The notes below the pieces were generated by a model. That model did no database searches. It was not told where the DNA came from and was given only the letters and a program-made list of their open reading frames with translations. From Agromyces allii (GTDB lineage Bacteria > Actinomycetota > Actinomycetes > Actinomycetales > Microbacteriaceae): DNA of 64,000 nucleotides. The stretch lies in NCBI RefSeq assembly GCF_009749385.1, contig NZ_WBIN01000003.1, forward strand, positions 124,001 through 188,000. Direction: 5' to 3'. Below, piece by piece: positions 1-64,000 of the stretch (position 1 is its first letter; every line of letters starts with the position of its first letter). The position numbers were made by a program, and so were the translations under genes.

Positions 1-83
1 GGCGGATGCCGCGGCGCGGCCAAGCCGGGCTCGCACGACCCGTGCCGAGCGCTCGCCTTCGGCTCCCGGCATGCGTCGCCGCC

Positions 84-89
84 TAGACT
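84..89 (+). promoter_or_regulatory. Putative -10 element, leaderless promoter
   Basis: TAGACT lies 6 nt before the GTG start of the first gene, so transcription would begin at or next to the start codon. No Shine-Dalgarno sequence is visible. The same word and flanks (GCCTAGACTG) recur before trxB. No clear -35 hexamer is seen. The promoter is inferred from position and repetition. Confidence 0.5.
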
Positions 90-95
90 GACGGG

Positions 96-1151
96 GTGAC
101 TGGCTCGGGGGTTCGCAGAGGCCGGCTCTCACCGCTGTCGATCGCCGGGTGGGCCGCGCTGGCCATGCTGCTCGCGACTGCGTTCGTCGCCGCGCTCGGC
201 GGCCTGAACCAGACCACGTACGGCGCGGCGAACTTCGTGGAGCGCTATCTCTCGGCCATCGCCGACGACGACCTCGCCACGGCCATCACCACGCCGGGCG
301 TGGCACTCGATGACGACGAGCTCACGGCGAAGGGCCTGCCGACCGACATCTCCACGGCCATGCTGCGTTCCGACGTGATCGAGGCGGGGCCCGAAGACGT
401 GCGCATCGTCGACGACGTGAAGCACGACGACGGCACGCACACCGTCACAGCCAGTTACCGGCTCGACACGGCGATCCTGCAGACCTCCTTCGACATCCGC
501 CCCATCGAACCGCTCTACGGACTCCTGAACCGGTGGGAGTTCGTCGAGAGCCCGATCGCCGTGATCGACGTGACCGCCGCCCACAACCCGCTCTTCACGG
601 TCGGCGACCTCACCCTCGACACCCGGGCCCTGAAGTCGGGCGACGAGCTGACCGCGTTCAGCCAGACGGCGCCCTACCTCGCGATCGCCCCCGCCGCCTA
701 CGAGTTCAGCTTCAGCGACACCCTCGTCGCCGCCGTGCCCGTGCCGCTGGCGACCGAGCCCGGCGTGCGCGTCCCCGTCACCGTCGATGCGCAGCCCACG
801 GCCGACTTCGTCGCCCGCGTGCAGACCCAGGTCGACGCCTACCTCGACGACTGCGCGAAGCAGACCGTGCTGCAGCCCGCGGGGTGCCCCTTCGGCATCG
901 AGATCGACGACCGCGTGCTCGGCGACCCGACGTGGTCGATCGTCGAGTACCCCGCCGTCACGCTCACGGCGGGCGAGACGGCCTTCGAGATGCCCGCGAC
1001 CGACGGCATGGCCCACATCTCGGTCGAGGTGCAGTCGCTCTTCGACGGCGACATCTCGCAGCTCGAGGAGGACCGCGCGTTCCGGCTCGCCCTCAGCGCC
1101 ACGATCCGCCCTGATGGCAGCATCGCGATCCAGCTGCAGCAGACCGACTGA
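96..1151 (+). CDS. Membrane-anchored protein of unknown function
   Basis: The 351-residue product has a short basic N-terminus and one hydrophobic segment at about residues 15-36. The remainder is soluble, acidic and probably extracytoplasmic, so it looks like a type II membrane protein or one with an uncleaved signal anchor. There are no lipobox and no catalytic motif that I recognise. Two cysteines in the C-terminal half (in DDCAKQ and PAGCPFG) could form a disulfide outside the cell. The GTG start follows a TAGACT box by 6 nt, suggesting leaderless expression. It converges on the copper fusion gene with a 40-bp gap. The family is not recognised. Confidence 0.75.
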   Translation: MTGSGVRRGRLSPLSIAGWAALAMLLATAFVAALGGLNQTTYGAANFVERYLSAIADDDLATAITTPGVALDDDELTAKGLPTDISTAMLRSDVIEAGPEDVRIVDDVKHDDGTHTVTASYRLDTAILQTSFDIRPIEPLYGLLNRWEFVESPIAVIDVTAAHNPLFTVGDLTLDTRALKSGDELTAFSQTAPYLAIAPAAYEFSFSDTLVAAVPVPLATEPGVRVPVTVDAQPTADFVARVQTQVDAYLDDCAKQTVLQPAGCPFGIEIDDRVLGDPTWSIVEYPAVTLTAGETAFEMPATDGMAHISVEVQSLFDGDISQLEEDRAFRLALSATIRPDGSIAIQLQQTD

Positions 1152-1191
1152 CGCGTGGCGCGCCCGGCCCGGCCGGGTCGACGGGCCGCGC

Positions 1192-3186
1192 TCAGTCCTG
1201 CCGGTCGCGCGCGGCCATGGCCGCGAGCCGTGCGTTGTACGCCTCGAGTTCGGCATCGCCGGTGCGGTCGGCGTGCCGATCGTGCCGCTTCGACTCCTTC
1301 TGGTCGCTGCGCGACCACTGCACCGCCACGGTGATCGCGAGCGCGACCGTCGGGATCTCGCCGATCGACCACGCGAGGCCGCCGCCCATCTGCTGGTCGA
1401 CGAGCGCATCGGTGCCCCAGCCCATGGCGCCGTACCAGTCGGCGAGCAGCAGGCCCGCGCTCGACATGATCGCGAGGCCGAAGAACGCGTGCAGCGCCAT
1501 GGTGCCGAGCAGCAGCACGAGACGGAACGCGTACGGCAGTCGGTAGGGCACCGGGTCGATGCCGATGAGCGACTGCACGAACAGGTACCCCGTGATGAGG
1601 AAGTGCACGATCATCCACTCGTGGCCGATGTGGTCGACCATCGTCCAGCGGAACAGCGGCGAGTAGTAGAACACCCAGAGCGATCCGGCGAACAGCACGG
1701 CCGCGACGATCGGGTTCGCGATGATTCCGGCGAACTTCGAGTGCACCGCGAGCAGGATCCACTCGCGGCCGCCGCGGGAGCCGTCTTTGCGGGCCCTGAT
1801 CGCACGCGCGGCGAGCGTGACCGGGGCGCCCGGAACGAGCAGCACGGGCACGGCCATGGTCAGCACCATGTGCGCGGCCATGTGCGCCGAGAACAGGTAC
1901 TGCTCGTAGGCGTTCACGCCGCCGTTCGTGATGTACGCGAGCAGCAGCATGCCCGCGACCCACAGCACCGAGCGGTACACGGGCCACTTGTCGCCGCGAC
2001 GGCGAAGCCGCCACACTCCCGCCAGGTAGAAGAAGATGCCGAAGCCGCAGCCCAGGATCCACAGCAGGTCGAGGTTCCACTCGGTGAAGTAGCGGTACAG
2101 GTCGGGCCACGGCGGCAGCGGTTCGCCCGTGAGGATCTCGGCGGGCGTCTGCGCGATGACCCCCGGCTGCTCGGCGACCGGCGTCGCGGTGCGTGCGAGA
2201 GCCGCGGCCACGCCCGACGCGAGTCCCATGAATCCGAGTTCGGCGACCACGAGGATCCAGAACTCGGAGATGCGGGATGCCGGGCGGTCGGCCTTGCCCG
2301 CAGCGCCCGCACGCGACATCCGCCCGATGAGGTATCGGCGCTGGATGGCCCCGAACCCGCCGAGTGCCAGCAGGCCGAGCAGCTTCACGATCACGAGCAC
2401 GCCGTAGGGGGTGCTCAGCTGGTCCCACGTGCCGATGCGGAGCGCGGCGTTGGCATAGCCCGAGACCGCGACGACGATGAAGCAGATGAGCGCGACCGTC
2501 GAGTAGCGCGCGAGCACGACCGGCAGGCGCGCGCCGTCGAGCTCGTTGCGCAGCAGCACGATCGTGAGCAGGCCGCCGAGCCAGACGGCGGCGAAGACGA
2601 GGTGCAGGCCGAGCGACGTGATGGCCGCGCTGTGGCCCGCGGTGCCCGCCGAATGCCCCTGCTGCGCCATGGGCACGAGCGAGACCACCGCGAGCACCGC
2701 CACGAACACGAGCGCCGTGTGGTTGCGCACCGCGAAGCAGAGCACCGTGACGGCGGCGCCCACGAGCGTCGTCGTGAGCCACGCCTGCCCGAGCGGGATC
2801 GTGGTGAGGAACTGGCCGAGCTGCGCGCCGAACGTGTCGCCGAAGCTCAGCTGCACACCCGTGACGACGAGGAACGTGAGCAGGCCGGTCACGGCACTGG
2901 CCACGGTGAACAGGGCTGCGGATGCCGCGGCGACGTCGAGTGCGACATCGAACTCGCGCTTCTTCGGGGTCAGCGCCCAGACGGCGAGCATGAGCGCGCC
3001 GATCATGCCGGCCGCGCTCAGGTTGACGACGAGCTTCGCGATCGGCAGACCCCAGCGGGCGAACGGCCCTGGATCTTGAATCAGCTGCGGCGCGGCTCCC
3101 CCGCCGTACGCGAGGGCCGCGACCGTCGCCGCGACGGCGACGACGATGAGGACGGCAGGGCCGAACACGCGGACTGAGCGGGGCAC
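1192..3186 (-). CDS. CopD / CtaG-like copper fusion membrane protein
   Basis: The 664-residue polytopic protein combines two known families. The N-terminal half resembles CopD copper-resistance permeases: it has many membrane helices and a conserved stretch with His178, His185, His195 and the WLGG motif near residue 202. The C-terminal part (from about 360) resembles the actinobacterial CtaG/caa3 cytochrome oxidase assembly family, with conserved histidines in a segment reading VDHIGHEW. Such fusions are common in Actinobacteria and are thought to handle copper at the membrane for tolerance or for supplying cytochrome c oxidase. The length suits a fusion. It is transcribed alone, with no neighbouring copper genes. 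Confidence 0.88.
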   Translation of the reverse strand: MPRSVRVFGPAVLIVVAVAATVAALAYGGGAAPQLIQDPGPFARWGLPIAKLVVNLSAAGMIGALMLAVWALTPKKREFDVALDVAAASAALFTVASAVTGLLTFLVVTGVQLSFGDTFGAQLGQFLTTIPLGQAWLTTTLVGAAVTVLCFAVRNHTALVFVAVLAVVSLVPMAQQGHSAGTAGHSAAITSLGLHLVFAAVWLGGLLTIVLLRNELDGARLPVVLARYSTVALICFIVVAVSGYANAALRIGTWDQLSTPYGVLVIVKLLGLLALGGFGAIQRRYLIGRMSRAGAAGKADRPASRISEFWILVVAELGFMGLASGVAAALARTATPVAEQPGVIAQTPAEILTGEPLPPWPDLYRYFTEWNLDLLWILGCGFGIFFYLAGVWRLRRRGDKWPVYRSVLWVAGMLLLAYITNGGVNAYEQYLFSAHMAAHMVLTMAVPVLLVPGAPVTLAARAIRARKDGSRGGREWILLAVHSKFAGIIANPIVAAVLFAGSLWVFYYSPLFRWTMVDHIGHEWMIVHFLITGYLFVQSLIGIDPVPYRLPYAFRLVLLLGTMALHAFFGLAIMSSAGLLLADWYGAMGWGTDALVDQQMGGGLAWSIGEIPTVALAITVAVQWSRSDQKESKRHDRHADRTGDAELEAYNARLAAMAARDRQD

Positions 3187-3308
3187 CGGACAAGCCTACG
3201 CGGCGCACGGGGCCCGCCCGGCCACAGGAGGTTACGGCGTGGAGGAAGCGGGCGGCGGCGAACAGCCGCGCACCGCGAGCCGAGACATCCGCGCCCCGAC
3301 ACGACGAA

Positions 3309-3334
3309 GGGCGCCCGGCCGAAGCCGGACGCCC
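3309..3334 (-). terminator. Intrinsic terminator of the HU gene
   Basis: Read on the minus strand, an 11-bp GC-rich stem closes on a TTCG tetraloop about 20 nt after the HU stop. One pair is a G-T wobble on this strand and a mismatch on the other, which supports the direction. Only a short T-containing stretch follows. Confidence 0.7.
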
Positions 3335-3355
3335 CTCGGGGTCGCGAAGACGTGG

Positions 3356-3643
3356 TTACTTCGCGGCGGCCTTGAGCTTGGAGCCGGCCGAGACCTTCAC
3401 CGAGTAGCCGGCCGGGATCTGGATCTCGGCGCCGGTCTGCGGGTTGCGGCCGGTGCGGGCTGCACGGTGCGTGCGCTCGACGGCGAGCCAGCCCGGGATG
3501 GAGACCTTGGTGCCGGCGCCCACGGACTCGGCGAGAGCCTCGAAGAGCCCGCCGAGAACGGCGTCGACGGTGGCCTGGCTCTGTCCGGTCGACGCTGCGA
3601 CCTTCGCGACGAGCTCGGTCTTGTTGAGCGACTTGTCAGCCAT
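3356..3643 (-). CDS. hup: HU family nucleoid protein
   Basis: This 95-residue histone-like DNA-binding protein bends and compacts DNA as a dimer. The N-terminal helices (LNKTELVAKVA) and the beta-arm region (residues 59-81, with GRNPQTG) match HU/IHF. Its length is typical of bacterial HU. It lacks the long Lys/Ala-rich tail of mycobacterial HupB and ends simply in KLKAAAK. The ATG is preceded by a GAGGAGG ribosome-binding site. A longer reading to 4009 exists but has no family match. It is transcribed alone, with its own terminator and a leader that carries a LexA-like dyad. Confidence 0.96.
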   Translation of the reverse strand: MADKSLNKTELVAKVAASTGQSQATVDAVLGGLFEALAESVGAGTKVSIPGWLAVERTHRAARTGRNPQTGAEIQIPAGYSVKVSAGSKLKAAAK

Positions 3644-3697
3644 TGAATGTCCTCCTCGGACCTTCGCTGTTCTGTACAGCATCTTGTGAGTTCTCGG

Positions 3698-3709
3698 GAA
3701 CGATCGTTC
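3698..3709 (-). promoter_or_regulatory. LexA/SOS-box-like dyad in the HU leader
   Basis: GAAC-GATC-GTTC is a perfect 12-bp palindrome fitting the core GAAC-N4-GTTC of Gram-positive LexA boxes. The flanks (GG and AA) do not extend the symmetry to the actinobacterial TCGAAC-N4-GTTCGA form. It lies about 55 nt upstream of the HU start, downstream of a TACATT element at 3741-3746, so a repressor here would block elongation or initiation. LexA binding is inferred. Confidence 0.4.
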
Positions 3710-3740
3710 AACCGCCCCCGTGGCCGATCGGGCCGCCTCG

Positions 3741-3746
3741 AATGTA
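3741..3746 (-). promoter_or_regulatory. Putative -10 element of the HU gene
   Basis: On the minus strand the sequence reads TACATT, matching TAnnnT, about 95 nt upstream of the HU ATG. The leader it would create contains the LexA-like dyad and a second small dyad near 3666-3680 (GCTGT-N5-ACAGC). No convincing -35 element is seen. Confidence 0.35.
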
Positions 3747-3837
3747 GCAGAGAAGCCCGGAAACTCGCGGATTTCCAGCCTTTTCAGGCATGGAAGTCCC
3801 GGCGTGTCGCCCCATGACGACACCGGGGACGCCGAAA

Positions 3838-3866
3838 GGGGCGCCCCGGGAAACCCGGGACGCCCC
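3838..3866 (-). terminator. Intrinsic terminator of the L28-L33-S14 operon
   Basis: On the minus strand, GGGGCGTCCCGGG, a TTT loop and CCCGGGGCGCCCC form a 13-bp stem with one G-T wobble, followed by CTTTCGG. It starts 25 nt after the S14 stop. The wobble pairs only on the minus strand. Confidence 0.8.
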
Positions 3867-3890
3867 TCTCGAAAGCGTGAAGCTAGATGA

Positions 3891-4196
3891 TTACCAGCTC
3901 GACTTCGTGATGCCGGGCAGCTCGCCACGGTGCGCCATGTCACGGAAGCGGACGCGCGAGACGCCGAACTTCGTGAGGACACCGCGGGGGCGGCCGTCGA
4001 TGGCGTCACGCGAACGCACGCGGATGGGCGATGCGTTGCGGGGCAGCTTCTGGAGGCCGACGCGAGCAGCCTCGCGGGACTCGTCGGTGCCGTTCGGGTC
4101 GATGAGGGCCTTCTTCAGCTCGAGGCGCTTCGCCGCGTAGCGGTCGACGATCACCTTGCGCTGCTCGTTGCGCGCGATCTTGCTCTTCTTCGCCAT
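3891..4196 (-). CDS. rpsN: 30S ribosomal protein S14, zinc-independent type
   Basis: The 101-residue product has the long-form S14 sequence ([28 protein letters not shown]) and no cysteines. It is therefore the zinc-independent version rather than the short Cys4 form. S14 is a late-assembling protein of the 30S head. It is the third gene of rpmB-rpmG-rpsN and starts 3 nt after the rpmG stop. In many actinobacteria cysteine-free copies are induced by zinc limitation, but no Zur box is visible before this operon. It may therefore be the housekeeping copy. Confidence 0.97.
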
Positions 4197-4199
4197 TGT

Positions 4200-4367
4200 T
4201 TAGCGCTCCTCTCGGAAATCGACGTGCTTGCGGATCACCGGGTCGTACTTCTTGAGCACGAGACGGTCGGGGTTGTTGCGACGGTTCTTGCGGGTCACGT
4301 AGGTGAACCCGGTGCCGGCCGTCGAACGGAGCTTGATGATGGGACGAATGTCCTGCTGCTTCGCCAT
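4200..4367 (-). CDS. rpmG: 50S ribosomal protein L33
   Basis: This short gene encodes 55 residues beginning [20 protein letters not shown], a clear L33 sequence. The two CxxC pairs of the zinc-binding form are absent. The ATG overlaps the upstream rpmB stop by one base (TAATG), so translation of the two is probably coupled. L33 sits near the E site of the 50S subunit. It is flanked by rpmB and rpsN in one operon. Confidence 0.96.
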
Positions 4368-4603
4368 TAGAGCTTCACCCCACGAGCCTGGATGTCCTTG
4401 ACGACCTTTTCGATGCCACGGGCGTCGATCACCTTGATGCCCTTGGCGGACACGTTCAGGGTGACGCTACGACGGAGCGAGGGCACGTAGTAGGTCTTCT
4501 TCTGCACGTTCGGGTCGAAGCGGCGCTTCGTCCGGCGGTGCGAGTGCGAGATGTTGTGACCGAAGCCGGGAACGGCTCCAGTCACCTGGCACACTGCTGC
4601 CAT
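4367..4603 (-). CDS. rpmB: 50S ribosomal protein L28
   Basis: The 78-residue product contains the hallmark segment [14 protein letters not shown] and ends [15 protein letters not shown]. Only one cysteine remains (residue 5), where zinc-binding L28 has paired cysteines, so this is the zinc-free type. The start is fixed by a GGAGGAAAG Shine-Dalgarno sequence just upstream. It is the first gene of the rpmB-rpmG-rpsN operon and follows a roughly 140-nt leader with three hairpins. Confidence 0.97.
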
Positions 4604-4622
4604 TGGTCTTTCCTCCAATACC

Positions 4623-4738
4623 GAGGGGCGGATGCCCCTCCCAAGGTCTCTTGTCTGCTGACCTCCCACGCCGAAACCCGCGATTTCTCGCGGTACTCGA
4701 AGGGGGATGGTCGCGGTCTGGGTAGTGGATGTACCCAG
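4623..4738 (-). promoter_or_regulatory. Structured 5' leader of the L28-L33-S14 operon
   Basis: Three hairpins follow one another on the minus strand between a possible -10 element (TAGGCT, 4754-4749) and the rpmB ribosome-binding site. At 4738-4718, CTGGGTA and TACCCAG flank a 7-nt loop. At 4693-4678, CCGCGA-GAAA-TCGCGG has a GNRA tetraloop. At 4640-4623, GAGGGGC-ATCC-GCCCCTC lies just before the Shine-Dalgarno. The arrangement resembles autoregulatory ribosomal-protein leaders. I do not recognise a known RNA family. Confidence 0.45.
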
Positions 4739-4875
4739 CCAAAGGAACAGCCTACCAGAGAGGCTGATCACGGCCGAATCGGGCGGATGCCGCGTGCGGG
4801 CGCCTCGGCGGTGGTATCCCTGACTGGAGACATCCCCCTTCCGGGGACACCATCTGAACGAAGGAACGAGGCGAC

Positions 4876-5844
4876 GTGGCACCACGCTCGGATTCGCAGC
4901 GCGTCACCGTCATCGGAGCCGGCGTGATCGGGCTCTCGATCGCCGTCGAACTCGCCGACGCCGGCCATGACGTCACCGTCGTCGCCGACACGGACACCAT
5001 GCAGACCGTGTCTGCGGTGGCGGCCGCCGTGTGGTTCCCGTATCGGAGCGAACGCTCGCCGATGGCCGACGAGCTCCTGCGCAGCTCGTTCGCCCGATTC
5101 TCGCGCCTCTCCACCGATCCCGCCGCCGGCGTCGAGATGCGCGCGGGCACGGTCGTGGAGCGCATTCCGTCCACCGATCGCTCGTGGGCCGCGGACGTGC
5201 CGGGCGCCGTCGAGGCCGACCCGAGGCTGTTGCCCGCGGGAGCGAGCTCGGGCATCCGTGCCACCCTGCCGCTCGTCGTGATCCCGGCGTACCTACCGTG
5301 GCTGCGTGCGCAGGCGCTCTCCCGGGGCGTCGCGTTCGAGCGCCGCACGGTCACCCGACTGGGCGAGCTCGTCGGCGGCGCCGACACCGTCGTCATCGCG
5401 GGCGGCATCCGCGGCGGCGAACTGCTCGGCGGCGATGCCGACGTCTTCCCGGTCAGGGGCCAGGTGGTCCACGTCGCGAACCCCGGACTCACCGACTGGA
5501 TCATCGACAACGACGACCCGGCGGGCGTGACCTACGTGTTCCCACGCCGCGACGACGTCGTGATCGGCGGCACCTCGATCGACGGCTCGTGGGATCTCCG
5601 GGTCGACGTCGACACGGAGCTGGCGATCCTCGAACGCGCGGCGGCGCTCGTGCCGGCGATCGCCGGGCAGCCGGTCGTCGGGCGCGCGGTCGGGTTGCGG
5701 CCCGCCCGCCCGACCATCCGGCTCGAGCGCGTGACGCAGCACGAGCTCCCCGTCATCGCCGCCTACGGCCACGGCGGCGCAGGGGTTACGCTGTCGTGGG
5801 GCACGGCCGAACGGGTTCGGGCGATGCTCGACGACGAGGGCTGA
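4876..5844 (+). CDS. FAD-dependent D-amino-acid oxidase family protein
   Basis: The 322-residue protein has an N-terminal Rossmann FAD motif GAGVIG (residues 14-19) and the D-amino-acid oxidase pattern through its length. This includes AAVWFPYR after the FAD site, [13 protein letters not shown] in the substrate domain, and the C-terminal [23 protein letters not shown] signature. Members oxidise D-amino acids to 2-oxo acids with release of ammonia and hydrogen peroxide. Substrate preference cannot be read here. The GTG start is preceded by a weak purine-rich stretch (GAAGGAACGAGGCGAC). It lies alone between divergent and convergent neighbours. No peroxisomal-type tail is expected or seen. Confidence 0.88.
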
Positions 5845-5852
5845 GACGACGA

Positions 5853-5897
5853 GAACCGAGGGTGGCGGATGCCGCGGCATCCGTCGCTCCTCGGTTC
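5853..5897. terminator. Bidirectional hairpin between convergent genes
   Basis: GAACCGAGG and CCTCGGTTC form the outer 9-bp arms around an inner GGATGCC-GC-GGCATCC stem. It sits between the oxidase stop and the convergent betaine-binding lipoprotein gene. T-rich tails are weak on both sides. The inner stem is made of the GGATGCC word that is frequent in this genome. Confidence 0.6.
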
Positions 5898-5915
5898 GGG
5901 TCGTGAGGCGCAGCG

Positions 5916-6809
5916 CTACCGGGTGAGCGTCGCCACGTATGCGTTGTTCGCGGCGATCCACTGCTCGACGACGGGGCCGTAGTCATCGGTCGCGTCGCCG
6001 TTGAACATCGCGTTCTCGAGCGAGTAGAGCAGCGCGGAGTCCATCGAGAACGACGTCAGCCAGCCCGCGAGGGTCGGGTGCGTCTCCTCGAACGACGCGG
6101 CGCCGAACGAGTGGATGCCCTCCGATCCGCCCAGCGCACCCTCGGGGTCCTCGAGGTCCTTGATCGCGAAGGCGTCGTAGGCCCAGTGCGGGCTCCACAG
6201 CGTCACGGCGATGTTCTCGCCGGCGTCGGTCGCCGCGGTCAGCTCCGAGAGCATCGCGGGCGTCGAGCTGGTGAGGTACTCCAGGTCGTCGAGGCCGTAG
6301 GCGGGAATGACCGCCTCGCTCGTGACCCGGTTCAGGCCCGAGCCCGGCTCGATGCCGACGAGGCGGTTGTCGAACAGGTCGGCGTTGGCCGCGAGCTCGT
6401 CGAGGGAGTCGATCGGCGCGTCGGCGTTCACGGCGATCGTGAGCTTCGCGTCGTTGTTCCACGCGCCGAGGTCGACGATGTCGTCGCCGTACTCCTCGAC
6501 GTAGTCGGCGTGCGTGGTCGGCAGCCAGGTGTCGAGGGTCACGTCGTAGTCGTCGCTCGCGAGGCCGCTGTACACGGGCGCCGGGTCGGCGTACTCGAGC
6601 GTGACGTCGTAGCCCTGCTTGGTGAGGATCGCCTTCCAGAGCTCGCTCGCGGCGACGCCCTCGTCCCAGCCGTTGAACACGGCGATGGTGACGTCCTTCT
6701 GATCGCCGTTGGCGAGGGTCTCGGCCTCGGCGTCGGTCGAGCATCCGGCGAGCACGAGTGCCGAGACGGCGCTCAGGGCGAGGGCTCCGGTGAGGGTGGA
6801 CTTCTTCAT
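5916..6809 (-). CDS. Glycine betaine/proline ABC transporter, substrate-binding lipoprotein
   Basis: The 297-residue product begins with a lipoprotein signal peptide (MKKSTLTGALALSAVSALVLAGC), with the lipid-modified cysteine at position 23. The mature part matches the OpuAC/ProX family of quaternary-amine binding proteins and would bind betaine, choline or proline at the membrane surface. The second methionine was chosen as start because AAAGGAAC precedes it; an in-frame ATG five codons earlier has no spacing advantage. It is the last gene of an ATPase-permease-binding protein cluster, 141 bp after the permease, so it could be expressed at a different level. Confidence 0.93.
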   Translation of the reverse strand: MKKSTLTGALALSAVSALVLAGCSTDAEAETLANGDQKDVTIAVFNGWDEGVAASELWKAILTKQGYDVTLEYADPAPVYSGLASDDYDVTLDTWLPTTHADYVEEYGDDIVDLGAWNNDAKLTIAVNADAPIDSLDELAANADLFDNRLVGIEPGSGLNRVTSEAVIPAYGLDDLEYLTSSTPAMLSELTAATDAGENIAVTLWSPHWAYDAFAIKDLEDPEGALGGSEGIHSFGAASFEETHPTLAGWLTSFSMDSALLYSLENAMFNGDATDDYGPVVEQWIAANNAYVATLTR

Positions 6810-6950
6810 GGGTGTTCCTTTCATCCCGCGGGCTGTGGGTCGCGGGTGTGGGGTTCAGGTCCGGTGCGCACGGTGTCGTGCGTCATGCGCCGTGCGCGGG
6901 TGGGCGAGCGTGCGGCGGTGGGTGAGCGTGCGGCGGTGCGTGGCGGTGCG

Positions 6951-7868
6951 TCAGGCGGCGACGGATGCCGCGGGCACGGGGGTCTCGTCCACATCGGGCC
7001 GCGCCGCGGCATCCGTCGACCGCGAGGTCGTGTCGCGTCGGCGACGGCCCGCGCCGAGCGCACCCGTGATGCGGTCGAGGATGATCGCGAGGATCACGAC
7101 CGAGAGGCCGGCCTCGAAGCCGAGGGCCACGTCGATGCGGTTGAGCGAGGCGACCACGTCGCCGCCGAGCCCGCCGGCGCCGACCATGCCGGCGATGACG
7201 ACCATCGAGAGCGAGAGCATGATGACCTGGTTCACGCCCGCCATGATGCTCGGCATCGCGAGCGGCAGCTGGATCTGACGCAGGATGCGGCCGCGCGAGG
7301 CGCCGAACGCATGGCCGGCCTCGACGACCTCGGAGTCGACCCCGCGGATGCCGAGCTCGGTCAGGCGCACGCCGGGGGCCATCGCGAACACGATGGTCGC
7401 GACGATGCCCGGCACGACGCCCACGCGGAACAGGATCAGCGCGGGAATGAGGTAGACGAACGCCGGCATGGTCTGCATGAAGTCGAGCACGGGGCGCACG
7501 ATCCTCGACGCGAGGTCGGATCCGGCGGTCCAGATGCCGACGGGCACGGCGAGCGCGATCGCGATGGCGCTCGCGACGAGCACGAGCGCGAGCGACTCCA
7601 TGGCGTGCTCCCACTGGTCCACGCCGACGATCACGAGGAGGCCGAGGGCGGTGCCGAGCGAGAGCTTCCAGCCCTTCAGCACCCAGGCGAGGGCGGCGAG
7701 CGCGAGGATCACGACCCAGAACGGCGGCGTGACGAGCACGAACTCGACCGCGTCGTAGAACGCGAGGAACACGGTGCGCACGATCGAGAAGAACCAGCCG
7801 AGGGTGTCGGTCAGCACGTCGATGAAGCCCTCGGCGAGGTCGCCGAGCGGCAGTCGGAAGTCGTTCAC
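6951..7868 (-). CDS. Glycine betaine/proline ABC transporter permease
   Basis: The 305-residue membrane protein has several transmembrane helices and the EAA-type coupling loop typical of ABC importers (GHAFGASRGRILRQIQLPLA). It resembles ProW/OpuAB permeases for osmoprotectants. Its ATG overlaps the ATPase stop by 4 nt (ATGA), so the two are translationally coupled. The C-terminal tail (after about residue 275) is polar and Arg/Ala/Pro-rich with no recognised domain. Function in osmotic adaptation is inferred from family and neighbours. Confidence 0.93.
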   Translation of the reverse strand: MNDFRLPLGDLAEGFIDVLTDTLGWFFSIVRTVFLAFYDAVEFVLVTPPFWVVILALAALAWVLKGWKLSLGTALGLLVIVGVDQWEHAMESLALVLVASAIAIALAVPVGIWTAGSDLASRIVRPVLDFMQTMPAFVYLIPALILFRVGVVPGIVATIVFAMAPGVRLTELGIRGVDSEVVEAGHAFGASRGRILRQIQLPLAMPSIMAGVNQVIMLSLSMVVIAGMVGAGGLGGDVVASLNRIDVALGFEAGLSVVILAIILDRITGALGAGRRRRDTTSRSTDAAARPDVDETPVPAASVAA

Positions 7869-9328
7869 GATGCGCTCCCCTCGATCAGGGCGAGCTCGTC
7901 GACCGGCAGCGGGGTGTCCGGTGGAGCGGCGGCCGCCGTCTCGCGCAGGGTCGCGGTCATGACCTCCGCCGACACCGTCGCCGGCGTCTGCAGCACCTGC
8001 AGCTCGGCCGTGTCGGTGGGCACGTTGCCCAGCGCGGCGAGCAGCGTGACCCGGGGGACCGCGCCGAGCAGGCGACCCTCGTCGTCGACGACGGCGAGCG
8101 GGAGCTCCTGCTCGACGGAGCTCTCGAAGAGCTCGGAGAGATGCACGTCGGGGCCGACCGCGGCGAAGTCGGCCGAGATCGCGCCGTCGAGCGAACGCTC
8201 GCCGCGGCGCACGAGGCGAAGCACGTCGCGGTCGTGCGCGACGCCGAGCAGCTTGCGACCGGAGGCCACGACGAAGACCATCGAGGTCTGCAGGTCGCGC
8301 ATCGCCCGCAGTGCGGCGCGCGGGCCGGCGGCGGCCGACGCGAGGGCCCGCGGAGCCTCCATGACGTTGCCGGCGGTGAGCACGCGAGCACGGTCGACGT
8401 CCTGCACGAACTGGGCCACGTAGTCGTCGGCCGGGTCGGTGAGGATCTCCTCGGCCGTGCCGATTTGCACCACGCGGCCGTCGCGCATGACCGCGATGCG
8501 ATCGCCGAGGAACATCGCCTCGTTCAGGTCGTGGGTGATGAAGACGATGGTCTTGCCGAGCTCCTGCTGCAGCTCGACGAGCTGCTCCTGCATCTCGCGG
8601 CGGATGAGCGGGTCGAGCGCGCTGAACGCCTCGTCCATCAGCAGGATGTCGGCGTCGGCCGCGAGGGCGCGGGCCAGGCCGACGCGCTGCTGCATGCCGC
8701 CCGAGAGCTCGGACGGGAACCGGTGCCCCCAGTCGGCGAGGCCGACGCGCTCGAGCACCCGTTCGGCGCGCTCGCGGCGCTCGGATGCGGGCACGCCCTG
8801 GATCTCGAGTCCGTACGCGGTGTTGTCGAGCACCGAGAGGTGCGGCAGCAGCGCGAAGTGCTGGAACACCATCGCGACGTGCTTGCGACGGATGCCGCGG
8901 AGCCGGCGCGGTGCGACACCGGTGAGGGTCTCCCCCATCACCGTCACCGTGCCCGCGGTCGGCTCGACGAGCCCGTTGAGCATGCGGATCAGGCTCGACT
9001 TGCCCGAGCCCGAGAGGCCCATGACGACGAAGATCTCGCCCTGGCGCACGTCGAAGTCGACGTCGATGACCGCGGCGGTGCCGAGGCCGGCGAGCTCGGC
9101 GCGGGTGGCCCCGTCGCGCAGGCGTTCGAGCGCCTCGGCCGGCCGGCGACCGTAGAACTTGGTCAGGCCGCGCACCTCGAGGGCGTTCGGAGCGGGTGCG
9201 TTCGGAGCGGGTGCGTTCGGGGCGGGTGATTCGGCGGTGTCGTGGTGTTCAGCGGTGCTGCGGTGTTCGGAGGTGCTGTGGTGCTCGGCGATGCTGTGTC
9301 GCTCGATGGTGTGGTGCTGTTCGGGCAT
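7865..9328 (-). CDS. Glycine betaine/proline ABC transporter ATP-binding protein, CBS domains, repeat-bearing N-terminus
   Basis: The 487-residue ATPase has Walker A GLSGSGKS (104-111), the signature LSGGMQ (208-213), Walker B ILLMDE and a C-terminal region matching the CBS pair of ProV/OpuAA, which in relatives senses ionic strength or nucleotides. What is odd is the N-terminus. Residues 3-32 are five copies of a hexapeptide E-[HRQ]-H-x-[TI]-[AS], followed by three PAPNA-like repeats, before the normal domain begins near residue 50. The start at MPEQHHTI was chosen because GGAG lies about 13 nt upstream. A start inside the repeats or after them cannot be excluded, because the upstream structured leader ends near here. 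Confidence 0.9.
   Translation of the reverse strand: MPEQHHTIERHSIAEHHSTSEHRSTAEHHDTAESPAPNAPAPNAPAPNALEVRGLTKFYGRRPAEALERLRDGATRAELAGLGTAAVIDVDFDVRQGEIFVVMGLSGSGKSSLIRMLNGLVEPTAGTVTVMGETLTGVAPRRLRGIRRKHVAMVFQHFALLPHLSVLDNTAYGLEIQGVPASERRERAERVLERVGLADWGHRFPSELSGGMQQRVGLARALAADADILLMDEAFSALDPLIRREMQEQLVELQQELGKTIVFITHDLNEAMFLGDRIAVMRDGRVVQIGTAEEILTDPADDYVAQFVQDVDRARVLTAGNVMEAPRALASAAAGPRAALRAMRDLQTSMVFVVASGRKLLGVAHDRDVLRLVRRGERSLDGAISADFAAVGPDVHLSELFESSVEQELPLAVVDDEGRLLGAVPRVTLLAALGNVPTDTAELQVLQTPATVSAEVMTATLRETAAAAPPDTPLPVDELALIEGSAS
9185..9229. repeat. 15-bp tandem repeat, 3 copies, in the betaine ATPase gene
   Basis: Three adjacent copies of GTTCGGAGCGGGTGC (plus-strand sense; the last copy has two changes) encode a Pro-Ala-Pro-Asn linker on the minus strand. 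Copy-number change would keep the reading frame. Confidence 0.9.
9233..9322. repeat. 18-bp tandem repeat, 5 degenerate copies, His-rich hexapeptides
   Basis: Five 18-bp units encode EQHHTI, ERHSIA, EHHSTS, EHRSTA and EHHDTA at the very start of the betaine ATPase. Units differ at several positions, so the array is old or under selection. Any gain or loss of units stays in frame. Confidence 0.88.
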
Positions 9329-9670
9329 CGAAAGGTGCTCCAATGGCACGTGCGGATTCCGCAGCCGGGTGCAGGGTGGCAGGCGGGTGCGCACGCGTCA
9401 CGGCCGGGTTCAGGCGATCCGGGATCCGGGACTCAAGCACCGACGTCTCGTCGTGCGAATCCCGGCTCCAGCGCGCACCGCCATCGGGGCGGTGCACCAC
9501 GCTCGGAACCGTACGACCCCCGTCGTGGAAACCGCCGGAGCGGGTCTCACGCGAAGGGCGCGGACTGGGTGGGTCGGCCCGTCAGGGCCGTCGTCAACCG
9601 TATGGCCCTCGAACAGGGGTCACCAAATCGTCGTTTGAGAAACCCTCACTGATCTGGGCTTCTCCGATAC
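9329..9670 (-). other. 342-bp gene-free region with a structured leader for the betaine ATPase
   Basis: No convincing gene is seen. On the minus strand a TACGGT element (9513-9508) could start a leader of about 170 nt. It is followed by a hairpin at 9495-9475 (GCACCGCC-N5-GGCGGTGC). A second structure at 9465-9426 has a CCGGGA/TCCCGG outer stem enclosing GCAC-GACG paired to CGTC-GTGC with one bulge. A short stem at 9575-9590 (CGGCCC-GTCA-GGGCCG) may end the upstream transcription unit. No known riboswitch class is recognised. Confidence 0.4.
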
Positions 9671-10318
9671 TCACGCCTTCGGGATCGAACGCCGCGAGAG
9701 CAGCGCCGCGGTGAAGAAGCAGAGCGCGCCGATCGCCGTCCCGAGGTTCGCCCAGATCTCGTTGAGGAGGTCGCCGGAGTCCGGGATCACATAGGCTCCG
9801 ACCGCCGAGACGGCGAAGGCGATCGAGCCGACCGCGTTCAGCCCGGTGCCGTGCCAGGTGCGCGCATCGGGGTCCCAGAGTCGACCACGGTGCTTCGTCG
9901 CGATGATCGCGAGCGTGCTCGAGATCAGGAAGGCGAGCGAACCCCATGCGTCCGGTCGCCACCCGGCGCCGACGGCGTCGGGCCTGGCGATGGCCGCGGC
10001 GAGCGCGGCTCCCGTCGAGATGTTGAAGAGCAGGGTCCCGGCGAACTGCACGGCCGCAGCCCACCAGTCGGCGCGGTCGGCGGCGTTCATCTCCGCATGC
10101 GGCGCGACGCGGCCGCTGAGGCTGAGCTGGATGAACGCGGCCAGCGTGAAGAGGACCGACCCGACCACAAAGGTCACGTTGGTGCCGACGGCGCCGAGCC
10201 GGTCCGCGTACCAGGGCAGGGCGCCCGCGAAGAAGCAGGCCGAGCCCGCCGCGAAGCCCCAGGCCTCCCGGCGAAGCCGGCGCACGGTGTCGACGCGCGG
10301 TCGGATCGTCTCCCCCAC
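9671..10318 (-). CDS. Multi-pass membrane protein, possible YrhK-like domains
   Basis: The 215-residue product has about six hydrophobic helices arranged as two similar halves, each containing a short motif of the type GSxxFxxxA. It may belong to the YrhK-like family, but I am not certain. A GTG start with AAGGA about 9 nt upstream was chosen. It lies 22 nt downstream of glutamate decarboxylase on the same strand, so the two are likely cotranscribed. This suggests a membrane role linked to acid or GABA physiology, although no transporter signature is visible. Confidence 0.75.
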   Translation of the reverse strand: MGETIRPRVDTVRRLRREAWGFAAGSACFFAGALPWYADRLGAVGTNVTFVVGSVLFTLAAFIQLSLSGRVAPHAEMNAADRADWWAAAVQFAGTLLFNISTGAALAAAIARPDAVGAGWRPDAWGSLAFLISSTLAIIATKHRGRLWDPDARTWHGTGLNAVGSIAFAVSAVGAYVIPDSGDLLNEIWANLGTAIGALCFFTAALLSRRSIPKA

Positions 10319-10340
10319 GTGTGCGGTCCTTCGTCTGCGG

Positions 10341-11711
10341 TCAGTGGTGGAAGGTCGGTCCGAGCCCGGGGTGCGGCATCGGCGACTCGAGCGAGTCGAG
10401 GAAGTCCGTCTCGATGCGGATGTCGCGCAGGAGGTCCTCGGCCAGGTCGTGGCTGAGCCCGTTGCGGCTGACGATGCGCATCACGGTCTGGTCGGCCTGC
10501 TCGCCCGACAGCGGGTACGCCGGCACGAGCCATCCGCGGATCCGGAGGCGCTCGGACAGGTGGTAGAGCGTCCACTTGTCGGTGTGGCCGGGCTTCAACC
10601 GCCATGCGAAGACGGGGATGTCGCTGCCGTCGGTCAGCAGCTCGTACGCGTCCATGCGGCCGATGGCGCCCGACAGGTAGCGCGCGACATCCTGCGTCGT
10701 CTGCTGGATCTCCCGATAGCCGTTCCGGCCGAGGCGGAGGAACCGGTAGTACTGGAGCAGCACCTGCGCGCCCGGCCGCGAGAAGTTGAGTGCGAACGTC
10801 GGCATCTCGCCGCCCAGGTAGCTCACCCGGAACACCAGGTCGTCGGGCAAGGCAGCGACGTTGCGCCAGACGACCCAGCCGACGCCCGGGTAGACGAGCC
10901 CGTACTTGTGCCCGGACGTGTTGATCGACTGCACGCGCTCGACCCGGAAGTCCCACTCGAGCTCCGGCTGCAGGAAGGGCGCGATCATGGCCCCCGATGC
11001 GCCGTCGATGTGCATCGGGATGTCGAGGCCGGTCTTCGCCTGGATCTCATCGAGCTTCGCGGAGATCGCGGTGACCGGCTCGTAGGCGCCCGTGTAGGTG
11101 ACGCCCATGAGCGCGACCACGCCGATCGTGTTCTCGTCGACGACGTCCTCGAGACCGGTGCCGTCCATGAGCGGATGCTCGTCGGTCGTCGGGATGAGCC
11201 GCATCTCGACGTCGAAGTAGTTGCAGAACTTCTCCCAGCAGACCTGCACGGCCGAGCTCATGATGAGGTTCGGCTTCTCGGTCGGCTTTCCGGCCGCACG
11301 CCGTGCGTGCTGCCACCGGCGCTTGAGCGCGAGGCCGCCCAGCATGCACGCCTCCGACGACCCGATGGTCGAGGTGCCGATCGCGTCGTGATGGTCGGGC
11401 GCGTGCCAGAGATCCGCCAGGATCCGCCAGCAGTACTCCTCGATCGCGGCGGTCGCGGGGTACTCGTCCTTGTCGATCATGTTCTTGTCGAACGCCTCGG
11501 CGTAGAGGCGGTCGGCGTGCTCGTCCATCCACGTGCCGACGAACGTCGCGAGGTTGAGCCTGGCGTTTCCGTCGAGCATCATCTCGTCGCTGACGATGCG
11601 GTAGGCGGTCTCGGGCAGCATCGATCCCTCGGGGATCTCGGTGTAGCGCGCCGTCGTCGACTCGCCGATGCGACTGAAGGTGGGCAGGAGTGCTTCGTCC
11701 GGTGCGGCCAT
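10341..11711 (-). CDS. gadB: Glutamate decarboxylase
   Basis: The 456-residue PLP enzyme converts glutamate to GABA and CO2, consuming a proton. The PLP-binding pair His268-Lys269 lies in SINTSGHKYGLVYPG, and the overall length and the N-terminal region (MMLDGNARLNLATFVGTWM) match bacterial GadA/GadB. The start at MAAPDEALLP is supported by GGAGAG just upstream. A TATTCT element at 11824-11819 could be its -10. The next gene is a membrane protein 22 nt downstream. No GABA antiporter (GadC) gene is present, so an acid-resistance role is not proven by context. Confidence 0.95.
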   Translation of the reverse strand: MAAPDEALLPTFSRIGESTTARYTEIPEGSMLPETAYRIVSDEMMLDGNARLNLATFVGTWMDEHADRLYAEAFDKNMIDKDEYPATAAIEEYCWRILADLWHAPDHHDAIGTSTIGSSEACMLGGLALKRRWQHARRAAGKPTEKPNLIMSSAVQVCWEKFCNYFDVEMRLIPTTDEHPLMDGTGLEDVVDENTIGVVALMGVTYTGAYEPVTAISAKLDEIQAKTGLDIPMHIDGASGAMIAPFLQPELEWDFRVERVQSINTSGHKYGLVYPGVGWVVWRNVAALPDDLVFRVSYLGGEMPTFALNFSRPGAQVLLQYYRFLRLGRNGYREIQQTTQDVARYLSGAIGRMDAYELLTDGSDIPVFAWRLKPGHTDKWTLYHLSERLRIRGWLVPAYPLSGEQADQTVMRIVSRNGLSHDLAEDLLRDIRIETDFLDSLESPMPHPGLGPTFHH

Positions 11712-11907
11712 GGTCTCTCCTTCGAGCGGTCGGACGGCCCGAGTCTGCGAGCGCAGGAACCGGGGGCCGACGACCGTGAAGGTGCTGCTCCCCCGGGCGG
11801 CCACCGTCTACCCGCCAGAGAATACGCCGACCGCGCCGGGTACGACACCCCTCGATCGGGTTATGGGTGGTCGGATGCCGCCGGCGGGCCCATCGCGGCG
11901 CTCAGGG

Positions 11908-11929
11908 GGCGGCGCGACCGGGCGCCGCC
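11908..11929 (-). terminator. Hairpin downstream of zur
   Basis: GGCGGCGC and GCGCCGCC pair across a 6-nt loop about 35 nt after the zur stop. There is no T tract, so terminator function is tentative. Confidence 0.4.
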
Positions 11930-11963
11930 GGGGCGGGATGGGGCGCGGCGCGGCGCGGCCGAC

Positions 11964-12368
11964 TCAGCGGGCTTCGGCCGCGAGCAGCACCGTGCAGTCG
12001 GCGCAGAGGCCGAACACGTCGACGACGTGGGCCGCACGCGTGAACCCGTGCTCGGCGGCGACGCGCTGCGCCCAGGCCTCGACCTCGTCGGCCTCGATCT
12101 CGACGGTGCGCCCGCAGTTGCGGCAGATCAGGTGGTGGTGGTGGCCCGTGGTGCTGCACGCGCGGTAGAGCGCCTCGCCGTCGGGCGACTGCAGCGAGTC
12201 GGCCTCGCCCGTGGTCGCGAGGTCGCCGAGCGCGCGGTAGACGGTGGCGAGCCCGATCGGGGAGCCGCTCGCATGCAGCGACGAGTGCAGCGCCTGCGCG
12301 CTGATGAACCCGTCGGTGCCGTCGAGGGCCTCTCGAACGGCTTCGCGTTGCCAGGTGTTGCGCTTCAT
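11964..12368 (-). CDS. zur: Zinc uptake regulator, Fur family
   Basis: The 134-residue Fur-family repressor has an N-terminal winged helix (residues 1-70), the metal-site segment HHHH (76-79), and two CxxC pairs (82/85 and 122/125) that form the structural zinc site. It is the last gene of a zinc ABC importer operon, and its ATG overlaps the preceding permease stop by 4 nt. This places it as Zur rather than Fur. With zinc bound it would repress the operon through the box at 16052-16066 and so control its own synthesis. Manganese or iron sensing is less likely given the His-rich binding protein in the same operon. Confidence 0.92.
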   Translation of the reverse strand: MKRNTWQREAVREALDGTDGFISAQALHSSLHASGSPIGLATVYRALGDLATTGEADSLQSPDGEALYRACSTTGHHHHLICRNCGRTVEIEADEVEAWAQRVAAEHGFTRAAHVVDVFGLCADCTVLLAAEAR

Positions 12369-13207
12369 GCGGTGCGTGCGTCCTCTGCGGTCTCCACGGG
12401 AATCGCGGATGCCCTCCACGGTAGCGCGCGCAGCTTGGAACCGCCGAGTGCGATCAGCAGGAACGCCGTCGCCGTGAGCACGATCGCCGGCCCGGCGGCG
12501 ATCGCGAACGCCCGCGAGGCGAGCACGCCGAGCACTCCGGATGCCGCCCCGATCACGGGTGCGACCACGAGCATGCCTCGGTAGGTCGACGTCACGACCC
12601 GGGCTGCGGCGGCGGGTGCCGCGATGAGCGCGATCGCGAGGATCGCCCCGACGGCGGGCAGCGCGCTCACGACCGTCGCGGCCGTGAGGGCGAGCACGAG
12701 CAGCTCGACGGGCCACTCCCGGTACCCGGCCGCGCGGAATCCGGCCTGGTCGAACGTCGAGAACACGATGCGACGACCGAAGAGCACGACGAGCACGAGT
12801 GCGGCGACGGCGACGCTCGCGGCGAGCACGATGTCTGCGTCGGTCACCGTGAGGATCGAGCCGACGAGCAGCGACTCGGGCTGCACCGGCAGGCTCGGCA
12901 CGACGGCCGCGAGGATCGCCCCGGCCGCGAATCCGCCGGTGAGCACGATGCCCGCCGCGACCTGCGCACCCTGGTTGCGCACACGCGCGATGCCGGTCAT
13001 CACGAGCACGAGGACGACGGATGCCGCGGCGGCACCGAGCGGAACGCTCACGCCGAGCGCGGCCGCCGCGACGGCCCCGGGATAGGTGCCGTGCGTGAGC
13101 GCCTGCGCGAAGAAGGTTCGCCTGCGCAGCACCACGAGGCATCCGACGAAGCCGCCGAGGGCGCCGATGACGATGGCGGCGAGCATCGCGCGTTCGAAGT
13201 AGCTCAT
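12365..13207 (-). CDS. Zinc ABC transporter permease (second subunit)
   Basis: The 280-residue ABC-3 family membrane protein has about eight hydrophobic helices. It starts [23 protein letters not shown] and contains the family loop [17 protein letters not shown] near residue 40. It pairs with the neighbouring permease to form the membrane channel of a ZnuABC-type importer. The ATG overlaps the upstream permease stop by 4 nt, and its own stop overlaps the zur start by 4 nt. A longer reading through the preceding gene is a frame artefact. Confidence 0.93.
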
Positions 13208-14139
13208 GCGGCGCGCTCCCCCACGGCTCGGGTGGATGGCGCGCCCGATGCGGACGGGCCGGCCGGGGTCGTGCCCGCGCCCGCGCGGCGCCGGGCTGCG
13301 TCGCGCGCCAGGCGAACGAGGAGCACGATCGCGTAGGCGAGCACGAACACCGCGACGATCGTGCTGCCGGCCGGCAGGTCGACGCCGGCGCCGACGCTCG
13401 CGGCGAACCCCGTCGCGAGCCCGAGCCACGAGGCGAGGGCCGCGAAGATCCCGGCGACGGGGAACAGCAGCCATAGCCGACCGGTCACGAGCCGTGCGGC
13501 AGCACCGGGCACCACGAGCAGGGCGAGCACGAGCAGCGAGCCGACCGTGCTCGCGCCCGCGACGACGACGAGCGCGACGGCCACGTTGAGCGCGAGATCG
13601 AGGCCGAAGGCCGAGTCGCCCGCAGCGCGGCTGCCCGCCGGGTCGAAGGCGCGGAACACCTGCTGCTTGGCCGTGAGCGCGACGAGCAGGAGCGCGATCG
13701 CCGAGACGACGACGAGGGGCACCACGTCGGAGGGCGGGATCGTGAGCACGCGGCCGAAGAGCAGCTCCTCGAGGGCGCCCGCGTAGTCGTCGCTCTTGGA
13801 GACCACGATGACGCCGATGCTGAACGCCGCGGTCAGCACGACGGCGATGCCCGCGTCATTCGCGACGCCCGACCGCATGAGCCAGGTGAGCAGCACCGCG
13901 CCGATGAGCGCCGCGATCGCCGCACCGGGGAGCACGCCGGCCGAGCCGCCGACCGCGAGACCGACGGCGAGCCCCGGGAACACCGCGTGCGTCAGCCCGT
14001 CGCTGATGAACTCGAGCCCGCGCAGGTTCACCAGCACGCCGACGACGCCGGCGATGACCGAGAGCACGAGCATCACGAGCAGGGCGCGGCCCATGAACGG
14101 CAGGGCGAAGGCGCCGAAGAGCGCGTCTCCGAGGCTCAT
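13204..14139 (-). CDS. Zinc ABC transporter permease (first subunit)
   Basis: This 311-residue ABC-3 family permease has the same fold as the following gene. The conserved loop [21 protein letters not shown] lies near residues 30-50. Two permease subunits in tandem suggest a heterodimeric channel, where ZnuB of many bacteria is a homodimer. The C-terminus carries a polar Pro/Ala/Gly-rich tail. It lies 46 bp after the ATPase gene and overlaps the next gene by 4 nt. Confidence 0.93.
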
Positions 14140-14185
14140 GCGCCGCTCCCCCGCGCCGTTCGCCGCGAGTATTCCGTGCGCGGCA

Positions 14186-14962
14186 TCAATGCCCCTCGTG
14201 ACCGGGCACGACGAGCGTGTGCTCGTCGATCTCGACCTCGACGCCCTCGAAGCACCGCTGCACGTTCGCGAGGGTGAGCGCGTCGGAGACCGGACCGAAC
14301 GCGTTCTGGCGCCCGTTCACGAGCAGCACGAGATCGCACACCTCACGGGCGAGCTCGAGGTCGTGGGTCGACACGAGCACGGCAACGCCGTCGGCCTTCA
14401 GACGGCGGAGCGTCGCGACGAGCGCGTCGCGGTTCGGCTGGTCGAGCCCGTTGAACGGCTCGTCGAGCAGCAGCAGGCGCGGATCGGCGGCGAGGGCCCT
14501 GGCGAGCAGGCCGCGCTGGCGCTGACCGCCCGAGAGCGAACCGAAGCGCTTCGCGGCGAACTCGCCGAGTCCGACCGTCTCGAGCGCGTGCCGCACCGCC
14601 TCGCGGTCGGCACGGCCGGGCCAACGCAGCAGCCCCAATCGGCGGTACCGCCCCTGCATCACGACCTGCTCGAGGCTGATCGGGAAGTCGATGTCGAACT
14701 CGATGGTCTGCGGCAGGAAGCCGACCATGCCTCGATCGGCATGCGATGCGTCCCGGCCCGCGTCGCCGAGCGCCATGCGCCCGTGCGTGAGCGGCACGAG
14801 ACCGAGCACGCCGCGGAGGAGGGTCGACTTGCCCGCGCCGTTCGGTCCGATGAGGGCGACGGCCTCGCCGGGGGCGATGGCGAAGTCGAGCTCGCTGACG
14901 CCGTCGCCGCCGGGGTACGTGAACGCGGCCTCCTCGAAGGTCAGCACCGCGTTCGAACTCAT
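14186..14962 (-). CDS. Zinc ABC transporter ATP-binding protein
   Basis: The 258-residue ATPase has Walker [10 protein letters not shown] (39-47), the signature LSGGQRQRG (143-151), Walker B LLLLDEP (163-169) and the switch histidine in STHD. It belongs to the ZnuC/MntB/TroB type. It starts 4 nt after the stop of the binding-protein gene, indicating one transcription unit. It energises uptake through the two permeases that follow. Confidence 0.94.
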
Positions 14963-14966
14963 GGGG

Positions 14967-16031
14967 TCATCCTTGCAGCGACGCCGGGAGCGCGGAAGGC
15001 TCCACGCCCCACGACTCGACGATCAGGCGCGTGTTGTGGATCTGCGAGCCGACGTAGGTCGCCCCCTCGGTACCCGCCTCTCCGAGCGAGTCGCCGTAGA
15101 GCGCGTCGGGGCCCGAGTACACCGTGACGCCCGCCTCGCGGGCGATCGCCTCTGCGGCCTTGGGCGACAGCGAGGCCTCGGAGAAGACCGCCTTCGTGCC
15201 GGTCGCCGTGATGGCGGCCACGAGCTCGTCGATCTCGGCCGCGCTCGGTTCGGCGTTGTCGTCGAAGCTCGGGATCACGCTGCCGACGAAGTCGAGGTCG
15301 TACGCATCGACGTAGTAGGTGAAGGCGTCGTGGTTGGTCACGAGCAGACGCTCTCCCTCGGGCACCTGGTCGACGCTCTGCTCGATCCAGTCGTCGAGGT
15401 CGTGCAGCCGGCCCAGGTAGGCCGTCTCTGCGGCATCGAGCGCCGCGACGTCGATGCCCTGAAGGCGCGCGAGACCGTCGGCGATGTTCTCGACCATGTC
15501 CTCGGCGAGCTCGGGGTCGGTCCAGATGTGCGGATTGCCCGCCCCGTGATCGTGATCGTGATCGTCGGTCGCGGCATCCGTCGCCGAGTCGTCGTGATCG
15601 TCGGCATCGTCGTCGGCGTGATCGTGGTCGTGGTCGTCGGTCGCGAAGAGTTCGATGCCCGTGCTCGCGTCGATGAGCACGCCGTCGAACCCGGCCGCCT
15701 TCAGCGCGTCGTCGAGCCAGGACTCGAGCCCGGCACCGTTCATGACGACGGCGTCGGCGTCGGCGAGGGCGAGCAACTGTGCGGCCGACGGGTCGAAGCT
15801 GTGCGCGCTCTGGCCGGGGGAGAGCAGCTGGGTCACCTCGGCGCCGTCGCCCACGAGCTCGTGCACGAAGTCGCCGACCTGGGTCGTGGTCGCGACGATC
15901 TGCAGGCCCTGCGCATCGCCGGATGCCGCGGGGGAGGCGCACCCGGACAGCACCAGCGCCCCGGCGCCGATCGTCGCCAGGGCGGCGAGGGTCGGCAGCT
16001 TGCGGGGGGATCGGGGCGCGGAGTGGCTCAT
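14967..16031 (-). CDS. Zinc ABC transporter substrate-binding lipoprotein
   Basis: The 354-residue cluster A-I metal-binding lipoprotein has its lipidated Cys at residue 31 (VLSGCAS). A His/Asp-rich loop at about residues 131-165 (DDHDHDHADD and DDHDHDHG) is typical of zinc-specific ZnuA/AdcA proteins and not of manganese binders. The first metal ligand lies in the stretch SPGQSAHSFDPS. The start at MSHSAPRS gives a normal signal peptide, and an upstream in-frame extension would put a Zur-type box inside the gene. It is first in the operon binding protein, ATPase, two permeases, zur. Confidence 0.94.
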   Translation of the reverse strand: MSHSAPRSPRKLPTLAALATIGAGALVLSGCASPAASGDAQGLQIVATTTQVGDFVHELVGDGAEVTQLLSPGQSAHSFDPSAAQLLALADADAVVMNGAGLESWLDDALKAAGFDGVLIDASTGIELFATDDHDHDHADDDADDHDDSATDAATDDHDHDHGAGNPHIWTDPELAEDMVENIADGLARLQGIDVAALDAAETAYLGRLHDLDDWIEQSVDQVPEGERLLVTNHDAFTYYVDAYDLDFVGSVIPSFDDNAEPSAAEIDELVAAITATGTKAVFSEASLSPKAAEAIAREAGVTVYSGPDALYGDSLGEAGTEGATYVGSQIHNTRLIVESWGVEPSALPASLQG

Positions 16032-16051
16032 GACCTCGAACCTACGCTTAT

Positions 16052-16066
16052 TGATAATGATTGTCA
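16052..16066. promoter_or_regulatory. Zur-type operator
   Basis: TGATAATGATTGTCA is a 7-1-7 inverted repeat (TGAyAAT-N-ATTrTCA) very close to the actinobacterial Zur/Fur-box consensus. It lies about 20 nt upstream of the zinc-binding lipoprotein start, in an AT-rich patch of otherwise GC-rich DNA. It also lies about 75 nt from the divergent acetyltransferase gene. Repression by Zur with zinc is inferred. Confidence 0.85.
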
Positions 16067-16141
16067 AAACCATCACGACGTGTTGCGTGCCGGTGAAATG
16101 TGTCCGACCGACCCTCGCACTTGTCGGTCGCCCGTGCGAAC

Positions 16142-16645
16142 ATGAAGCACGTGGACACGACCACCCCCTCACTCACGCTTCGCCCGTTCACCGTCGACGA
16201 CGCCGAGCGTCTGCTCTCCGGCGAGGTCGACCCGCGCGACGGCTGGGAGGGCGGCTACTCCTTCACCGAGGAGCCCGAACTGCTGCGCGAGTACGTCGAC
16301 GCGGTGCGCGCCTCCGGCGATCCGACGCCCTTCGGCCCCTACCTCGTGCACCTCGTCGACGGCGGCGTCACGGGTGCTGCGGTCGGCGGCGTGAACCTCT
16401 TCGGCCCGCTCTCCGACGACGGCGCGATCGAGTTCGCCTTCGCGCTCGTTCCCGCCGCCCGCGGGCGCGGTCTCGCCGACCAGGTCGTGCGCGAGGCGCT
16501 CGCGCTCGCCCGGGCCAACGGGGCCCGCATCGTGCGGGCCGAGGCCGAGATCGCCAACCTTCCCGCACGACGCGTGCTCGAACGCTCCGGCATGCTCGAG
16601 AGCGTTCGCACGGCCGAGGCGATCACCTACGAGATCCGATTCTGA
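16142..16645 (+). CDS. GNAT family N-acetyltransferase
   Basis: The 167-residue protein (from MKHVDTTTPS) has the RimJ/RimL-type GNAT layout: LTLRPFTVDDAERL at the start, the acetyl-CoA loop PAARGRGLADQVVREAL near the middle, and AEAEIANLPARRVLERSGM close to the end. It would transfer acetyl groups to an amine or protein N-terminus; the substrate is unknown. A GTG start 14 codons earlier (16100) is possible. It is divergent from the zinc operon and shares the promoter region holding the Zur-type box, so zinc-dependent control of this gene is a possibility. Confidence 0.85.
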   Translation: MKHVDTTTPSLTLRPFTVDDAERLLSGEVDPRDGWEGGYSFTEEPELLREYVDAVRASGDPTPFGPYLVHLVDGGVTGAAVGGVNLFGPLSDDGAIEFAFALVPAARGRGLADQVVREALALARANGARIVRAEAEIANLPARRVLERSGMLESVRTAEAITYEIRF

Positions 16646-16729
16646 CGCCGGCGTTCCGACCGTGACCCCGACGGCGAACCCGCCGGTCGAGTAGGCGCGC
16701 CGGCGCCGCATCGAGGCCGGCCCCGCCCG

Positions 16730-18163
16730 CTACTCCAGCAGCAGCGCCGGCTCCTCGATGATCGACGCGACATCGGCGACGAAGCGCGACACGACGTCGC
16801 CGTCGACCACCCGGTGGTCGAACGAGCCGCCGATCGTCGTCACGAAGCGCGGACGCACCTCGCCGTCGACGACCCACGGCTTCTGCTTGATCGTGCCGAG
16901 CGCGACGATGCCGACCTCGCCGGGGTTCAGGATCGGCGTGCCGGTGTCCATGCCGAACACGCCGATGTTCGTGATGGTGATCGTGCCGCCCTGCATCTCG
17001 GCCGGCTGCGTCTTGCCCTCGCGGGCCGTGAGCGTCAGCTGCTCGAGTGCGGTGGCGAGCTCGACCATCGACATGTCCTGCGCGTTCTTGACGTTCGGCA
17101 CGATGAGCCCCCTGGGGGTCGCCGCGGCGATGCCGAGGTTCACGTAGTGCTTCACGATGATCTCGTCGTCGGTCCACTGCGCGTTGACGGTGGGGTTGCG
17201 GCGAACCGCCCACAGCATCGCCTTGGCCATGATGAGCAGCGGTGAGATCCTGACGCCGGCGTAGTCGGGCGACGCCTTGAGCCGCTTCAGGTACTCCATG
17301 GTGCGCGTCGCGTCGACATCGACGAACACGGATACATGCGGTGCGGAGTATGCGCTCTGCACCATCGCAGCGGCGATCGCCTTGCGCACGCCCTTGACGG
17401 GAATGCGGGTCTCGCGGTCCGACGGAGCCTCGGGCGTCTGGATGTTGCGGAACACGCTCGCCTGGCTCGCCTCGCGGATCACGTCATCGCGCGTGATGTC
17501 GCCGATCGGCCCGGTGGGGGAGACCCGCGACAGGTCGACCCCGAGGTCCTTCGCGAGCTTGCGGATCGGCGGCTTCGCGATCACGGGCACGCCCGAGTCG
17601 GGACGGGGCGCCACGGGAGCGGCGCCGGCCGTGGGGGCCTGCGCGACGACGGGCGCGGGGGGCGGCGTCGGTGCGAGGTGCTCGTGCGCGCCGCCGGGCG
17701 AGGGATGCCGCTGCCGACGTCGTGTGCCCGTGGGGCCGGATGCTCCGTGGCCGACGAGCACGGCGCCGCCGCCCTCCGACGGGGCAGCCGCGTGCGACGC
17801 GACCGTGGCGGGTGCCGCAGCAGCGGCAGGAGCGGCCGAGGGCGCCGCCGCCGCACCGGGCGCAGCAGCAGCGGCGGGCTGGGCAGACGCAGGCGCGGGT
17901 GCAGCAGGGGCGCCCGCGGCATCCGCCGTCTGGACCACGAGGATCGGCGTGCCGACGTCGACCGTGGCGCCTTCATCGACCAGCAGCTCGGTGACGACGC
18001 CCTCGAAGGCGCTCGGCAGCTCGACGAGCGACTTCGCCGTCTCGATCTCGACGAAGACCTGGTCGAGCACGATGGCGTCGCCCGGCGCGACACGCCATTG
18101 GACGATCTCGGCCTCGGTGAGTCCTTCACCGACGTCGGGCAACGGGAACCGGATCTCAGTCAT
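16730..18163 (-). CDS. bkdC: Branched-chain 2-oxo acid dehydrogenase E2 (dihydrolipoyl acyltransferase)
   Basis: The 477-residue protein has one N-terminal lipoyl domain with the lipoylated Lys at 44 ([11 protein letters not shown]). A long Ala/Pro-rich linker follows, then a peripheral E1/E3-binding domain ([19 protein letters not shown]), then the acyltransferase domain with catalytic His450 in HRVVDGD. A single lipoyl domain and the neighbouring separate E1 alpha and beta genes fit the branched-chain type rather than actinobacterial pyruvate dehydrogenase. It is third of the E1a-E1b-E2 set. No E3 gene is nearby, so lipoamide dehydrogenase must come from elsewhere. Confidence 0.93.
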
Positions 18164-18219
18164 GTGTCCACCCTCGCAGTCGATCTATGCCGTCGACGTC
18201 ATATCGATTCGTGTCGCCG

Positions 18220-19320
18220 TCAGTACGCGAGCGCACGGTCGACGGCTTCGAGCACCCGGTCGGGGCTCGGCAGGTACTCGGTCTCGAGCGCGGCCGGCGG
18301 GAACGGCGTGTCGAAGCTCGACACGCGCAGCACGGGGGCCTCGAGCGAGTAGAACGCGCGCTCGGCGACGGTCGCGGCGATCTCGGACCCGACGCTGACC
18401 GAGCCGTAGGCCTCTTGAGCGACGACGAGTCGCCCGGTGCGGCCGACCGATTCGAGCAGGGGTCCGTAGTCGATGGGGGAGAGCGAGCGCAGGTCGACGA
18501 CCTCGATGCTCGTGCCCTCGCCCGCGGCGATGTCGGCAGCCTGCAGCAGGGTCGAGATCATCGCGCCGTGACCGACGACCGTGACGTCGGTGCCCGAGCG
18601 GATGATGCGGCTCGAGTGCAGCGGCACGCCCGAGTGATCGAGATCGATCGGACCCTTCGGCCAGTAGCGGCTCTTCGGCTCGAAGAACAGCACGGGATCG
18701 TTCGAGGCGATGGCCTCCTGGATCATCCAGTACGCGTCGTGCGGGCTCGACGGGCTCACGACCCGGAGGCCGGGCGTGTGCGCGAAGTAGGCCTCCGGGC
18801 TCTCCTGGTGGTGCTCGATCGAGCCGATGTGCCCGCCGTAGGGCACGCGGATGACGATCGGCATCGACAGCGATCCGTCGTGGCGGAGCGTCATGCGCGC
18901 CAGCTGCGTCGTGATCTGATCGAACGCCGGGAAGATGAAGCCGTCGAACTGGATCTCGATGACGGGCCGGTAGCCGCGCATCGCGAGGCCGATGGCCGTG
19001 CCGACGATGCCCGACTCGGCGAGCGGCGTGTCGAGCACGCGGTGATCGCCGAACTCGGCCTGGAGCCCTTCCGTCACACGGAAGACGCCGCCGAGCGGGC
19101 CGATGTCCTCGCCCATCAGCAGCACCTTGTCGTCGGCGCGGAGGGCTTCACGCAGGCCCGCGGTGATGGCCTTGGCCATCGAGAGCGTCTGCACGCCCTT
19201 CACACCGGGCTCCGCGGATGCCGCGGGGTCGCCGCTCACGGGACCCGGCACGTTCGACTCGGTCGCCGCGACCGGCTCGACCGCGCCGGCCTGCAGCTGC
19301 TCCTCGATGTCGGTGCTCAT
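18220..19320 (-). CDS. bkdB: 2-oxo acid dehydrogenase E1 beta subunit
   Basis: The 366-residue product is a transketolase-like pyrimidine-binding E1 beta. It has the signature LMGEDIGPLGGVFRVTEGL and the C-terminal domain with QEAYGSVSVGSEIAA. It forms the thiamine-diphosphate active site with the alpha subunit. The ATG overlaps the alpha stop by 4 nt (ATGA). The first 50 residues are a low-complexity extension not usual in the family. Substrates in relatives are the 2-oxo acids of Val, Leu and Ile, which feed branched-chain fatty acid synthesis in actinobacteria. Confidence 0.93.
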   Translation of the reverse strand: MSTDIEEQLQAGAVEPVAATESNVPGPVSGDPAASAEPGVKGVQTLSMAKAITAGLREALRADDKVLLMGEDIGPLGGVFRVTEGLQAEFGDHRVLDTPLAESGIVGTAIGLAMRGYRPVIEIQFDGFIFPAFDQITTQLARMTLRHDGSLSMPIVIRVPYGGHIGSIEHHQESPEAYFAHTPGLRVVSPSSPHDAYWMIQEAIASNDPVLFFEPKSRYWPKGPIDLDHSGVPLHSSRIIRSGTDVTVVGHGAMISTLLQAADIAAGEGTSIEVVDLRSLSPIDYGPLLESVGRTGRLVVAQEAYGSVSVGSEIAATVAERAFYSLEAPVLRVSSFDTPFPPAALETEYLPSPDRVLEAVDRALAY

Positions 19321-20459
19321 GCTGCGCCTCCTTCGAATCCGGTCTCGAACGCCTGGAGCCACGCCGCCTGCTCGACCATGAGCGGGTGCGGCTCGCTGTA
19401 CACGTGCTCGAAGATGGTCTCGCGCGTCGGCACGGTCACCTCGAGGGCGCGTTTGCGGACGTCGCTCGCGACATCCGCCGCCTCTTCATCGGCGGAGGCG
19501 AAGAACTCGGCCGAGGCGCCGCGGGACTCGAGCCACGCGCGGTAGCGGATGATCGGGTCGCGCTCGGCCCAGTAGGCGACCTCGTCGTCGGTGCGGTACT
19601 TCGTGGGGTCGTCGGCCGTGGTGTGCGCACCCATGCGGTAGGTGAGCGCCTCGATGAAGCTCGGGCCCTGTCCCGCGCGCGCCTCTTCGAGGGCGACGCG
19701 CGTGGCGGCGTAGCTCACGAGCACGTCGTTGCCGTCGATGCGCAGGCTCGGCATGCCGAACCCGCCGCCGCGGAGCGAGAGCGGCGTGCGCGACTGGCGC
19801 GACACGGGCACCGAGATCGCCCACTGGTTGTTCTGCACGAAGAAGACCTCGGGCGTCTGATAGCTCGCCGCGAAGACGAGCGCCTCGCTCGCGTCGCCCT
19901 GCGACGTCGAACCGTCGCCGTAGTACACGAGCACGGCGGCATCGGTCTCGGGGTCGCCGGTGCCCGAAGCGCCGTCGAACTTGATGCCCATGGCGTAGCC
20001 CGTGGCGTGCAGCGTCTGCGACGCGAGCACGAGCGTGTAGAGGTGGAAGTTGCCGTTCTCGGCCGGGTTCCATCCGCCGAGCGTCGCGCCCCGCAGCAGG
20101 CCGAGGATGCGCACGGGGTCGAGCCCTCGGATCATGCCGACGATGTGCTCGCGGTACGACGGGAAGATGTGGTCCTGCGGGCGGGAGGCGCGCGCGGATC
20201 CCACCTGAGCGGCCTCCTGGCCGTGGCTCGGCACCCACAGGGCGAGCTGGCCCTGCCGCTGCAGGTTCGCGCCCGTGATGTCGATGCGACGCGAGATGAC
20301 CATGTCCCGGTGGAACTGCTCGAGCGTCGCGTCGTCGAGCGCCTCGATCAGCGGGAGGTAGGCCTCGGCCTCGGGGGAGGGCCGGAGCGCTCCCTCGGGG
20401 GTCAGCAGTTGCACCGTCGGCGCGGTGAATTCTCGTTCCTGGGCGACCACGGGTTTCAC
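19317..20459 (-). CDS. bkdA: 2-oxo acid dehydrogenase E1 alpha subunit
   Basis: The 380-residue E1 alpha has the thiamine-diphosphate motif GDGSTSQGDASEALVFAA...NN (the GDG-to-NN pattern) and the family segment YREHIVGMIRGLDPVRIL. It decarboxylates branched-chain 2-oxo acids with E1 beta. The GTG start giving MKPVVAQEREF was chosen because it is the first start after the upstream stop; a GTG three codons later is also possible. It begins 8 nt after the HisC-like gene, so all four genes probably form one operon. Confidence 0.93.
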   Translation of the reverse strand: MKPVVAQEREFTAPTVQLLTPEGALRPSPEAEAYLPLIEALDDATLEQFHRDMVISRRIDITGANLQRQGQLALWVPSHGQEAAQVGSARASRPQDHIFPSYREHIVGMIRGLDPVRILGLLRGATLGGWNPAENGNFHLYTLVLASQTLHATGYAMGIKFDGASGTGDPETDAAVLVYYGDGSTSQGDASEALVFAASYQTPEVFFVQNNQWAISVPVSRQSRTPLSLRGGGFGMPSLRIDGNDVLVSYAATRVALEEARAGQGPSFIEALTYRMGAHTTADDPTKYRTDDEVAYWAERDPIIRYRAWLESRGASAEFFASADEEAADVASDVRKRALEVTVPTRETIFEHVYSEPHPLMVEQAAWLQAFETGFEGGAA

Positions 20460-20467
20460 GCTACCCG

Positions 20468-21571
20468 CTACTTCGGGTGCCCTTCTTGTGAACCCGGTAC
20501 AAGCTCTCCGAGAATCCCGAGGAGGATATCCACAGACTCGTGCTCGCCGATCGAGACTCGAATGCCCTCGGGCGGGAACGCGCGCACGACGACGCCCGCG
20601 TCGAACAGCCGCTCGGCGACCGCGGTCGTGTCGGCTCCCGTCGGCAGCCAGATGAAGTTGCCCTGCGCGTCGGGCACGGGCCAGCCCTGCGCGAGGAGGG
20701 CCTGATGCAGCCGGGTGCGGCGCTCGACGATCTCGGCCACCCTGGCCAGCAGCTCGGCCTCTGCCTCGAGCGAGGCGATGCCCGCAGCGCCCGCCGCGGC
20801 GGTGACGCCGAGCGGGATCGCCGTCGCGCGCGCGGCGTCGAGGATCCCGACGGGGCCGATCGCGTAGCCGACCCGCAGGCCCGCGAGACCGTAGGCCTTC
20901 GAGAAGGTGCGCAGCACCACGAGGTTCGGGTAACGCCCGATGAGGGTTCGCCCGTCGACGGATGCCCCGTCGCGCACGAACTCGACGTAGGCCTCGTCGA
21001 GCAGCACGAGCAGGTCGCTCGGCACGCGCGCCATGAACGCCTCGAACTCGTCGGCGGTGACCGTGACGCCCGTGGGGTTGTTGGGGGAGCACACGATGAC
21101 CACGCGCGTGCGATCGGTGATCGCGTCGGCCATGGCGTCGAGGTCGTGCCCGTGGTCTGCGCGGTTCGGGATCTGCACGCTCGTGGCGCCCGAGACGGTG
21201 ACGAGTCCGGGGTAGGCCTCGAACGAACGCCAGGAGTAGACGACCTCGTCGCCGGGGGCGGCCGCCGCGAGGATGAACTGGGCGAGCAGCGCGACCGAGC
21301 CGTCGCCGATGAGCACCTCGTCGGCCGTGACGCCGAACCGCTCTCCGAGCTTCTCGCGGAGCGCGAGGGCCGTCGCGTCGGGGTATCGGTTGATCTGCGT
21401 CGCGGTCGCCGCGACCGCCTCGGCCACGCCCGGCAGCGGGTCGAACGGATTCTCGTTGCTCGAGAGCTTGTAGCCCTCGGCGGGCGCGGGGCGCCCCTGA
21501 CGATACGGCGGGAGGGCGGCGATCTCAGGACGCAGGCGGATGCCCGGCGTCGTCGACTCGGGATTGGTCAC
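20468..21571 (-). CDS. HisC-like aminotransferase (histidinol-phosphate or aromatic amino acid)
   Basis: The 367-residue class I/II PLP enzyme has the internal-aldimine motif [14 protein letters not shown], typical of the HisC family, and [16 protein letters not shown] near the start. In actinobacteria, proteins of this type outside the his operon are often annotated as phenylalanine/aromatic aminotransferase (pat). Its position 8 nt before bkdA suggests it may supply 2-oxo acids to that complex. The GTG start is preceded by TAGCGT and 7 nt, which fits a leaderless mRNA. Which amino acid it uses cannot be read from sequence. Confidence 0.9.
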
Positions 21572-21578
21572 GGAATCC

Positions 21579-21584
21579 ACGCTA
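21579..21584 (-). promoter_or_regulatory. Putative -10 element of the aminotransferase-bkd operon
   Basis: TAGCGT on the minus strand ends 7 nt before the GTG start of the HisC-like gene, the spacing expected for leaderless transcription. A TACCTT element for the divergent holin-like gene (21583-21588, plus strand) overlaps it by two bases, so the two promoters may compete. Confidence 0.5.
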
Positions 21585-21625
21585 CCTTCTCGCCCATCGT
21601 CGGTCGCGTCTGGGAGAGTTGGCCC

Positions 21626-22009
21626 ATGCGGTTCATCATCAAGGTCCTGGTCGTCGCATTCGCCCTCTGGCTCACGACCCTGCTCGTCGACGGCGTCAAC
21701 GTCGTGCCCTACGAGGAGACGAGCGTCGGCACCGTGCTGACCTACCTGCTCGTCGCGCTGATCTTCGGTCTCGTGAACGCCATCGTCGGCACGTTCATCC
21801 GCATCGTGGCCTTCCCGCTGTACGTGCTGACCCTCGGGCTCATCTCGTTCATCGTGAACGGCCTGCTCCTCATGATCGTCGACTGGTTCAGCGACCTCAT
21901 GGGCTTCGGCCTCGTCGTCGAGTCGTTCTGGTGGGGCGTGCTCGGCGCACTCGTGCTCGGCCTCTTCAGCTGGCTCATCGGCCTCGTGGTACGGCCGAGC
22001 CGGGACTGA
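21626..22009 (+). CDS. Phage-holin-family (holin superfamily IV-like) membrane protein
   Basis: The 127-residue protein has four hydrophobic helices and the conserved centre [26 protein letters not shown]. This matches a widespread bacterial family annotated as phage holin family or mycobacterial four-helix holin superfamily IV. The family is chromosomal in most actinobacteria, so it does not indicate a prophage. GGGAGAG lies 6-12 nt before the ATG. Its 3' end overlaps the convergent hydrolase gene by 35 bp. Its role is unknown. Confidence 0.9.
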
Positions 22010-23585
22010 CACCGGGTCTGAACCCGGCCGTCAGGCCGGGCTCGAAGTTCGGCTCGAAGCCCGACGAGAAGTCCGCCGGTTCCGGCTCGACGCGCTCGGC
22101 GTGCCATCGAGTCCGCTCACCGATCGTGCCGGCCGTGAACTCCCGGATCTGCTCGCGGCCCGCGACGAGCCCCGGGTCGGCGGCGTCGTCCATCATCGCG
22201 GCGGTCGCGCCGTACGCCGGGATCTGGTGGGCCGGCAGCAGCTTCTCGCCGTCGTACCCGTCGGGATGGACCCGGCGCGACACGACGATCACATGCGACG
22301 GATGCCCGGCTGCGGCCGTCGCGGGAACGGGATCGTCCTCGTTCTCGGCCGAGATGAACGGCACACCGGGAGGTATGGGTGCCGACGCGACCGGTCCGCC
22401 GAAGTTCACCCCGGCGACGACCTCGAGCTCCGGGTCGGCGGCGAGCCCGGCGGCGATGACGCCGCCGCCCGAGTGGCCGACGGCCAGGATGGGATCGCCG
22501 GGCTCGGCTCCCGCAGCCGCGAGCGCCTGCCGCACGGCCCGCTCCGCGCCGGCCGAGCTCGCACCGAACCGCCTCAGCGCATCGAGGGCCGAGTCGTCGG
22601 CGATGCCGTGCACGTTCGAGGACATGTCGTTCGTCTCGGCGCCGGCCTCCAACGTGAAGTCGACCGTGCCGCCGATGTAGACGACGAACCGGTTCTCGCC
22701 ATCGACCACGAAGCGCTCGACGGTGATCTGCGCCTCGCCGTCGCTCGGCGGGATCCGCCCGACGAGGTCTTCGTACCCGTCGGGCGGCGGAACCGCGGCA
22801 TTCGACGGCGGAGGCGCGACGGCGGGGTCGCGCGCCGTTCCGGTCGTCACCTGCTGGACCCGAACGGGCCCGTCGACCAGCGTGCGTCCCGACCCGATGC
22901 CGAGCACCGAGAGGAGCCCGGCTGCGCCGAGGATCATCGACGCCGACTCGGGGGCGTCGATCGTCGGCCCGATCGCCCACCCGCCGGGCACGCGGAGCGC
23001 TGCGAGCACGAACTCGTCGGCGTGGTCGGCGAACGTTCGCACGAGCCGCACGAACGCCGGGTCGTTCAACACGCCCCGGTTCTCGACGAGCCACTGCTCG
23101 AGTGCGGTCTCGATCGCCCGGCCCGGATCACCGCCCAGCGCCTTCGCGACGCCGAACGCAGCCATGGCCGGCAACGCGACCTCCGTGAGACCGGCCGCCG
23201 CTCGGCCGACGGCGAGCGGAACGAGGAAGCCGAGCAGGGTCGCCCCGATCGAACCTCCGACGTCCCAGAGCGAACCGACGAACCGCTCGGTCTCGCCGTA
23301 CCGCTCGGCCGATTCCTCGAGCGCGAGACGCACCGACGAGATCCGGGCCGCGACGTCGTCGAGTTCGATGCCCGCCTGCCGCATGGTCAACCCCGGCCAG
23401 GGGAGTTCGCCGCTGACCGAGACCTCTCCCTCGAGTGACCACGATCGCGTCTGGAGGGCGGCGAAGCCCTCGATCCACTCCTGCACGATCGCCTCGGCCG
23501 AGGCGAGCCGACTCGCGTCGGCGAAGAGGGCGTCGATCGCGACGGCCGTCGATCCGCCCCCGGAGACGGTGAGATCGTCGCTCAT
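21975..23585 (-). CDS. Alpha/beta hydrolase with helical N-terminal domain, possible type VII-secreted effector
   Basis: The 536-residue protein has a helical N-terminal region (about 1-140). A hydrophobic segment follows ([16 protein letters not shown]), then a Pro-rich linker (about 285-300), then a lipase/esterase-like domain with the nucleophile elbow GHSGGG and a downstream Asp/His-containing stretch. The extreme C-terminus is a degenerate FEPG-like repeat that overlaps the convergent gene. Its ATG overlaps the stop of a 111-residue WXG100-like gene by 4 nt. This two-gene layout resembles ESX/type VII substrate pairs. No secretion ATPase is nearby, and export is an inference. Confidence 0.75.
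22012..22027 (+). terminator. Hairpin after the holin-like gene
   Basis: CCGGGT-CTGA-ACCCGG follows the stop codon by 2 nt, but there is no T tract. It lies inside the 3' coding part of the opposing hydrolase gene. Confidence 0.4.
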
Positions 23586-23917
23586 GAGACGGGACGGGAT
23601 GCCAGCGCCGCTTCCTGTTCGTCGAGCCTCGCCTGCAGGACCTCGAGGCACGACGAGAGCCCGAGTTCGGCCGTCGTCAACGTGGCCGAGATCGAGGTCA
23701 GCGCCTCGGCGACGCCGACGAGCACCTCGGCGTAGGCCGTGCCGGCCTCGGAGCACCAGGAGACCGGCGCCTCAGGCAGCCGGGTTCGCGCGCCGGCGCC
23801 CACCTCTTCGGCGAGCGCGGTCACCGCATCCCGGTGACGCCTGACCTCGTCGACCTGTTCGGATGTCACCGCGGTGCCGGTGATCAGTGCCAGGACCGCC
23901 TCGTCGTAGGAACTCAT
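23582..23917 (-). CDS. Small helical protein, WXG100-like
   Basis: The 111-residue product is predicted almost fully helical in two long helices broken near PEAPVSWCSEAGTAYAEVL. This W-x-S-x-x-G-x-x-Y stretch resembles the WXG turn of ESAT-6-like proteins. There is no signal peptide, as in that family. The gene overlaps the following alpha/beta hydrolase gene by 4 nt, indicating stoichiometric expression. It could be the secretion partner or chaperone of that hydrolase. Family assignment rests on the motif, size and context only. Confidence 0.65.
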   Translation of the reverse strand: MSSYDEAVLALITGTAVTSEQVDEVRRHRDAVTALAEEVGAGARTRLPEAPVSWCSEAGTAYAEVLVGVAEALTSISATLTTAELGLSSCLEVLQARLDEQEAALASRPVS

Positions 23918-24043
23918 CGCGCCAGTCTGGTGAGGGCGTACGGATGCCGGTGGCGCGCGACATCCGTCGGTGGGATCGTCTGGTCGAACACGGCCTGTTG
24001 AGGACGGGCCGCGAACGATGGCCGCCACGCCGGCCGCGCGGAT

Positions 24044-24973
24044 TCATCCCGCCTCGGCCACCACGTCGGCGAGCACGCGTGCACCGAGCCGCCCGAGCGG
24101 ACTGCCCGCGTCGGTCTCGGCCACCATCGCCGTCGCCATCACGAGCGCCCACCCTCGGGCCCGCTCCCAGGTCGCGGCGTCGATGCCCGCCGCGGGACCC
24201 GCGAGCGCATCGATCCGCTGTCGGAACGCGGCTCTCCCGGGGGGCCCGAACGTCAGCCACGCCGTGGCGAGGTCGGTCGCGGGGTCGCCCGACGTGAGGT
24301 CGCCGAAGTCCACGACGGCCGCGAGCGACCCGTCTTCGCACAGCAGCAGGTTGCCGGGGTGCAGGTCGCCGTGCAGCCACACGGGCGGTCCCCGCCAGAC
24401 GGATGCCGCGAGCGCACGTTCCCAGGCACGACCCACGGCGTCGGGGCGGGCCACGCGTCCGCCGGCGAGCCGATCGCGCACCGAGGCGTCGCGCACAGCG
24501 AGCGGCACCCCGCGGAACGGGTTGACGGGGGCGTCGGCGGGCGCGGGCACCCCGAGCGCGACGACGAAGCCGGCCAACGCTTCGGCTGCGGCATCCCGGA
24601 CCGAGGTCTCGAACTCGAGGGCGGGCGAGCCCGGGAGCCACGGCACGATGCTCCACGGCGCGTCGTACCCGAGCTCGGGGGCCGGGCGTCCGGTGCGCAC
24701 GGGCGCGGGCACCGGCACGGGCAGCCGGCCGGCGAGACGGGGCAGCCACTGCTGCTCGTGCAGCGCGAGCCGGATCGCGATGTCGCGCCGCGGCATCCGC
24801 ACCGCGAGAGAGTCACCGTCACCGGCGCTGCCGTCGCCCAACCGGAACATGACGTTGTCCCAGCCGTTCGCGACCCGGCGCACGGGTGCGACGAGGTCGG
24901 GATGCTGCGCTGCGAGGAGTCGGCGGACGAGCTCCTCGTCGGGATGCAGGTCGGCCTCGGGGGCATCGCCCAT
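24044..24973 (-). CDS. Aminoglycoside phosphotransferase (APH) family kinase
   Basis: The 309-residue kinase-fold protein has the catalytic loop HGDLHPGNLL and the metal-binding DFGD, with a glycine-rich N-lobe. Substrates of this family include aminoglycosides, macrolides, homoserine and sugars, so drug resistance should not be assumed. The ATG at MGDAPEAD was chosen because GGAAGGAG lies about 10 nt upstream; a GTG three codons earlier would be too close to it. It is divergent from the phosphatase-purB operon and monocistronic. Confidence 0.88.
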   Translation of the reverse strand: MGDAPEADLHPDEELVRRLLAAQHPDLVAPVRRVANGWDNVMFRLGDGSAGDGDSLAVRMPRRDIAIRLALHEQQWLPRLAGRLPVPVPAPVRTGRPAPELGYDAPWSIVPWLPGSPALEFETSVRDAAAEALAGFVVALGVPAPADAPVNPFRGVPLAVRDASVRDRLAGGRVARPDAVGRAWERALAASVWRGPPVWLHGDLHPGNLLLCEDGSLAAVVDFGDLTSGDPATDLATAWLTFGPPGRAAFRQRIDALAGPAAGIDAATWERARGWALVMATAMVAETDAGSPLGRLGARVLADVVAEAG

Positions 24974-25090
24974 GGTCCTCACTCCTTCCGACGCTCGTCA
25001 GCGTACGCGGGCCGCGTACGCTCATCCGCCCCGCCCGGTCGCCCGAGAATTCTGCTGCGCCCGACGCGCATCGCCGCCAGAATGGAGGGC

Positions 25091-25618
25091 ATGACGCGTG
25101 CGGACGCCGCAGGGGGTATCGCGCAGCCGTTCCGAGTGTCATTCGTCTGCACCGGCAACATCTGCCGGTCGCCGATGGCCGAGGCCGTGCTGCGCTCGCT
25201 CGCCGAACGCGAGGGGCTCTCCTCGCGCATCCAGATCGAGTCGGCGGCGACCGGCGACTGGCACGTCGGCGAGCAGGCCGACCTCCGCACCGTGGCCGCC
25301 CTCGAGCGCGCGGGCTACGACGGGTCGCGGCATCGTGCCCGCCAGTTCGACGCGACCGACTTCCCGAACCTCGACCTCGTGGTCGCCTTCGATCGCGGGC
25401 AGGCCCGCATCCTGCGCAACTGGGCGCACGACTCGGCCGACCAGCAGAAGGTGCGATTGCTGCTGGAGTTCGACGCCGAACTGGCCGCCCTGCAAGACGT
25501 TCCCGACCCCTACTACTCCGACGGGGCGGCCTTCGATCGAGTTCTTGGGATGATAGAGCAGGCGACGCTGGCGCTGTTCCGCCAACTCGCTCCCGCTCTC
25601 AGACAAGGAATCCGATGA
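25091..25618 (+). CDS. Low-molecular-weight protein-tyrosine phosphatase
   Basis: The 175-residue enzyme has the CX5R loop as C20-TGNIC-R26-S and the C-terminal general-acid motif DPYY. It fits the low-molecular-weight phosphatase family. An N-terminal extension of about 15 residues precedes the domain. GGAGGGC lies directly before the ATG. The stop overlaps the purB start by 4 nt (ATGA), a notable coupling of a signalling phosphatase to purine synthesis. Its target (a tyrosine- or arginine-phosphorylated protein) is unknown. Confidence 0.92.
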   Translation: MTRADAAGGIAQPFRVSFVCTGNICRSPMAEAVLRSLAEREGLSSRIQIESAATGDWHVGEQADLRTVAALERAGYDGSRHRARQFDATDFPNLDLVVAFDRGQARILRNWAHDSADQQKVRLLLEFDAELAALQDVPDPYYSDGAAFDRVLGMIEQATLALFRQLAPALRQGIR

Positions 25619-26994
25619 CCACGCTGCCTCCTCAGCCGCTCAGCCCGCTCGACGGACGGTACCGTTCCGCCGTCGGAACGCTCGGCGAACACCTCTCCGA
25701 AGCCGGCCTCAACCGCGCTCGCGTGCACGTCGAGGTCGAATGGCTCATCGCGCAGACCGACCGCGGGTTCTTCGGCACCTCGCCGCTCACCGACGACCAG
25801 AAGGCGGCCCTCCGCCGCGTCGTCACCGACTTCGGCCAGCCCGACATCGACGAGCTCGCCACCCTCGAGGCAACCACGCGTCACGACGTGAAGGCGGTCG
25901 AGTACTACGTGCGCCGCCGCCTCAGCGACCTGAACCTCGACCACCTCGCCGAGCTCACGCACTTCGCGTGCACCAGCGAAGACATCAACAACCTCTCGTA
26001 CGCGGTGACCGTGCGCGACGCCGTGCAGCAGGTGTGGCTGCCGAAGTACCGCGCCGTCATCGCGACGATCGCCGAGCTCGCCCGCGCCCATCGCGATGAC
26101 GCGATGCTCTCGCGCACGCACGGCCAGCCGGCGACGCCCTCGACCATGGGCAAGGAGCTCGCGGTCTTCGTCTACCGCCTCGAGCGCATCGCGAAGCAGG
26201 TCGAGGCGAGCGAGTACCTCGGCAAGTTCTCCGGCGCGACCGGCACGTTCTCGGCGCATGTGGTCGCGGCTCCGGATGTCTCGTGGCCCGAGGTGTCGCG
26301 CGACTTCGTCGAGTCGCTCGGCCTCACTTGGAACCCGCTCACGACGCAGATCGAGTCGCACGACTGGCAGGCCGAGCTCTACGGCCGCATCTCGCACGCG
26401 AACCGCGTGCTGCACAACCTCGCGACCGACATCTGGACGTACATCTCGCTCGGCATCTTCCGGCAGACGCCCGTCGCCGGTGCCACCGGCTCGTCGACCA
26501 TGCCGCACAAGGTCAACCCGATCCGCTTCGAGAACGCCGAGGCGAACCTCGAACTCTCGAGCGCCGTGCTCGACTCGCTCGCCGCGACGCTCGTCACCTC
26601 GCGCCTCCAGCGCGACCTCACCGACTCGAGCGCCCAGCGCAACATCGGCCTCGGCTTCGGGCACTCGATGCTCGCACTCGACAACATCCAGCGCGGCCTG
26701 GGCGAGATCGACCTCGACCTCGCGGTGCTCGCCGCAGACCTCGACGGCAACTGGGAGGTGCTCGGCGAGGCGATCCAGACGGTCATCCGCGCCGAGGTCG
26801 CCGCCGGCCGCTCGAGCATCGCCGACCCGTACGCGCTCCTCAAGGAGCTCACGCGCGGCAAGCGCATCGGCCAGGCCGACCTCGTCGAGTTCGTGAACGG
26901 CCTCGAGATCGGCGACGACGCGAAGCAGCGCCTGCTCGCGCTCACGCCCGGCACGTACACGGGCATCGCGTCGAGCCTGGTCGACCACATCTGA
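25615..26994 (+). CDS. purB: Adenylosuccinate lyase
   Basis: The 459-residue lyase of the fumarase/aspartase superfamily has the signature loop GSSTMPHKVNPIRFEN and SRTHGQPATPSTMGKE. It acts twice in purine synthesis, cleaving SAICAR to AICAR and adenylosuccinate to AMP, each with release of fumarate. The longer form with N-terminal SPLDGRYRSAVGTLGEHLSEAGL matches the E. coli-like subgroup. Its ATG overlaps the phosphatase stop, so the two are translated together. Confidence 0.97.
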   Translation: MTTLPPQPLSPLDGRYRSAVGTLGEHLSEAGLNRARVHVEVEWLIAQTDRGFFGTSPLTDDQKAALRRVVTDFGQPDIDELATLEATTRHDVKAVEYYVRRRLSDLNLDHLAELTHFACTSEDINNLSYAVTVRDAVQQVWLPKYRAVIATIAELARAHRDDAMLSRTHGQPATPSTMGKELAVFVYRLERIAKQVEASEYLGKFSGATGTFSAHVVAAPDVSWPEVSRDFVESLGLTWNPLTTQIESHDWQAELYGRISHANRVLHNLATDIWTYISLGIFRQTPVAGATGSSTMPHKVNPIRFENAEANLELSSAVLDSLAATLVTSRLQRDLTDSSAQRNIGLGFGHSMLALDNIQRGLGEIDLDLAVLAADLDGNWEVLGEAIQTVIRAEVAAGRSSIADPYALLKELTRGKRIGQADLVEFVNGLEIGDDAKQRLLALTPGTYTGIASSLVDHI

Positions 26995-27000
26995 TCTGCC

Positions 27001-27136
27001 CGGGCGTGCGCCGGGCCTCCGGCGTGCGCCCGTAGCCAGGCGCCGGCCGCCGCACGCACGTTCGGGAGGAGATCGCCGCGAGCGGAGGACCGCATCGCGG
27101 TTCCGCTCCTCCCGCGGCGCTCATCTCCTCCCGAGC
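27001..27136. terminator. Paired inverted repeats between purB and convergent genes
   Basis: A first hairpin at 27001-27032 (CGGGCG-x2-CGCCGG arms) closely follows purB. A second, long imperfect inverted repeat spans 27059-27136, with outer arms CGTTCGGGAGGAGAT and its near-complement ATCTCCTCCCGAGCG and further pairing inside. Neither has a clear T tract. They probably separate the convergent transcription units. Confidence 0.5.
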
Positions 27137-27194
27137 GTTCGGGAGCGACGGGCGCGGCGTCGGCACACCTCGCCGGGTCGCGAACCGGGCGGGG

Positions 27195-27527
27195 TCAGTG
27201 ACCCTTGGGGGCCTCGGGCGCATCAGGGGCGCCGGGCGCATCGCCCGCAGGCGCGTCGCCCTCGCGGGCCGCCCGGGCAGCGGCGTCTTCATCGAGTTCG
27301 GCCGACTCCGCGGCATCCGGCTTGATGGTCATCGCGAGGAGTGCGAGCACCACGAGCACGATGATGAACACGCCGCCCGTGCCGATGGCCGCGAGCACGA
27401 TGTCGCGCGTGGCGACGAGCGCGATGACGCCGACGAAGATCGCGGCGATGGCCGCGCCGCCGACGTACTCCGCCGGGCGGAGCACCTCGCGCCGGCTCGG
27501 CTGGTAGTCGCCAGATGGCTTGCTCAC
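27195..27527 (-). CDS. Small membrane protein with acidic Ala/Pro-rich tail
   Basis: The 110-residue protein has two hydrophobic segments (EYVGGAAIAAIFVGVIALVA and IGTGGVFIIVLVVLALLAM). A charged C-terminal tail of about 35 residues, rich in Ala, Glu, Asp and Pro, follows. The GTG start overlaps the stop of the upstream DUF308-like gene by 4 nt. No family is recognised. Context suggests a partner of the HdeD-like membrane protein. Confidence 0.75.
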   Translation of the reverse strand: MSKPSGDYQPSRREVLRPAEYVGGAAIAAIFVGVIALVATRDIVLAAIGTGGVFIIVLVVLALLAMTIKPDAAESAELDEDAAARAAREGDAPAGDAPGAPDAPEAPKGH

Positions 27528-28123
27528 GAGAGTTGCTCCGATCCGGATGCCTGGGTGTCGGCCGCGGCGGCCCACTTCAGCGAGAACCCGCCGATGAGCA
27601 GGTAGACGCCGAGGATCACGAGGTAGCCACCGATGAGGCCGACCGCGGTGACCGTGTCGGGCGGCAGCAGGAGGAAGACGATCGCGAGGATCGCGGTGAA
27701 CCCGCCCGCGGCGATCCAGTCGCGGGCGGCCGGCGTGCGGCCGCGACCGCGGAGCCCCGCGTAGAGCTCGAGGAAGCCGGTGACGGCGGCCCACGCGCTC
27801 ACGAGGAAGAGCAGGAACGCGAGCCCGCCGGGCACGGTGAGGGCCAGCAGGCCGGCCACGACCGTGACGACGGCGTTGATCGCGAAGATCGAGCGGATGC
27901 CGCGATCCTCGATGAGGCGCAGCGACAGCGCCCCGACGACCAGGCCCGACACGACCGCCCAGGCGCCGAACGCGACCAGGCCGAGCGAGGCGGAGTGGTC
28001 TTGCGAGAACGTGATGACGGCGGCGGGCACGAGGGCCAGGAGTCCGCGGACGACCGGGGCGACCCAGTAACGGGCGCGCTCCGGGGCGGCATCGCGGGCG
28101 GTGGCCACGGCGACCTCTTTCAC
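27524..28123 (-). CDS. HdeD/DUF308-like membrane protein
   Basis: The 199-residue protein has six membrane helices in three repeated pairs and matches the DUF308/HdeD type. In enteric bacteria HdeD is linked to acid resistance; in actinobacteria the role is unknown. It begins MKEVAVATARDAAPERARYW and is translationally coupled to the small membrane gene downstream. The neighbour upstream (a 222-residue membrane protein) ends 24 nt before it, so all three may form an operon. Confidence 0.8.
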   Translation of the reverse strand: MKEVAVATARDAAPERARYWVAPVVRGLLALVPAAVITFSQDHSASLGLVAFGAWAVVSGLVVGALSLRLIEDRGIRSIFAINAVVTVVAGLLALTVPGGLAFLLFLVSAWAAVTGFLELYAGLRGRGRTPAARDWIAAGGFTAILAIVFLLLPPDTVTAVGLIGGYLVILGVYLLIGGFSLKWAAAADTQASGSEQLS

Positions 28124-28147
28124 TTCGGAGGGGGGTACCGATCCATC

Positions 28148-28816
28148 CTACGTGTCGCGGCCCCGCGAACCTGAGAGCACGTCGGCGGCAGCATCCCGCA
28201 ATCCGCGCAGCCGATCTCGAGCGTCGACCCACTCACCGAAGGGAGCCGTGGTCTCGAGCCACCCTCCCGTCCGAATGACGATCAGGCGAATCGTCGCCTT
28301 CCGCTCGCGGTCGCGGACTCCCAACGTGAGGGCCGCTCGATGCCGGTCGGCCTTGTGCGTGCGGCCATCCTTGGCGAGGTTGATGGTGCGGACGGCCGAC
28401 CACGGGATCTCGGCGAGAATCCAGTCCTCCGTCATGCCGCACCAGATCCGGATCGAGTCCGCGGTGCCTTCGATCGTCCAACGACCGTCGATCTCGACTG
28501 GGCCGTCATTCGCCCGGAATCGCAGGATCTCGCCGATCGAGGTCGCATCGCTGTGTGCGGCGAAGACGACGTGGTCTGCGCCCTCCCGCCTGAGCCGCTG
28601 GACCCGTTGTGCGCTGCGCTTGACGATCGGCCTCAAGACGATGCTGGTCACGACCACGACGGCCAAGAGGCCGACGACCACCGCGATGTAGGCAGCGAAG
28701 ACCGGGACTCCGGCGAACCAGACGGCAGCACCGAGAACGACGACGAGGAGTACCAACGGCGCCGGCGTCGCCGGTTTGGTCTGGAGCCCCAGGTCTTTGG
28801 CGCGGAGCGAGGTCAT
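28148..28816 (-). CDS. Membrane protein of unknown function with PH-like soluble domain
   Basis: The 222-residue product has two adjacent hydrophobic helices at about residues 18-62. A soluble domain of about 150 residues follows, whose pattern (ILAEIPWSAVRTINLAKDG and ATIRLIVIRTGGWLETTAP) suggests a bacterial PH-like beta fold. The ATG lies 6 nt after TATATT on the minus strand, consistent with leaderless transcription. It starts 27 nt downstream of pntB. No catalytic residues are recognised. Confidence 0.7.
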   Translation of the reverse strand: MTSLRAKDLGLQTKPATPAPLVLLVVVLGAAVWFAGVPVFAAYIAVVVGLLAVVVVTSIVLRPIVKRSAQRVQRLRREGADHVVFAAHSDATSIGEILRFRANDGPVEIDGRWTIEGTADSIRIWCGMTEDWILAEIPWSAVRTINLAKDGRTHKADRHRAALTLGVRDRERKATIRLIVIRTGGWLETTAPFGEWVDARDRLRGLRDAAADVLSGSRGRDT

Positions 28817-28822
28817 CCCGCG

Positions 28823-28828
28823 AATATA
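28823..28828 (-). promoter_or_regulatory. Putative -10 element, leaderless promoter
   Basis: TATATT on the minus strand ends 6 nt before the ATG of the 222-residue membrane protein, in the 27-bp gap after pntB. It is one of the most AT-rich hexamers in the region. Confidence 0.5.
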
Positions 28829-28843
28829 TCCGTAGACCGACGC

Positions 28844-30265
28844 TCAGAGCGCCCGCAAGATGTCCTCGACGCGGTCCTTCGCGTCGCCGAAGAGCATCTG
28901 CGTGTTGTCGCGGGTGAACAGGGGGTTCGCGACGCCCGCGTAGCCGGCGGCCATCGAGCGCTTGAACACGATCACGTCGGAGGCCTCCCAGACGCGCAGC
29001 ACGGGCATGCCGGCGATCGGGCTGCCGGGATCTTCGGCCGCGGCGGGGTTCACGGTGTCGTTCGCGCCGATCACGAGCACGACGGAGGTGCCGGCGAAGT
29101 CGTCGTTGATCTCGTCCATCTCCTCGACGACGTCGTACGGCACCTTCGCCTCGGCGAGGAGCACGTTCATGTGTCCGGGGAGGCGGCCGGCGACGGGGTG
29201 GATGCCGAAGCGCACGTCCACGCCGCGTTCGCGGAGCTTCGCGGTGAGGTCGGCGACGGGGTGCTGCGCCTGGGCGACGGCCATGCCGTAGCCGGGCGTG
29301 ATGATCACGCTGGTCGCGTCGCGAAGCAGCGCGGCGGCATCCGTCGCCGTGATCTCGTGGATCTCGCCCTGCACCTCGCCCGAGGAGGTGGGCGCGGCGA
29401 TGCCGAACCCGCCGGCGATGACCGAGATGAACGACCGGTTCATGGCCTTGCACATGATGTACGAGAGGTAGGCACCCGAGGAGCCGACGAGCGCGCCGGT
29501 CACGATGAGCAGGTCGTTGTTCAGCAGGAAGCCGGCCGCCGCCGCCGCCCAGCCCGAGTAGCTGTTCAGCATCGAGATGACGACGGGCATGTCTCCGCCG
29601 CCGATGGACGCGACGAGGTGCCAGCCGAGCGCCAGCGCGAGCGCGGTGACGACGACGAGCAGCCACAGTTCGGGCGTGATGACGTACCAGACGGTGAGCG
29701 CGACGAACGCGACGAGCGCGCCGAGGTTCAGCGCGTTCTTCCCGGGCAGCATGAGCGGTGCCGACTTCATGCGCGCCGACAGCTTGAGGAACGCGACGAT
29801 CGAGCCGGTGAAGGTGACGGCGCCGATGAAGACGCCGATGAAGACCTCGGCGTGGTGGATGTCGAGCAGGGCGCCGCTGAGTCCGGATGTCTCGAGCGCG
29901 CCGTTCCAGCCGACGAGCACGGCTGCGAGGCCGACGAAGCTGTGCAGCAGCGCGATGAGCTCCGGCATGCCGGTCATCTCGACGACCCGGGCGCGCCAGA
30001 GTCCGATCGCGCCGCCGATGACGACGGCGGCCGCGAGCAGGCTCAGGCCGAGCGTCGCCTGCGGCGACCCCCAGGCATCCGACACGACGACGCCGACGGT
30101 GGCGACGAGGGCGATGGCCATGCCGGCGATGCCGTAGCCGACACCGGCCTTGGCGGTTTCATGCCGGCTGAGCCCCGCGAGGCTCAGGATGAACAGCAGC
30201 GCGGCGACGATGTAGGCGGCTCCGGCGATGGAGGCGGGGGTCAGGAGTGCGGTGGTTTCGGGCAC
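28844..30265 (-). CDS. pntB: NAD(P) transhydrogenase subunit beta
   Basis: The 473-residue protein has about nine N-terminal membrane helices (domain II) and a C-terminal NADP(H)-binding domain III with [16 protein letters not shown] and [14 protein letters not shown]. With PntA it couples hydride transfer between NADH and NADP+ to proton movement across the cytoplasmic membrane. It starts 35 nt after pntA. Length and motifs are standard. Confidence 0.97.
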
Positions 30266-30300
30266 GGTGGGGGCTCCTCGGCGAGTTCAGCGCGTCGCGG

Positions 30301-31917
30301 TCAGTGGCTGCGGCGGTCAGCCGAGGCGTTCGGTCCGGCGTCGGGTCCGGCAGATGCCGGTGCCGGTCCTCGCGAGAACATCGCGAGCATGCGTCTGGTC
30401 ACGGCGAAACCGCCGAAGATGTTGATCGCCGCGAGCAGCACCGCGACCGCGGCGAGCACCTGCACCACCGGCTCGGAACTCGTGATCTGCACCATCGCGC
30501 CGACGATGATGATGCCCGAGATGGCGTTCGTCACGCTCATGAGGGGCGTGTGCAGCGCGTGCGCGACCTTGCCGATCACGTAGAAGCCGACGACGACCGA
30601 CAGCACGAGCACGGTGAAGTGCTGGGGGAGCGGGGCCGGAGCGATCGCATTGACCGCGAACAGGGCCGCGATGCCCAGCGCGACGAGCAACACCTTCTTG
30701 ACCGGTGTCATGGGTTTGCGCGCGGGCTTGGCGGGCGCGGCCGACGCATCCGGCGCGCCTGCGCCCGCGGATGCCGCGGCGGGAGCCGCCGACACCTGCA
30801 CGGGCGGGGGCGGCCAGGTGACCGCACCGGGCTGGGCGACGGTGACCGAGCGCTGCACGACGTCGTCGAAGTCGAGCACGAGCTTTCCGTCCTTGCCCGG
30901 CGTGAGGAGCTTGAGCAGGTTCACGACGTTCGTGCCGTAGAGCTGCGAGGCCTGCGTGGGCAGGCGCGAGGCGAGATCCGTGTAGCCGAGGATCACGACC
31001 CCGTTCGGCGTGACGATGCGCTCGCCCGCGACCGAGCCCGCGACGTTGCCGCCCTGTCCCGCCGCCATGTCGACGATGACGCTGCCCGAGCGCATGCTCG
31101 CGACATCCGCCGCCGTGATGAGCTTGGGCGCCGGGCGGCCCGGGATCAGTGCGGTCGTGATGATGATGTCGACGTCGGCCGCCTGCTCCGAGTAGATCTC
31201 GGCGGCACGGCGGTCGTAGTCCTCGCTCGTGGCCTTCGCGTAGCCGTCGGTGGACTGCATCTGCTCGGCGACCTCGACCGCGAGGTACGAGCCGCCGATC
31301 GACTTCACCTGGTCGGCGACCTCTGGCCGCGGGTCGGTGGCCCGCACGATCGCCCCGAGGCTGGAGGCCGCGCCGATCGCCGCGAGCCCGGCGACGCCCG
31401 CGCCGGCGACGAGCACCTTGGCCGGCGGAACCTTGCCCGCGGCCGTGACCTGCCCGGTGAAGAAGCGTCCGAACTCGTGCGCGGCTTCGATGACCGCCCG
31501 GTAGCCCGAGATGTTCGACATCGAGCTCAACACGTCCATCGACTGGGCGCGCGAGATGCGCGGAACGGCGTCCATGGCGAGCGCGGTCACGCCGCGATCG
31601 GCGAGCGCCTGCAGCAGTTCGGGCTTGAACGCGGGCGCGAGGAGGCCGATGAGCGTGGCATCGGGGGAGAGCGCCGCGATGTCGGCATCGGTCGGTGCGT
31701 TGACCATGAGCACGACCGCGCTGCCGAGCGCTGTGGCCCGGTCGGTGATCTCGGCGCCCGCCTCGACGTAGGCGGCGTCGGGGAACGCCGAACGCGCTCC
31801 AGCGCCCGCCTCGACGGCGACCTCGTACCCGAGGGCGACGAGCTGATTCACCGTCGCGGGCGTCGCGGCGACGCGCGACTCGGGGCTGTGCTCGGTCACG
31901 ATCCCGATGCGGGACAT
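30301..31917 (-). CDS. pntA: NAD(P) transhydrogenase subunit alpha (fused domain I and membrane part)
   Basis: The 538-residue protein has the alanine dehydrogenase-like NAD(H) domain I (about 1-380, with VLVAGAGVAGLAAIGAA). An Ala/Pro-rich linker follows, then a C-terminal membrane domain of four helices (about 420-530). It is thus the single-chain E. coli-type alpha, not the split PntAA/PntAB. GGAGCACCC precedes the ATG; a TATGGT element at 32028-32023 may be the promoter. It heads the pntAB operon. Confidence 0.97.
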   Translation of the reverse strand: MSRIGIVTEHSPESRVAATPATVNQLVALGYEVAVEAGAGARSAFPDAAYVEAGAEITDRATALGSAVVLMVNAPTDADIAALSPDATLIGLLAPAFKPELLQALADRGVTALAMDAVPRISRAQSMDVLSSMSNISGYRAVIEAAHEFGRFFTGQVTAAGKVPPAKVLVAGAGVAGLAAIGAASSLGAIVRATDPRPEVADQVKSIGGSYLAVEVAEQMQSTDGYAKATSEDYDRRAAEIYSEQAADVDIIITTALIPGRPAPKLITAADVASMRSGSVIVDMAAGQGGNVAGSVAGERIVTPNGVVILGYTDLASRLPTQASQLYGTNVVNLLKLLTPGKDGKLVLDFDDVVQRSVTVAQPGAVTWPPPPVQVSAAPAAASAGAGAPDASAAPAKPARKPMTPVKKVLLVALGIAALFAVNAIAPAPLPQHFTVLVLSVVVGFYVIGKVAHALHTPLMSVTNAISGIIIVGAMVQITSSEPVVQVLAAVAVLLAAINIFGGFAVTRRMLAMFSRGPAPASAGPDAGPNASADRRSH

Positions 31918-32224
31918 GGGTGCTCCTTCACGTCGAGGCGCCCGCGGGTGCGGCGCTGCGGCTTGGACGGCCGGCGCCTCGGGTGCACGAAGGTGCGGTG
32001 CGGCGACGGTGCTGCGAGCACCACCATAGGCGCTGTTCGGCCCAGCAGGCAGCACCTTCAGATGCGTTCCGCGGATGCCGGTGGCGGCCGTTCGGGTGGT
32101 CGTGCTCGGGGATCAGCGTAGGGGCCGTCGTCGGCCCCTACGCCGATGTTTCGTCACGCTGATCGTGAAGGATCCGCGATTCTTTCACCCAGCAGAAATG
32201 CCGGGACGCTCGCGGGCGCTCCGG
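31918..32224 (-). other. 307-bp gene-free region upstream of pntAB
   Basis: No gene is supported here. It contains the possible pntAB promoter (TATGGT, 32028-32023), a GCGGATGCCGG word at 32073, and a strong hairpin at 32116-32143 that probably ends the oleate hydratase transcript. Confidence 0.6.
32116..32143 (-). terminator. Perfect 12-bp hairpin downstream of oleate hydratase
   Basis: GCGTAGGGGCCG and CGGCCCCTACGC pair perfectly around a 4-nt loop, about 80 nt after the oleate hydratase stop and about 200 nt before pntA. There is no T tract. It is likely a terminator for the upstream gene. Confidence 0.6.
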
Positions 32225-34033
32225 TCACTCGATGGCGTCGTCGGCCCTCGTGCGCGGGGCGGTGTCGCCGTGCGCGGGGATCAGGCCGAAGTCGGTGAGC
32301 AGTTCGCCCATCTGCGTGTTGTCGAGCTTGTCGAGCACGCGACCCTTGACGAAGTTCGGTCCGGGGATGTGCACGGCCTCGCCATCGGCCAGACGGTTGG
32401 TGGCCTTGAGCAGCCACCGGATGTCGTACGTCGAGTTGAAGACCTCGGGCACTCCGCGGTCGACGCCCAGCAGCTGGTACGCGGCCTCCATGCCCGTGCG
32501 CACGGAGTACTCGGTCGTGAAGATCGTGTCGCGCGTCGTCTCGGCGAACTGGCCGATGAACGCGAAGTTCACGGCACCCTCGGGCACGACGTCGGGGCGA
32601 TCCCCAGCCCTCCGCGGCATGAAGAACGAGTCGATGTACGGCATCATCACGGGCACCGCGGTGGCGGCGTTCGCCGCGAGCTCTGGGATGTCCTCCACGG
32701 GAACGCCCAGGTGGAACAGCCACTCCTGCGTGATCTCCTCGCCGGTGCACTCCTGCATCGTCTTCTTCACGTAGTCGCCCGGCACATCGGAGAACAGCGA
32801 GTAGAACCACACCACGATCTCATCGGGGGACTGGTTCTTGAAGTGCGGCTGGCGGTTGACCGTCCAGCTGAGCAGCCAGCTCGAGTCCTTGGCGGTGACG
32901 ATGCCGCCCGTGACGACCTTGCCGCTGAACGGGTCGCGCTGGGCGATCTTCTCGATGTAGGCGGGGATGCGCCGGTCGAGCGTCGTGATCGTCGCGGACT
33001 CCCACTTCGTCTCGTCGAAGTTGCCGGCGAAGACGTCGGGGTGCCCGAACGCCGCATCCTTCGCGGCGATCCTGCGCCACAGGTCCCAGGCAGGTGCGGG
33101 ACCGGTCTTGAGCACGGCCGGAGTCTTGTGGTCGCCCTCGTCGGAGTTCTCGGTGAGCGAGCCGATCGTGGCGAGCACGAGGTCGTTCTCACCGAGGTCG
33201 ACGCCGCCGTCGCCGTGCTCGTCGACCCAGTGGATGCGGGTCGCCTGCTTGCGATCGGCCGTGATATTGAAGTCGATGTCGGTCACGGTCGTCGAGAACC
33301 GGAAGGTGACGCCCTGGTCGAGCAGCCACCGGTACATGGGCAGCACGAGCGACTCGTACTGGTTGTACTTGGTGAACTTGAGGGCCGACAGGTCGGGCAG
33401 TCCGCCGATGTGGTGGATGAACCGGTGCAGGTAGAGCTTCATCTCGAGGGCGGAGTGCCACTCCTCGAACGCGAACATCGTGCGCCAGTACAGCCAGAAG
33501 TTGCTCGCGAGGAAGTCTGCTCCGAAGACGTCCGTGATGCGCTTGCCCTCCACCTGCTCGCGGGTCGCGAGGATGATGTTCACGATGTCCTTCTGCGCCT
33601 TGGCGCTCAGCGTGAACAGCTTGTCGGTGTGGGCGTCCTGCCCCTGCTTCTCGGTCACCCGGCAGAGCGAGTAGTTCGGGTCGTCCTTGTTGAGCCAGGA
33701 GAACTCGTCGAGCACGCTCGCGCCCTCGATCTCGATCGACGGGATGGTGCGGAAGAGATCCCACAGGCATTCCATGTGGTCCTCCATCTCGCGACCGCCG
33801 CGGATGACGAAACCCTTCTTCGGCTTCCTGATGCCGTCGAGCGCACCGCCCGGCAGATCGAGCTCCTCGAGGATCGTGATCTTCTCGCCGGGCAACTGCC
33901 CGTCGCGGATCATGAACACCGCCGACGACATCGACGCGAGGCCCGCCCCGACGAACCAGGCCGACTTCTCGTCGACCCCCTCGGGCTTGCGCGGGCGCGC
34001 GAAGGCCTCGTAGTTTCCGCTGCTGTAGTACAT
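32225..34033 (-). CDS. ohyA: Oleate hydratase (myosin-cross-reactive antigen family)
   Basis: The 602-residue FAD protein belongs to the 67-kDa MCRA family, which adds water to the 9-double bond of unsaturated fatty acids such as oleate to make 10-hydroxystearate. The N-terminal FAD loop is GAGLASMSSAVFM, followed by LEELDLPGGALDG and RGGREMEDHMECLWDLF, hallmarks of the family. The start at MYYSSGNYEAF follows GGGGGGAG. It is divergent from an IclR regulator. In relatives it serves to detoxify host or plant fatty acids. Confidence 0.95.
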   Translation of the reverse strand: MYYSSGNYEAFARPRKPEGVDEKSAWFVGAGLASMSSAVFMIRDGQLPGEKITILEELDLPGGALDGIRKPKKGFVIRGGREMEDHMECLWDLFRTIPSIEIEGASVLDEFSWLNKDDPNYSLCRVTEKQGQDAHTDKLFTLSAKAQKDIVNIILATREQVEGKRITDVFGADFLASNFWLYWRTMFAFEEWHSALEMKLYLHRFIHHIGGLPDLSALKFTKYNQYESLVLPMYRWLLDQGVTFRFSTTVTDIDFNITADRKQATRIHWVDEHGDGGVDLGENDLVLATIGSLTENSDEGDHKTPAVLKTGPAPAWDLWRRIAAKDAAFGHPDVFAGNFDETKWESATITTLDRRIPAYIEKIAQRDPFSGKVVTGGIVTAKDSSWLLSWTVNRQPHFKNQSPDEIVVWFYSLFSDVPGDYVKKTMQECTGEEITQEWLFHLGVPVEDIPELAANAATAVPVMMPYIDSFFMPRRAGDRPDVVPEGAVNFAFIGQFAETTRDTIFTTEYSVRTGMEAAYQLLGVDRGVPEVFNSTYDIRWLLKATNRLADGEAVHIPGPNFVKGRVLDKLDNTQMGELLTDFGLIPAHGDTAPRTRADDAIE

Positions 34034-34204
34034 GCATCTCCCCCCGGATCGTCGCACTGCGACGGCGCGCAGCACCGTCTTCAACGCTATCGAGCGGATG
34101 CCGCGGGCGCACGTGCCCGGTCGTGCACGTGTGTGCGTGTTCACCTTCCGGTCGTGTGCGGGCCCTCCTCCTGTCGGGGCGACGGCTCGCATTCCGTCCG
34201 GTAA

Positions 34205-34219
34205 GTTCGGATATCGAAC
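34205..34219. promoter_or_regulatory. IclR-type operator candidate
   Basis: GTTCG-GATAT-CGAAC is a perfect 5-5-5 inverted repeat, ending 19 nt before the IclR start codon and in the intergenic region divergent from oleate hydratase. The same half-sites with a 5-nt spacer recur upstream of the aromatic monooxygenase. The layout resembles operators of IclR-family aromatic regulators such as PcaU and PobR. Confidence 0.55.
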
Positions 34220-34238
34220 GCGGAGGCAAGGGGGCAGC

Positions 34239-34952
34239 ATGGCGGCAGAGGGCACGAGCGGCGCCGGATCGCAGACGCTGAGCCGCGGCATCCGGCTGCT
34301 CGAACTGCTCGCCGATGCCGACCGCAACCTCTCCATCGACGAGCTCGCCGCACAGCTGGGCGTGCACCGCTCGGTCGCCTACCGGCTGCTGCGCACGCTC
34401 GAGGACCACGGCCTCGTCGCACGCGACAGCGCCGGCCGCATCACGCTCGGCACCGGGCTCGCCGCCCTCGCCTCGGGGGTCGCGCGCGACCTGCAGCAGG
34501 TCGCCCTGCCTGAGCTCAGCGAGGTCGCGAACGAGCTCGGCATGACCTGCCTCCTCGCGGTGCAGGTCGACGCCGACGAGGCCGCGACGCTCGTGAGCGC
34601 GGCACCCCGCCAGAGCATGGCGGTCGTGTCGTACCGCCCGGGACACCGGCATCCGCTCACCCGGGGAGGCCCCGGCAAGGCGATCCTGCTGTCGCTGCCC
34701 GAGGCCTCATGGGCGGATGCCGCGACGTCGGCGTTGCGCGCCGAGATCGCCGAGAGCCGCGAACGCGGGTACGCCGTGAGCCACGACGAGGTCGTGCCCT
34801 CGCTGCGGTCGGTCGCGGTGCCGCTGGTACTGCCCGGACAGCCCGCGGCGGCGATCGCGGTGATCCACGTGTCGTTCGCGCGCCCCGAGGCCGAGATCGC
34901 CGCGCGCCTCACCGCCGCCGCCGCGAGCGTGCGCCGCGCCTACGGCGCCTGA
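34239..34952 (+). CDS. IclR family transcriptional regulator
   Basis: The 237-residue protein has an N-terminal winged helix (SRGIRLLELLADADRNLSIDELAAQLGVHRSVAYRLLRTLEDHG). A C-terminal effector domain contains the family segment YRPGHRHPLTRGGPGKAIL. The ligand is unknown; family members respond to aromatic acids, glyoxylate, glycerol or sugars. A purine-rich GGAGGCAAGGGGG precedes the ATG. It is divergent from oleate hydratase and has an inverted repeat in its own promoter, suggesting autoregulation. Confidence 0.93.
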   Translation: MAAEGTSGAGSQTLSRGIRLLELLADADRNLSIDELAAQLGVHRSVAYRLLRTLEDHGLVARDSAGRITLGTGLAALASGVARDLQQVALPELSEVANELGMTCLLAVQVDADEAATLVSAAPRQSMAVVSYRPGHRHPLTRGGPGKAILLSLPEASWADAATSALRAEIAESRERGYAVSHDEVVPSLRSVAVPLVLPGQPAAAIAVIHVSFARPEAEIAARLTAAAASVRRAYGA

Positions 34953-35161
34953 CCGCGGCATCCGCTCGGCGAACAGGTCGATGGTCGCGGGCCAGGGGCG
35001 ACACCGCGATGGCGACGTGTCCGCGAGCGCCATGCCTGCTGGGACCGATGCCGCGAAGTAGGCGGGCGCAGCTCTCGGAATGCCGGCGGTTTCGGGCTCG
35101 ACGTCTCGATGCATGTTCTGGGCGCGTGAAAGGAACATGCGTGGTGCGACATTTCCAAGGT

Positions 35162-36319
35162 ATGCGAGTGAGGCGTTGGAGGTACGCAGGCGCGATTGCG
35201 GCCGTCTCGATACTCGTGCTGAGCGGCTGCTCGAATTCTCCGCCGCCCGCGAGTTCTTCTGCGACCACGGCCTCGGGTTGGGTTGCCCTCGATGATGTTC
35301 CGCTGACAGGCCGAGTGGGGCCGGCTGTCGTCTGGACCGGGACCGAGGTCATCGTCGCGGGCGGCGACACCGGCCCACCGTGTCCGCCGAACGCTGACTG
35401 CGTATCGAACCAGCAGGCACGCGATGGCGCCGCGCTCGACCCGGCGACCGGACGGTGGAGGCGCATATCCGACGCCCCGGTCGACATCCCGCCATACGCA
35501 TCGGCGGCGTATGCCGACGGCCGCGCGCTCATCCTCGCCTCGACAGGAGACGAACGCCGGCTCCTGAGTTACGACGTGGACACGGATCGATGGGACCGCA
35601 TCAACCTCCCCGACGACGCGCCACGAGCACTGGTGGGCGACGGAGACCGAGTCCTCCTGGCGTCGACATCGGACGAGCACGGCCGCTTCGCGGATTTCAT
35701 CCTGGATGTCGAGACCGGCGCGTGGTCGCAGCTTACCGCCGATCCGCTCGGCCAGATCTTCGATCGGGTACTCACACCCACGCCCGATGGACTGGTTCTG
35801 ACCGGCAAGCAGCTCGTCGAGGACCCCGGAGCTGATGGACCGGCGCTCACGATCGCCGCATGGCTCGATCGGCGATCGGGCAAGTGGTCACGACTCCCCG
35901 ACACGGAACAGATCGGGGGCTGGCGGTGGGCCTGGACCGGCACCCGCCTCGTCGATCCGACACTGGGCGGTGGTGATGGCGGCGAAGTCGGGAGCTGGGA
36001 CCGCTCGTACCCGTACGGAGGCGCGATCTCGGTGCCCGACGGACAGTGGTCGCCATTGCCGGAGCCACCCTCACCACGACAGGATCACTGGCTCACCGAT
36101 ACGGCCGGTGGACGGTTCTCGTTCAGTGGCGGCTATGTCTACGACGATCGGCGATCGTCGTGGACTCCGATCGACCGCCCGGACCATGCGCCCCAGCACG
36201 CCGATGCCGCCGTCTGGGCCGACGATCGACTCGTCGTCGTCGGCGGCACCGACTGGAACGACGCAGGGGGCACCATCAGCAGCCAGACCTGGATATTCGA
36301 CCCCGAACCGAGCAGATGA
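35162..36319 (+). CDS. Lipoprotein with Kelch-like beta-propeller
   Basis: The 385-residue product has a lipoprotein signal with Cys23 (LVLSGCSN). Repeating blade-like units follow, in which a conserved Trp precedes a short loop (TGRWRRIS, DRWDRINLP, GAWSQL, GKWSRLP, GQWSPLP) and glycine pairs (VIVAGGD, LVVVGGT) mark strands. This fits a Kelch/galactose-oxidase-like propeller exposed on the cell surface. Its GC content and codon use look somewhat less extreme than its neighbours. The ATG has CCAAGGT upstream. The ligand is unknown. Confidence 0.75.
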   Translation: MRVRRWRYAGAIAAVSILVLSGCSNSPPPASSSATTASGWVALDDVPLTGRVGPAVVWTGTEVIVAGGDTGPPCPPNADCVSNQQARDGAALDPATGRWRRISDAPVDIPPYASAAYADGRALILASTGDERRLLSYDVDTDRWDRINLPDDAPRALVGDGDRVLLASTSDEHGRFADFILDVETGAWSQLTADPLGQIFDRVLTPTPDGLVLTGKQLVEDPGADGPALTIAAWLDRRSGKWSRLPDTEQIGGWRWAWTGTRLVDPTLGGGDGGEVGSWDRSYPYGGAISVPDGQWSPLPEPPSPRQDHWLTDTAGGRFSFSGGYVYDDRRSSWTPIDRPDHAPQHADAAVWADDRLVVVGGTDWNDAGGTISSQTWIFDPEPSR

Positions 36320-36405
36320 GGAGCCCGATCGCGCCCGCGCGGTGAGCTTCCCGGCTCAACTGACCGAATCGGGCACCCGCCCGCGATGCTCGGTAGCTTG
36401 CTCGT

Positions 36406-36525
36406 ATGGAATCCTCTTCGCCGGCGTCATCGGCGTCCTCTGCGCTTGCGACCATTGGCCACACGGCTGCAGCACCCGAGTCCCTTGTGGAACTCGGGCG
36501 TCATCGACAGAACGGTCCCCGATGA
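36406..36525 (+). CDS. Possible 39-residue small protein, leaderless
   Basis: A short reading frame (MESSSPASSASSALATIGHT...) begins 6 nt after TAGCTT, the same leaderless layout seen elsewhere in the window. It ends with TGA overlapping the ATG of the next gene by 4 nt. Both signals argue for translation. The composition (Ser/Ala-rich) gives no function, and the coding evidence is only positional. Confidence 0.35.
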   Translation: MESSSPASSASSALATIGHTAAAPESLVELGRHRQNGPR

Positions 36526-36827
36526 GAATCGACCTCGAACGAATCGACATCCACGCCGCAGACCACTACGGGAGGAAGCGGAGTATCGAGGTCGACGAAC
36601 GGATGCTGCTTTCCGAGCTCGTTGAAACGGTCTGCGGTCCGTTCCTGCCCGAGCTCGACTGGGCCACCTGGACCATCCGAGCCGAGCGCTCCGGCACCTA
36701 CGGGGACATCGCCCGGACCGGCGGCCGAGACGAGCCCCCGCACCTGCTCATCCAGGACGCATCACTCCTCGAAGTGACGAACGGCGCGCCGGAGTTGCGC
36801 ATCTTTTGTCTCCTCACCGAGGGCTGA
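36522..36827 (+). CDS. Hypothetical 101-residue protein
   Basis: The acidic soluble protein (MRIDLERIDIHAADHYGRKRSI...) has Asp/Glu-rich N-terminal strands and a pattern suggesting an alpha/beta fold; no membrane segment or signal is present. No Shine-Dalgarno is evident, but the start overlaps the stop of a 39-residue leaderless frame, which may deliver ribosomes by coupling. The family is not recognised. Confidence 0.6.
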   Translation: MRIDLERIDIHAADHYGRKRSIEVDERMLLSELVETVCGPFLPELDWATWTIRAERSGTYGDIARTGGRDEPPHLLIQDASLLEVTNGAPELRIFCLLTEG

Positions 36828-36885
36828 CTGCACGCCGACCGATCGGTGATCACCACAGGCGCTCGGCATCGAGGACAATGAGCAG

Positions 36886-37164
36886 ATGCCCCGTCGCCTC
36901 CCCACTGAACGCCAAGCTTGGGGCGCGGGCCTCATCGTCGCCGGAATCGGGGTGCTGCTCTGGCTCGGCTGCCTCTTCATGATGGTCCGCGTCGGCTGGG
37001 ACCTCTCGATGGAGGTCGGCTCCGGCGGCGGCGGGCGCAACGGGGGCGTACGGGTGCCGGCCGGCGTGGCGCTGGCGATCCTCGGCCTGCTGGGGCTGGG
37101 GTGCGTCGCGCTCGGCGGCCTCGTCACGCGGAACGCGCTCCGAGACATCCGCGACGAAAGCTGA
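36886..37164 (+). CDS. Small two-helix membrane protein
   Basis: The 92-residue product has two hydrophobic helices (AGLIVAGIGVLLWLGCLFMM and VALAILGLLGLGCVALGGLV) separated by a Gly-rich loop, with a basic start and an Arg/Asp tail. GACAAT lies 6 nt before the ATG and may be a weak -10 for a leaderless mRNA. No family is recognised. Confidence 0.65.
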   Translation: MPRRLPTERQAWGAGLIVAGIGVLLWLGCLFMMVRVGWDLSMEVGSGGGGRNGGVRVPAGVALAILGLLGLGCVALGGLVTRNALRDIRDES

Positions 37165-37205
37165 GTGACCAGACCTGCGCCCGTGGTGCCGCCGGATCGG
37201 CGACG

Positions 37206-37472
37206 CTACGCGGCGGGTTCGTGCTGTTCCGCCTGCTTCCGTGCCGACCGCCTGAGCGCGGCGCCGACGACGATCGCGACAGCGCCGAACATGATCCAGA
37301 TCAGGCCGACGGTCACCGGGAGGGCCGCCTCTGAAGGGGTCAACCCGTTCGGCAGCGCACCGATCAGCATCACCACCGCCAGAACGAGCCCGAATGCCGT
37401 GAGCGTCAGCCCGATCGTGGTGAGGTAGGTCGGCGCCTTCGAGGGGTGTGAGGGAGCACTCGGCTTGGGCAT
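37206..37472 (-). CDS. Small two-helix membrane protein
   Basis: The 88-residue product (from MPKPSAPSHPSK) has two hydrophobic helices (TTIGLTLTAFGLVLAVVMLIG and VTVGLIWIMFGAVAIVVGAAL) and a basic C-terminus. The start was moved in from a longer frame because this ATG gives the normal short cytoplasmic N-terminus. It converges on the preceding small membrane gene. Function is unknown. Confidence 0.65.
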   Translation of the reverse strand: MPKPSAPSHPSKAPTYLTTIGLTLTAFGLVLAVVMLIGALPNGLTPSEAALPVTVGLIWIMFGAVAIVVGAALRRSARKQAEQHEPAA

Positions 37473-37536
37473 GCTTGAAACTGTAGCCAGAGATTGCCGC
37501 GACGACACGCTCCGGCCTCGAACCGATGCCGACCGC

Positions 37537-39501
37537 TCAGCGCGCCAGCAGCGCCCCCTTGAAGAACTCGGCGAGCTCCGCTGTCGCCGAGAGCGGCAGC
37601 ACCTGCGCGACGTAGTGGTCGGGGCGCACGACGACGACCACGCCGTCGCGTGAGAGGCCGCGCTCCTCGAAGATGTCGTGCTCGGGGTCGGCCCCGTAGA
37701 CCTTCTCGTAGTCGGTGAGGCCGAACGGCCCGGTCGCGGGCCGGAACACCGCGGGCGCCTGCATGAGGTCCACCGCTCCGTGCGGCTGCTGGTAGACGAC
37801 CTTCACGTCGAACACGTCGTCGAAGCTGCCGCCGTCGGGCACGTGCACGGCCAAGGGCGAGTCGGATGCCTCGGCGAGCCAGTTCGCCCACGATGCCAGC
37901 GCCGAGTCATCCGCCCGTGAGATCGCGCCGTCGGCGAAGGCGTAGATGCGCCACCGGCCGTCGGCTCGATGGTGGTGCCCGAGGTGCACGGGATTGCCGT
38001 CGCACACGCGCGAGACGGGCGCCGACTTGAAGCGCTTGCCGACGGGGAACCCGGTCGCGAGCTCCTGGTGCTGCTGCGAGCCGACGATCATCGAGGGCTC
38101 GTACTGCGTCATGAACCCGGCCGGGAACTCGAAGGTGCGCACGTAGAAGTCCTCGAGCTCGGCCGGGTCGCCGAGGTCTTCGGGCTTGGTCGCCATGAGC
38201 TTCGACCATTCGCGGTCGAAGTCGATGAGCTCCTTCGCGACCACGTGCCGCTCGGCGTGGTAGGTCTCGAGCAGGGCGGCGTCGGCTCGGCCGTCGAGCA
38301 CGTGGCCGAGCTTCCAGCCGATGTTCCAGCCGTCCTGCATCGAGACGTTCATGCCCTGGCCGGCCTTGGCGCTGTGCGTGTGGCAGGCGTCGCCCGTTAT
38401 GAACACGCGCGGCGTGCGGGTGCCCTGTTCGTCGAGGGGCACGTCGTCGAAGCGGTCGGTGACGCGGTGACCGACCTCGTAGACCGAGTGCCACGGCACG
38501 TTGCGCACGTCGAGCGAGTACGGGTGCAGGATGTCGTTCGCCTTCGCGATGACCTGCTCGAGCGTCGTCTGGCGCACGGCGCCGTGATCGTCTGCGGCGA
38601 CCTCGCCGAGGTCGACGTACATGCGGAACAGCTGGCCGCCCTCGCGCGGGATGAGCAGGATGTTGCCCGCCTCCGACTGGATCGAGCACTTGGTGCGGAT
38701 GTCGGGGAAGTCGGTGACCGCGAGCGTGTCCATGACCCCCCACGCGTGGAACGACTGCGCGCCCACGTGCTGTGCGCCGATCGCCTCGCGCACCTTGCTG
38801 CGCGCGCCGTCGGCACCGATGACGTACTTGGCGCGCACGATGCGGCGCTCACCCGTGAGCTCGCCGTCGAGGGCGACCGCATGCGAGGCGTCGCCCGCCC
38901 CGACCCCCACGCCCGTGGCGCGCTCGAGGGTGACGGTCACGGGGTACTCGGGCAGCGAACCCGGCTCGCCGTCGGCGCCGGGCTGCGCGACCTCGAGCGC
39001 CACGAACTCCCACCCGTAGTCGGGCACGACACGGCCGGGGGAGTTGTGCGCGTACTCGGCGAAGTAGTCGAGCACGCGCGCCTGGTTCACGATCAGGTGC
39101 GGGAACTCGCTGATGCCCGTCGGGTCGTCGGGCGTGACGGCCGCGCGGTGGATGTTCGCGCGGTTCTCGGGGTCGGGCTTCCAGAACGCCATCTCGGTGA
39201 TGCGGTACGCCTCGGCGATGATGCGCTCGGCGAACCCGAAGGCCTGGAACGTCTCGACGCTGCGCGCCTGGATGCCGTCGGCCTGCCCGATCGCGAGCCG
39301 ACCTCCGCGCCGCTCCACGATGCGGGTCGAGACGCCGGGGAACTGCGCGAGCTGCGCCGCGGCGACCATGCCGGCCGGGCCCGAGCCGACGATGAGCACG
39401 TCGACCTCGTCGGGCAGCTCCTCGGGGCGGTCGAGCCCGATGCCTGCCGCCGGCTCGATGCGCGGGTCTCCGGACACGTAGCCGTGGTGGTGGAACTGCA
39501 C
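37537..39501 (-). CDS. FAD-dependent aromatic-ring monooxygenase (phenol 2-monooxygenase / 3-hydroxybenzoate 4-monooxygenase type)
   Basis: The 654-residue enzyme has the FAD motif VGSGPAGMVAAA near residue 38 and the GD motif GDACHTHSAKAGQGMN. A C-terminal thioredoxin-like dimerisation domain of about 180 residues is seen in PhyA/MobA-type hydroxylases. These add oxygen to phenol, 3-hydroxybenzoate or resorcinol using NADPH. The GTG start has GGAGAG upstream. The gene stands alone; ring-cleavage genes are not in the window. Its promoter carries an IclR-type inverted repeat. Confidence 0.9.
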   Translation of the reverse strand: MQFHHHGYVSGDPRIEPAAGIGLDRPEELPDEVDVLIVGSGPAGMVAAAQLAQFPGVSTRIVERRGGRLAIGQADGIQARSVETFQAFGFAERIIAEAYRITEMAFWKPDPENRANIHRAAVTPDDPTGISEFPHLIVNQARVLDYFAEYAHNSPGRVVPDYGWEFVALEVAQPGADGEPGSLPEYPVTVTLERATGVGVGAGDASHAVALDGELTGERRIVRAKYVIGADGARSKVREAIGAQHVGAQSFHAWGVMDTLAVTDFPDIRTKCSIQSEAGNILLIPREGGQLFRMYVDLGEVAADDHGAVRQTTLEQVIAKANDILHPYSLDVRNVPWHSVYEVGHRVTDRFDDVPLDEQGTRTPRVFITGDACHTHSAKAGQGMNVSMQDGWNIGWKLGHVLDGRADAALLETYHAERHVVAKELIDFDREWSKLMATKPEDLGDPAELEDFYVRTFEFPAGFMTQYEPSMIVGSQQHQELATGFPVGKRFKSAPVSRVCDGNPVHLGHHHRADGRWRIYAFADGAISRADDSALASWANWLAEASDSPLAVHVPDGGSFDDVFDVKVVYQQPHGAVDLMQAPAVFRPATGPFGLTDYEKVYGADPEHDIFEERGLSRDGVVVVVRPDHYVAQVLPLSATAELAEFFKGALLAR

Positions 39502-39544
39502 GGGCTCTCCTCACGTCGTCGTGGTGGGTGTATGCGATCCCCTT

Positions 39545-39565
39545 CGTGTTCGATAAACGAACACG
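39545..39565. promoter_or_regulatory. IclR-type operator candidate before the monooxygenase
   Basis: CGTGTTCG and CGAACACG form a perfect 8-bp inverted repeat with spacer ATAAA, about 45 nt upstream of the monooxygenase GTG, in a locally AT-rich patch. The core GTTCG-N5-CGAAC is the same as in the promoter of the IclR gene at 34239. Confidence 0.65.
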
Positions 39566-39707
39566 TAATTCTCATATCGCTCAGCCAGTGTAGGTCGCGG
39601 GCGCGACGACGACAAGCGGATGCCGCAGCACGGCGACCTGGTCGGGGTCACCCGCTCGCGACATCCGCTCGCTCGGGGCTCTCGAAGGCTCGGGCCTCAG
39701 CCGGCGC

Positions 39708-40604
39708 TCACGCCTCGGGGATCGGCAGCCCGAACCGCTCGAGTGTGATGTCGACCGGCTCGGGGCCGCGGCGCACACCGAGATCGAGCGCGTCGATGCG
39801 TGCCAGCTCGTCGCCCGTCAGCTCGAAGTCGAAGATGTCGAAGTTCTCGGCGATGCGATGAGGGGTCACCGACTTGGGGATCGCCGAGCGACCCTCCTGC
39901 ACGTGCCAGCGCAGCATGACCTGCACGGGCGACTTGCCGTGCGCGGCGGCGATCTCGGCGATGGTCGGGTCGTCGAGCGTGCTGCCACCCTGACCCTCGC
40001 GGTAGAAGGTGATGCCGCCGATGGGCGACCACGCCTGGTTCAGGATGCCGCGCTCATCGTCGAGCGCGAGCACCTCGCGCTGCTGGAAGAACGGGTGGAT
40101 CTCGAGCTGGTTCACCGCGGGAACGACCTCGGCGACGTCGAGCAGGCGGTGCAGGTGCTCCGGCATGAAGTTGCTCACGCCGATCGCACGCACCTTGCCG
40201 TCGGCGTAGAGCGCCTCGAGACCCCGGTACGCCTCGAGCGTGCGCTCGAACGCGGTCGGCAGCGGCTGGTGCAGGATCAGCAGGTCGAGCTGCTCCACGC
40301 CGAGCTTCGCCGCGGACTTGTCGAAGGCGTGCACGGTCTCGTCGTAGCCGTAGTCGCTGATCCAGACCTTGGTCTCGAGGAACAGCTCGTCGCGCGCGAC
40401 CTCCGCCGCCGCGATGGCCCGCCCGATCGCGTGCCCGACCTCGCGCTCGTTCTGGTACGCCGCGGCCGTGTCGATGTGCCGGTAGCCGACGCGCAGCGCC
40501 TCGGCGACTGCCGCTTCGGTCTCGTGCGGCGCGGCCTGGTAGACGCCGAAGCCGAGGGTCGGCATCTCGACGCCGTTGTTCAGGGTGAGCGTGGGAATCG
40601 TCAT
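39708..40604 (-). CDS. Aldo/keto reductase
   Basis: The 298-residue TIM-barrel oxidoreductase has the catalytic set of the family: Asp/Tyr in YRHIDTAAAYQNE, Lys in FLETKVWIS and His in LLILHQPLP. The NADPH-binding segment IPKSVTPHRIAENFDIFDFEL lies near the C-terminus. It resembles 2,5-diketo-gluconate reductase-like AKR5-type enzymes. The ATG lies 7 nt after TAGCGT, suggesting leaderless expression. Substrate unknown. Confidence 0.93.
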   Translation of the reverse strand: MTIPTLTLNNGVEMPTLGFGVYQAAPHETEAAVAEALRVGYRHIDTAAAYQNEREVGHAIGRAIAAAEVARDELFLETKVWISDYGYDETVHAFDKSAAKLGVEQLDLLILHQPLPTAFERTLEAYRGLEALYADGKVRAIGVSNFMPEHLHRLLDVAEVVPAVNQLEIHPFFQQREVLALDDERGILNQAWSPIGGITFYREGQGGSTLDDPTIAEIAAAHGKSPVQVMLRWHVQEGRSAIPKSVTPHRIAENFDIFDFELTGDELARIDALDLGVRRGPEPVDITLERFGLPIPEA

Positions 40605-40611
40605 GCTCGCC

Positions 40612-40617
40612 ACGCTA
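40612..40617 (-). promoter_or_regulatory. Putative -10 element, leaderless promoter
   Basis: TAGCGT on the minus strand, 7 nt before the aldo/keto reductase ATG; identical hexamer and spacing to those before the HisC-like gene. Confidence 0.5.
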
Positions 40618-40725
40618 CGCGCGACCCGCCCGGCGAGGGAGGCACAGACGGTACCCGTCACCGCGCCCGCGACCCTATTCTGGCGAGCGGATGTCTCGAC
40701 CCACCGCCCATCGAAAGGATCCGCC

Positions 40726-41121
40726 ATGCCCGCCGCCCTGATCGAGGTGCGTCGCGAGTACACCGCGACCGAGGAGGTCGCCATCATGGACGCCGTGCAC
40801 GCCGCACTCGTCGCCGCGTTCCGCATCCCGCCCGAGGATCGCGACGTGCGACTGGTCGCGCACGCACCGCACCGCTTCGCATGCTCGCCGGATGTCGCGC
40901 AGCCCGAGTACCGCACCCTCGTGACGATCGACTGCTTCGCCGGCCGCTCGGTCGAGGCGAAGCGTGCGCTCTACGCGGCGATCGTCGAACGGCTCGAACC
41001 GCTCGGCATCCCGCGCGATCACGTCACGACGATCGTGCACGACGTGCCGCGCGAGAGCTGGGGCCTCATGGGCGGTACCGCCGCGAGCGACGTCGACCTG
41101 GGCTTCGACGTGAACGTCTGA
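40726..41121 (+). CDS. Tautomerase family protein
   Basis: The 131-residue protein begins Met-Pro, so removal of Met would leave the N-terminal proline used as catalytic base in the tautomerase superfamily. It is longer than 4-oxalocrotonate tautomerase (about 62 residues) and matches the larger two-unit fold. AAAGGAT lies before the ATG, and TATTCT at 40676-40681 may be the -10. Such enzymes act on enol intermediates of aromatic degradation, which may fit the nearby monooxygenase. Confidence 0.85.
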   Translation: MPAALIEVRREYTATEEVAIMDAVHAALVAAFRIPPEDRDVRLVAHAPHRFACSPDVAQPEYRTLVTIDCFAGRSVEAKRALYAAIVERLEPLGIPRDHVTTIVHDVPRESWGLMGGTAASDVDLGFDVNV

Positions 41122-41185
41122 GTCATCTTCCGCCGCAACCGCCCTGACGCCGCTGCAGAGGACGATACTGTGCGCATGCCGATCG

Positions 41186-42067
41186 ATGCGTCGCGTGCGG
41201 GGTGCCCCCGTGGCGACTGACACCCCTCTCGGGAGTTACCTCCGTGCGCGCCGAGTGCTCGTGCGACCCGAAGACGTCGGGATCCGCGTCGGCGTCGAGC
41301 GGCGACGGGTCGACGGCCTGCGCCGTGAAGAGGTCGCGATCCTCGCCGGCATCAGCACCGAGTACTACCTGCGCCTCGAGCAGGGTCGTGAGACGCATCC
41401 GTCCGATCAGGTGCTCGACGCACTCGCCCGGGCGCTGCGCCTCGACGACGCCGCCCGACGCTACCTGCACGAGCTCGCGCGGCCGGCGCCCGACCCGCAC
41501 GACGGCATCGACGAGGTCGACGAGCACGTGCAGTGGCTCATCGACTCGTGGCCGACCACCTCGGCCGTCGTGCACAACCGCTACCTCGACGTGCTCGCCA
41601 CCAATGCGCTCGCCAGGGCCCTGAGCCCGAACTACCGCGTCGGCGTGAACAACCTCGCCTCGCTGCTCACCGACCCCGCCGACCGTGCGCTGCATGAAGG
41701 GTGGGAGGGGCTCACGGAGCGCTCGGTCGCCCTCTTCCGCTCGATGTTCGGCCTGCGCAGCCACGACGCCCGCCTCCGCGCGATGGTCGACGAGCTCTCG
41801 AGGTCGAGCGACCGGTTCCGCGAGCTCTGGCGGCGCAACGACGTCGCGCAGATCACCGACGGCGTTCACGTGCTCAGACATCCGGATGCCGGTGCGCTGA
41901 CCCTGCACTTCATGCGCGTTCCCGTGGCGGGCACCGACGGCCACACGATCTACCTCTACCAGGCCGAGCCCGGCTCGCCCTCGGCCGAGAAGTTCGCGGC
42001 CCTCGCCGCCGGAGGAGCCGACGGCACCGACGGCACCGCCGGCACCGCGCGCGCTGCTCGGGGGTAG
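41186..42067 (+). CDS. Helix-turn-helix regulator with MmyB-like ligand-binding domain
   Basis: The 293-residue XRE-type regulator has an HTH at about residues 40-75 (RRVDGLRREEVAILAGISTEYYLRLEQGRE), followed by the MmyB/PAS-like domain (YLHELARPAP to RFRELWRRNDVA) that binds fatty-acid-like ligands in relatives. A GTG 8 codons later (41210, MATDTPLGSYLRARR) fits family starts equally well. The SDR and hydrolase genes follow on the same strand and are probable targets, since such regulators usually sit beside the oxidoreductase gene they control. Confidence 0.93.
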   Translation: MRRVRGAPVATDTPLGSYLRARRVLVRPEDVGIRVGVERRRVDGLRREEVAILAGISTEYYLRLEQGRETHPSDQVLDALARALRLDDAARRYLHELARPAPDPHDGIDEVDEHVQWLIDSWPTTSAVVHNRYLDVLATNALARALSPNYRVGVNNLASLLTDPADRALHEGWEGLTERSVALFRSMFGLRSHDARLRAMVDELSRSSDRFRELWRRNDVAQITDGVHVLRHPDAGALTLHFMRVPVAGTDGHTIYLYQAEPGSPSAEKFAALAAGGADGTDGTAGTARAARG

Positions 42068-42101
42068 TCGCAGGGACAGGCGGGCCACCCCGCAACGCGA
42101 C

Positions 42102-42107
42102 TACCGT
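42102..42107 (+). promoter_or_regulatory. Putative -10 element, leaderless promoter
   Basis: TACCGT ends 7 nt before the SDR start ATG at 42115; no Shine-Dalgarno is present. Confidence 0.45.
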
Positions 42108-42114
42108 CGCGCCC

Positions 42115-42909
42115 ATGGATCTCGATCTGACCGACAAGGTCGCAGTGGTCACCGGCGCGAGCAAGGGCATCGGCCTCGCGGTCACCCGGGCGCTCGTCGC
42201 CGAGGGGGCGCGGGTCGTCGCCGGAGCCCGCACCATCACCGACGAACTCGTGGCGCTGTCCGACACCGGCCACGTCATGGCCGTGTCGGTCGACCTCTCG
42301 ACGACCGACGGGCCGGCCGAGCTCGTGGCGAGGGCGGCGCACTTCGGCGGACTCGACATCCTCGTCAACAACGTCGGCGCGGTGACGCCGCGCACCGAGG
42401 GATTCCTGGCGGTGACCGACGAGGACTGGCTCGCCACCTTCAACCTCACGCTCATGGCGGGCGTGCGCACCACGCGGGCGGCGATTCCGCTGCTGCTCGA
42501 GCGAGGCGCCGGCAACGTCGTCACGATCGCCTCGGTCAACGCCTACCTGCCCGACCCCGGGGTGATCGACTACGCGGCGACGAAGGCGGCCGTCTGGAAC
42601 CTGTCGAAGTCGCTCTCGAAGGAGTACGGTCCGCGCGGGCTGCGCTTCAACACGATCAGCCCCGGACCGGTCTCGACGCCGCTCTGGCTCGGCGAGACGG
42701 GCGTCGCGGCGACGATCGCCGCGAGCATGGGCGTCTCGTTCGACGAGGCGCGCGAGCGCATCATCGAGGCCGGCGGGGGTTTCTCGACCGGCCGCTTCAC
42801 CGAACCCGAGGAGGTCGCCGACCTCGTGCTGCTGCTCGCGAGCCGGCGTGCCGGCAACGTCACGGGCGCCGACTTCCTCATCGACGGCGGGCTCACGAAA
42901 GAGCTCTGA
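42115..42909 (+). CDS. Short-chain dehydrogenase/reductase
   Basis: The 264-residue SDR has the cofactor motif TGASKGIG (13-20), NNVG in place of the usual NNAG, catalytic Tyr-Lys in YAATKAAV, and the C-terminal NVTGADFLIDGGLTK of classical SDRs. Its NADP(H) and substrate use are not determined. It lies 47 bp after the MmyB-type regulator and is followed by an alpha/beta hydrolase. This trio is a common actinobacterial arrangement. Confidence 0.94.
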   Translation: MDLDLTDKVAVVTGASKGIGLAVTRALVAEGARVVAGARTITDELVALSDTGHVMAVSVDLSTTDGPAELVARAAHFGGLDILVNNVGAVTPRTEGFLAVTDEDWLATFNLTLMAGVRTTRAAIPLLLERGAGNVVTIASVNAYLPDPGVIDYAATKAAVWNLSKSLSKEYGPRGLRFNTISPGPVSTPLWLGETGVAATIAASMGVSFDEARERIIEAGGGFSTGRFTEPEEVADLVLLLASRRAGNVTGADFLIDGGLTKEL

Positions 42910-42942
42910 CCGCATCGCCCATCACCACGAAGGAGCTTCACC

Positions 42943-43764
42943 ATGTCCAAGACCCCGGTCGTCTTCATCCACGGCCTCTGGATCCACGCCTCGGCGTGGG
43001 CGCCCTGGCAGGAGTTGTTCGCCGCCAACGGCTACGAGCCGTTCGCGCCCGGCTGGCCCGGCGATGCCGACACCGTCGAGGCCACCCGCGCCAACGCGGC
43101 GGACCTCGACGACGTCGGCATCGAGCAGATCTGCCACCACTACGCCGACTTCATCGACACGCTCGACGCCAAGCCCATCGTCGTCGGCCACTCGTTCGGC
43201 GGCCTGATCGCGCAGGAGCTGCTCGCGAACGACCTCGCGATCGCGGGCGTCGCGATCGACCCGGCCCCGATCAAGGGCGTGAAGACCTTGCCGTTCTCGC
43301 AGCTGCGCTCGGGCTTCCCGGTGCTCGGCAACCCCGCGAACAAGAAGCGCACGGTCGCGCTGACCGCGAAGCAGTTCCGCTACAGCTTCGGCAATGCGAT
43401 CTCCGAGGAGGAGTCCGACGCCCTGTTCGAGGCCTGGACGATTCCCGGGCCCGGCCGCCCGCTCTTCGAGGACGCGACGGCCAACTTCACGCGCAATTCC
43501 CCCGCGACGGTCGACACCCACACCGCGGTCCGCGGTCCGCTGCTGCTCATCTCGGGCACCGAAGACCACACCGTGCCGAAGGCCGTGACGAAGGAGGTGC
43601 TCGGCCTGTACGCCGACAACCCCTCGTCGCTCACCGAGTACCGCGAGTTCGAGGGCCGCGGCCACTCGCTCACGATCGACGGCGGGTGGAAGGATGTCGC
43701 GGACGCCACGCTCGAGTGGCTCGCCTCGCAGCGGCTCGCCGCCGAGGGCGCGACCGCCCCGTAA
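42943..43764 (+). CDS. Alpha/beta hydrolase
   Basis: The 273-residue hydrolase has the oxyanion segment HGLW (10-13), the nucleophile elbow GHSFGG with Ser84, a probable acid in GTEDHTVP, and the final His in FEGRGHSLTIDGG. It starts after AAGGAGCTTC, a good ribosome-binding site. It lies 33 nt after the SDR gene, so the two are likely one operon. Substrate not known. Confidence 0.93.
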   Translation: MSKTPVVFIHGLWIHASAWAPWQELFAANGYEPFAPGWPGDADTVEATRANAADLDDVGIEQICHHYADFIDTLDAKPIVVGHSFGGLIAQELLANDLAIAGVAIDPAPIKGVKTLPFSQLRSGFPVLGNPANKKRTVALTAKQFRYSFGNAISEEESDALFEAWTIPGPGRPLFEDATANFTRNSPATVDTHTAVRGPLLLISGTEDHTVPKAVTKEVLGLYADNPSSLTEYREFEGRGHSLTIDGGWKDVADATLEWLASQRLAAEGATAP

Positions 43765-43813
43765 CCACCGCCCACGCACGCACCCGTGCCCGCGCCGCTC
43801 CCGTTTCGGGCGG

Positions 43814-45301
43814 TCAGCGGGTGCGGGTGCGCTCCCCACGACCCGCGGACGCGGCATCCGCCCCGACGATCGGGATCGACTGCGTGACGACCGCGTCGAC
43901 GACCATCGAGCCGTCGGTGGGGCCGATGATCGCGACCGCCGTGGTCTCGGTCGGCACGGCCGGCTGCACGGGCAGTCGCCCGAGCCGCCGGTGCTCGCGC
44001 ACGTACGCCGGCACGAGCAGCACGACCGCGCCGAGCCAGGCGAGCGGGTTGCTCCACACGACGCCGACGAACCCGATGAGGCTGCCGAGCACGACCGCGG
44101 CCGCGACCCGCATGACGAGCTCGACGACCCCGGTCACAGTCGGGATCAGCGTGTGGCCGAGACCCTGCAGGGCGCCGCGCAGCACGAAGAGCACGCCGAG
44201 GGCCGAATAGCTGAGGCCGTTGATGACGAGCATCAGGGTCGCCTGGTGCACGACCTCGTCGGAGCCGTCGCCGACGAAGAGCCGCACGAGCGCCGATCCG
44301 AACACGACGAGCAGGGCGCCGAGCACGATCGAGAGCACGATCGACATCCACGTCGCCTCGACGACCCCGCGGCGGATGCGGTCGGGGCGGCCGCCGCCGA
44401 GGTTCTGCGCGGCGTACATCGACACCGCGAGGCCCAGCGACTGCAGCAGGGCCACCGCGAGCCCGTCGACGCGCGACGCCGTCGTGTACGCGGCGACCGC
44501 GTCGGCTCCGAGTTCGTTGAGTGCGACCTGCACGGCGAGGGTGCCGATCGCGATGATCGACGCCTGGAAGCCCATCGGCAGGCCGAGGCGCAGGTGCTCG
44601 CGCAGGTCGGCGCGCGTGATGGCCCAGTCTGCTCGCTTCAGGTGCAGCACGGGCACGCGTCGGCGCACGTACTCGAGGCACATGAGCACCGAGATCGCCT
44701 GCGCGACGACCGTGGCGAGGGCGGCGCCGCCGACGCCCCAGTCGAGCGGGCCGACCATGAGCACCACGAGCCCGACGTTGAACGCGCACGCGATGCTGAG
44801 GAAGATCAGCGGGGTTCGCGAGTCGCCGATCGACCTGATGATCGCCGACAGGTAGTTGAACGCCATCATCGTCGAGGCGCCGAGGAAGCTGACCTGCGTG
44901 TAGACCGTCGCCTCGTCGAGGAGCTCGGGCGGGGTCTGCATGAGCTCGAGTGCCGGCCGCGCGATGAGCGGTGCGGCCACGGTCAGGAGGAGGCTCAGGA
45001 TGCCGGTGAGCAGCGTTCCGGTCGCGACCGAGCGCCGCACGGCTGCATGGTCGCGACCGCCGAACGCCTGCGCCGTCGGGATCGCGAATCCGGATGTCAC
45101 GCCCCACGCGAACCCGAGCAGCAGGAACAGCAGGCTCCCCGTCGCACCGACCGCGGCGAGCGAGTCGACGCCGAGGTGCCGCCCCACCACGATCGCGTCG
45201 GCGAACTGGTAGAGCTGCTGCACGACGTTGCCGATGAGCAGCGGGATCGAGAAGAGGAGGATGACGCGCCAAGGGCGTCCGGTCGTCAGGGCGGTGGACA
45301 T
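43814..45301 (-). CDS. MATE family efflux transporter
   Basis: The 495-residue, 12-helix transporter has the MATE/DinF pattern, with LLIGNVVQQLYQFADAIVVGRHLG near the start and the repeated half GLPMGFQASIIAIGTLAVQVALNELG. It would export cationic or other drugs in exchange for protons or sodium. An about 60-nt leader precedes the ATG. The promoter has a TACAAT box with a perfect 14-bp palindrome next to it, a likely repressor site. Confidence 0.93.
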   Translation of the reverse strand: MSTALTTGRPWRVILLFSIPLLIGNVVQQLYQFADAIVVGRHLGVDSLAAVGATGSLLFLLLGFAWGVTSGFAIPTAQAFGGRDHAAVRRSVATGTLLTGILSLLLTVAAPLIARPALELMQTPPELLDEATVYTQVSFLGASTMMAFNYLSAIIRSIGDSRTPLIFLSIACAFNVGLVVLMVGPLDWGVGGAALATVVAQAISVLMCLEYVRRRVPVLHLKRADWAITRADLREHLRLGLPMGFQASIIAIGTLAVQVALNELGADAVAAYTTASRVDGLAVALLQSLGLAVSMYAAQNLGGGRPDRIRRGVVEATWMSIVLSIVLGALLVVFGSALVRLFVGDGSDEVVHQATLMLVINGLSYSALGVLFVLRGALQGLGHTLIPTVTGVVELVMRVAAAVVLGSLIGFVGVVWSNPLAWLGAVVLLVPAYVREHRRLGRLPVQPAVPTETTAVAIIGPTDGSMVVDAVVTQSIPIVGADAASAGRGERTRTR

Positions 45302-45367
45302 CGGTGAGGGCTTTCGCGGACGGGTGCGGTCAAGAATGAGGCGGTCCGCTCGGGCACCGCGCCGACC

Positions 45368-45387
45368 ATTGTATCGAATCGATTCGA
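45368..45387 (-). promoter_or_regulatory. MATE promoter: -10 element next to a perfect palindrome
   Basis: On the minus strand TACAAT (45373-45368) is a near-ideal -10. Directly upstream, at 45374-45387, TCGAATCGATTCGA is a perfect 14-bp palindrome placed between the -35 and -10 positions, as expected for a TetR-, MarR- or similar repressor. The regulator is not identified; the nearest regulator genes are the MmyB-type protein and the ECF sigma factor. Confidence 0.6.
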
Positions 45388-45457
45388 CCCCCGCAGGGCC
45401 ATTCGCCTCCGCCTCACGCATGACCCGACCCGATCCCGCGCACGGATCAGGCGCCCA

Positions 45458-46255
45458 TCACTGCACCTGATCGGTCGGCCGCACGAGGATCTCGTTGACC
45501 GAGACGTGCTCCGGCTGACTCAGCGCGTAGACGATCGCCTCGGCGATGTCCTCGGGTCGAAGCGTGCGCATCGACGCGGCGATGCCGGCGGCCGCCGCCT
45601 GCATTGTCGTGTCGGTGATGTGGCTCGTGAGCTCGGTATCCACGAAGCCCGGCTGGATCACGATGACGCGGACGCCGCGGCGGGTGACCTCCTGACGCAG
45701 CGACTCCGAGAAGGCGCTGATGCCGAACTTCGTCGCGGCGTAGACGCCACTGCCGAGCGACGCGGACCGAGCGGCGGTCGACGAGACCTGCACGACGGCG
45801 CCCTTCGATTCGAGCAGGTGCGGCAGCGCCGCGTGCACGGCGTACATCGAGCCGAGCAGGTTGGTGTCGATCATGCTTCGCCACTCGCGCACATCGGCGC
45901 CGACGATCAGCCCGCTCTGCATGAGCCCCGCATTGTTGACGAGCGCGTCGAGGCGGCCGAAACGGGCGACGCTCTCGCTGACGGCGCGCTGCACGGACTC
46001 GGGGTCGGTGACGTCGAGCTCGAGCGGCAGGATGTCGCCGGGCGCCGCGTCGACGAGCGCGGCGAGCCGGTCGGTCCGGCGCGCCCCGATCGCGACGCGC
46101 GCGCCGACACGCGACAGTGCCAGAGCGGTCTCCCGCCCGATGCCGGACGATGCCCCGGTGACGAGCACCACCTTCCCCTCGAGCGGCCGGCCGGCATCGA
46201 GCGAGCGGCGCGCCTCGGGCGTGCGGCCGACCCCTGCGGATGGTTCGGTGTTCAC
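45458..46255 (-). CDS. Short-chain dehydrogenase/reductase
   Basis: The 265-residue SDR has TGASSGIGRE, NNAG, and catalytic Tyr-Lys in YAATKFG. The pattern of the C-terminal half (QPGFVDTELTSHI) resembles YdfG/serine dehydrogenase-like members. A GTG start was chosen because GGGGAG lies 5 nt upstream; an ATG seven codons earlier has no such site. It begins 27 nt after the esterase gene, suggesting cotranscription. Confidence 0.92.
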   Translation of the reverse strand: MNTEPSAGVGRTPEARRSLDAGRPLEGKVVLVTGASSGIGRETALALSRVGARVAIGARRTDRLAALVDAAPGDILPLELDVTDPESVQRAVSESVARFGRLDALVNNAGLMQSGLIVGADVREWRSMIDTNLLGSMYAVHAALPHLLESKGAVVQVSSTAARSASLGSGVYAATKFGISAFSESLRQEVTRRGVRVIVIQPGFVDTELTSHITDTTMQAAAAGIAASMRTLRPEDIAEAIVYALSQPEHVSVNEILVRPTDQVQ

Positions 46256-46282
46256 GGTGCTCCCCTTCTGCGTCATCCGTGT

Positions 46283-47233
46283 TCAGACCCGTCCGAGCGC
46301 CTTGCGGAGCACGTGCACCGCCTGCTCGACGGCAGCAGTCACTGCGGCGGAGGGCCGCAGCGGGTTCAGCATCATGAAGTCGTGCAGCGTGTCGTTGTAG
46401 CGCACGCTTGTGGTCCGCACGCCCGCCTCCACGAGGCGCCGCGCGTACGCCTCGCCCTCGTCGCGGAGCACGTCGTTCTCGTCGGTGATCACGAACGCCT
46501 CGGGGAGCCCGGTCAGCTGTTCGGTCGTCGCCCGAAGCGGCGAGGCGGTGACGTCACCACTCTTCGCGGCATCCGGCAGGTAGCTGTCCCAGAACCACGC
46601 CATGGCGGCCGCGGTCAGGTATGGGCCGTCGGCGAACTCGCGGTAGCTTTCGGTGTCCTGCGCGGCGTCGGTCACGGGGTAGTAGAGCGACTGGTGCACG
46701 AACGACACATCGCCGCGCTCCTTGGCCAGGATCGCGACCACAGCGGTCATGTTGCCACCGACCGAGTCGCCGGCCACTGCCAGGCGCCCGGCATCGAGCC
46801 CCTTCTCCGCGCCAGAGCGGGTGATCCACCGGGCGGTCGCGTAGGCCTGCTCGATTGCGACCGGATGCTTCGCCTCCGGCGAGCGGTCGTACTCGACGAA
46901 CACCACGGCGGCGTCGACACCGACCGCGATCTCCCGCACGAGGCGGTCGTGGGTGGCGGCGTTGCCGATGACCCAGCCACCGCCGTGGATGTAGAGGATC
47001 GTCGGCAGCAGGCCGGTCGATCCCACCGGCTTGACGATCCGCACCCGCACGTCACCGACCTCGGCGGGAACGGTGACCCACTCCTCGTCGACATCGGGCT
47101 TCGCGATCGGGGCGGCCTGCAGGTCGTCGAGGACCTTGCGGGCGCCGTCCGCGCCGAGCTGGTAGAGGAACGGGGGAGTCGACGTGGCGTCGGCGATGGC
47201 CTGCGCCTCGGGATCGAGGATGTGCGCGTTCAT
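46283..47233 (-). CDS. Alpha/beta hydrolase, hormone-sensitive-lipase type esterase
   Basis: The 316-residue esterase has the oxyanion-hole motif HGGGW and nucleophile elbow GDSVGGN, both typical of the HSL/family IV group. The acid lies in ITDENDVLRDE and the His in NDTLHDFMML. It likely hydrolyses short-chain esters or acetylated xenobiotics. AAAGG lies upstream of the ATG. It is followed by an SDR and preceded by a sigma factor gene on the same strand. Confidence 0.92.
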   Translation of the reverse strand: MNAHILDPEAQAIADATSTPPFLYQLGADGARKVLDDLQAAPIAKPDVDEEWVTVPAEVGDVRVRIVKPVGSTGLLPTILYIHGGGWVIGNAATHDRLVREIAVGVDAAVVFVEYDRSPEAKHPVAIEQAYATARWITRSGAEKGLDAGRLAVAGDSVGGNMTAVVAILAKERGDVSFVHQSLYYPVTDAAQDTESYREFADGPYLTAAAMAWFWDSYLPDAAKSGDVTASPLRATTEQLTGLPEAFVITDENDVLRDEGEAYARRLVEAGVRTTSVRYNDTLHDFMMLNPLRPSAAVTAAVEQAVHVLRKALGRV

Positions 47234-47300
47234 GATCGTGTGCCTTTCCGTTGAGCGTCGGTTCTCTGAGCGGGCGCATCCGGCGGATGCTCCTGCCCAC

Positions 47301-47330
47301 TACGACCGGGCCGCGCCCGTCGTTGTGACG
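47301..47330 (-). promoter_or_regulatory. Weak ECF41-type promoter candidate
   Basis: On the minus strand CGTCACA (47330-47324) resembles the ECF41 -35 consensus TGTCACA, and CGTA (47304-47301) the -10 CGTC. The 19-nt spacer is longer than the 16 or so expected. It would drive the esterase-SDR pair from the sigma factor encoded just upstream. Tentative. Confidence 0.3.
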
Positions 47331-47421
47331 GACACCCTCCCTGACCGCCGGGGCCACAGGCGCACGCCCTGGGCTAGGACGTCCAGCGAGCAGCACCTGA
47401 GCCTCGAGGTCAGGCGCAGCC

Positions 47422-48081
47422 TCACGCCCGCGTCAGCACGAGCTCCAGCGCTGCCGCATCACCCTCACGAGCGGCATTCCGGAATGCGCGCAGGAGCCGC
47501 TGATGGGCGCCGGGGTCGACGACGCGCTCCTTGGCGATCGCGAGGTGTTTACGGGCCCGGCTGACGAGCTGCCGCACGGCGGGCTCCGTCGTCTCGATCA
47601 CGGCGGCGATGTGCGGGTACGGGTAGTCGAACCCCACGCGCAACACGAACGCGGCCCGTTCCGCCGGTGTGAGTCGCGCCATCATCAGGTACGTCGCGCG
47701 TTCGAGCTCTTCGTCCCGCTCCACGACCGCGGCGGGGTCGAGCACGTCATTCGGTCGAGCCTCGAATTCCTGGCCGACGGATGTCTCGCGACGTACCCGC
47801 GCGCTCTGCAGTACGTTGATCGAGGCGCGAGTCGTGGTCGTCGCCAGGAACGCCATCGGTTCGCGAACGCGGCTCCTGTCGCACGTCTGCCAGCGCACCC
47901 ACACGTCCTGCAAGACGTCCTCTGCCTCGGCGGCGCTTCCGAGGATGCGGTACGCGATACCGAAGAGCCGGCGGCGGCCCTCGATGAAGACGCTCAGACC
48001 GCCGACCGGTGTGCTCGGCGACTCCGCAACCTCTCCGCGGCGGTACCCCGCGAACCCCGGACGATCGATGATCGTGCTCAT
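47422..48081 (-). CDS. ECF41-like RNA polymerase sigma factor, C-terminal domain missing
   Basis: The 219-residue sigma-70 factor has region 2 (AYRILGSAAEAEDVLQDVWVRWQ) and region 4 (DYPYPHIAAVIETTEPAVRQLVSRARKHL), the latter typical of the ECF41/SigJ group. Full-length ECF41 proteins are about 290-330 residues with a SnoaL-like C-terminal domain that modulates activity. Here the chain stops just after the first helix of that domain (LLRAFRNAAREGDAAALELVLTRA). It could be a truncated, constitutively active form. GGGAGGGACA precedes the ATG. Confidence 0.85.
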   Translation of the reverse strand: MSTIIDRPGFAGYRRGEVAESPSTPVGGLSVFIEGRRRLFGIAYRILGSAAEAEDVLQDVWVRWQTCDRSRVREPMAFLATTTTRASINVLQSARVRRETSVGQEFEARPNDVLDPAAVVERDEELERATYLMMARLTPAERAAFVLRVGFDYPYPHIAAVIETTEPAVRQLVSRARKHLAIAKERVVDPGAHQRLLRAFRNAAREGDAAALELVLTRA

Positions 48082-48193
48082 GCTGTGTCCCTCCCATCGA
48101 GTACGGATCCCATGGATCACACACAAGCGAGAGGGCGTGCAGGACGAGTGAAAGCTCAGTGCATGTGCAGTGCACCGGCGGACGAACCCGAGA

Positions 48194-51007
48194 TCAGTGG
48201 GCCAGACGGCCCTCCATCGCCGCGATCGCGTCATCCATCCACGGACGCATGATCGCCGACTCGTAGTCGTTCGTCAGGAATTCCTCGTGGTCTCGTTCGA
48301 GCCGATCGAACAGTTCGCGGGCCTCGTAAGCCATCTCACGAAGATCGGCACCCGCGGCCGCGATCACGGTGGCCATCGCGCTGTGCGCCTGGATCATCAC
48401 GTCGAGCGAGTCGCGTGTGGTCTCGACGAGCGCGAGAGCCTCGTCGAACTGCCCGGCTCTGGCGTGGACGATGGCTCGATACACGACCACATAGGGAGTC
48501 AGATAGTCGGACCCCGACTCTGCGACACATCGATCCGCCTCGACCGTGACCGCCGCGAGTTCCTCGTTTGTGCCGAACATCAGCACGATGGCGGCGTAGG
48601 ACACGAGGGAGATCGCGAGGATGTCAGATCTCCCCGACCTGCGGGCGGCCGCGACCGACTGCGCGGTCAGCACCAGACGGGTCGAAGGGTCCGCATCGAG
48701 GTACCCGAGATTGCGCAGGGTGTTCGCTTCGCCGGCGTCGTCTCCCCATTCACGGTAGGTCTCGAGCACTCGCTCGAAATGGTGCTGAGATTCCATGTCA
48801 TGACCACTGAGACCCAGGTTCACCGCGAGATCTCGCCGAAGTTCGATCTCAAGCCGCTCGTCCCCGCATCTGGCCGCAGCATCGGTCGCCTGCCCGATCG
48901 CCTCGATCATGATGGACGGCGGATCGACCGCCTGACGCATCGGCCGCCAGTCCAACGCGATCAGCGCGGCCTCGCGATCGAGTCCCAGCGCGAGTGCGAG
49001 GCCGAAGGTCTCGAGGACGGCCTTGCGCTCGGAGAGAAACCATCGGACGGCGTCATCCGGCGATGCGAAACTCGAGATCGCTTCCGCCACCGGCGGCGGC
49101 GATTCCACCTCCGCCACCGGCTCCCGACCGAAGGCCAGGAACGCGCGTCTGGTCATGTGCACGTAATGACCGACGAGTCGTCGCTGCGCCTCTACCCGCT
49201 CGAACGTCCCTCCGGACATCTCGGAAGCATAGATCCGGAGCAGGTCGTGCACGGCGAACTCACCCCTCGCGACCTGCACGAACATGTTCGCACCGACCAA
49301 CTCGCCCAGGGTCGCGGACGTCCGCGCCAGATCCAGGCACGCAATACTCGCGAGGGCACCGTGGGGATGGGTGACGCCGGGATGCACGGACGCCAAGCGG
49401 AACAGCCGTGCAGCGTCTTCCGACAGGGCACGATAAGACCACTCGAAGGTCGACCTCAGATCGTTCTCTGCGTCGAGCGCGAGGAAGTCAAGTGCCGATG
49501 ACGTGGCCGAGAGTCCGTCGGCCACATCCTGCATCGCCTCAGGTGAACCGGACGCGGAGGCCGCGGCCAACGCCAGGGCAAGCGGCAGTCCGGCACAGGA
49601 CACGACGATCGAATCGATGGAAGCCGGGTCCGACTCCACGCGAACCGCACCCAACCGTCTAGCCAGGAGCCGACGCGATTCCTCGTCCGTCAGGCGGTTC
49701 AACGGCACCGGGACTGCGCCGTCCTTGACGACCAGGCCGGGCAGATGTGTTCGGCTGGTGATGATCACGAGGCAACCCGGCACGCCAGGGAGAAGTGATC
49801 GCGCTTGCTCGACATCGGCGACGTTATCGAGCACGACGACCATGCGCCTGCCCGCGATGGCTCGGCGGTACGCCTCCCCCAATGGACCGTCGCCGCCTTG
49901 GATCCCCGCGCCCGAACCACCGAGATCAGCGAGGAATTGTCCAAGCGCCTCGGCACTCGACACGGACTCGCCCTTCGGCGAATAGCCGCGCAGGTTGACG
50001 AACAGTTCCCCGTCGGGAAACCGGTCGGCCACCGAGTGTGCCCATTGCACTGCGAGCGTCGTCTTGCCGATTCCGGCCATCCCGCTGATCGCGAGAATGG
50101 CGGGCTCACCGCGCAACGCGGTCGCAGTGGCCTCCTCGAGGACGGTTCGGATGCCGGCCCGATCGACCACAGCGGCCGGCGCCAGCGGGAGCTTCCGCGG
50201 CACGTCCGCACCGGAGGCAACCCGTGCGTCTTCGCTCAGGATGTCGTCGACCGCCTCCTGCAACTCGGGGCCCGGCGCGATCGAGAGCTCTTCCCAGAGG
50301 CGGCGCCTGGCGGTGTCGTACACCGCGATCGCCTCGGCGCGACGACCGCAGCGGGCGAGCAGCGTCACCAGCCTGGCCTGCAGGCGCTCGTCGAGCGGCG
50401 CATCGGCTGCGACGCGCTCGAGCGCCTGAGCGAGCGACGACGGGTCGCGGAGCTCGAGCGCACAGTCGGCCGCGTCCAGCGCGAGGGCGATGCGGTCTCG
50501 CTCGACAGCGGAGAACTGTGGGCGGGTCAGCTTCCCCCATGCGAGCCCACTGAAGGGCGCGCCCGCCACGAGCTCGAGCGCCTCGAGATATGCAGGCGCC
50601 GCCTGCGCCGCGCTGGAGCGCCGAGCCTGAGTCCACAGCACGGCGACGCGATCCAGGTCGGAGCCCACGACCGCGGGGTCGAGCCGGTATCCATCTCCTG
50701 CGCCCAGTACTGCCGTGCCCGTTGCTCGCGGAGGAAGCTCCGGCTCCAACAGACGGCGCAACTCGCCGACATGACGTTGCACCTGGTTGATCGCGGTCGA
50801 CGGCGGCTCCTCCCCCCACAGGATGTCGACGAGGTCGCTGACGGAGACTGTCCTGCCGCGGGCGGCGACGAGAGTCGCCAGGATGAGGCGCTCGCGGGGC
50901 GGTCGGCTCGCGAGATCGACTTCGGGGCGAATGAGGCGGAGACCGCCGAAGACCCCGACCGAGACTGTCCGCTCAGTGCGGCCCGAACGAGCTGGTGAGG
51001 AGGTCAA
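48194..51007 (-). CDS. SARP/AfsR-like regulator (DNA-binding, BTAD, NB-ARC, TPR-like)
   Basis: The 937-residue protein has an OmpR-type winged helix (about 20-100) and a bacterial transcriptional activation domain (about 105-250). An NB-ARC-type ATPase follows, with P-loop GMAGIGKTT (309-317), and then a long helical, probably TPR-like C-terminus (about 620-937). Such proteins activate secondary metabolism or other genes after nucleotide-driven assembly. No biosynthetic cluster is beside it. The only upstream start in frame is TTG at 51007, with a poor ribosome site. A 27-residue frame with a good Shine-Dalgarno overlaps this start. Confidence 0.9.
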   Translation of the reverse strand: MTSSPARSGRTERTVSVGVFGGLRLIRPEVDLASRPPRERLILATLVAARGRTVSVSDLVDILWGEEPPSTAINQVQRHVGELRRLLEPELPPRATGTAVLGAGDGYRLDPAVVGSDLDRVAVLWTQARRSSAAQAAPAYLEALELVAGAPFSGLAWGKLTRPQFSAVERDRIALALDAADCALELRDPSSLAQALERVAADAPLDERLQARLVTLLARCGRRAEAIAVYDTARRRLWEELSIAPGPELQEAVDDILSEDARVASGADVPRKLPLAPAAVVDRAGIRTVLEEATATALRGEPAILAISGMAGIGKTTLAVQWAHSVADRFPDGELFVNLRGYSPKGESVSSAEALGQFLADLGGSGAGIQGGDGPLGEAYRRAIAGRRMVVVLDNVADVEQARSLLPGVPGCLVIITSRTHLPGLVVKDGAVPVPLNRLTDEESRRLLARRLGAVRVESDPASIDSIVVSCAGLPLALALAAASASGSPEAMQDVADGLSATSSALDFLALDAENDLRSTFEWSYRALSEDAARLFRLASVHPGVTHPHGALASIACLDLARTSATLGELVGANMFVQVARGEFAVHDLLRIYASEMSGGTFERVEAQRRLVGHYVHMTRRAFLAFGREPVAEVESPPPVAEAISSFASPDDAVRWFLSERKAVLETFGLALALGLDREAALIALDWRPMRQAVDPPSIMIEAIGQATDAAARCGDERLEIELRRDLAVNLGLSGHDMESQHHFERVLETYREWGDDAGEANTLRNLGYLDADPSTRLVLTAQSVAAARRSGRSDILAISLVSYAAIVLMFGTNEELAAVTVEADRCVAESGSDYLTPYVVVYRAIVHARAGQFDEALALVETTRDSLDVMIQAHSAMATVIAAAGADLREMAYEARELFDRLERDHEEFLTNDYESAIMRPWMDDAIAAMEGRLAH

Positions 51008-51056
51008 CGATTCCGCCGATCGGTCCGCGGGGAGTGAGCGAGACCAGAATATCCAT
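50973..51056 (-). CDS. Possible 27-residue leader peptide overlapping the SARP start
   Basis: The frame MDILVSLTPRGPIGGIVDLL... has GGTGGAG 5 nt before its ATG, a far better ribosome site than the SARP TTG. It overlaps the first 35 nt of the SARP gene in another frame. It is mildly hydrophobic. It may be a translational-coupling leader; alternatively it is chance. Confidence 0.3.
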   Translation of the reverse strand: MDILVSLTPRGPIGGIVDLLTSSFGPH

Positions 51057-51155
51057 CACGACTCCACCGCGACGCGCGCGGAGGTGTTTCGTGTCATGGC
51101 CCACGAGCGCAACGGTCGCGCGCGTTGATTCGGCGATCCGGCAGCACCGCCGGCG

Positions 51156-52535
51156 CTAGACCTGCACCATGTCGGTGAACCGCGAGAAGTGGCCGTGGAA
51201 CGCGACCGTGATGGTGCGGGTCGGACCGTTGCGGTGCTTGGCGACGATGAGGTCGGCCTCGCCCGCACGAGGGCTGTCGCGCTCGTAGGCGGCCTCGCGG
51301 TGCAGCAGGATGACCATGTCGGCGTCCTGCTCGATCGAGCCCGACTCGCGCAGGTCGCTGAGGGCGGGCATCTTGTCGGCGCGCTGCTCGGGGCCACGGT
51401 TCAGCTGCGAGAGGGCGATGACCGGCACCTGGAGCTCCTTCGCGAGCAGCTTCAGTGCACGCGAGAACTCCGAGACCTCCTGCTGGCGGCTCTCGACGCG
51501 CTTGCCGCTCGTCATGAGCTGCAGGTAGTCGATGACCACCATCTTGAGCCCGACGCGCTGCTTGAGCCGTCGGCACTTCGCGCGGATCTCGACGAGCGTC
51601 ATGTTGGGGGAGTCGTCGATGTAGAGGGGGGCGTCGTTGATGCGCCCGCGGGTCGACGCGATGGTGGTCCAGTCGCGCGTGTCGACCGTGCCCTTGCGCA
51701 TGTTCTGCAGGGGAACGGATGCCTCGGCCGAGAGCAGGCGCATCGCGATCTCGCTCTTGCCCATCTCGAGGCTGAAGAACACGGCGGGCATGTCGTTCGT
51801 GATGGCCGCGGCGCGGGCGAAGTCGAGCGCGAGCGTCGACTTTCCCATGGCGGGACGCGCGGCGACGATGATCATCTGGCCGGGGTGGAACCCGTTGGTC
51901 AGGTCGTCGAGGTCGGCGAAGCCGGTGGGCACGCCCGTGAACTTGCCGTCGGTGTGGGAGGCTGCCTCGATCTCGTCGAAGGCCGCGCTGACGGCCTCGG
52001 AGAGCGGCACGTAGTCTTCGGTCTCGACCGAGCCCGTGACCGAGTAGATCTCGGCCTGCGCGTTGTTGACGAGGTCGACGACCTCGCCCTCGCCCTGGTA
52101 GCCCATCTGCACGATGCGCGTGCCGGCCTCGACGAGACGGCGGAGCAGCGCCCGCTCGGCCACGATCGAGGAGTAGAAGCCCGCGTTCGCCGCGGTCGGC
52201 ACGAGGCTCGTGAGCGTGTGCAGGTACTCGACGCCGCCGGCGCGCTGCAGCTCACCGGTCTTGGTGAGCTCGTCGGTGACGGCGATGACGTCGGTCGGCT
52301 CGCCGTGCGAGTAGAGCGTGAGGATCGCGTTGAAGACGACCTCGTGCTTCGGCACGTAGAAGTCGACGCCGCGCACGGTCTCGATGACGTCGGCGACGGC
52401 GTCTTTGGAGAGCATCATGCCGCCGAGGGCGCTCTGCTCGGCCAGGAGGTCGTGCGGGGGGACGCGTTCGCCGCGTCGGGCGTCACCGTCTTCGGACGGT
52501 TCAGCGAGCCCGATGTGCGCGATCGACAACTCCAT
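51156..52535 (-). CDS. dnaB: Replicative DNA helicase
   Basis: The 459-residue DnaB has the N-terminal primase-interacting domain (PPHDLLAEQSALGGMMLS). The RecA-type motor has Walker A ARPAMGKST (GKST 231-234) and Walker B MVVIDYLQLM. No intein is present, unlike in mycobacteria. The start at MELSIAHIG has GGAGGTC directly before it. It is separated from rplI by a 517-bp spacer with DnaA-box-like sites. Confidence 0.97.
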   Translation of the reverse strand: MELSIAHIGLAEPSEDGDARRGERVPPHDLLAEQSALGGMMLSKDAVADVIETVRGVDFYVPKHEVVFNAILTLYSHGEPTDVIAVTDELTKTGELQRAGGVEYLHTLTSLVPTAANAGFYSSIVAERALLRRLVEAGTRIVQMGYQGEGEVVDLVNNAQAEIYSVTGSVETEDYVPLSEAVSAAFDEIEAASHTDGKFTGVPTGFADLDDLTNGFHPGQMIIVAARPAMGKSTLALDFARAAAITNDMPAVFFSLEMGKSEIAMRLLSAEASVPLQNMRKGTVDTRDWTTIASTRGRINDAPLYIDDSPNMTLVEIRAKCRRLKQRVGLKMVVIDYLQLMTSGKRVESRQQEVSEFSRALKLLAKELQVPVIALSQLNRGPEQRADKMPALSDLRESGSIEQDADMVILLHREAAYERDSPRAGEADLIVAKHRNGPTRTITVAFHGHFSRFTDMVQV

Positions 52536-53052
52536 GACCTCCGGTTCCGGCCGTCTGGCCGCATACGTCTACGCCCACGACCGAGTCTCGGCGGAACCAC
52601 TGACATGTGGGTTCCGACACGCGAAGGACAGGGTGATCGAAGGACGCTGCTTCACGATATGGAAGCGAACTCCACAGCACAACCCGGCCTGTGGATAACT
52701 CTGGGGAGAATCTGGGCGAAACGCCGCAGAACATGTGCAATCGGCCTGTGGATATCTGTGGAATTCGTGTGAATTACATGGGTTGAATTTCAGACTGATC
52801 AGGCATTTACTCTTTCCACACCTGTGTGGAAAAACTTCTTGAAAAGTCCACGGTCATGCACACCCCACCTGTGTACAACAGTCACAGGAAACACTGACGA
52901 TTCCTTGCTTTCGCGGCCGATCGGATGCGCTCGATCACGCGCCCGGAACCGCGCGCGAAGCCCTCGTCGGCGCTGGGCACGGCGCTCGGGGCAAGACGCG
53001 AAACGGCGGTCCGGGCCGAAGCCCGAACCGCCGTCCGTGATGCGTGCGCGAA
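52536..53052. other. 517-bp spacer upstream of dnaB with DnaA-box-like sites
   Basis: The central 240 bp (about 52670-52910) is clearly more AT-rich than the flanks and holds several DnaA-box-like nonamers. At 52690-52698 TGTGGATAA is an exact match to the complement of TTATCCACA. At 52747-52755 TGTGGATAT and 52757-52765 TGTGGAATT are near matches. At 52813-52832 TTTCCACAC-CT-GTGTGGAAA forms two head-to-head half sites. AT-rich words such as TGTAAT (minus strand) may be part of the dnaB promoter. No gene is supported. Confidence 0.6.
53003..53034 (-). terminator. Intrinsic terminator after rplI
   Basis: On the minus strand a 14-bp stem with one G-T wobble closes on TTCG and is followed by TTTC, about 20 nt after the rplI stop. 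It ends the rpsF-ssb-rpsR-rplI operon. Confidence 0.85.
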
Positions 53053-53505
53053 TTACTTCGCGGCGACCACCTGAAGGATGATCGTGGCCGAGAGCTCGTC
53101 GTGCAGACGCACGACGGCCTCGTGGTCGCCGACCGACTTGATCGGCGAGGGGATCGTGACCTTGCGCTTGTCGACCGAGCCGAGGCCTGCGGCCTCGACT
53201 GCAGCAGCGACATCCGAGGTCTTGACGGAGCCGAAGAGGCGTCCGCCGACGCCGGCCTTGACAGCCAGCTTGACCTTGCCCGACTCGAGCGAGGCCTTGA
53301 AGGCCTGCGCGTCTTCGAGCGAGTGCAGAGCGCGAGCCGTGCGAGCGGCCTTGATCTGGTCGACCTGCTTCTCGCCACCGCGGGTCCACGGAGTCGCGAA
53401 GCCCTGGGGGACGAGGTAGTTGCGTGCGTAGCCGTTCTTGACCTCGACCACGTCACCGGCGACACCGAGGCCGGAGACCTCGTGCGTGAGAATAACCTTT
53501 GCCAT
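53053..53505 (-). CDS. rplI: 50S ribosomal protein L9
   Basis: The 150-residue protein has the L9 N-domain ([37 protein letters not shown]), the long connecting helix and the C-domain with [11 protein letters not shown]. It stabilises the 50S L1 stalk region. It begins 11 nt after rpsR with GGAGCACGAC upstream. Confidence 0.98.
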
Positions 53506-53516
53506 TGTCGTGCTCC

Positions 53517-53777
53517 TTAACGGCCAGAGCCGGAGTAGGGCAGAAGGGCCATCTCGCGTGCGTTCTTGACGGCACGGGCGATCAGGCGCTGCTCCTGCAC
53601 GGAGACACCGGTGATGCGGCGGGCGCGGATCTTTCCACGCTCGGAGATGAACTTGCGAAGGGTCGCAACGTCCTTGTAGTCGATGATGCCGACCTTGATG
53701 GACTTCGCCGGGGCGGCGTTCTTCGCGCCCTTCCCGCGGCTCGGCTTGCGGCGATCGCCGCTGCTCTTTCCAGCCAT
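53517..53777 (-). CDS. rpsR: 30S ribosomal protein S18
   Basis: The 86-residue protein has the S18 core [26 protein letters not shown] and no cysteines, so it is the zinc-independent type. It binds S6 in the 30S platform. It lies 78 nt after ssb and 11 nt before rplI in the conserved rpsF-ssb-rpsR-rplI operon. Confidence 0.98.
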
Positions 53778-53855
53778 TGGATTTCCTGTCTATTGAAGAT
53801 TTTCGAGTGAAGCGGACGCACCGGCTGGCAGCATCCGAATCACCGGCCGTGAGGC

Positions 53856-54377
53856 CTAGAAGGGCGTCTCGTCGCCGTAGTTCGTTCCAGGCGTGTTCCA
53901 GACGTCGCCGCCGCCGCCCGACTGGGCTGCGGGAGCGCTGGGAGCCCAAGCGTCGTCGGACTGGTTGCTGCCGCCCCCGTAGGAGCCGCCGCCACCGACC
54001 GCACCGCGGTTGGACTGTGCACGCGTGATGGAAGCCGTTGCGTACCGGAGCGAGGGACCGATCTCGTCGATCTCCAGCTCCATGGAGGTGCGCTTCTCGC
54101 CTTCCTTCGTCTCGTAGGAACGCTGCTTGAGACGTCCGGTAGCGATGACCCGGGAACCCTTGGTGAGCGAACCTGCGACGTGCTCGGCGAATTCACGCCA
54201 GCAGCTCGCACGCAGGAACAGCGCTTCGCCGTCCTTCCACTCGTTCGCCTGACGGTCGAACGTACGAGGAGTGGAAGCGATGGTGAAGTTGGCAACCGCC
54301 AGTCCGCCCTGCGTGTACCGCAGTTCGGGATCTGCCGTGAGGTTGCCCACCACAGTGATGATGGTCTCGCCTGCCAT
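53856..54377 (-). CDS. ssb: Single-stranded DNA-binding protein
   Basis: The 173-residue protein has an N-terminal OB fold ([30 protein letters not shown]), a Gly/Ser-rich linker and the acidic C-terminal tip GDETPF that contacts partner proteins. The tail is less acidic than the E. coli DDDIPF but usual in this family of bacteria. It coats single-stranded DNA in replication and repair. It starts 5 nt after rpsF. Confidence 0.97.
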
Positions 54378-54382
54378 GGGGA

Positions 54383-54754
54383 CTAGGCGTCCTTCTTGGC
54401 CGAAGCGGCAGCCTTCTTGGCGGCCTTCTCTTCCTGAGCCTTCGCGTGAGCGGCGACCTGTGCGATCGCCTCTTCTGCGCGGAGCACCTTCGTGCGCATG
54501 ACTGCTTCGCTGAGGTTCAGCTGGCGGTCGAGCTCGTCGGTGGTCTTGGACTCGGCGGTGAAGTCGACGACGGCGTAGATGCCCTCGTTCTTCTTGTTGA
54601 TCTCGTAGGCCAGGCGACGACGTCCCCAGATGTCGACCTTGTCGACACTGCCGCCATCGTTACGGATGACGTTGAGGAACTTGTCAAGGCTGGGAGCAAC
54701 GGTGCGCTCATCGATCTCGGGATCGAGGATAACCATCAGCTCGTACTGGTGCAT
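54383..54754 (-). CDS. rpsF: 30S ribosomal protein S6
   Basis: The 123-residue protein begins [19 protein letters not shown] and has the S6 ferredoxin-like fold with [23 protein letters not shown] Lys/Ala-rich tail of about 25 residues extends beyond the usual 95-100. It is first in the operon, with a strong AAGGAGGTGGG site. Confidence 0.98.
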
Positions 54755-54871
54755 GACTAACCCACCTCCTTCGGACTCAAACGGCTACAGGATCTCTGCA
54801 GCAGGAGGGTTGTGCATACGCCACCCGAGGAGGCCTCACATTCGAGGCGCACGGGCAACCTTGACAGTCTA
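54755..54871 (-). promoter_or_regulatory. Promoter and about 105-nt leader of rpsF
   Basis: TAGACT (54871-54866, minus strand) is a good -10 and is the same hexamer as before trxB and the first gene. The leader contains a GCCTC-N6-GAGGC hairpin and further pairing. In many bacteria an S6:S18-binding structure occurs in this leader and represses the operon; I cannot confirm its conserved bulge here. Confidence 0.5.
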
Positions 54872-54962
54872 GCGGATGCCGCGTGCAGAAGCCATTCGGC
54901 GGCGAGCCGCCGAGCGGGCCGGCGCTCGGCGCCGAACCCCGACACGACGTCCGGCGACGGAC

Positions 54963-56393
54963 TCAGGCCTCGCGCGAGGCCCACCAGTCGCGCAGGCGCT
55001 GCTCTGCGGCATCCGCCCCGATGGGGCCCTCGTCGAGCCGCACCTCGAGGAGGTAGCGATAGGCCTCGCCGACGACGGGCCCGGGCGGAATCGAGAGCAG
55101 GCGCATGATGTCGGCGCCGTCGAGCTCGGGCCGCACGGCTGCGAGCTCCTCCTCCTCTGCGAGCACGGCGATGCGCTCCTCGAGGTCGTCGTACGCGAAT
55201 CCGAGGCGGTCGGCCTTGCGCCGGTTGCGCGTCGTGACATCGGCGCGCGTGAGGATGTGCAGGCGCTCGAGCTGGTCGCCCGCGTCGCGCACGTAGCGTC
55301 GAACCGCGGAGTCGGTCCACGCGGCATCCGCATAGCCGAAGAAGCGCAGGTGCAGCTCGATGAGGCGCGAGACCGCCGCGATGGTGTCGTTGTCGAAGCG
55401 CAGGGCGCGCAGGCGCTTGCGCGCGAGCTTGGCGCCGACCACGTCGTGGTGGTGGAACGACACCACCCCGCCCGACTCGAGCCGCCGCGTGCCCGGCTTG
55501 CCGATGTCGTGCAGCAGTGCCGCGATGCGCACCACGAGATCGGGGGAGTCGAGGTTGCCGCGCGAGACCTCGTAGTCGATGGCCTGGTCGAGCACGGTCA
55601 GCGAGTGCTCGTAGACGTCCTTGTGGTGATGGTGCTCGTCGACCTCGAGGCGAAGGGCCGGCACCTCGGGCAGCACGCGCTCGGCGAGGCCCGAGTCCAC
55701 CAGCAGACGGATGCCGCCGCGGGGCGACGACGTCAGCAGCAGCTTGACGAGTTCGTCGCGCACGCGCTCGGCCGAGATGCGGTCGATCTCGGCGGCGAGC
55801 GTCGACATCGCCTCGAGCGTGCCCTCCTCGACCTCGAAGCCGAGCTGCGCCGAGAAGCGGGCCGCGCGCAGCATGCGCAGCGGGTCGTCGCCGAACGAGC
55901 GCTCGGGCGCGGCCGGTGTGCGGAGCGTCTTCGCGAGCAGGTCTTCGACGCCGCCCGTCGGGTCGACGAGCTCGAGCTTCGGCAGGCGCAGCGCGAGCGC
56001 GTTCACCGTGAAGTCGCGGCGGCCGAGGTCGCCCTCGAGGCTGTCGCCGAAGACCACTTCGGGCTTGCGGGACTCGCCGTCGTAGGCGTCGGCCCGGTAC
56101 GTCGTGATCTCGACCTGCTCGCCCGCGACCTTGGCGCCGATCGTGCCGAACGCGCGGCCGATGTCCCAGTGCGCCTCGGCGATGGGCTTCACGATCGCGA
56201 GGATCTCGTCGGGCGTGGCGTCGGTCGTGAAGTCGAGGTCGTTCACGGGCCGGCCGAGGAACGCGTCGCGCACCGGACCGCCGACGAGGGCGAGCTCGTG
56301 GCCGGCGCGCTCGAACGCCGTCGCGAGCTTCGAGACCGTCGGCGAAGCCGCCAGCTCGCCCAGCCGGTCGAGGGCTGCCGCGACACTCTCCAT
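54963..56393 (-). CDS. CCA-adding tRNA nucleotidyltransferase with HD domain
   Basis: The 476-residue protein has the nucleotidyltransferase head LVGGPVRDAFLGRPVNDLDFTT, the RRDFTVNALAL segment, the ADPRMRAARF-type motif (DDPLRMLRAARFSAQLGF) and a C-terminal HD domain (HHHHKDVYEHSL and AALLHDIGKPGTR). It adds or repairs the 3' CCA end of tRNA. The start at MESVAAAL is 7 nt after TAACAT on the minus strand, and GGGAGG fills that gap. A methionine three codons earlier overlaps the -10 and is less likely. Confidence 0.94.
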   Translation of the reverse strand: MESVAAALDRLGELAASPTVSKLATAFERAGHELALVGGPVRDAFLGRPVNDLDFTTDATPDEILAIVKPIAEAHWDIGRAFGTIGAKVAGEQVEITTYRADAYDGESRKPEVVFGDSLEGDLGRRDFTVNALALRLPKLELVDPTGGVEDLLAKTLRTPAAPERSFGDDPLRMLRAARFSAQLGFEVEEGTLEAMSTLAAEIDRISAERVRDELVKLLLTSSPRGGIRLLVDSGLAERVLPEVPALRLEVDEHHHHKDVYEHSLTVLDQAIDYEVSRGNLDSPDLVVRIAALLHDIGKPGTRRLESGGVVSFHHHDVVGAKLARKRLRALRFDNDTIAAVSRLIELHLRFFGYADAAWTDSAVRRYVRDAGDQLERLHILTRADVTTRNRRKADRLGFAYDDLEERIAVLAEEEELAAVRPELDGADIMRLLSIPPGPVVGEAYRYLLEVRLDEGPIGADAAEQRLRDWWASREA

Positions 56394-56400
56394 GCCTCCC

Positions 56401-56406
56401 ATGTTA
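56401..56406 (-). promoter_or_regulatory. Putative -10 element of the CCA-adding enzyme gene
   Basis: TAACAT on the minus strand, 7 nt before the chosen ATG. Divergent from the TAGAAT box at 56530-56535. Confidence 0.45.
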
Positions 56407-56529
56407 AGCGGGGCGGATGTCGCTGCGCCGCGCCCGTCGAACGCGACGGGTCCGATCGCAGCCGCCCGCGGCATCCGTCGACCGCCTCGAAGCTGTGCAA
56501 ACACGCACAGACACGGCGGACTCACGCCG

Positions 56530-56535
56530 TAGAAT
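56530..56535 (+). promoter_or_regulatory. Putative -10 element, leaderless promoter of the DUF6049-like gene
   Basis: TAGAAT ends 6 nt before the ATG at 56542, leaving no room for a Shine-Dalgarno. A weak CAGACA lies 16 nt upstream as a possible -35. Confidence 0.6.
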
Positions 56536-56541
56536 CCCTGC

Positions 56542-58956
56542 ATGGCCGACTCGAATGCTGCGCGTCGTCGCGCCCGCAGGCGAGTCGGTTCCACCGGCGC
56601 GACGGGCGTGCGACGCACCCTCCTCGTCAGCGCCGCCACCGTCGCGGCCGCGACCCTCGTGCTGGTGCCCCTGGCGGCCGGCACGACGGGCGCCGACCCC
56701 GTCGGCGACATCCAAGACGTGCTGTTCGGCACCGAGAACGCGTTCGACCCGACCGCGGGCGACTCCGGCGACGAGGCCGCGAGCAGCGCCGCGATGCTGG
56801 GGCGCGCAGCCCCCGAGGGCGGAGCAGAGGGTGTGCTCCTGAGCATCGCGCCGACGCTCGCCCCCACCTACACGCCGGGCACGGCGACCGCGCCCGTGAC
56901 CATCACCGTCGAGCTCGAGAACCGCAGCGGCTCCTTCGTCGAAGCCGGCTCCGTGCGCCTCGTACGCTCGGCCGACGCGATCGACGACGACTCCGAACTC
57001 GATGCATGGCTCGCGACCCTCGACACCGGCGCCGCATTCGGGTCGAGCAGCGTCGCCCTCGGCGAGACGGCCTCGCGCACGCTCGCCGCCGGCGGCGTCA
57101 CCCAGGTCGCGTTCACGGTGCCCGCCGCCGCCTTCGACGAACTCGCCGCATCGCCCGTCGTCGGTCTCGGAGCCGAACTCGTGGTCGGCGACACGGTCGT
57201 CTCGACCGGCACGTCGGCCTTCGCGAACACGGCGGTCGCCTCCGCCGGCGCACCGCTCGCCCTCGTCGCACCGATCACGGTTCCCGCCTCGTCATCGGGC
57301 CTCATCGCCAGCGACGACCTCGAGAACTGGACTTCGGCCAGCGGACTCCTCACCCGGCAGCTCGACGCGCTGAGCGGCCGCCAGATCGCGATCGGCATCG
57401 ATCCGCGCATCATCGCCTCGATCCGTGTGCTCGGCACCTCCGCACCGGTCACCGCGACCGAATGGCTCGATCGCCTCGCCGCCCTGCCCAACGAGACGTT
57501 CCCGCTCGCCTACGCCGATGCAGACCTCGCCCTCGAGGCGCAGATCGGACTCCCGGCACCGCTGCAGCCGACCTCGTTCGACGACGTGCTCGACCCCGAC
57601 GACTTCCTGGTCGACCCCGCAGCCGGGCAGAACGCCGATGGCGATGACGCCGCGACCCCCACGCCGACGCCCGTTCCCACCGAGCCGGTGTCGCCCGTTC
57701 CGAGCATCGAGGCGCTCCTCGACTGGCCCTACACCCGTGCCGACATCGCCTGGCCGGGCGACGACACGGTCGGGCCGGGCAACCTCTCCTTCTTCAGCTC
57801 GGCTGGGCTCACCACGACCGTGCTCGACTCGGCGAACGTCGAGCCGCTCGAAGGGGCACGTGCCTCCGCCCTGGTCGATGGGGGCACGGCCATCGTCTCC
57901 GACGACGACCTCACCGAGGCCGTCCGCACCGCCGGCGCCGCCGCGACCGACCTCGAGTGGCGCGACGCCACCGGCGAGGTATTGGCCCGCGCAGCCCTCG
58001 ACGGCTCGGCGAACGCGTCGAACGGGCCGCTGCTGGCCACGTTCGGCCGCGACTACGGCCTGGTGTCCGACCGGGTCGGCGACCTGCTCGACGAGCTCGC
58101 GACCGCACCGTTCGTCTCGCTCACCGGGCTCGCGCAGGCCATCGGCGCACCGCCCACGGCCCGCTCGCTCGTCGACTCGACCGAAGACGAGGCGCGGCGC
58201 ACGCTCGCCGAGAACATGGTGACCGTCGAGGGCGACGTCGACGCCTTCGCGACCGTGCTCGAAGAGCCGACCGAGCTCACCGGCCCCGTACGTCGCGACA
58301 TGCTCGCACTGTTCGACACCGGCTGGCTCGCCACCCCCACCGAGTGGAGCGCCTCGACGACCGAGTGGATCGCCGCCCAGCATGCCGCCGTCGACTCGAT
58401 CTCGGTCGTGCCGAGTAGCACCGTGCTCGTCGTGGCGAGCGAGACCGGCATCCCCGTCACCGTGCAGAACACGCTCTCCTTGCCGGTCACCGTGCAGGTC
58501 GACGTCGCCCCCTCCAACGGCCGCCTGGTCGTCGACGAGCCCGTACAGGTCACCGTCGAGCCCGAGTCCCGCAGCACGGTCATCGTGCCGGTCGCCGCCG
58601 GCGTCGGCAACGGCGAGGTACGGCTCGCGGTCTCGCTGCAGTCGCTCACCGGCGTGTCGGTCGGGTCCACCGTCATCATCACCGCAGATGTCCGCGCCGA
58701 CTGGGAGGGCCTCGGCGCCGCGATCCTCGGCGGAATCGTCATCATCGTGTTCGGCATCGGCCTGTGGCGCAACATCCGTCGCCGCCGCCGAGCACGGGCC
58801 GCGGATGCCGCAGCCACGGCCGAGTCCTCCGAGCCCGCCGGTGCGAACGAGTCGTCCGAACCGAACGAACGCGACGAACACGACGAACCGACCGAACCGA
58901 CCGAACCCGACGATACGACCGAACCCGATGAAACGAGCGACCGAGACGATGACTGA
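56542..58956 (+). CDS. DUF6049-like surface protein, membrane-anchored
   Basis: The 804-residue protein has a signal peptide (about residues 25-47), a large extracytoplasmic part rich in Ala, Thr and Asp, one C-terminal transmembrane helix (AAILGGIVIIVFGIGLWRNI, about 730-750) and an acidic cytoplasmic tail rich in Glu, Asp and Pro. It precedes murJ in many actinobacteria and is probably part of the cell-envelope machinery. Its stop overlaps the murJ start by 8 nt, so they are coupled. The biochemical role is unknown. Confidence 0.88.
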   Translation: MADSNAARRRARRRVGSTGATGVRRTLLVSAATVAAATLVLVPLAAGTTGADPVGDIQDVLFGTENAFDPTAGDSGDEAASSAAMLGRAAPEGGAEGVLLSIAPTLAPTYTPGTATAPVTITVELENRSGSFVEAGSVRLVRSADAIDDDSELDAWLATLDTGAAFGSSSVALGETASRTLAAGGVTQVAFTVPAAAFDELAASPVVGLGAELVVGDTVVSTGTSAFANTAVASAGAPLALVAPITVPASSSGLIASDDLENWTSASGLLTRQLDALSGRQIAIGIDPRIIASIRVLGTSAPVTATEWLDRLAALPNETFPLAYADADLALEAQIGLPAPLQPTSFDDVLDPDDFLVDPAAGQNADGDDAATPTPTPVPTEPVSPVPSIEALLDWPYTRADIAWPGDDTVGPGNLSFFSSAGLTTTVLDSANVEPLEGARASALVDGGTAIVSDDDLTEAVRTAGAAATDLEWRDATGEVLARAALDGSANASNGPLLATFGRDYGLVSDRVGDLLDELATAPFVSLTGLAQAIGAPPTARSLVDSTEDEARRTLAENMVTVEGDVDAFATVLEEPTELTGPVRRDMLALFDTGWLATPTEWSASTTEWIAAQHAAVDSISVVPSSTVLVVASETGIPVTVQNTLSLPVTVQVDVAPSNGRLVVDEPVQVTVEPESRSTVIVPVAAGVGNGEVRLAVSLQSLTGVSVGSTVIITADVRADWEGLGAAILGGIVIIVFGIGLWRNIRRRRRARAADAAATAESSEPAGANESSEPNERDEHDEPTEPTEPDDTTEPDETSDRDDD

Positions 58957-60565
58957 CGACCGCATCGGGCGGGCGAGCCTGTTCCTCGCTTCGGGAACGC
59001 TCGTCTCGCGCGTCCTCGGGTTCGTGAAGGCCATCGTGCTCGCGGGCACGATCGGCGTGGTGCCGTCGATCAGCGCCGACGCCTTCGCCGTCGCGAACGG
59101 ACTGCCCAACACGGTGTACGTGATCGTCGCGGGCGGCGTACTGAGCGCCGTCCTCGTGCCGCAGATCGTCCGTGCCTCGGCCCACGCCGATGGCGGCACC
59201 GGATACATCAACAAGCTGCTCACCCTGGCGATGGTGATCCTGCTCGGCGCCACGCTGCTCGCGACCGCCCTGGCCCCCCTGCTCACCTCGCTGTACGCAG
59301 GTTCCAACGCCGACATCCTGCCGTTGGCCATCGCCTTCGCCTGGTGGTGCATGCCGCAGATCTTCTTCTACGGGCTCTACACGCTGCTCGGCGAGGTGCT
59401 CAACGCGCGCCGGAGCTTCGGCCCGTTCACCTGGGTGCCGGTGCTGAACAACATCGTGGCCATCGCGGGTCTCGTGGTGTTCGGCTTCGCGTTCGGCTTC
59501 GACCCCGACGGTGCTCGGGGCGTCGACGACTGGACCTCTGGCATGGTCGCCCTCCTCGCCGGCTCGGCCACCCTCGGCATCGCGGTGCAGGCGCTCGTGC
59601 TGTTCTGGTTCTGGCGCAGGGTCGGCCTCCGGTTCCGGCCCGACTTCGCCTGGCGCGGCGTCGGCCTCCGCACCGCGGGCAGGCTCGCCGGCTGGACCTT
59701 CGGGATGCTCCTGCTCACGACGCTGGCGGGCATCGTGCAGACCCGTGTTCTCTTCACGGCATCCGGTCAGGGCGCCTCGGTCGCCGCATTCGACACGGCG
59801 TGGCTCGTCTTCATGCTGCCGCACTCGGTGATCACCGTCTCGATCGCCACCGCCTACTTCACCCGAATGAGCGAGCATGCGGCGATCGACAACCTCGACG
59901 AGGTGCGGAGCGACCTGTCGAGCGCCGTGCGGGGCGTGCTCGTGATCCTCGCCCTCGCCGCCGCCGGTCTCATCGTGGTCGCCTACCCGTTCGGCGCTGT
60001 GTTCCAGACCGGGTTCGCCGCGGCATCCGCCATCGGCAACATCCTGATCGCGCTCGCGATCGGTCTCGTGGCGTTCAGTCTCCTCTTCGTCGTGCAGCGC
60101 ACCTTCTACGCACTCAACGACACCCGCACCCCGTTCTTCTTCACGCTGTTCCAGGTGATCGTCTTCTCGATCGCCGCCTTCTCCTGCCTGTTGCTGCCCC
60201 TCGAGTGGATCGGCGTCGGTGTGGCCGTCGCGACCACCCTGGCGGTGCTCGCGCAGTTCGTGCTCGCCACGGTTCTCCTGCGCCGACGCCTCGGCACGCT
60301 CGACGGTCGTCGCATCGGTGGCGCGGTCGCCCGGTCGCTGCTCGCGCTCGTCGTACCGGTGATCGTCGGGCTCGCACTGCTGGTCGTCCTCGGCGGAACC
60401 ACCGAAGGCGGTTACGCCGTGTCCAGTCGAATCGGCGCGATCGTCTCGATGGTCGTCATCGGCATCGTCATGTCGGGCCTGTACTTCGGCGGACTGTGGC
60501 TGCTCAAGTCGCCCGAGTTCCGCGGATTCGCCGAGCCGGCCATCGCGCGCCTGCGCCGGCGCTGA
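58949..60565 (+). CDS. murJ: Lipid II flippase MurJ
   Basis: The 538-residue, about 14-helix protein belongs to the MviN/MurJ family, with ASGTLVSRVLGFVKAIVLAGTIG at the start and AYFTRMSEHAAIDN in the middle loop. It flips lipid II across the membrane for peptidoglycan synthesis. The cytoplasmic pseudokinase extension of mycobacterial MurJ is absent. The start overlaps the DUF6049-like stop by 8 nt. Confidence 0.94.
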   Translation: MTDDRIGRASLFLASGTLVSRVLGFVKAIVLAGTIGVVPSISADAFAVANGLPNTVYVIVAGGVLSAVLVPQIVRASAHADGGTGYINKLLTLAMVILLGATLLATALAPLLTSLYAGSNADILPLAIAFAWWCMPQIFFYGLYTLLGEVLNARRSFGPFTWVPVLNNIVAIAGLVVFGFAFGFDPDGARGVDDWTSGMVALLAGSATLGIAVQALVLFWFWRRVGLRFRPDFAWRGVGLRTAGRLAGWTFGMLLLTTLAGIVQTRVLFTASGQGASVAAFDTAWLVFMLPHSVITVSIATAYFTRMSEHAAIDNLDEVRSDLSSAVRGVLVILALAAAGLIVVAYPFGAVFQTGFAAASAIGNILIALAIGLVAFSLLFVVQRTFYALNDTRTPFFFTLFQVIVFSIAAFSCLLLPLEWIGVGVAVATTLAVLAQFVLATVLLRRRLGTLDGRRIGGAVARSLLALVVPVIVGLALLVVLGGTTEGGYAVSSRIGAIVSMVVIGIVMSGLYFGGLWLLKSPEFRGFAEPAIARLRRR

Positions 60566-60663
60566 GCCGCAGCCCCGAGGCGCTGACCGCAGGCGGCACG
60601 AGCGCCGACCCGCGGCATCCGTCACAAACCGCGTGCGCCGAGGGCACCGGAATACGCGACGCC

Positions 60664-60669
60664 TAGACT
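60664..60669 (+). promoter_or_regulatory. Putative -10 element upstream of trxB
   Basis: TAGACT, 9 nt before an ATG at 60679 and 78 nt before the preferred trxB start. The flanking GCCTAGACTG is the same as before the first gene of the window. Confidence 0.5.
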
Positions 60670-60747
60670 GTGTTGACCATGTCGGTGCCTCCGATCGACT
60701 CCATCGATCCGGAAGCCACGAACCACCGAACGACGACAGGAGCTTCC

Positions 60748-61722
60748 TTGCGCGACATCATCATCATCGGCTCAGGTCCCGCGGGCTTCACCGCGGCGAT
60801 CTACGCAGCCCGCGCAGAGCTCAAGCCCCTGCTCATCGCGAGCTCGGTCGAGATCGGCGGCGAGCTGATGAACACGACCGAGGTCGAGAACTTCCCCGGT
60901 TTCCCCGAGGGCATCATGGGTCCCGACCTCATGGGCAAGCTGCAGGCGCAGGCCGAGCGCTTCGGCACCGAGGTCGTCTACGACGACGTCGTGTCGCTCG
61001 ACATCGACGGCCCCGTCAAGCGCGTCACGCTCGGCAACGGCGAGACCCACGAGGCTGCGGCGCTCATCTACGCGACCGGCTCCGCCTACCGCAAGCTCGG
61101 CCTCCCCGAGGAGGAGGTCCTGTCGGGCCACGGCCTCTCGTGGTGCGCCACCTGCGACGGCTTCTTCTTCCGCCAGAAGACCATCGCGGTCGTCGGCGGC
61201 GGCGACTCGGCCATGGAGGAGGCGACGTTCCTCACGCGCTTCGCCGACAAGGTCTACGTGATCCACCGTCGCGACAGCCTCAAGGCATCGAAGATCATGC
61301 AGCAGCGCGCTGCCGACAACGAGAAGATCGAGTTCGTCTGGAACTCCGAGGTCGCCGCGATCCAGGGCGAGACCGCGGTCACCGGCGTCACGCTGCGCGA
61401 CACGGTCACCGGCGAGGAGCGCCTGCTCGAGCTCGACGGCCTGTTCGTCGCGATCGGCAACGACCCTCGTACCCACCTCGTGCACGGCAAGCTCGACCTG
61501 ACCGCCGAGGGCACCATCTGGGTCGACGGCCGCACCTCGAAGACCTCGCTGCCCGGTGTGTTCGCCGCCGGCGACGTCATCGACCCGCACTACCGCCAGG
61601 CCATCACCGCCGCAGGCTCGGGCACGGTCGCCGCGCTCGACGCCGAGCACTACCTCGCCGCGCAGGGCAACGTGCACGCTGCCGAGGCCCTGCTCGAGAA
61701 CGAATTCGTCTCGGTCGACTGA
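60748..61722 (+). CDS. trxB: Thioredoxin reductase
   Basis: The 324-residue flavoprotein has the FAD motif GSGPAGFTAA, redox-active CATC in SWCATCDGFF, the NADPH motif GGGDSAMEEA and the C-terminal GVFAAGDVIDPHYRQAI. It reduces the thioredoxin encoded just downstream. The TTG start was chosen because AGGAG lies 5 nt upstream and it gives the usual family N-terminus (MRDIIIIGSGPAG). An ATG at 60679, 9 nt after a -10 box, would add 23 residues and is possible. Confidence 0.95.
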   Translation: MRDIIIIGSGPAGFTAAIYAARAELKPLLIASSVEIGGELMNTTEVENFPGFPEGIMGPDLMGKLQAQAERFGTEVVYDDVVSLDIDGPVKRVTLGNGETHEAAALIYATGSAYRKLGLPEEEVLSGHGLSWCATCDGFFFRQKTIAVVGGGDSAMEEATFLTRFADKVYVIHRRDSLKASKIMQQRAADNEKIEFVWNSEVAAIQGETAVTGVTLRDTVTGEERLLELDGLFVAIGNDPRTHLVHGKLDLTAEGTIWVDGRTSKTSLPGVFAAGDVIDPHYRQAITAAGSGTVAALDAEHYLAAQGNVHAAEALLENEFVSVD

Positions 61723-61761
61723 CCGACGACGCTGATCCACTTCACCCCTGAGGAGACATCC

Positions 61762-62085
61762 ATGAGTGCACGTGCAGTGAACGAGGCCACCTTCGAGCAG
61801 GAGGTCCTCAACAACGAGAAGGCCGTCCTGGTCGACTTCTGGGCCGAGTGGTGCGGACCGTGTCGTGCGGTCAGCCCGATCCTCGACCAGATCGCGACCG
61901 AGCACGCCGACAAGCTCGACATCGTCAAGATCAACGTCGACGAGAACCCCCAGCTCGCGATGAAGTACCAGATCACCGCGATCCCCGCGTTCAAGGTCTT
62001 CGAGAAGGGCGAGGTCGTCAAGACCGTCATCGGCGCCAAGCCGAAGCCCGCCCTCGAGGCCGACCTCGCCGCCTACATCTCGTAG
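61762..62085 (+). CDS. trxA: Thioredoxin
   Basis: The 107-residue protein has the active site WCGPC in FWAEWCGPCRAVSPIL and cis-Pro in ITAIPAFKVF. It reduces protein disulfides and is recycled by the upstream reductase. TGAGGAG lies just before the ATG. It lies 39 nt after trxB in one operon and is followed by a strong terminator. Confidence 0.98.
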   Translation: MSARAVNEATFEQEVLNNEKAVLVDFWAEWCGPCRAVSPILDQIATEHADKLDIVKINVDENPQLAMKYQITAIPAFKVFEKGEVVKTVIGAKPKPALEADLAAYIS

Positions 62086-62108
62086 CCGGCAGCCTCGTAG
62101 CGCATCGA

Positions 62109-62136
62109 GACCCGCCCGGCACACGCCGGGCGGGTC
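62109..62136 (+). terminator. Intrinsic terminator of trxBA
   Basis: GACCCGCCCGGC-ACAC-GCCGGGCGGGTC forms a perfect 12-bp stem followed by TTTC, about 24 nt after the trxA stop. Confidence 0.9.
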
Positions 62137-62293
62137 TTTCGCATCTCCAGGGCAGGTCTCGCGGATGTCGCATGCGGATGTCGCGGCATCCGCCCAGCAC
62201 GTCGCCGCCGCCCTCACCGGGCGACGCGGTGCGAATCACCCCTCCATGCGGCAATTAGCATGGAACAACTCGAACAGAACGGAAGAACCACTC

Positions 62294-63616
62294 GTGACCT
62301 CTGACGGCGTCCCCCAGCGGACCGGCAACAACCTCGACCCGTGGTACGCGAACTACGCCGAGCGAGCCGCCGGCCTGGCCGCCTCCGAAGTCCGAGCCCT
62401 GTTCGCCGTCGCCTCGCGGCCCGAGGTGGTCTCGCTCGCCGGCGGCATGCCGTTCGTCTCCGCGCTGCCGCAAGAACTGATCATCTCCTCGATGGATCGG
62501 GTCATGCGCACCGATGGTCCGACCGCTCTGCAATACGGCTCTGGCCAGGGAGTTCCCGCCCTTCGCGAGCACATCCTCGACGTCATGGCGCTCGAGGGCA
62601 TCCACGGCTCGGTCGACAACGTCGTCACGTCGACCGGGTCGCAGCAGGCACTCGACCTGGTCGCGAAGCTGTTCATCGATCCCGGAGACGTGATCCTCGC
62701 GGAGTCGCCCAGCTACGTCGGCGCGCTCGGCGTGTTCCGCTCCTACCAGGCGAACGTGGTGCACGTCGCGATGGACGAAGACGGCCTGATTCCCGAGGCC
62801 CTCCGCCAGACGATCGCCCACCTTCGGGGCCAGGGCCGTCGCATCAAGTTCCTCTACACGATCCCGAACTTCCACAACCCGGCAGGTGTGACGCTCTCGG
62901 CCGAGCGCCGACCCGAGATCCTCGAGATCTGCCGAACGAACGAGATCCTCGTCCTCGAAGACAACCCGTACGGCCTGCTCCACTTCGACGAACCCGCACC
63001 GAATGCGCTGCGATCGCTCGACCCCGAGGGGGTCATCTACCTCGGATCATTCTCGAAGACCCTCGCGCCCGGGTTCCGCGTCGGATGGGCGCTCGCACCG
63101 CACGCGATCCGCGAGAAGCTCATCCTCGCCGCCGAGTCGGCGATCCTCTCGCCGAGCTCGTTCAGCCAGCTCGTGGTCTCCGAGTACCTCTCGACGACCG
63201 ATTGGCGTGCGCAGATCGACACGTTCCGCGGTGTCTATCGCGAGCGGAAGGACGCCATGATCGAGGCACTGGGGGAGCACCTGCCCCAGCTCAGTTGGAC
63301 CAACCCCAAGGGCGGGTTCTACGTCTGGGTCACCATGCCCGACGTCCTCGATTCGAAGCAGATGCTGCCCCGCGCGGTGAAGGAGCTGGTCGCCTACACG
63401 CCCGGCACGGCGTTCTTCGCCGATGGCCGAGGCCGACACGCGATGCGCCTCTCGTTCTGCTACCCGACGCCAGACGCGATCCGCGTCGGCATCCGTCGAC
63501 TGGCCACCGTCGTCAACGGCGAGCTCGACCTGCTCGACACGTTCGCCGGCACCGGAACGCTCCAACTCCCCGCGACGCCCGGCATCGAGCTCGCGCCCCC
63601 GACCGACCTCAAGTAG
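62294..63616 (+). CDS. PLP-dependent aminotransferase (MocR/LysN-like, class I/II)
   Basis: The 440-residue enzyme has the PLP lysine in GSFSKTLAPGFRVGW, the family segment IPNFHNPAGVTLS and EDNPYGLL. It resembles 2-aminoadipate/valine-pyruvate-type aminotransferases found at this position in many actinobacterial chromosomes. The GTG start has GGAAG upstream; TAGCAT at 62256-62261 may be the -10. Its amino-acid substrate cannot be read from sequence. Confidence 0.92.
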   Translation: MTSDGVPQRTGNNLDPWYANYAERAAGLAASEVRALFAVASRPEVVSLAGGMPFVSALPQELIISSMDRVMRTDGPTALQYGSGQGVPALREHILDVMALEGIHGSVDNVVTSTGSQQALDLVAKLFIDPGDVILAESPSYVGALGVFRSYQANVVHVAMDEDGLIPEALRQTIAHLRGQGRRIKFLYTIPNFHNPAGVTLSAERRPEILEICRTNEILVLEDNPYGLLHFDEPAPNALRSLDPEGVIYLGSFSKTLAPGFRVGWALAPHAIREKLILAAESAILSPSSFSQLVVSEYLSTTDWRAQIDTFRGVYRERKDAMIEALGEHLPQLSWTNPKGGFYVWVTMPDVLDSKQMLPRAVKELVAYTPGTAFFADGRGRHAMRLSFCYPTPDAIRVGIRRLATVVNGELDLLDTFAGTGTLQLPATPGIELAPPTDLK

Positions 63617-63633
63617 TGGAGAAACCCCAGATC

Positions 63634-64000
63634 ATGAGCGATTCCAACGGTCTGAACGTCGTCGTCCTCGCGGGCGGCATCTCCCACGAGCGCGATGTCT
63701 CACTCCGCTCCGGGCGACGTGTCGCCGACGCACTCACGTCCGCGGGCCACACCGTGACCCTCCGCGATCCGGATGCCGGTCTGCTGCCGTTCCTCGCCGA
63801 CACCCGCCCCGACGTGGTGTTCCCGGCACTGCACGGCTCGAGCGGCGAAGACGGATCCCTTCTCGGCCTGCTCGACGCCCTCGGCATCCCCACCGTCGGA
63901 TCCACGGCGGCCGCCGCGCGACGTGCCTGGTCGAAGCCGATCGCGAGCTCGCTCATCGCCGCCTCGGGTGCGTCGGTTCCCGAGTCGATCGTGCTCTCGC
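63634..64000 (+). CDS. ddl: D-alanine--D-alanine ligase, 5' part
   Basis: The first 122 residues are present: MSDSNGLNVVVLAGGISHERDVSLRSG, then PDVVFPALHGSSGEDGSLLGLLDALGIPTVGS, both standard for the N-terminal domain of Ddl. The rest lies beyond the window edge. It makes the D-Ala-D-Ala dipeptide for peptidoglycan. It begins 17 nt after the aminotransferase stop, so they may be cotranscribed. Confidence 0.92.
   Translation, partial: MSDSNGLNVVVLAGGISHERDVSLRSGRRVADALTSAGHTVTLRDPDAGLLPFLADTRPDVVFPALHGSSGEDGSLLGLLDALGIPTVGSTAAAARRAWSKPIASSLIAASGASVPESIVLS

Follow-up and report, generated by a model that had tools for sequence, protein, structure and literature searches.

The window analysed here, a 64-kb stretch of DNA, carries an IclR-family regulator gene and, on the opposite strand, a gene for a flavin-dependent monooxygenase, each preceded by an inverted repeat of the form GTTCG-N5-CGAAC. 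The features of the locus are as follows.

34185..34199, plus strand: candidate weak partner box of iclR, GCTCGCATTCCGTCC, its centre exactly 20 nt from that of the main box
34205..34219, plus strand: candidate main operator box of iclR, GTTCGGATATCGAAC, some 20 bases ahead of the ATG, with the second-best matrix score in the window
34239..34952, plus strand: iclR, IclR-family regulator of 237 aa, with Pfam HTH_IclR and IclR_C above cut-off
34953..37536, no strand: gap between iclR and the monooxygenase gene, about 2.6 kb in this genome
37537..39501, minus strand: FAD monooxygenase of 654 aa, MobA / phenol 2-monooxygenase family, proposed hydroxyphenylacetate hydroxylase
39548..39562, minus strand: candidate main operator box of the monooxygenase gene, GTTCGTTTATCGAAC on the minus strand, extended arms at 39545-39565, with the best matrix score in the window
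39568..39582, minus strand: candidate second operator box of the monooxygenase gene, GAGCGATATGAGAAT on the minus strand, exactly 20 nt centre to centre from the main box, with the second-best score at this promoter
39587..39592, minus strand: predicted -10 element TACACT, of the form TANNNT 7-14 nt before the first box
39610..39615, minus strand: predicted -35 element TTGTCG, with a 17-nt spacer to the -10

The original prediction was built on a dyad shared by the two promoters, and both copies lie exactly where it had placed them, at 34205-34219 before iclR and as CGTGTTCGATAAACGAACACG at 39545-39565 in the monooxygenase promoter. They are the only two sites in the 64-kb window that match GTTCG-N5-CGAAC with no mismatch. 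Allowing one mismatch brings the count in the window to five, where chance would give 4.81, and the relaxed pattern by itself therefore carries no significance. The whole genome (4.36 Mb) has 14 exact sites, which bears on the concern that the dyad might be common at random positions. The spacers of the other 12 contain two to five G or C among their five bases, against one (iclR) and none (monooxygenase) in the window, and their scores range from -11.8 to 13.7 against 16.6 and 26.0 for the window sites, using a matrix built from relatives. All 12 fall inside G+C-biased reading frames by a crude ORF call, a rough guide that also placed the iclR-promoter site within a spurious frame. Ranked over all window positions with the matrix, from which this genome and its two nearest kin are omitted, the monooxygenase site comes first and the iclR site second. 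One of the extra genomic sites, at C17:122956, scores 13.7 and has no partner at 20 nt.

Comparison with related genomes showed that the two genes travel together. Of 59 same-genus relatives, 50 have both and 9 have neither, and the 50 pairs comprise 43 convergent neighbours, 3 divergent pairs and 4 that lie apart. The monooxygenase gene had been described as distant from iclR; this does not hold in the 43 of 50 relatives where it is a convergent neighbour, separated by at most 250 bases in 34 of the 43. Same-genus genomes contain 41 places within one mismatch of the consensus GTTCGATWATCGAAC, of which 34 are upstream of the monooxygenase gene and 5 upstream of iclR. The remaining two are a site at the end of a reading frame and with no 20-nt partner (G039, C1:846431) and one in a genome with no iclR or monooxygenase match (G057). 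Other genera gave five consensus sites, only one of them at a monooxygenase gene (G111); the four other genomes (G072, G076, G087, G119) had no match to either gene. In the 70 loci fetched with both genes, boxes with up to three mismatches were found in 65 monooxygenase and 59 iclR upstream regions, against 15 of 2065 control upstream regions. The five other monooxygenase upstreams carry boxes with 4-5 mismatches, and the 11 other iclR upstreams have no box within three mismatches or too little sequence. We also looked in trans, taking 13 of the 35 site-bearing loci: all 13 genomes have the IclR elsewhere, as do 3 of 22 controls. In Arthrobacter sp. MYb23 the IclR (51%) is present and the monooxygenase gene has no box. 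The matched presence or absence in 59 of 59 relatives, the 39 of 41 sites upstream of the two genes and the trans comparison all support the predicted link, and on these sequence comparisons the IclR protein is very probably the regulator of the monooxygenase gene.

The operator at the monooxygenase gene appears to be double, the second box having been missed at first reading. A partner box at exactly 20 nt accompanies the first in 101 of 105 upstream regions of the monooxygenase gene and in 56 of 72 of iclR; in the window itself the tandem is clear at the monooxygenase gene and weak at iclR. Of 100 upstream regions, 90 have a TANNNT element 7-14 nt ahead of the first box, compared with 2 of 398 control stretches, and 77 of those 90 also have a TTG at a spacer of 16-19 nt; relatives' genomes are not independent and Fisher values for such counts overstate significance. 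Since the tandem boxes sit just downstream of this conserved promoter, the arrangement fits repression.

The IclR protein scores above the curated cut-offs for HTH_IclR (56.8 vs 22 bits) and IclR_C (43.5 vs 24 bits). Within the genus its identity ranges from 98% down to 53%, and some same-genus IclR proteins may not be strict orthologues. In front of its own gene, GCTCGCATTCCGTCC occupies the position of the tandem box seen in several relatives, for example GTTCGGATTCCGTGC. It is a weak box, as 1.25% of window positions score equally high and a higher score is reached 66 nt away; paired with the main box it forms the second-best 20-nt tandem in the window. The predicted autoregulation is supported more weakly than control of the monooxygenase gene. 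In its favour are the boxes at 59 of 70 iclR genes against 15 of 2065 controls. Against it, the exact 15-mer of the window recurs in two relatives (G026, G008) among 30 iclR loci, this one included, and 8 of the 13 iclR genes located in trans have no box (six Cryobacterium, one Plantibacter, one Arthrobacter). A TATAAT- or TAGTAT-like -10 element sits within the iclR box of some relatives, seven bases before the ATG, and leaderless iclR transcripts were considered; the window box contains no such hexamer.

Two further targets were considered. Oleate hydratase had been suggested as a third gene under IclR control, and this did not hold up: it was found in 4 of 159 loci (L114, L115, L157, L160), and G026 keeps an identical box with no oleate hydratase in its 20-kb locus, which argues against a conserved target and leaves room for a local side effect. 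The homoprotocatechuate (hpa) cluster was rejected as a direct target, as the 20 Agromyces hpa regions fetched contained no boxes at the threshold used; the cluster of this genome showed none and includes a GntR-type gene of its own. In three genomes (G012, G036, G050) iclR, preceded by tandem boxes, adjoins hpa genes and shares its strand with several of these, and there the boxes could act on both.

The monooxygenase was predicted to be a phenol or hydroxybenzoate hydroxylase, and it does resemble 3-hydroxybenzoate hydroxylase. It matches PDB 2dkh, the MobA enzyme that we take to be from Comamonas testosteroni, with an E value of 6e-190 and NCBIfam PRK08294 above cut-off, and among solved structures MobA is the best relative at 636 bits, against 360 for phenol hydroxylase. 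The four residues with substrate-pocket roles in MobA, Asp75, His135, Lys247 and Tyr271 (PMC3546652, in excerpt), are all identical in the aligned protein. The genome context points elsewhere. This genome carries an hpa meta-cleavage cluster for homoprotocatechuate ring cleavage, on another contig than the monooxygenase gene. An hpaD gene above cut-off is present in 30 of 37 same-genus genomes (this one included), the very genomes that carry iclR and the monooxygenase gene, and the other seven have neither. In other genera one or other of the two genes lies in or beside hpa clusters, and 26 of 154 clustered loci have an hpaD-type gene no more than 7 kb away. HpaB (PF03241) gave no match in this genome and is present in 1 of 37 same-genus genomes. 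The intradiol dioxygenase search (PF00775) returned one match in this genome, at 33.2 bits against a cut-off of 27.3 and covering 73 of 182 positions, and on this single partial match protocatechuate ortho cleavage was tentatively set aside as the downstream route. Together, the homoprotocatechuate cluster, the lack of an HpaB match and the one partial intradiol match point to hydroxyphenylacetate; the substrate is probably a hydroxyphenylacetate rather than hydroxybenzoate or phenol, and the aromatic acids would probably derive from tyrosine.

Taken together our results lead us to propose, with a probability of about 0.78, that the dyads are operators through which the IclR protein represses its own gene and an aromatic hydroxylase likely to act on hydroxyphenylacetate; we infer binding, repression, inducer and substrate from the sequences. 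The protein encoded at 34239-34952 would bind the operators at 34205-34219 and 39548-39582. At the monooxygenase gene the box centres are 20 bp apart, so that four half-sites would face the same side of the DNA at about one per helical turn, and the boxes would reach from near the transcription start to about +33, right after TTGTCG-N17-TACACT. RNA polymerase would be blocked by a tetramer or a pair of IclR dimers on the tandem boxes, and an aromatic acid or its metabolite would release the block. The monooxygenase would then most likely convert a hydroxyphenylacetate to homoprotocatechuate, to be degraded by the hpa meta-cleavage cluster. On the strong box just before its own start codon, and possibly on the weak second one, IclR would limit its own synthesis.

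A resemblance of the two dyads by mere coincidence would agree with the chance-level count of the one-mismatch pattern and the 14 exact genomic copies, but relatives keep the boxes at the same two promoters, each with its partner at an unchanging 20 nt; at the monooxygenase site this conservation already weighs against coincidence, and we give this explanation next to no weight. Another IclR paralogue might bind the boxes, given first-look candidate counts that suggest several IclR-like genes per genome and a motif type common to many IclR regulators (PMC8222616, in excerpt). The gene pairing, the matched presence and absence, the boxes at iclR itself and the trans comparison make this very improbable. 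If the neighbouring IclR is the binder, it may still act positively. IclR-family members can activate or repress, PcaU and PobR are activators, and the operator here is of the PcaU sequence type. Activators, however, rarely bind downstream of the -10 across the start and the leader, as the predicted boxes would, and activation seems to us improbable, if less so than a paralogue.

The most serious competitor keeps the regulator and the operators and changes the enzyme, which would be a true 3-hydroxybenzoate 4-hydroxylase (MobA) with protocatechuate as the relevant product and the hpa link a matter of co-inheritance in versatile degraders. The MobA match and the retained pocket favour this, as does an operator equal to that of PcaU and PcaR, regulators of the protocatechuate pathway (PMC8222616, in excerpt). 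The partial intradiol match, the shared distribution and proximity of hpaD, and the lack of an HpaB match in this genome as an alternative hydroxylase all speak for hydroxyphenylacetate. Also relevant, if the strain carries this gene, is Arthrobacter Rue61a, which can use 4-hydroxyphenylacetate for growth but not 3-hydroxybenzoate (PMC3534580, in excerpt). We consider a true MobA unlikely, though it deserves more weight than the other alternatives, and retain hydroxyphenylacetate as the proposed substrate.

From the point of view of known systems, the motif is of the published IclR 'group 1' type, GTNCG-N5-6-CGNAC, and thus of a kind already known, and tandem sites with centres 18-22 nt apart, also shared here, were reported by Suvorova and Gelfand (2021) for 94 orthologous groups when both motif groups are counted (PMC8222616, in excerpt). 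The closest likeness is to PcaU of Acinetobacter baylyi and PcaR of Pseudomonas putida, IclR-family regulators of protocatechuate / 4-hydroxybenzoate use with operator cores TTTGTTCGATWATCGMACAMA and GTTCGATAATCGCAC (PMC8222616 and PMC12455658, in excerpt). The locus shares with them the operator core (here GTTCGATWATCGAAC), the IclR fold and an aromatic pathway. Exact GTTCGATWATCGAAC, which agrees with the PcaR/PcaU/PobR operator GTTCGATWATCGMAC, occurs at the monooxygenase genes of several relatives; this genome differs from it by one mismatch at the monooxygenase gene and two at iclR. The predicted likeness to PcaU and PobR operators thus stands for the PcaU layout and not for the protein, which lies below the PcaR/PcaU/PobR model TIGR02431 (71.6 vs 284.75 bits). 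Because a near-identical PcaU operator here adjoins an IclR outside that model, the operator alone is unfit for assigning a substrate. The locus also differs in having paired palindromes, spaced 20 nt, that cover the predicted transcription start, and in its target, a class A hydroxylase with a link to homoprotocatechuate. GenR of Corynebacterium glutamicum is likewise an actinobacterial IclR regulator of a related aromatic pathway (3-hydroxybenzoate / gentisate), but its operator is ATTCC-N7(5)-GGAAT (PMC8222616, in excerpt), a form that the conserved boxes here do not have. GTTCGATTATCGAAC did not occur in the literature searched, and among the literature matches listed an IclR regulator paired with homoprotocatechuate/hydroxyphenylacetate hydroxylation in Actinobacteria was not described. 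An account of the Rhodococcus ruber genome gives a homoprotocatechuate pathway with a 4-hydroxyphenylacetate 3-monooxygenase, and its excerpted text does not mention the iclR-monooxygenase pair (PMC6498646). What emerges is a testable trio of regulator, operator and target whose range extends from Agromyces to Amycolatopsis.

On the enzyme side, the monooxygenase is a full-length homologue of MobA with the same four pocket residues, but it is found with hpa meta-cleavage genes, and calling these proteins 'phenol 2-monooxygenase' or '3-hydroxybenzoate hydroxylase' may mislead. With HpaBC, the 4-hydroxyphenylacetate 3-hydroxylase, it would share the reaction step feeding HpaD (PMC3053370, in excerpt), whereas HpaBC is a two-component enzyme (PMC10816480, in excerpt) whose HpaB was not found in this genome. 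The gene is thereby a candidate for the hydroxylation step in tyrosine breakdown via homoprotocatechuate in Gram-positive bacteria, a route cited in PMC3534580 (in excerpt). We lean slightly towards a broader picture for many Actinobacteria, in which a MobA-like flavin hydroxylase made of a single protein takes the place of HpaBC at the entry to tyrosine and hydroxyphenylacetate breakdown via homoprotocatechuate, with a dedicated IclR repressor and a PcaU-like tandem operator, separate from the hpa ring-cleavage genes.

Both dyads were confirmed base by base, GTTCGGATATCGAAC at 34205-34219 upstream of iclR and CGTGTTCGATAAACGAACACG at 39545-39565 upstream of the monooxygenase gene, and a pattern scan found no other exact GTTCGN5CGAAC in the window. 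With one mismatch there were 5 matches in the window, about what chance gives (4.81 expected), and the loose pattern is therefore no evidence by itself. A genome-wide scan (4.36 Mb, 23 contigs) counted 14 exact sites, of which the other 12 score below both window sites, at -11.8 to 13.7 on a matrix built from relatives against 16.6 and 26.0. Their spacers hold 2 to 5 G or C compared with 1 and 0 in the window pair. All 12 lie inside a G+C-biased reading frame according to a crude ORF call, one that also set the iclR-promoter site within a spurious frame.

Allowing one mismatch at most, the consensus GTTCGATWATCGAAC occurs 41 times across 35 same-genus genomes, own among them. Of these places 34 immediately precede the monooxygenase, 5 immediately precede iclR and 2 lie elsewhere; in other genera five genomes have one place each, and only that of G111 lies at a monooxygenase. 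We also took 154 fetched loci that hold one or both of the genes (4 duplicates removed) and looked in the 200 bases upstream for boxes of at most 3 mismatches. Where both genes share a locus the box precedes 65/70 monooxygenase and 59/70 iclR genes, and it precedes iclR in 9/9 loci without a monooxygenase, against 15/2065 other upstream regions as control. The other five of the 70 monooxygenases (L151, L153, L255, L263, L265) have 4-5 mismatches. Monooxygenase boxes of the Pseudarthrobacter loci L223, L263 and L265 are degenerate (3-5 mismatches); ahead of iclR, L263 and L265 have GTTCGATAATCGCAT and GTTCGATAATCGCAA, nearer to the P. putida PcaR operator.

Among 59 same-genus relatives, 50 have both IclR and the monooxygenase and 9 have neither, with 0 exceptions, while IclR identity inside the genus ranges from 98% down to 53%. 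The monooxygenase match of one Agromyces genome (G047, locus L185) is partial with an internal stop (TGA); this gene looks broken, yet the operator is retained. The monooxygenase had been described as a distant target, which was not borne out because 43 of the 50 pairs are convergent, 34 of these 43 with a gap of at most 250 bases (about 2.6 kb in the window). Three pairs are divergent (G044, G045, G059) and four apart (G012, G036, G050 and G014, the last an assembly in 840 contigs). In the window a lipoprotein-like reading frame, kelch-type at a guess by eye, separates the two genes (34953-37536, mainly about 35138-36319). The transhydrogenase genes pntAB (28844-32055) lie upstream of iclR and are retained near it in 32-34 of the clustered loci.

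Monooxygenase loci without a nearby iclR numbered 75, 35 with a box of at most 3 mismatches and 40 without. In all 13 of the 35 site-bearing genomes that were checked the IclR is encoded elsewhere, at 47-62% identity. Control genomes numbered 22, of which 21 came from the 40 box-less loci and one was L246, whose sole box has 3 mismatches; three of them gave an IclR match at E 1e-25, at 51%, 42% and 35% identity; the 51% case, Arthrobacter sp. MYb23, has the regulator and no box and is a real exception. The Fisher values computed overstate significance, since related genomes are not independent. A box of at most 3 mismatches stands upstream of 5 of the 13 trans iclR genes and is absent from 8. 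Six Cryobacterium iclR genes (L274-L279) have no boxes upstream, although the monooxygenase promoters located at other places in the same genomes retain them, so autoregulation there is lost or located elsewhere.

Upstream sequences hold a second box at a fixed step from the main one. With a matrix of 88 main monooxygenase boxes, for which own genome and its two nearest relatives were left out and partner boxes were not chosen, the second-best box lay exactly 20 nt away in 101/105 monooxygenase and 56/72 iclR upstreams having a main box of at most 4 mismatches. The features in the window are:

39568-39582, minus strand, monooxygenase partner box, GAGCGATATGAGAAT, scoring 2.3, with the next best at -17.7
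34185-34199, candidate iclR partner box, GCTCGCATTCCGTCC, weak
39610-39615 (TTGTCG) and 39587-39592 (TACACT), predicted promoter of the monooxygenase

A score as high as that of GCTCGCATTCCGTCC is reached at 1.25% of window positions, and a site 66 nt away outscores this box; together with the iclR main box it forms the second-best 20-nt tandem in the window, and at its place relatives carry boxes such as GTTCGGATTCCGTGC. The four half-sites are spaced 10 nt apart, roughly a helical turn, the layout expected of a pair of dimers, or of a tetramer, on a single DNA face. Tandems with 18-22 nt are reported for 94 IclR groups (PMC8222616). A TANNNT hexamer begins 7-14 nt ahead of the first monooxygenase box in 90/100 upstream regions compared with 2/398 control stretches further upstream, and 77 of these 90 have a TTG at a 16-19-nt spacer from it. 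Transcription is predicted to start near 39580, with both boxes at or downstream of the start. In bacterial promoters generally, such a placement favours repression, unlike the activation exerted by PcaU and PobR. In L118, L126, L127, L157 and L162 the iclR boxes hold a TATAAT- or TAGTAT-like -10 about 7 bases before the ATG, and a -10 that close would give leaderless iclR transcripts.

The product of 34239-34952 is an IclR-family regulator scoring 71.6 bits against the PcaR/PcaU/PobR model, far under its cut-off of 284.75. The monooxygenase (37537-39501, minus strand) is an FAD enzyme of 654 aa whose closest solved structure is the 3-hydroxybenzoate hydroxylase 2dkh (636 bits), followed by phenol hydroxylase (360 bits). 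It conserves 2dkh residues Asp75 and Tyr271, which contact substrate, and His135 and Lys247, which anchor the carboxylate (PMC3546652), and since these are retained the substrate is probably an aromatic acid rather than phenol.

In other genera the genes around the monooxygenase include those for a thiamine-diphosphate enzyme, an MFS transporter and several Hpa proteins: HpaD, HpaE and HpaH (representatives above cut-off), an HpaI-like protein (representative below) and an HpaG-like one. An hpaD cluster lies within 7 kb of it in 26/154 loci, genera without the operator included. In six Cryobacterium genomes, in Plantibacter and in Zhihengliuella, the trans iclR is part of the hpa cluster or flanks it; in G012, G036 and G050 iclR adjoins this cluster, with tandem boxes upstream of iclR. 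HpaD exceeds the cut-off in 30 of 37 same-genus genomes (own included) and not in 7, the same split as for iclR plus monooxygenase. Own HpaD (C18:121973-122860) stands beside a TPP enzyme, HpaH, an HpaI-type aldolase, a fumarylacetoacetate-hydrolase plus RraA frame, a GntR-FCD regulator and two aldehyde dehydrogenases. HpaB is unmatched in own genome and present in 1/37 same-genus genomes, which leaves the monooxygenase as the best candidate found for the step to homoprotocatechuate; the one intradiol dioxygenase match in own genome is partial. No operator boxes were found in the 20 Agromyces hpa regions fetched, and because of this the regulator appears to control just the entry enzyme and itself in these genomes. 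On own contig C18 the homoprotocatechuate cluster (L326:8200-18560) has an adjoining thiamine-diphosphate enzyme with acetolactate synthases as best solved relatives; at a guess, this enzyme may decarboxylate 4-hydroxyphenylpyruvate in tyrosine breakdown. At L326:13321-15705 a single frame joins an RraA-like aldolase domain to an HpaG-like fumarylacetoacetate hydrolase; a relative matches NCBIfam PRK12764 across both parts. An Arthrobacter strain grows on 4-hydroxyphenylacetate, homoprotocatechuate and tyrosine and not on 3-hydroxybenzoate, according to PMC3534580, where work is cited on tyrosine breakdown by the homoprotocatechuate route in Gram-positive bacteria.

The core of the original prediction, that this IclR very probably controls this hydroxylase and probably itself, stands, while the distance and probably the substrate do not. 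The divergent gene encodes an oleate hydratase, for which a role as target is unsupported. Phenol or hydroxybenzoate is probably the wrong substrate: pocket residues of the 3-hydroxybenzoate type are retained, but the monooxygenase co-occurs with hpaD and HpaB is unmatched. The data favour, short of proof, a single-component hydroxyphenylacetate hydroxylase that would stand in for HpaBC.

The box conforms to the published group 1 motif of IclR regulators (PMC8222616) and is nearly the same as the PcaU and PcaR operator (PMC8222616 and PMC12455658), whereas sites of the IclR-family GenR differ from it (PMC8222616). By its sequence it is predicted to act like a PcaU-type operator. Unlike PcaU, the IclR here falls outside the PcaU subfamily by model score, and its boxes are arranged in tandem over the predicted start. 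The IclR and operator pair belongs to an already known kind of regulator, of which this member is new.
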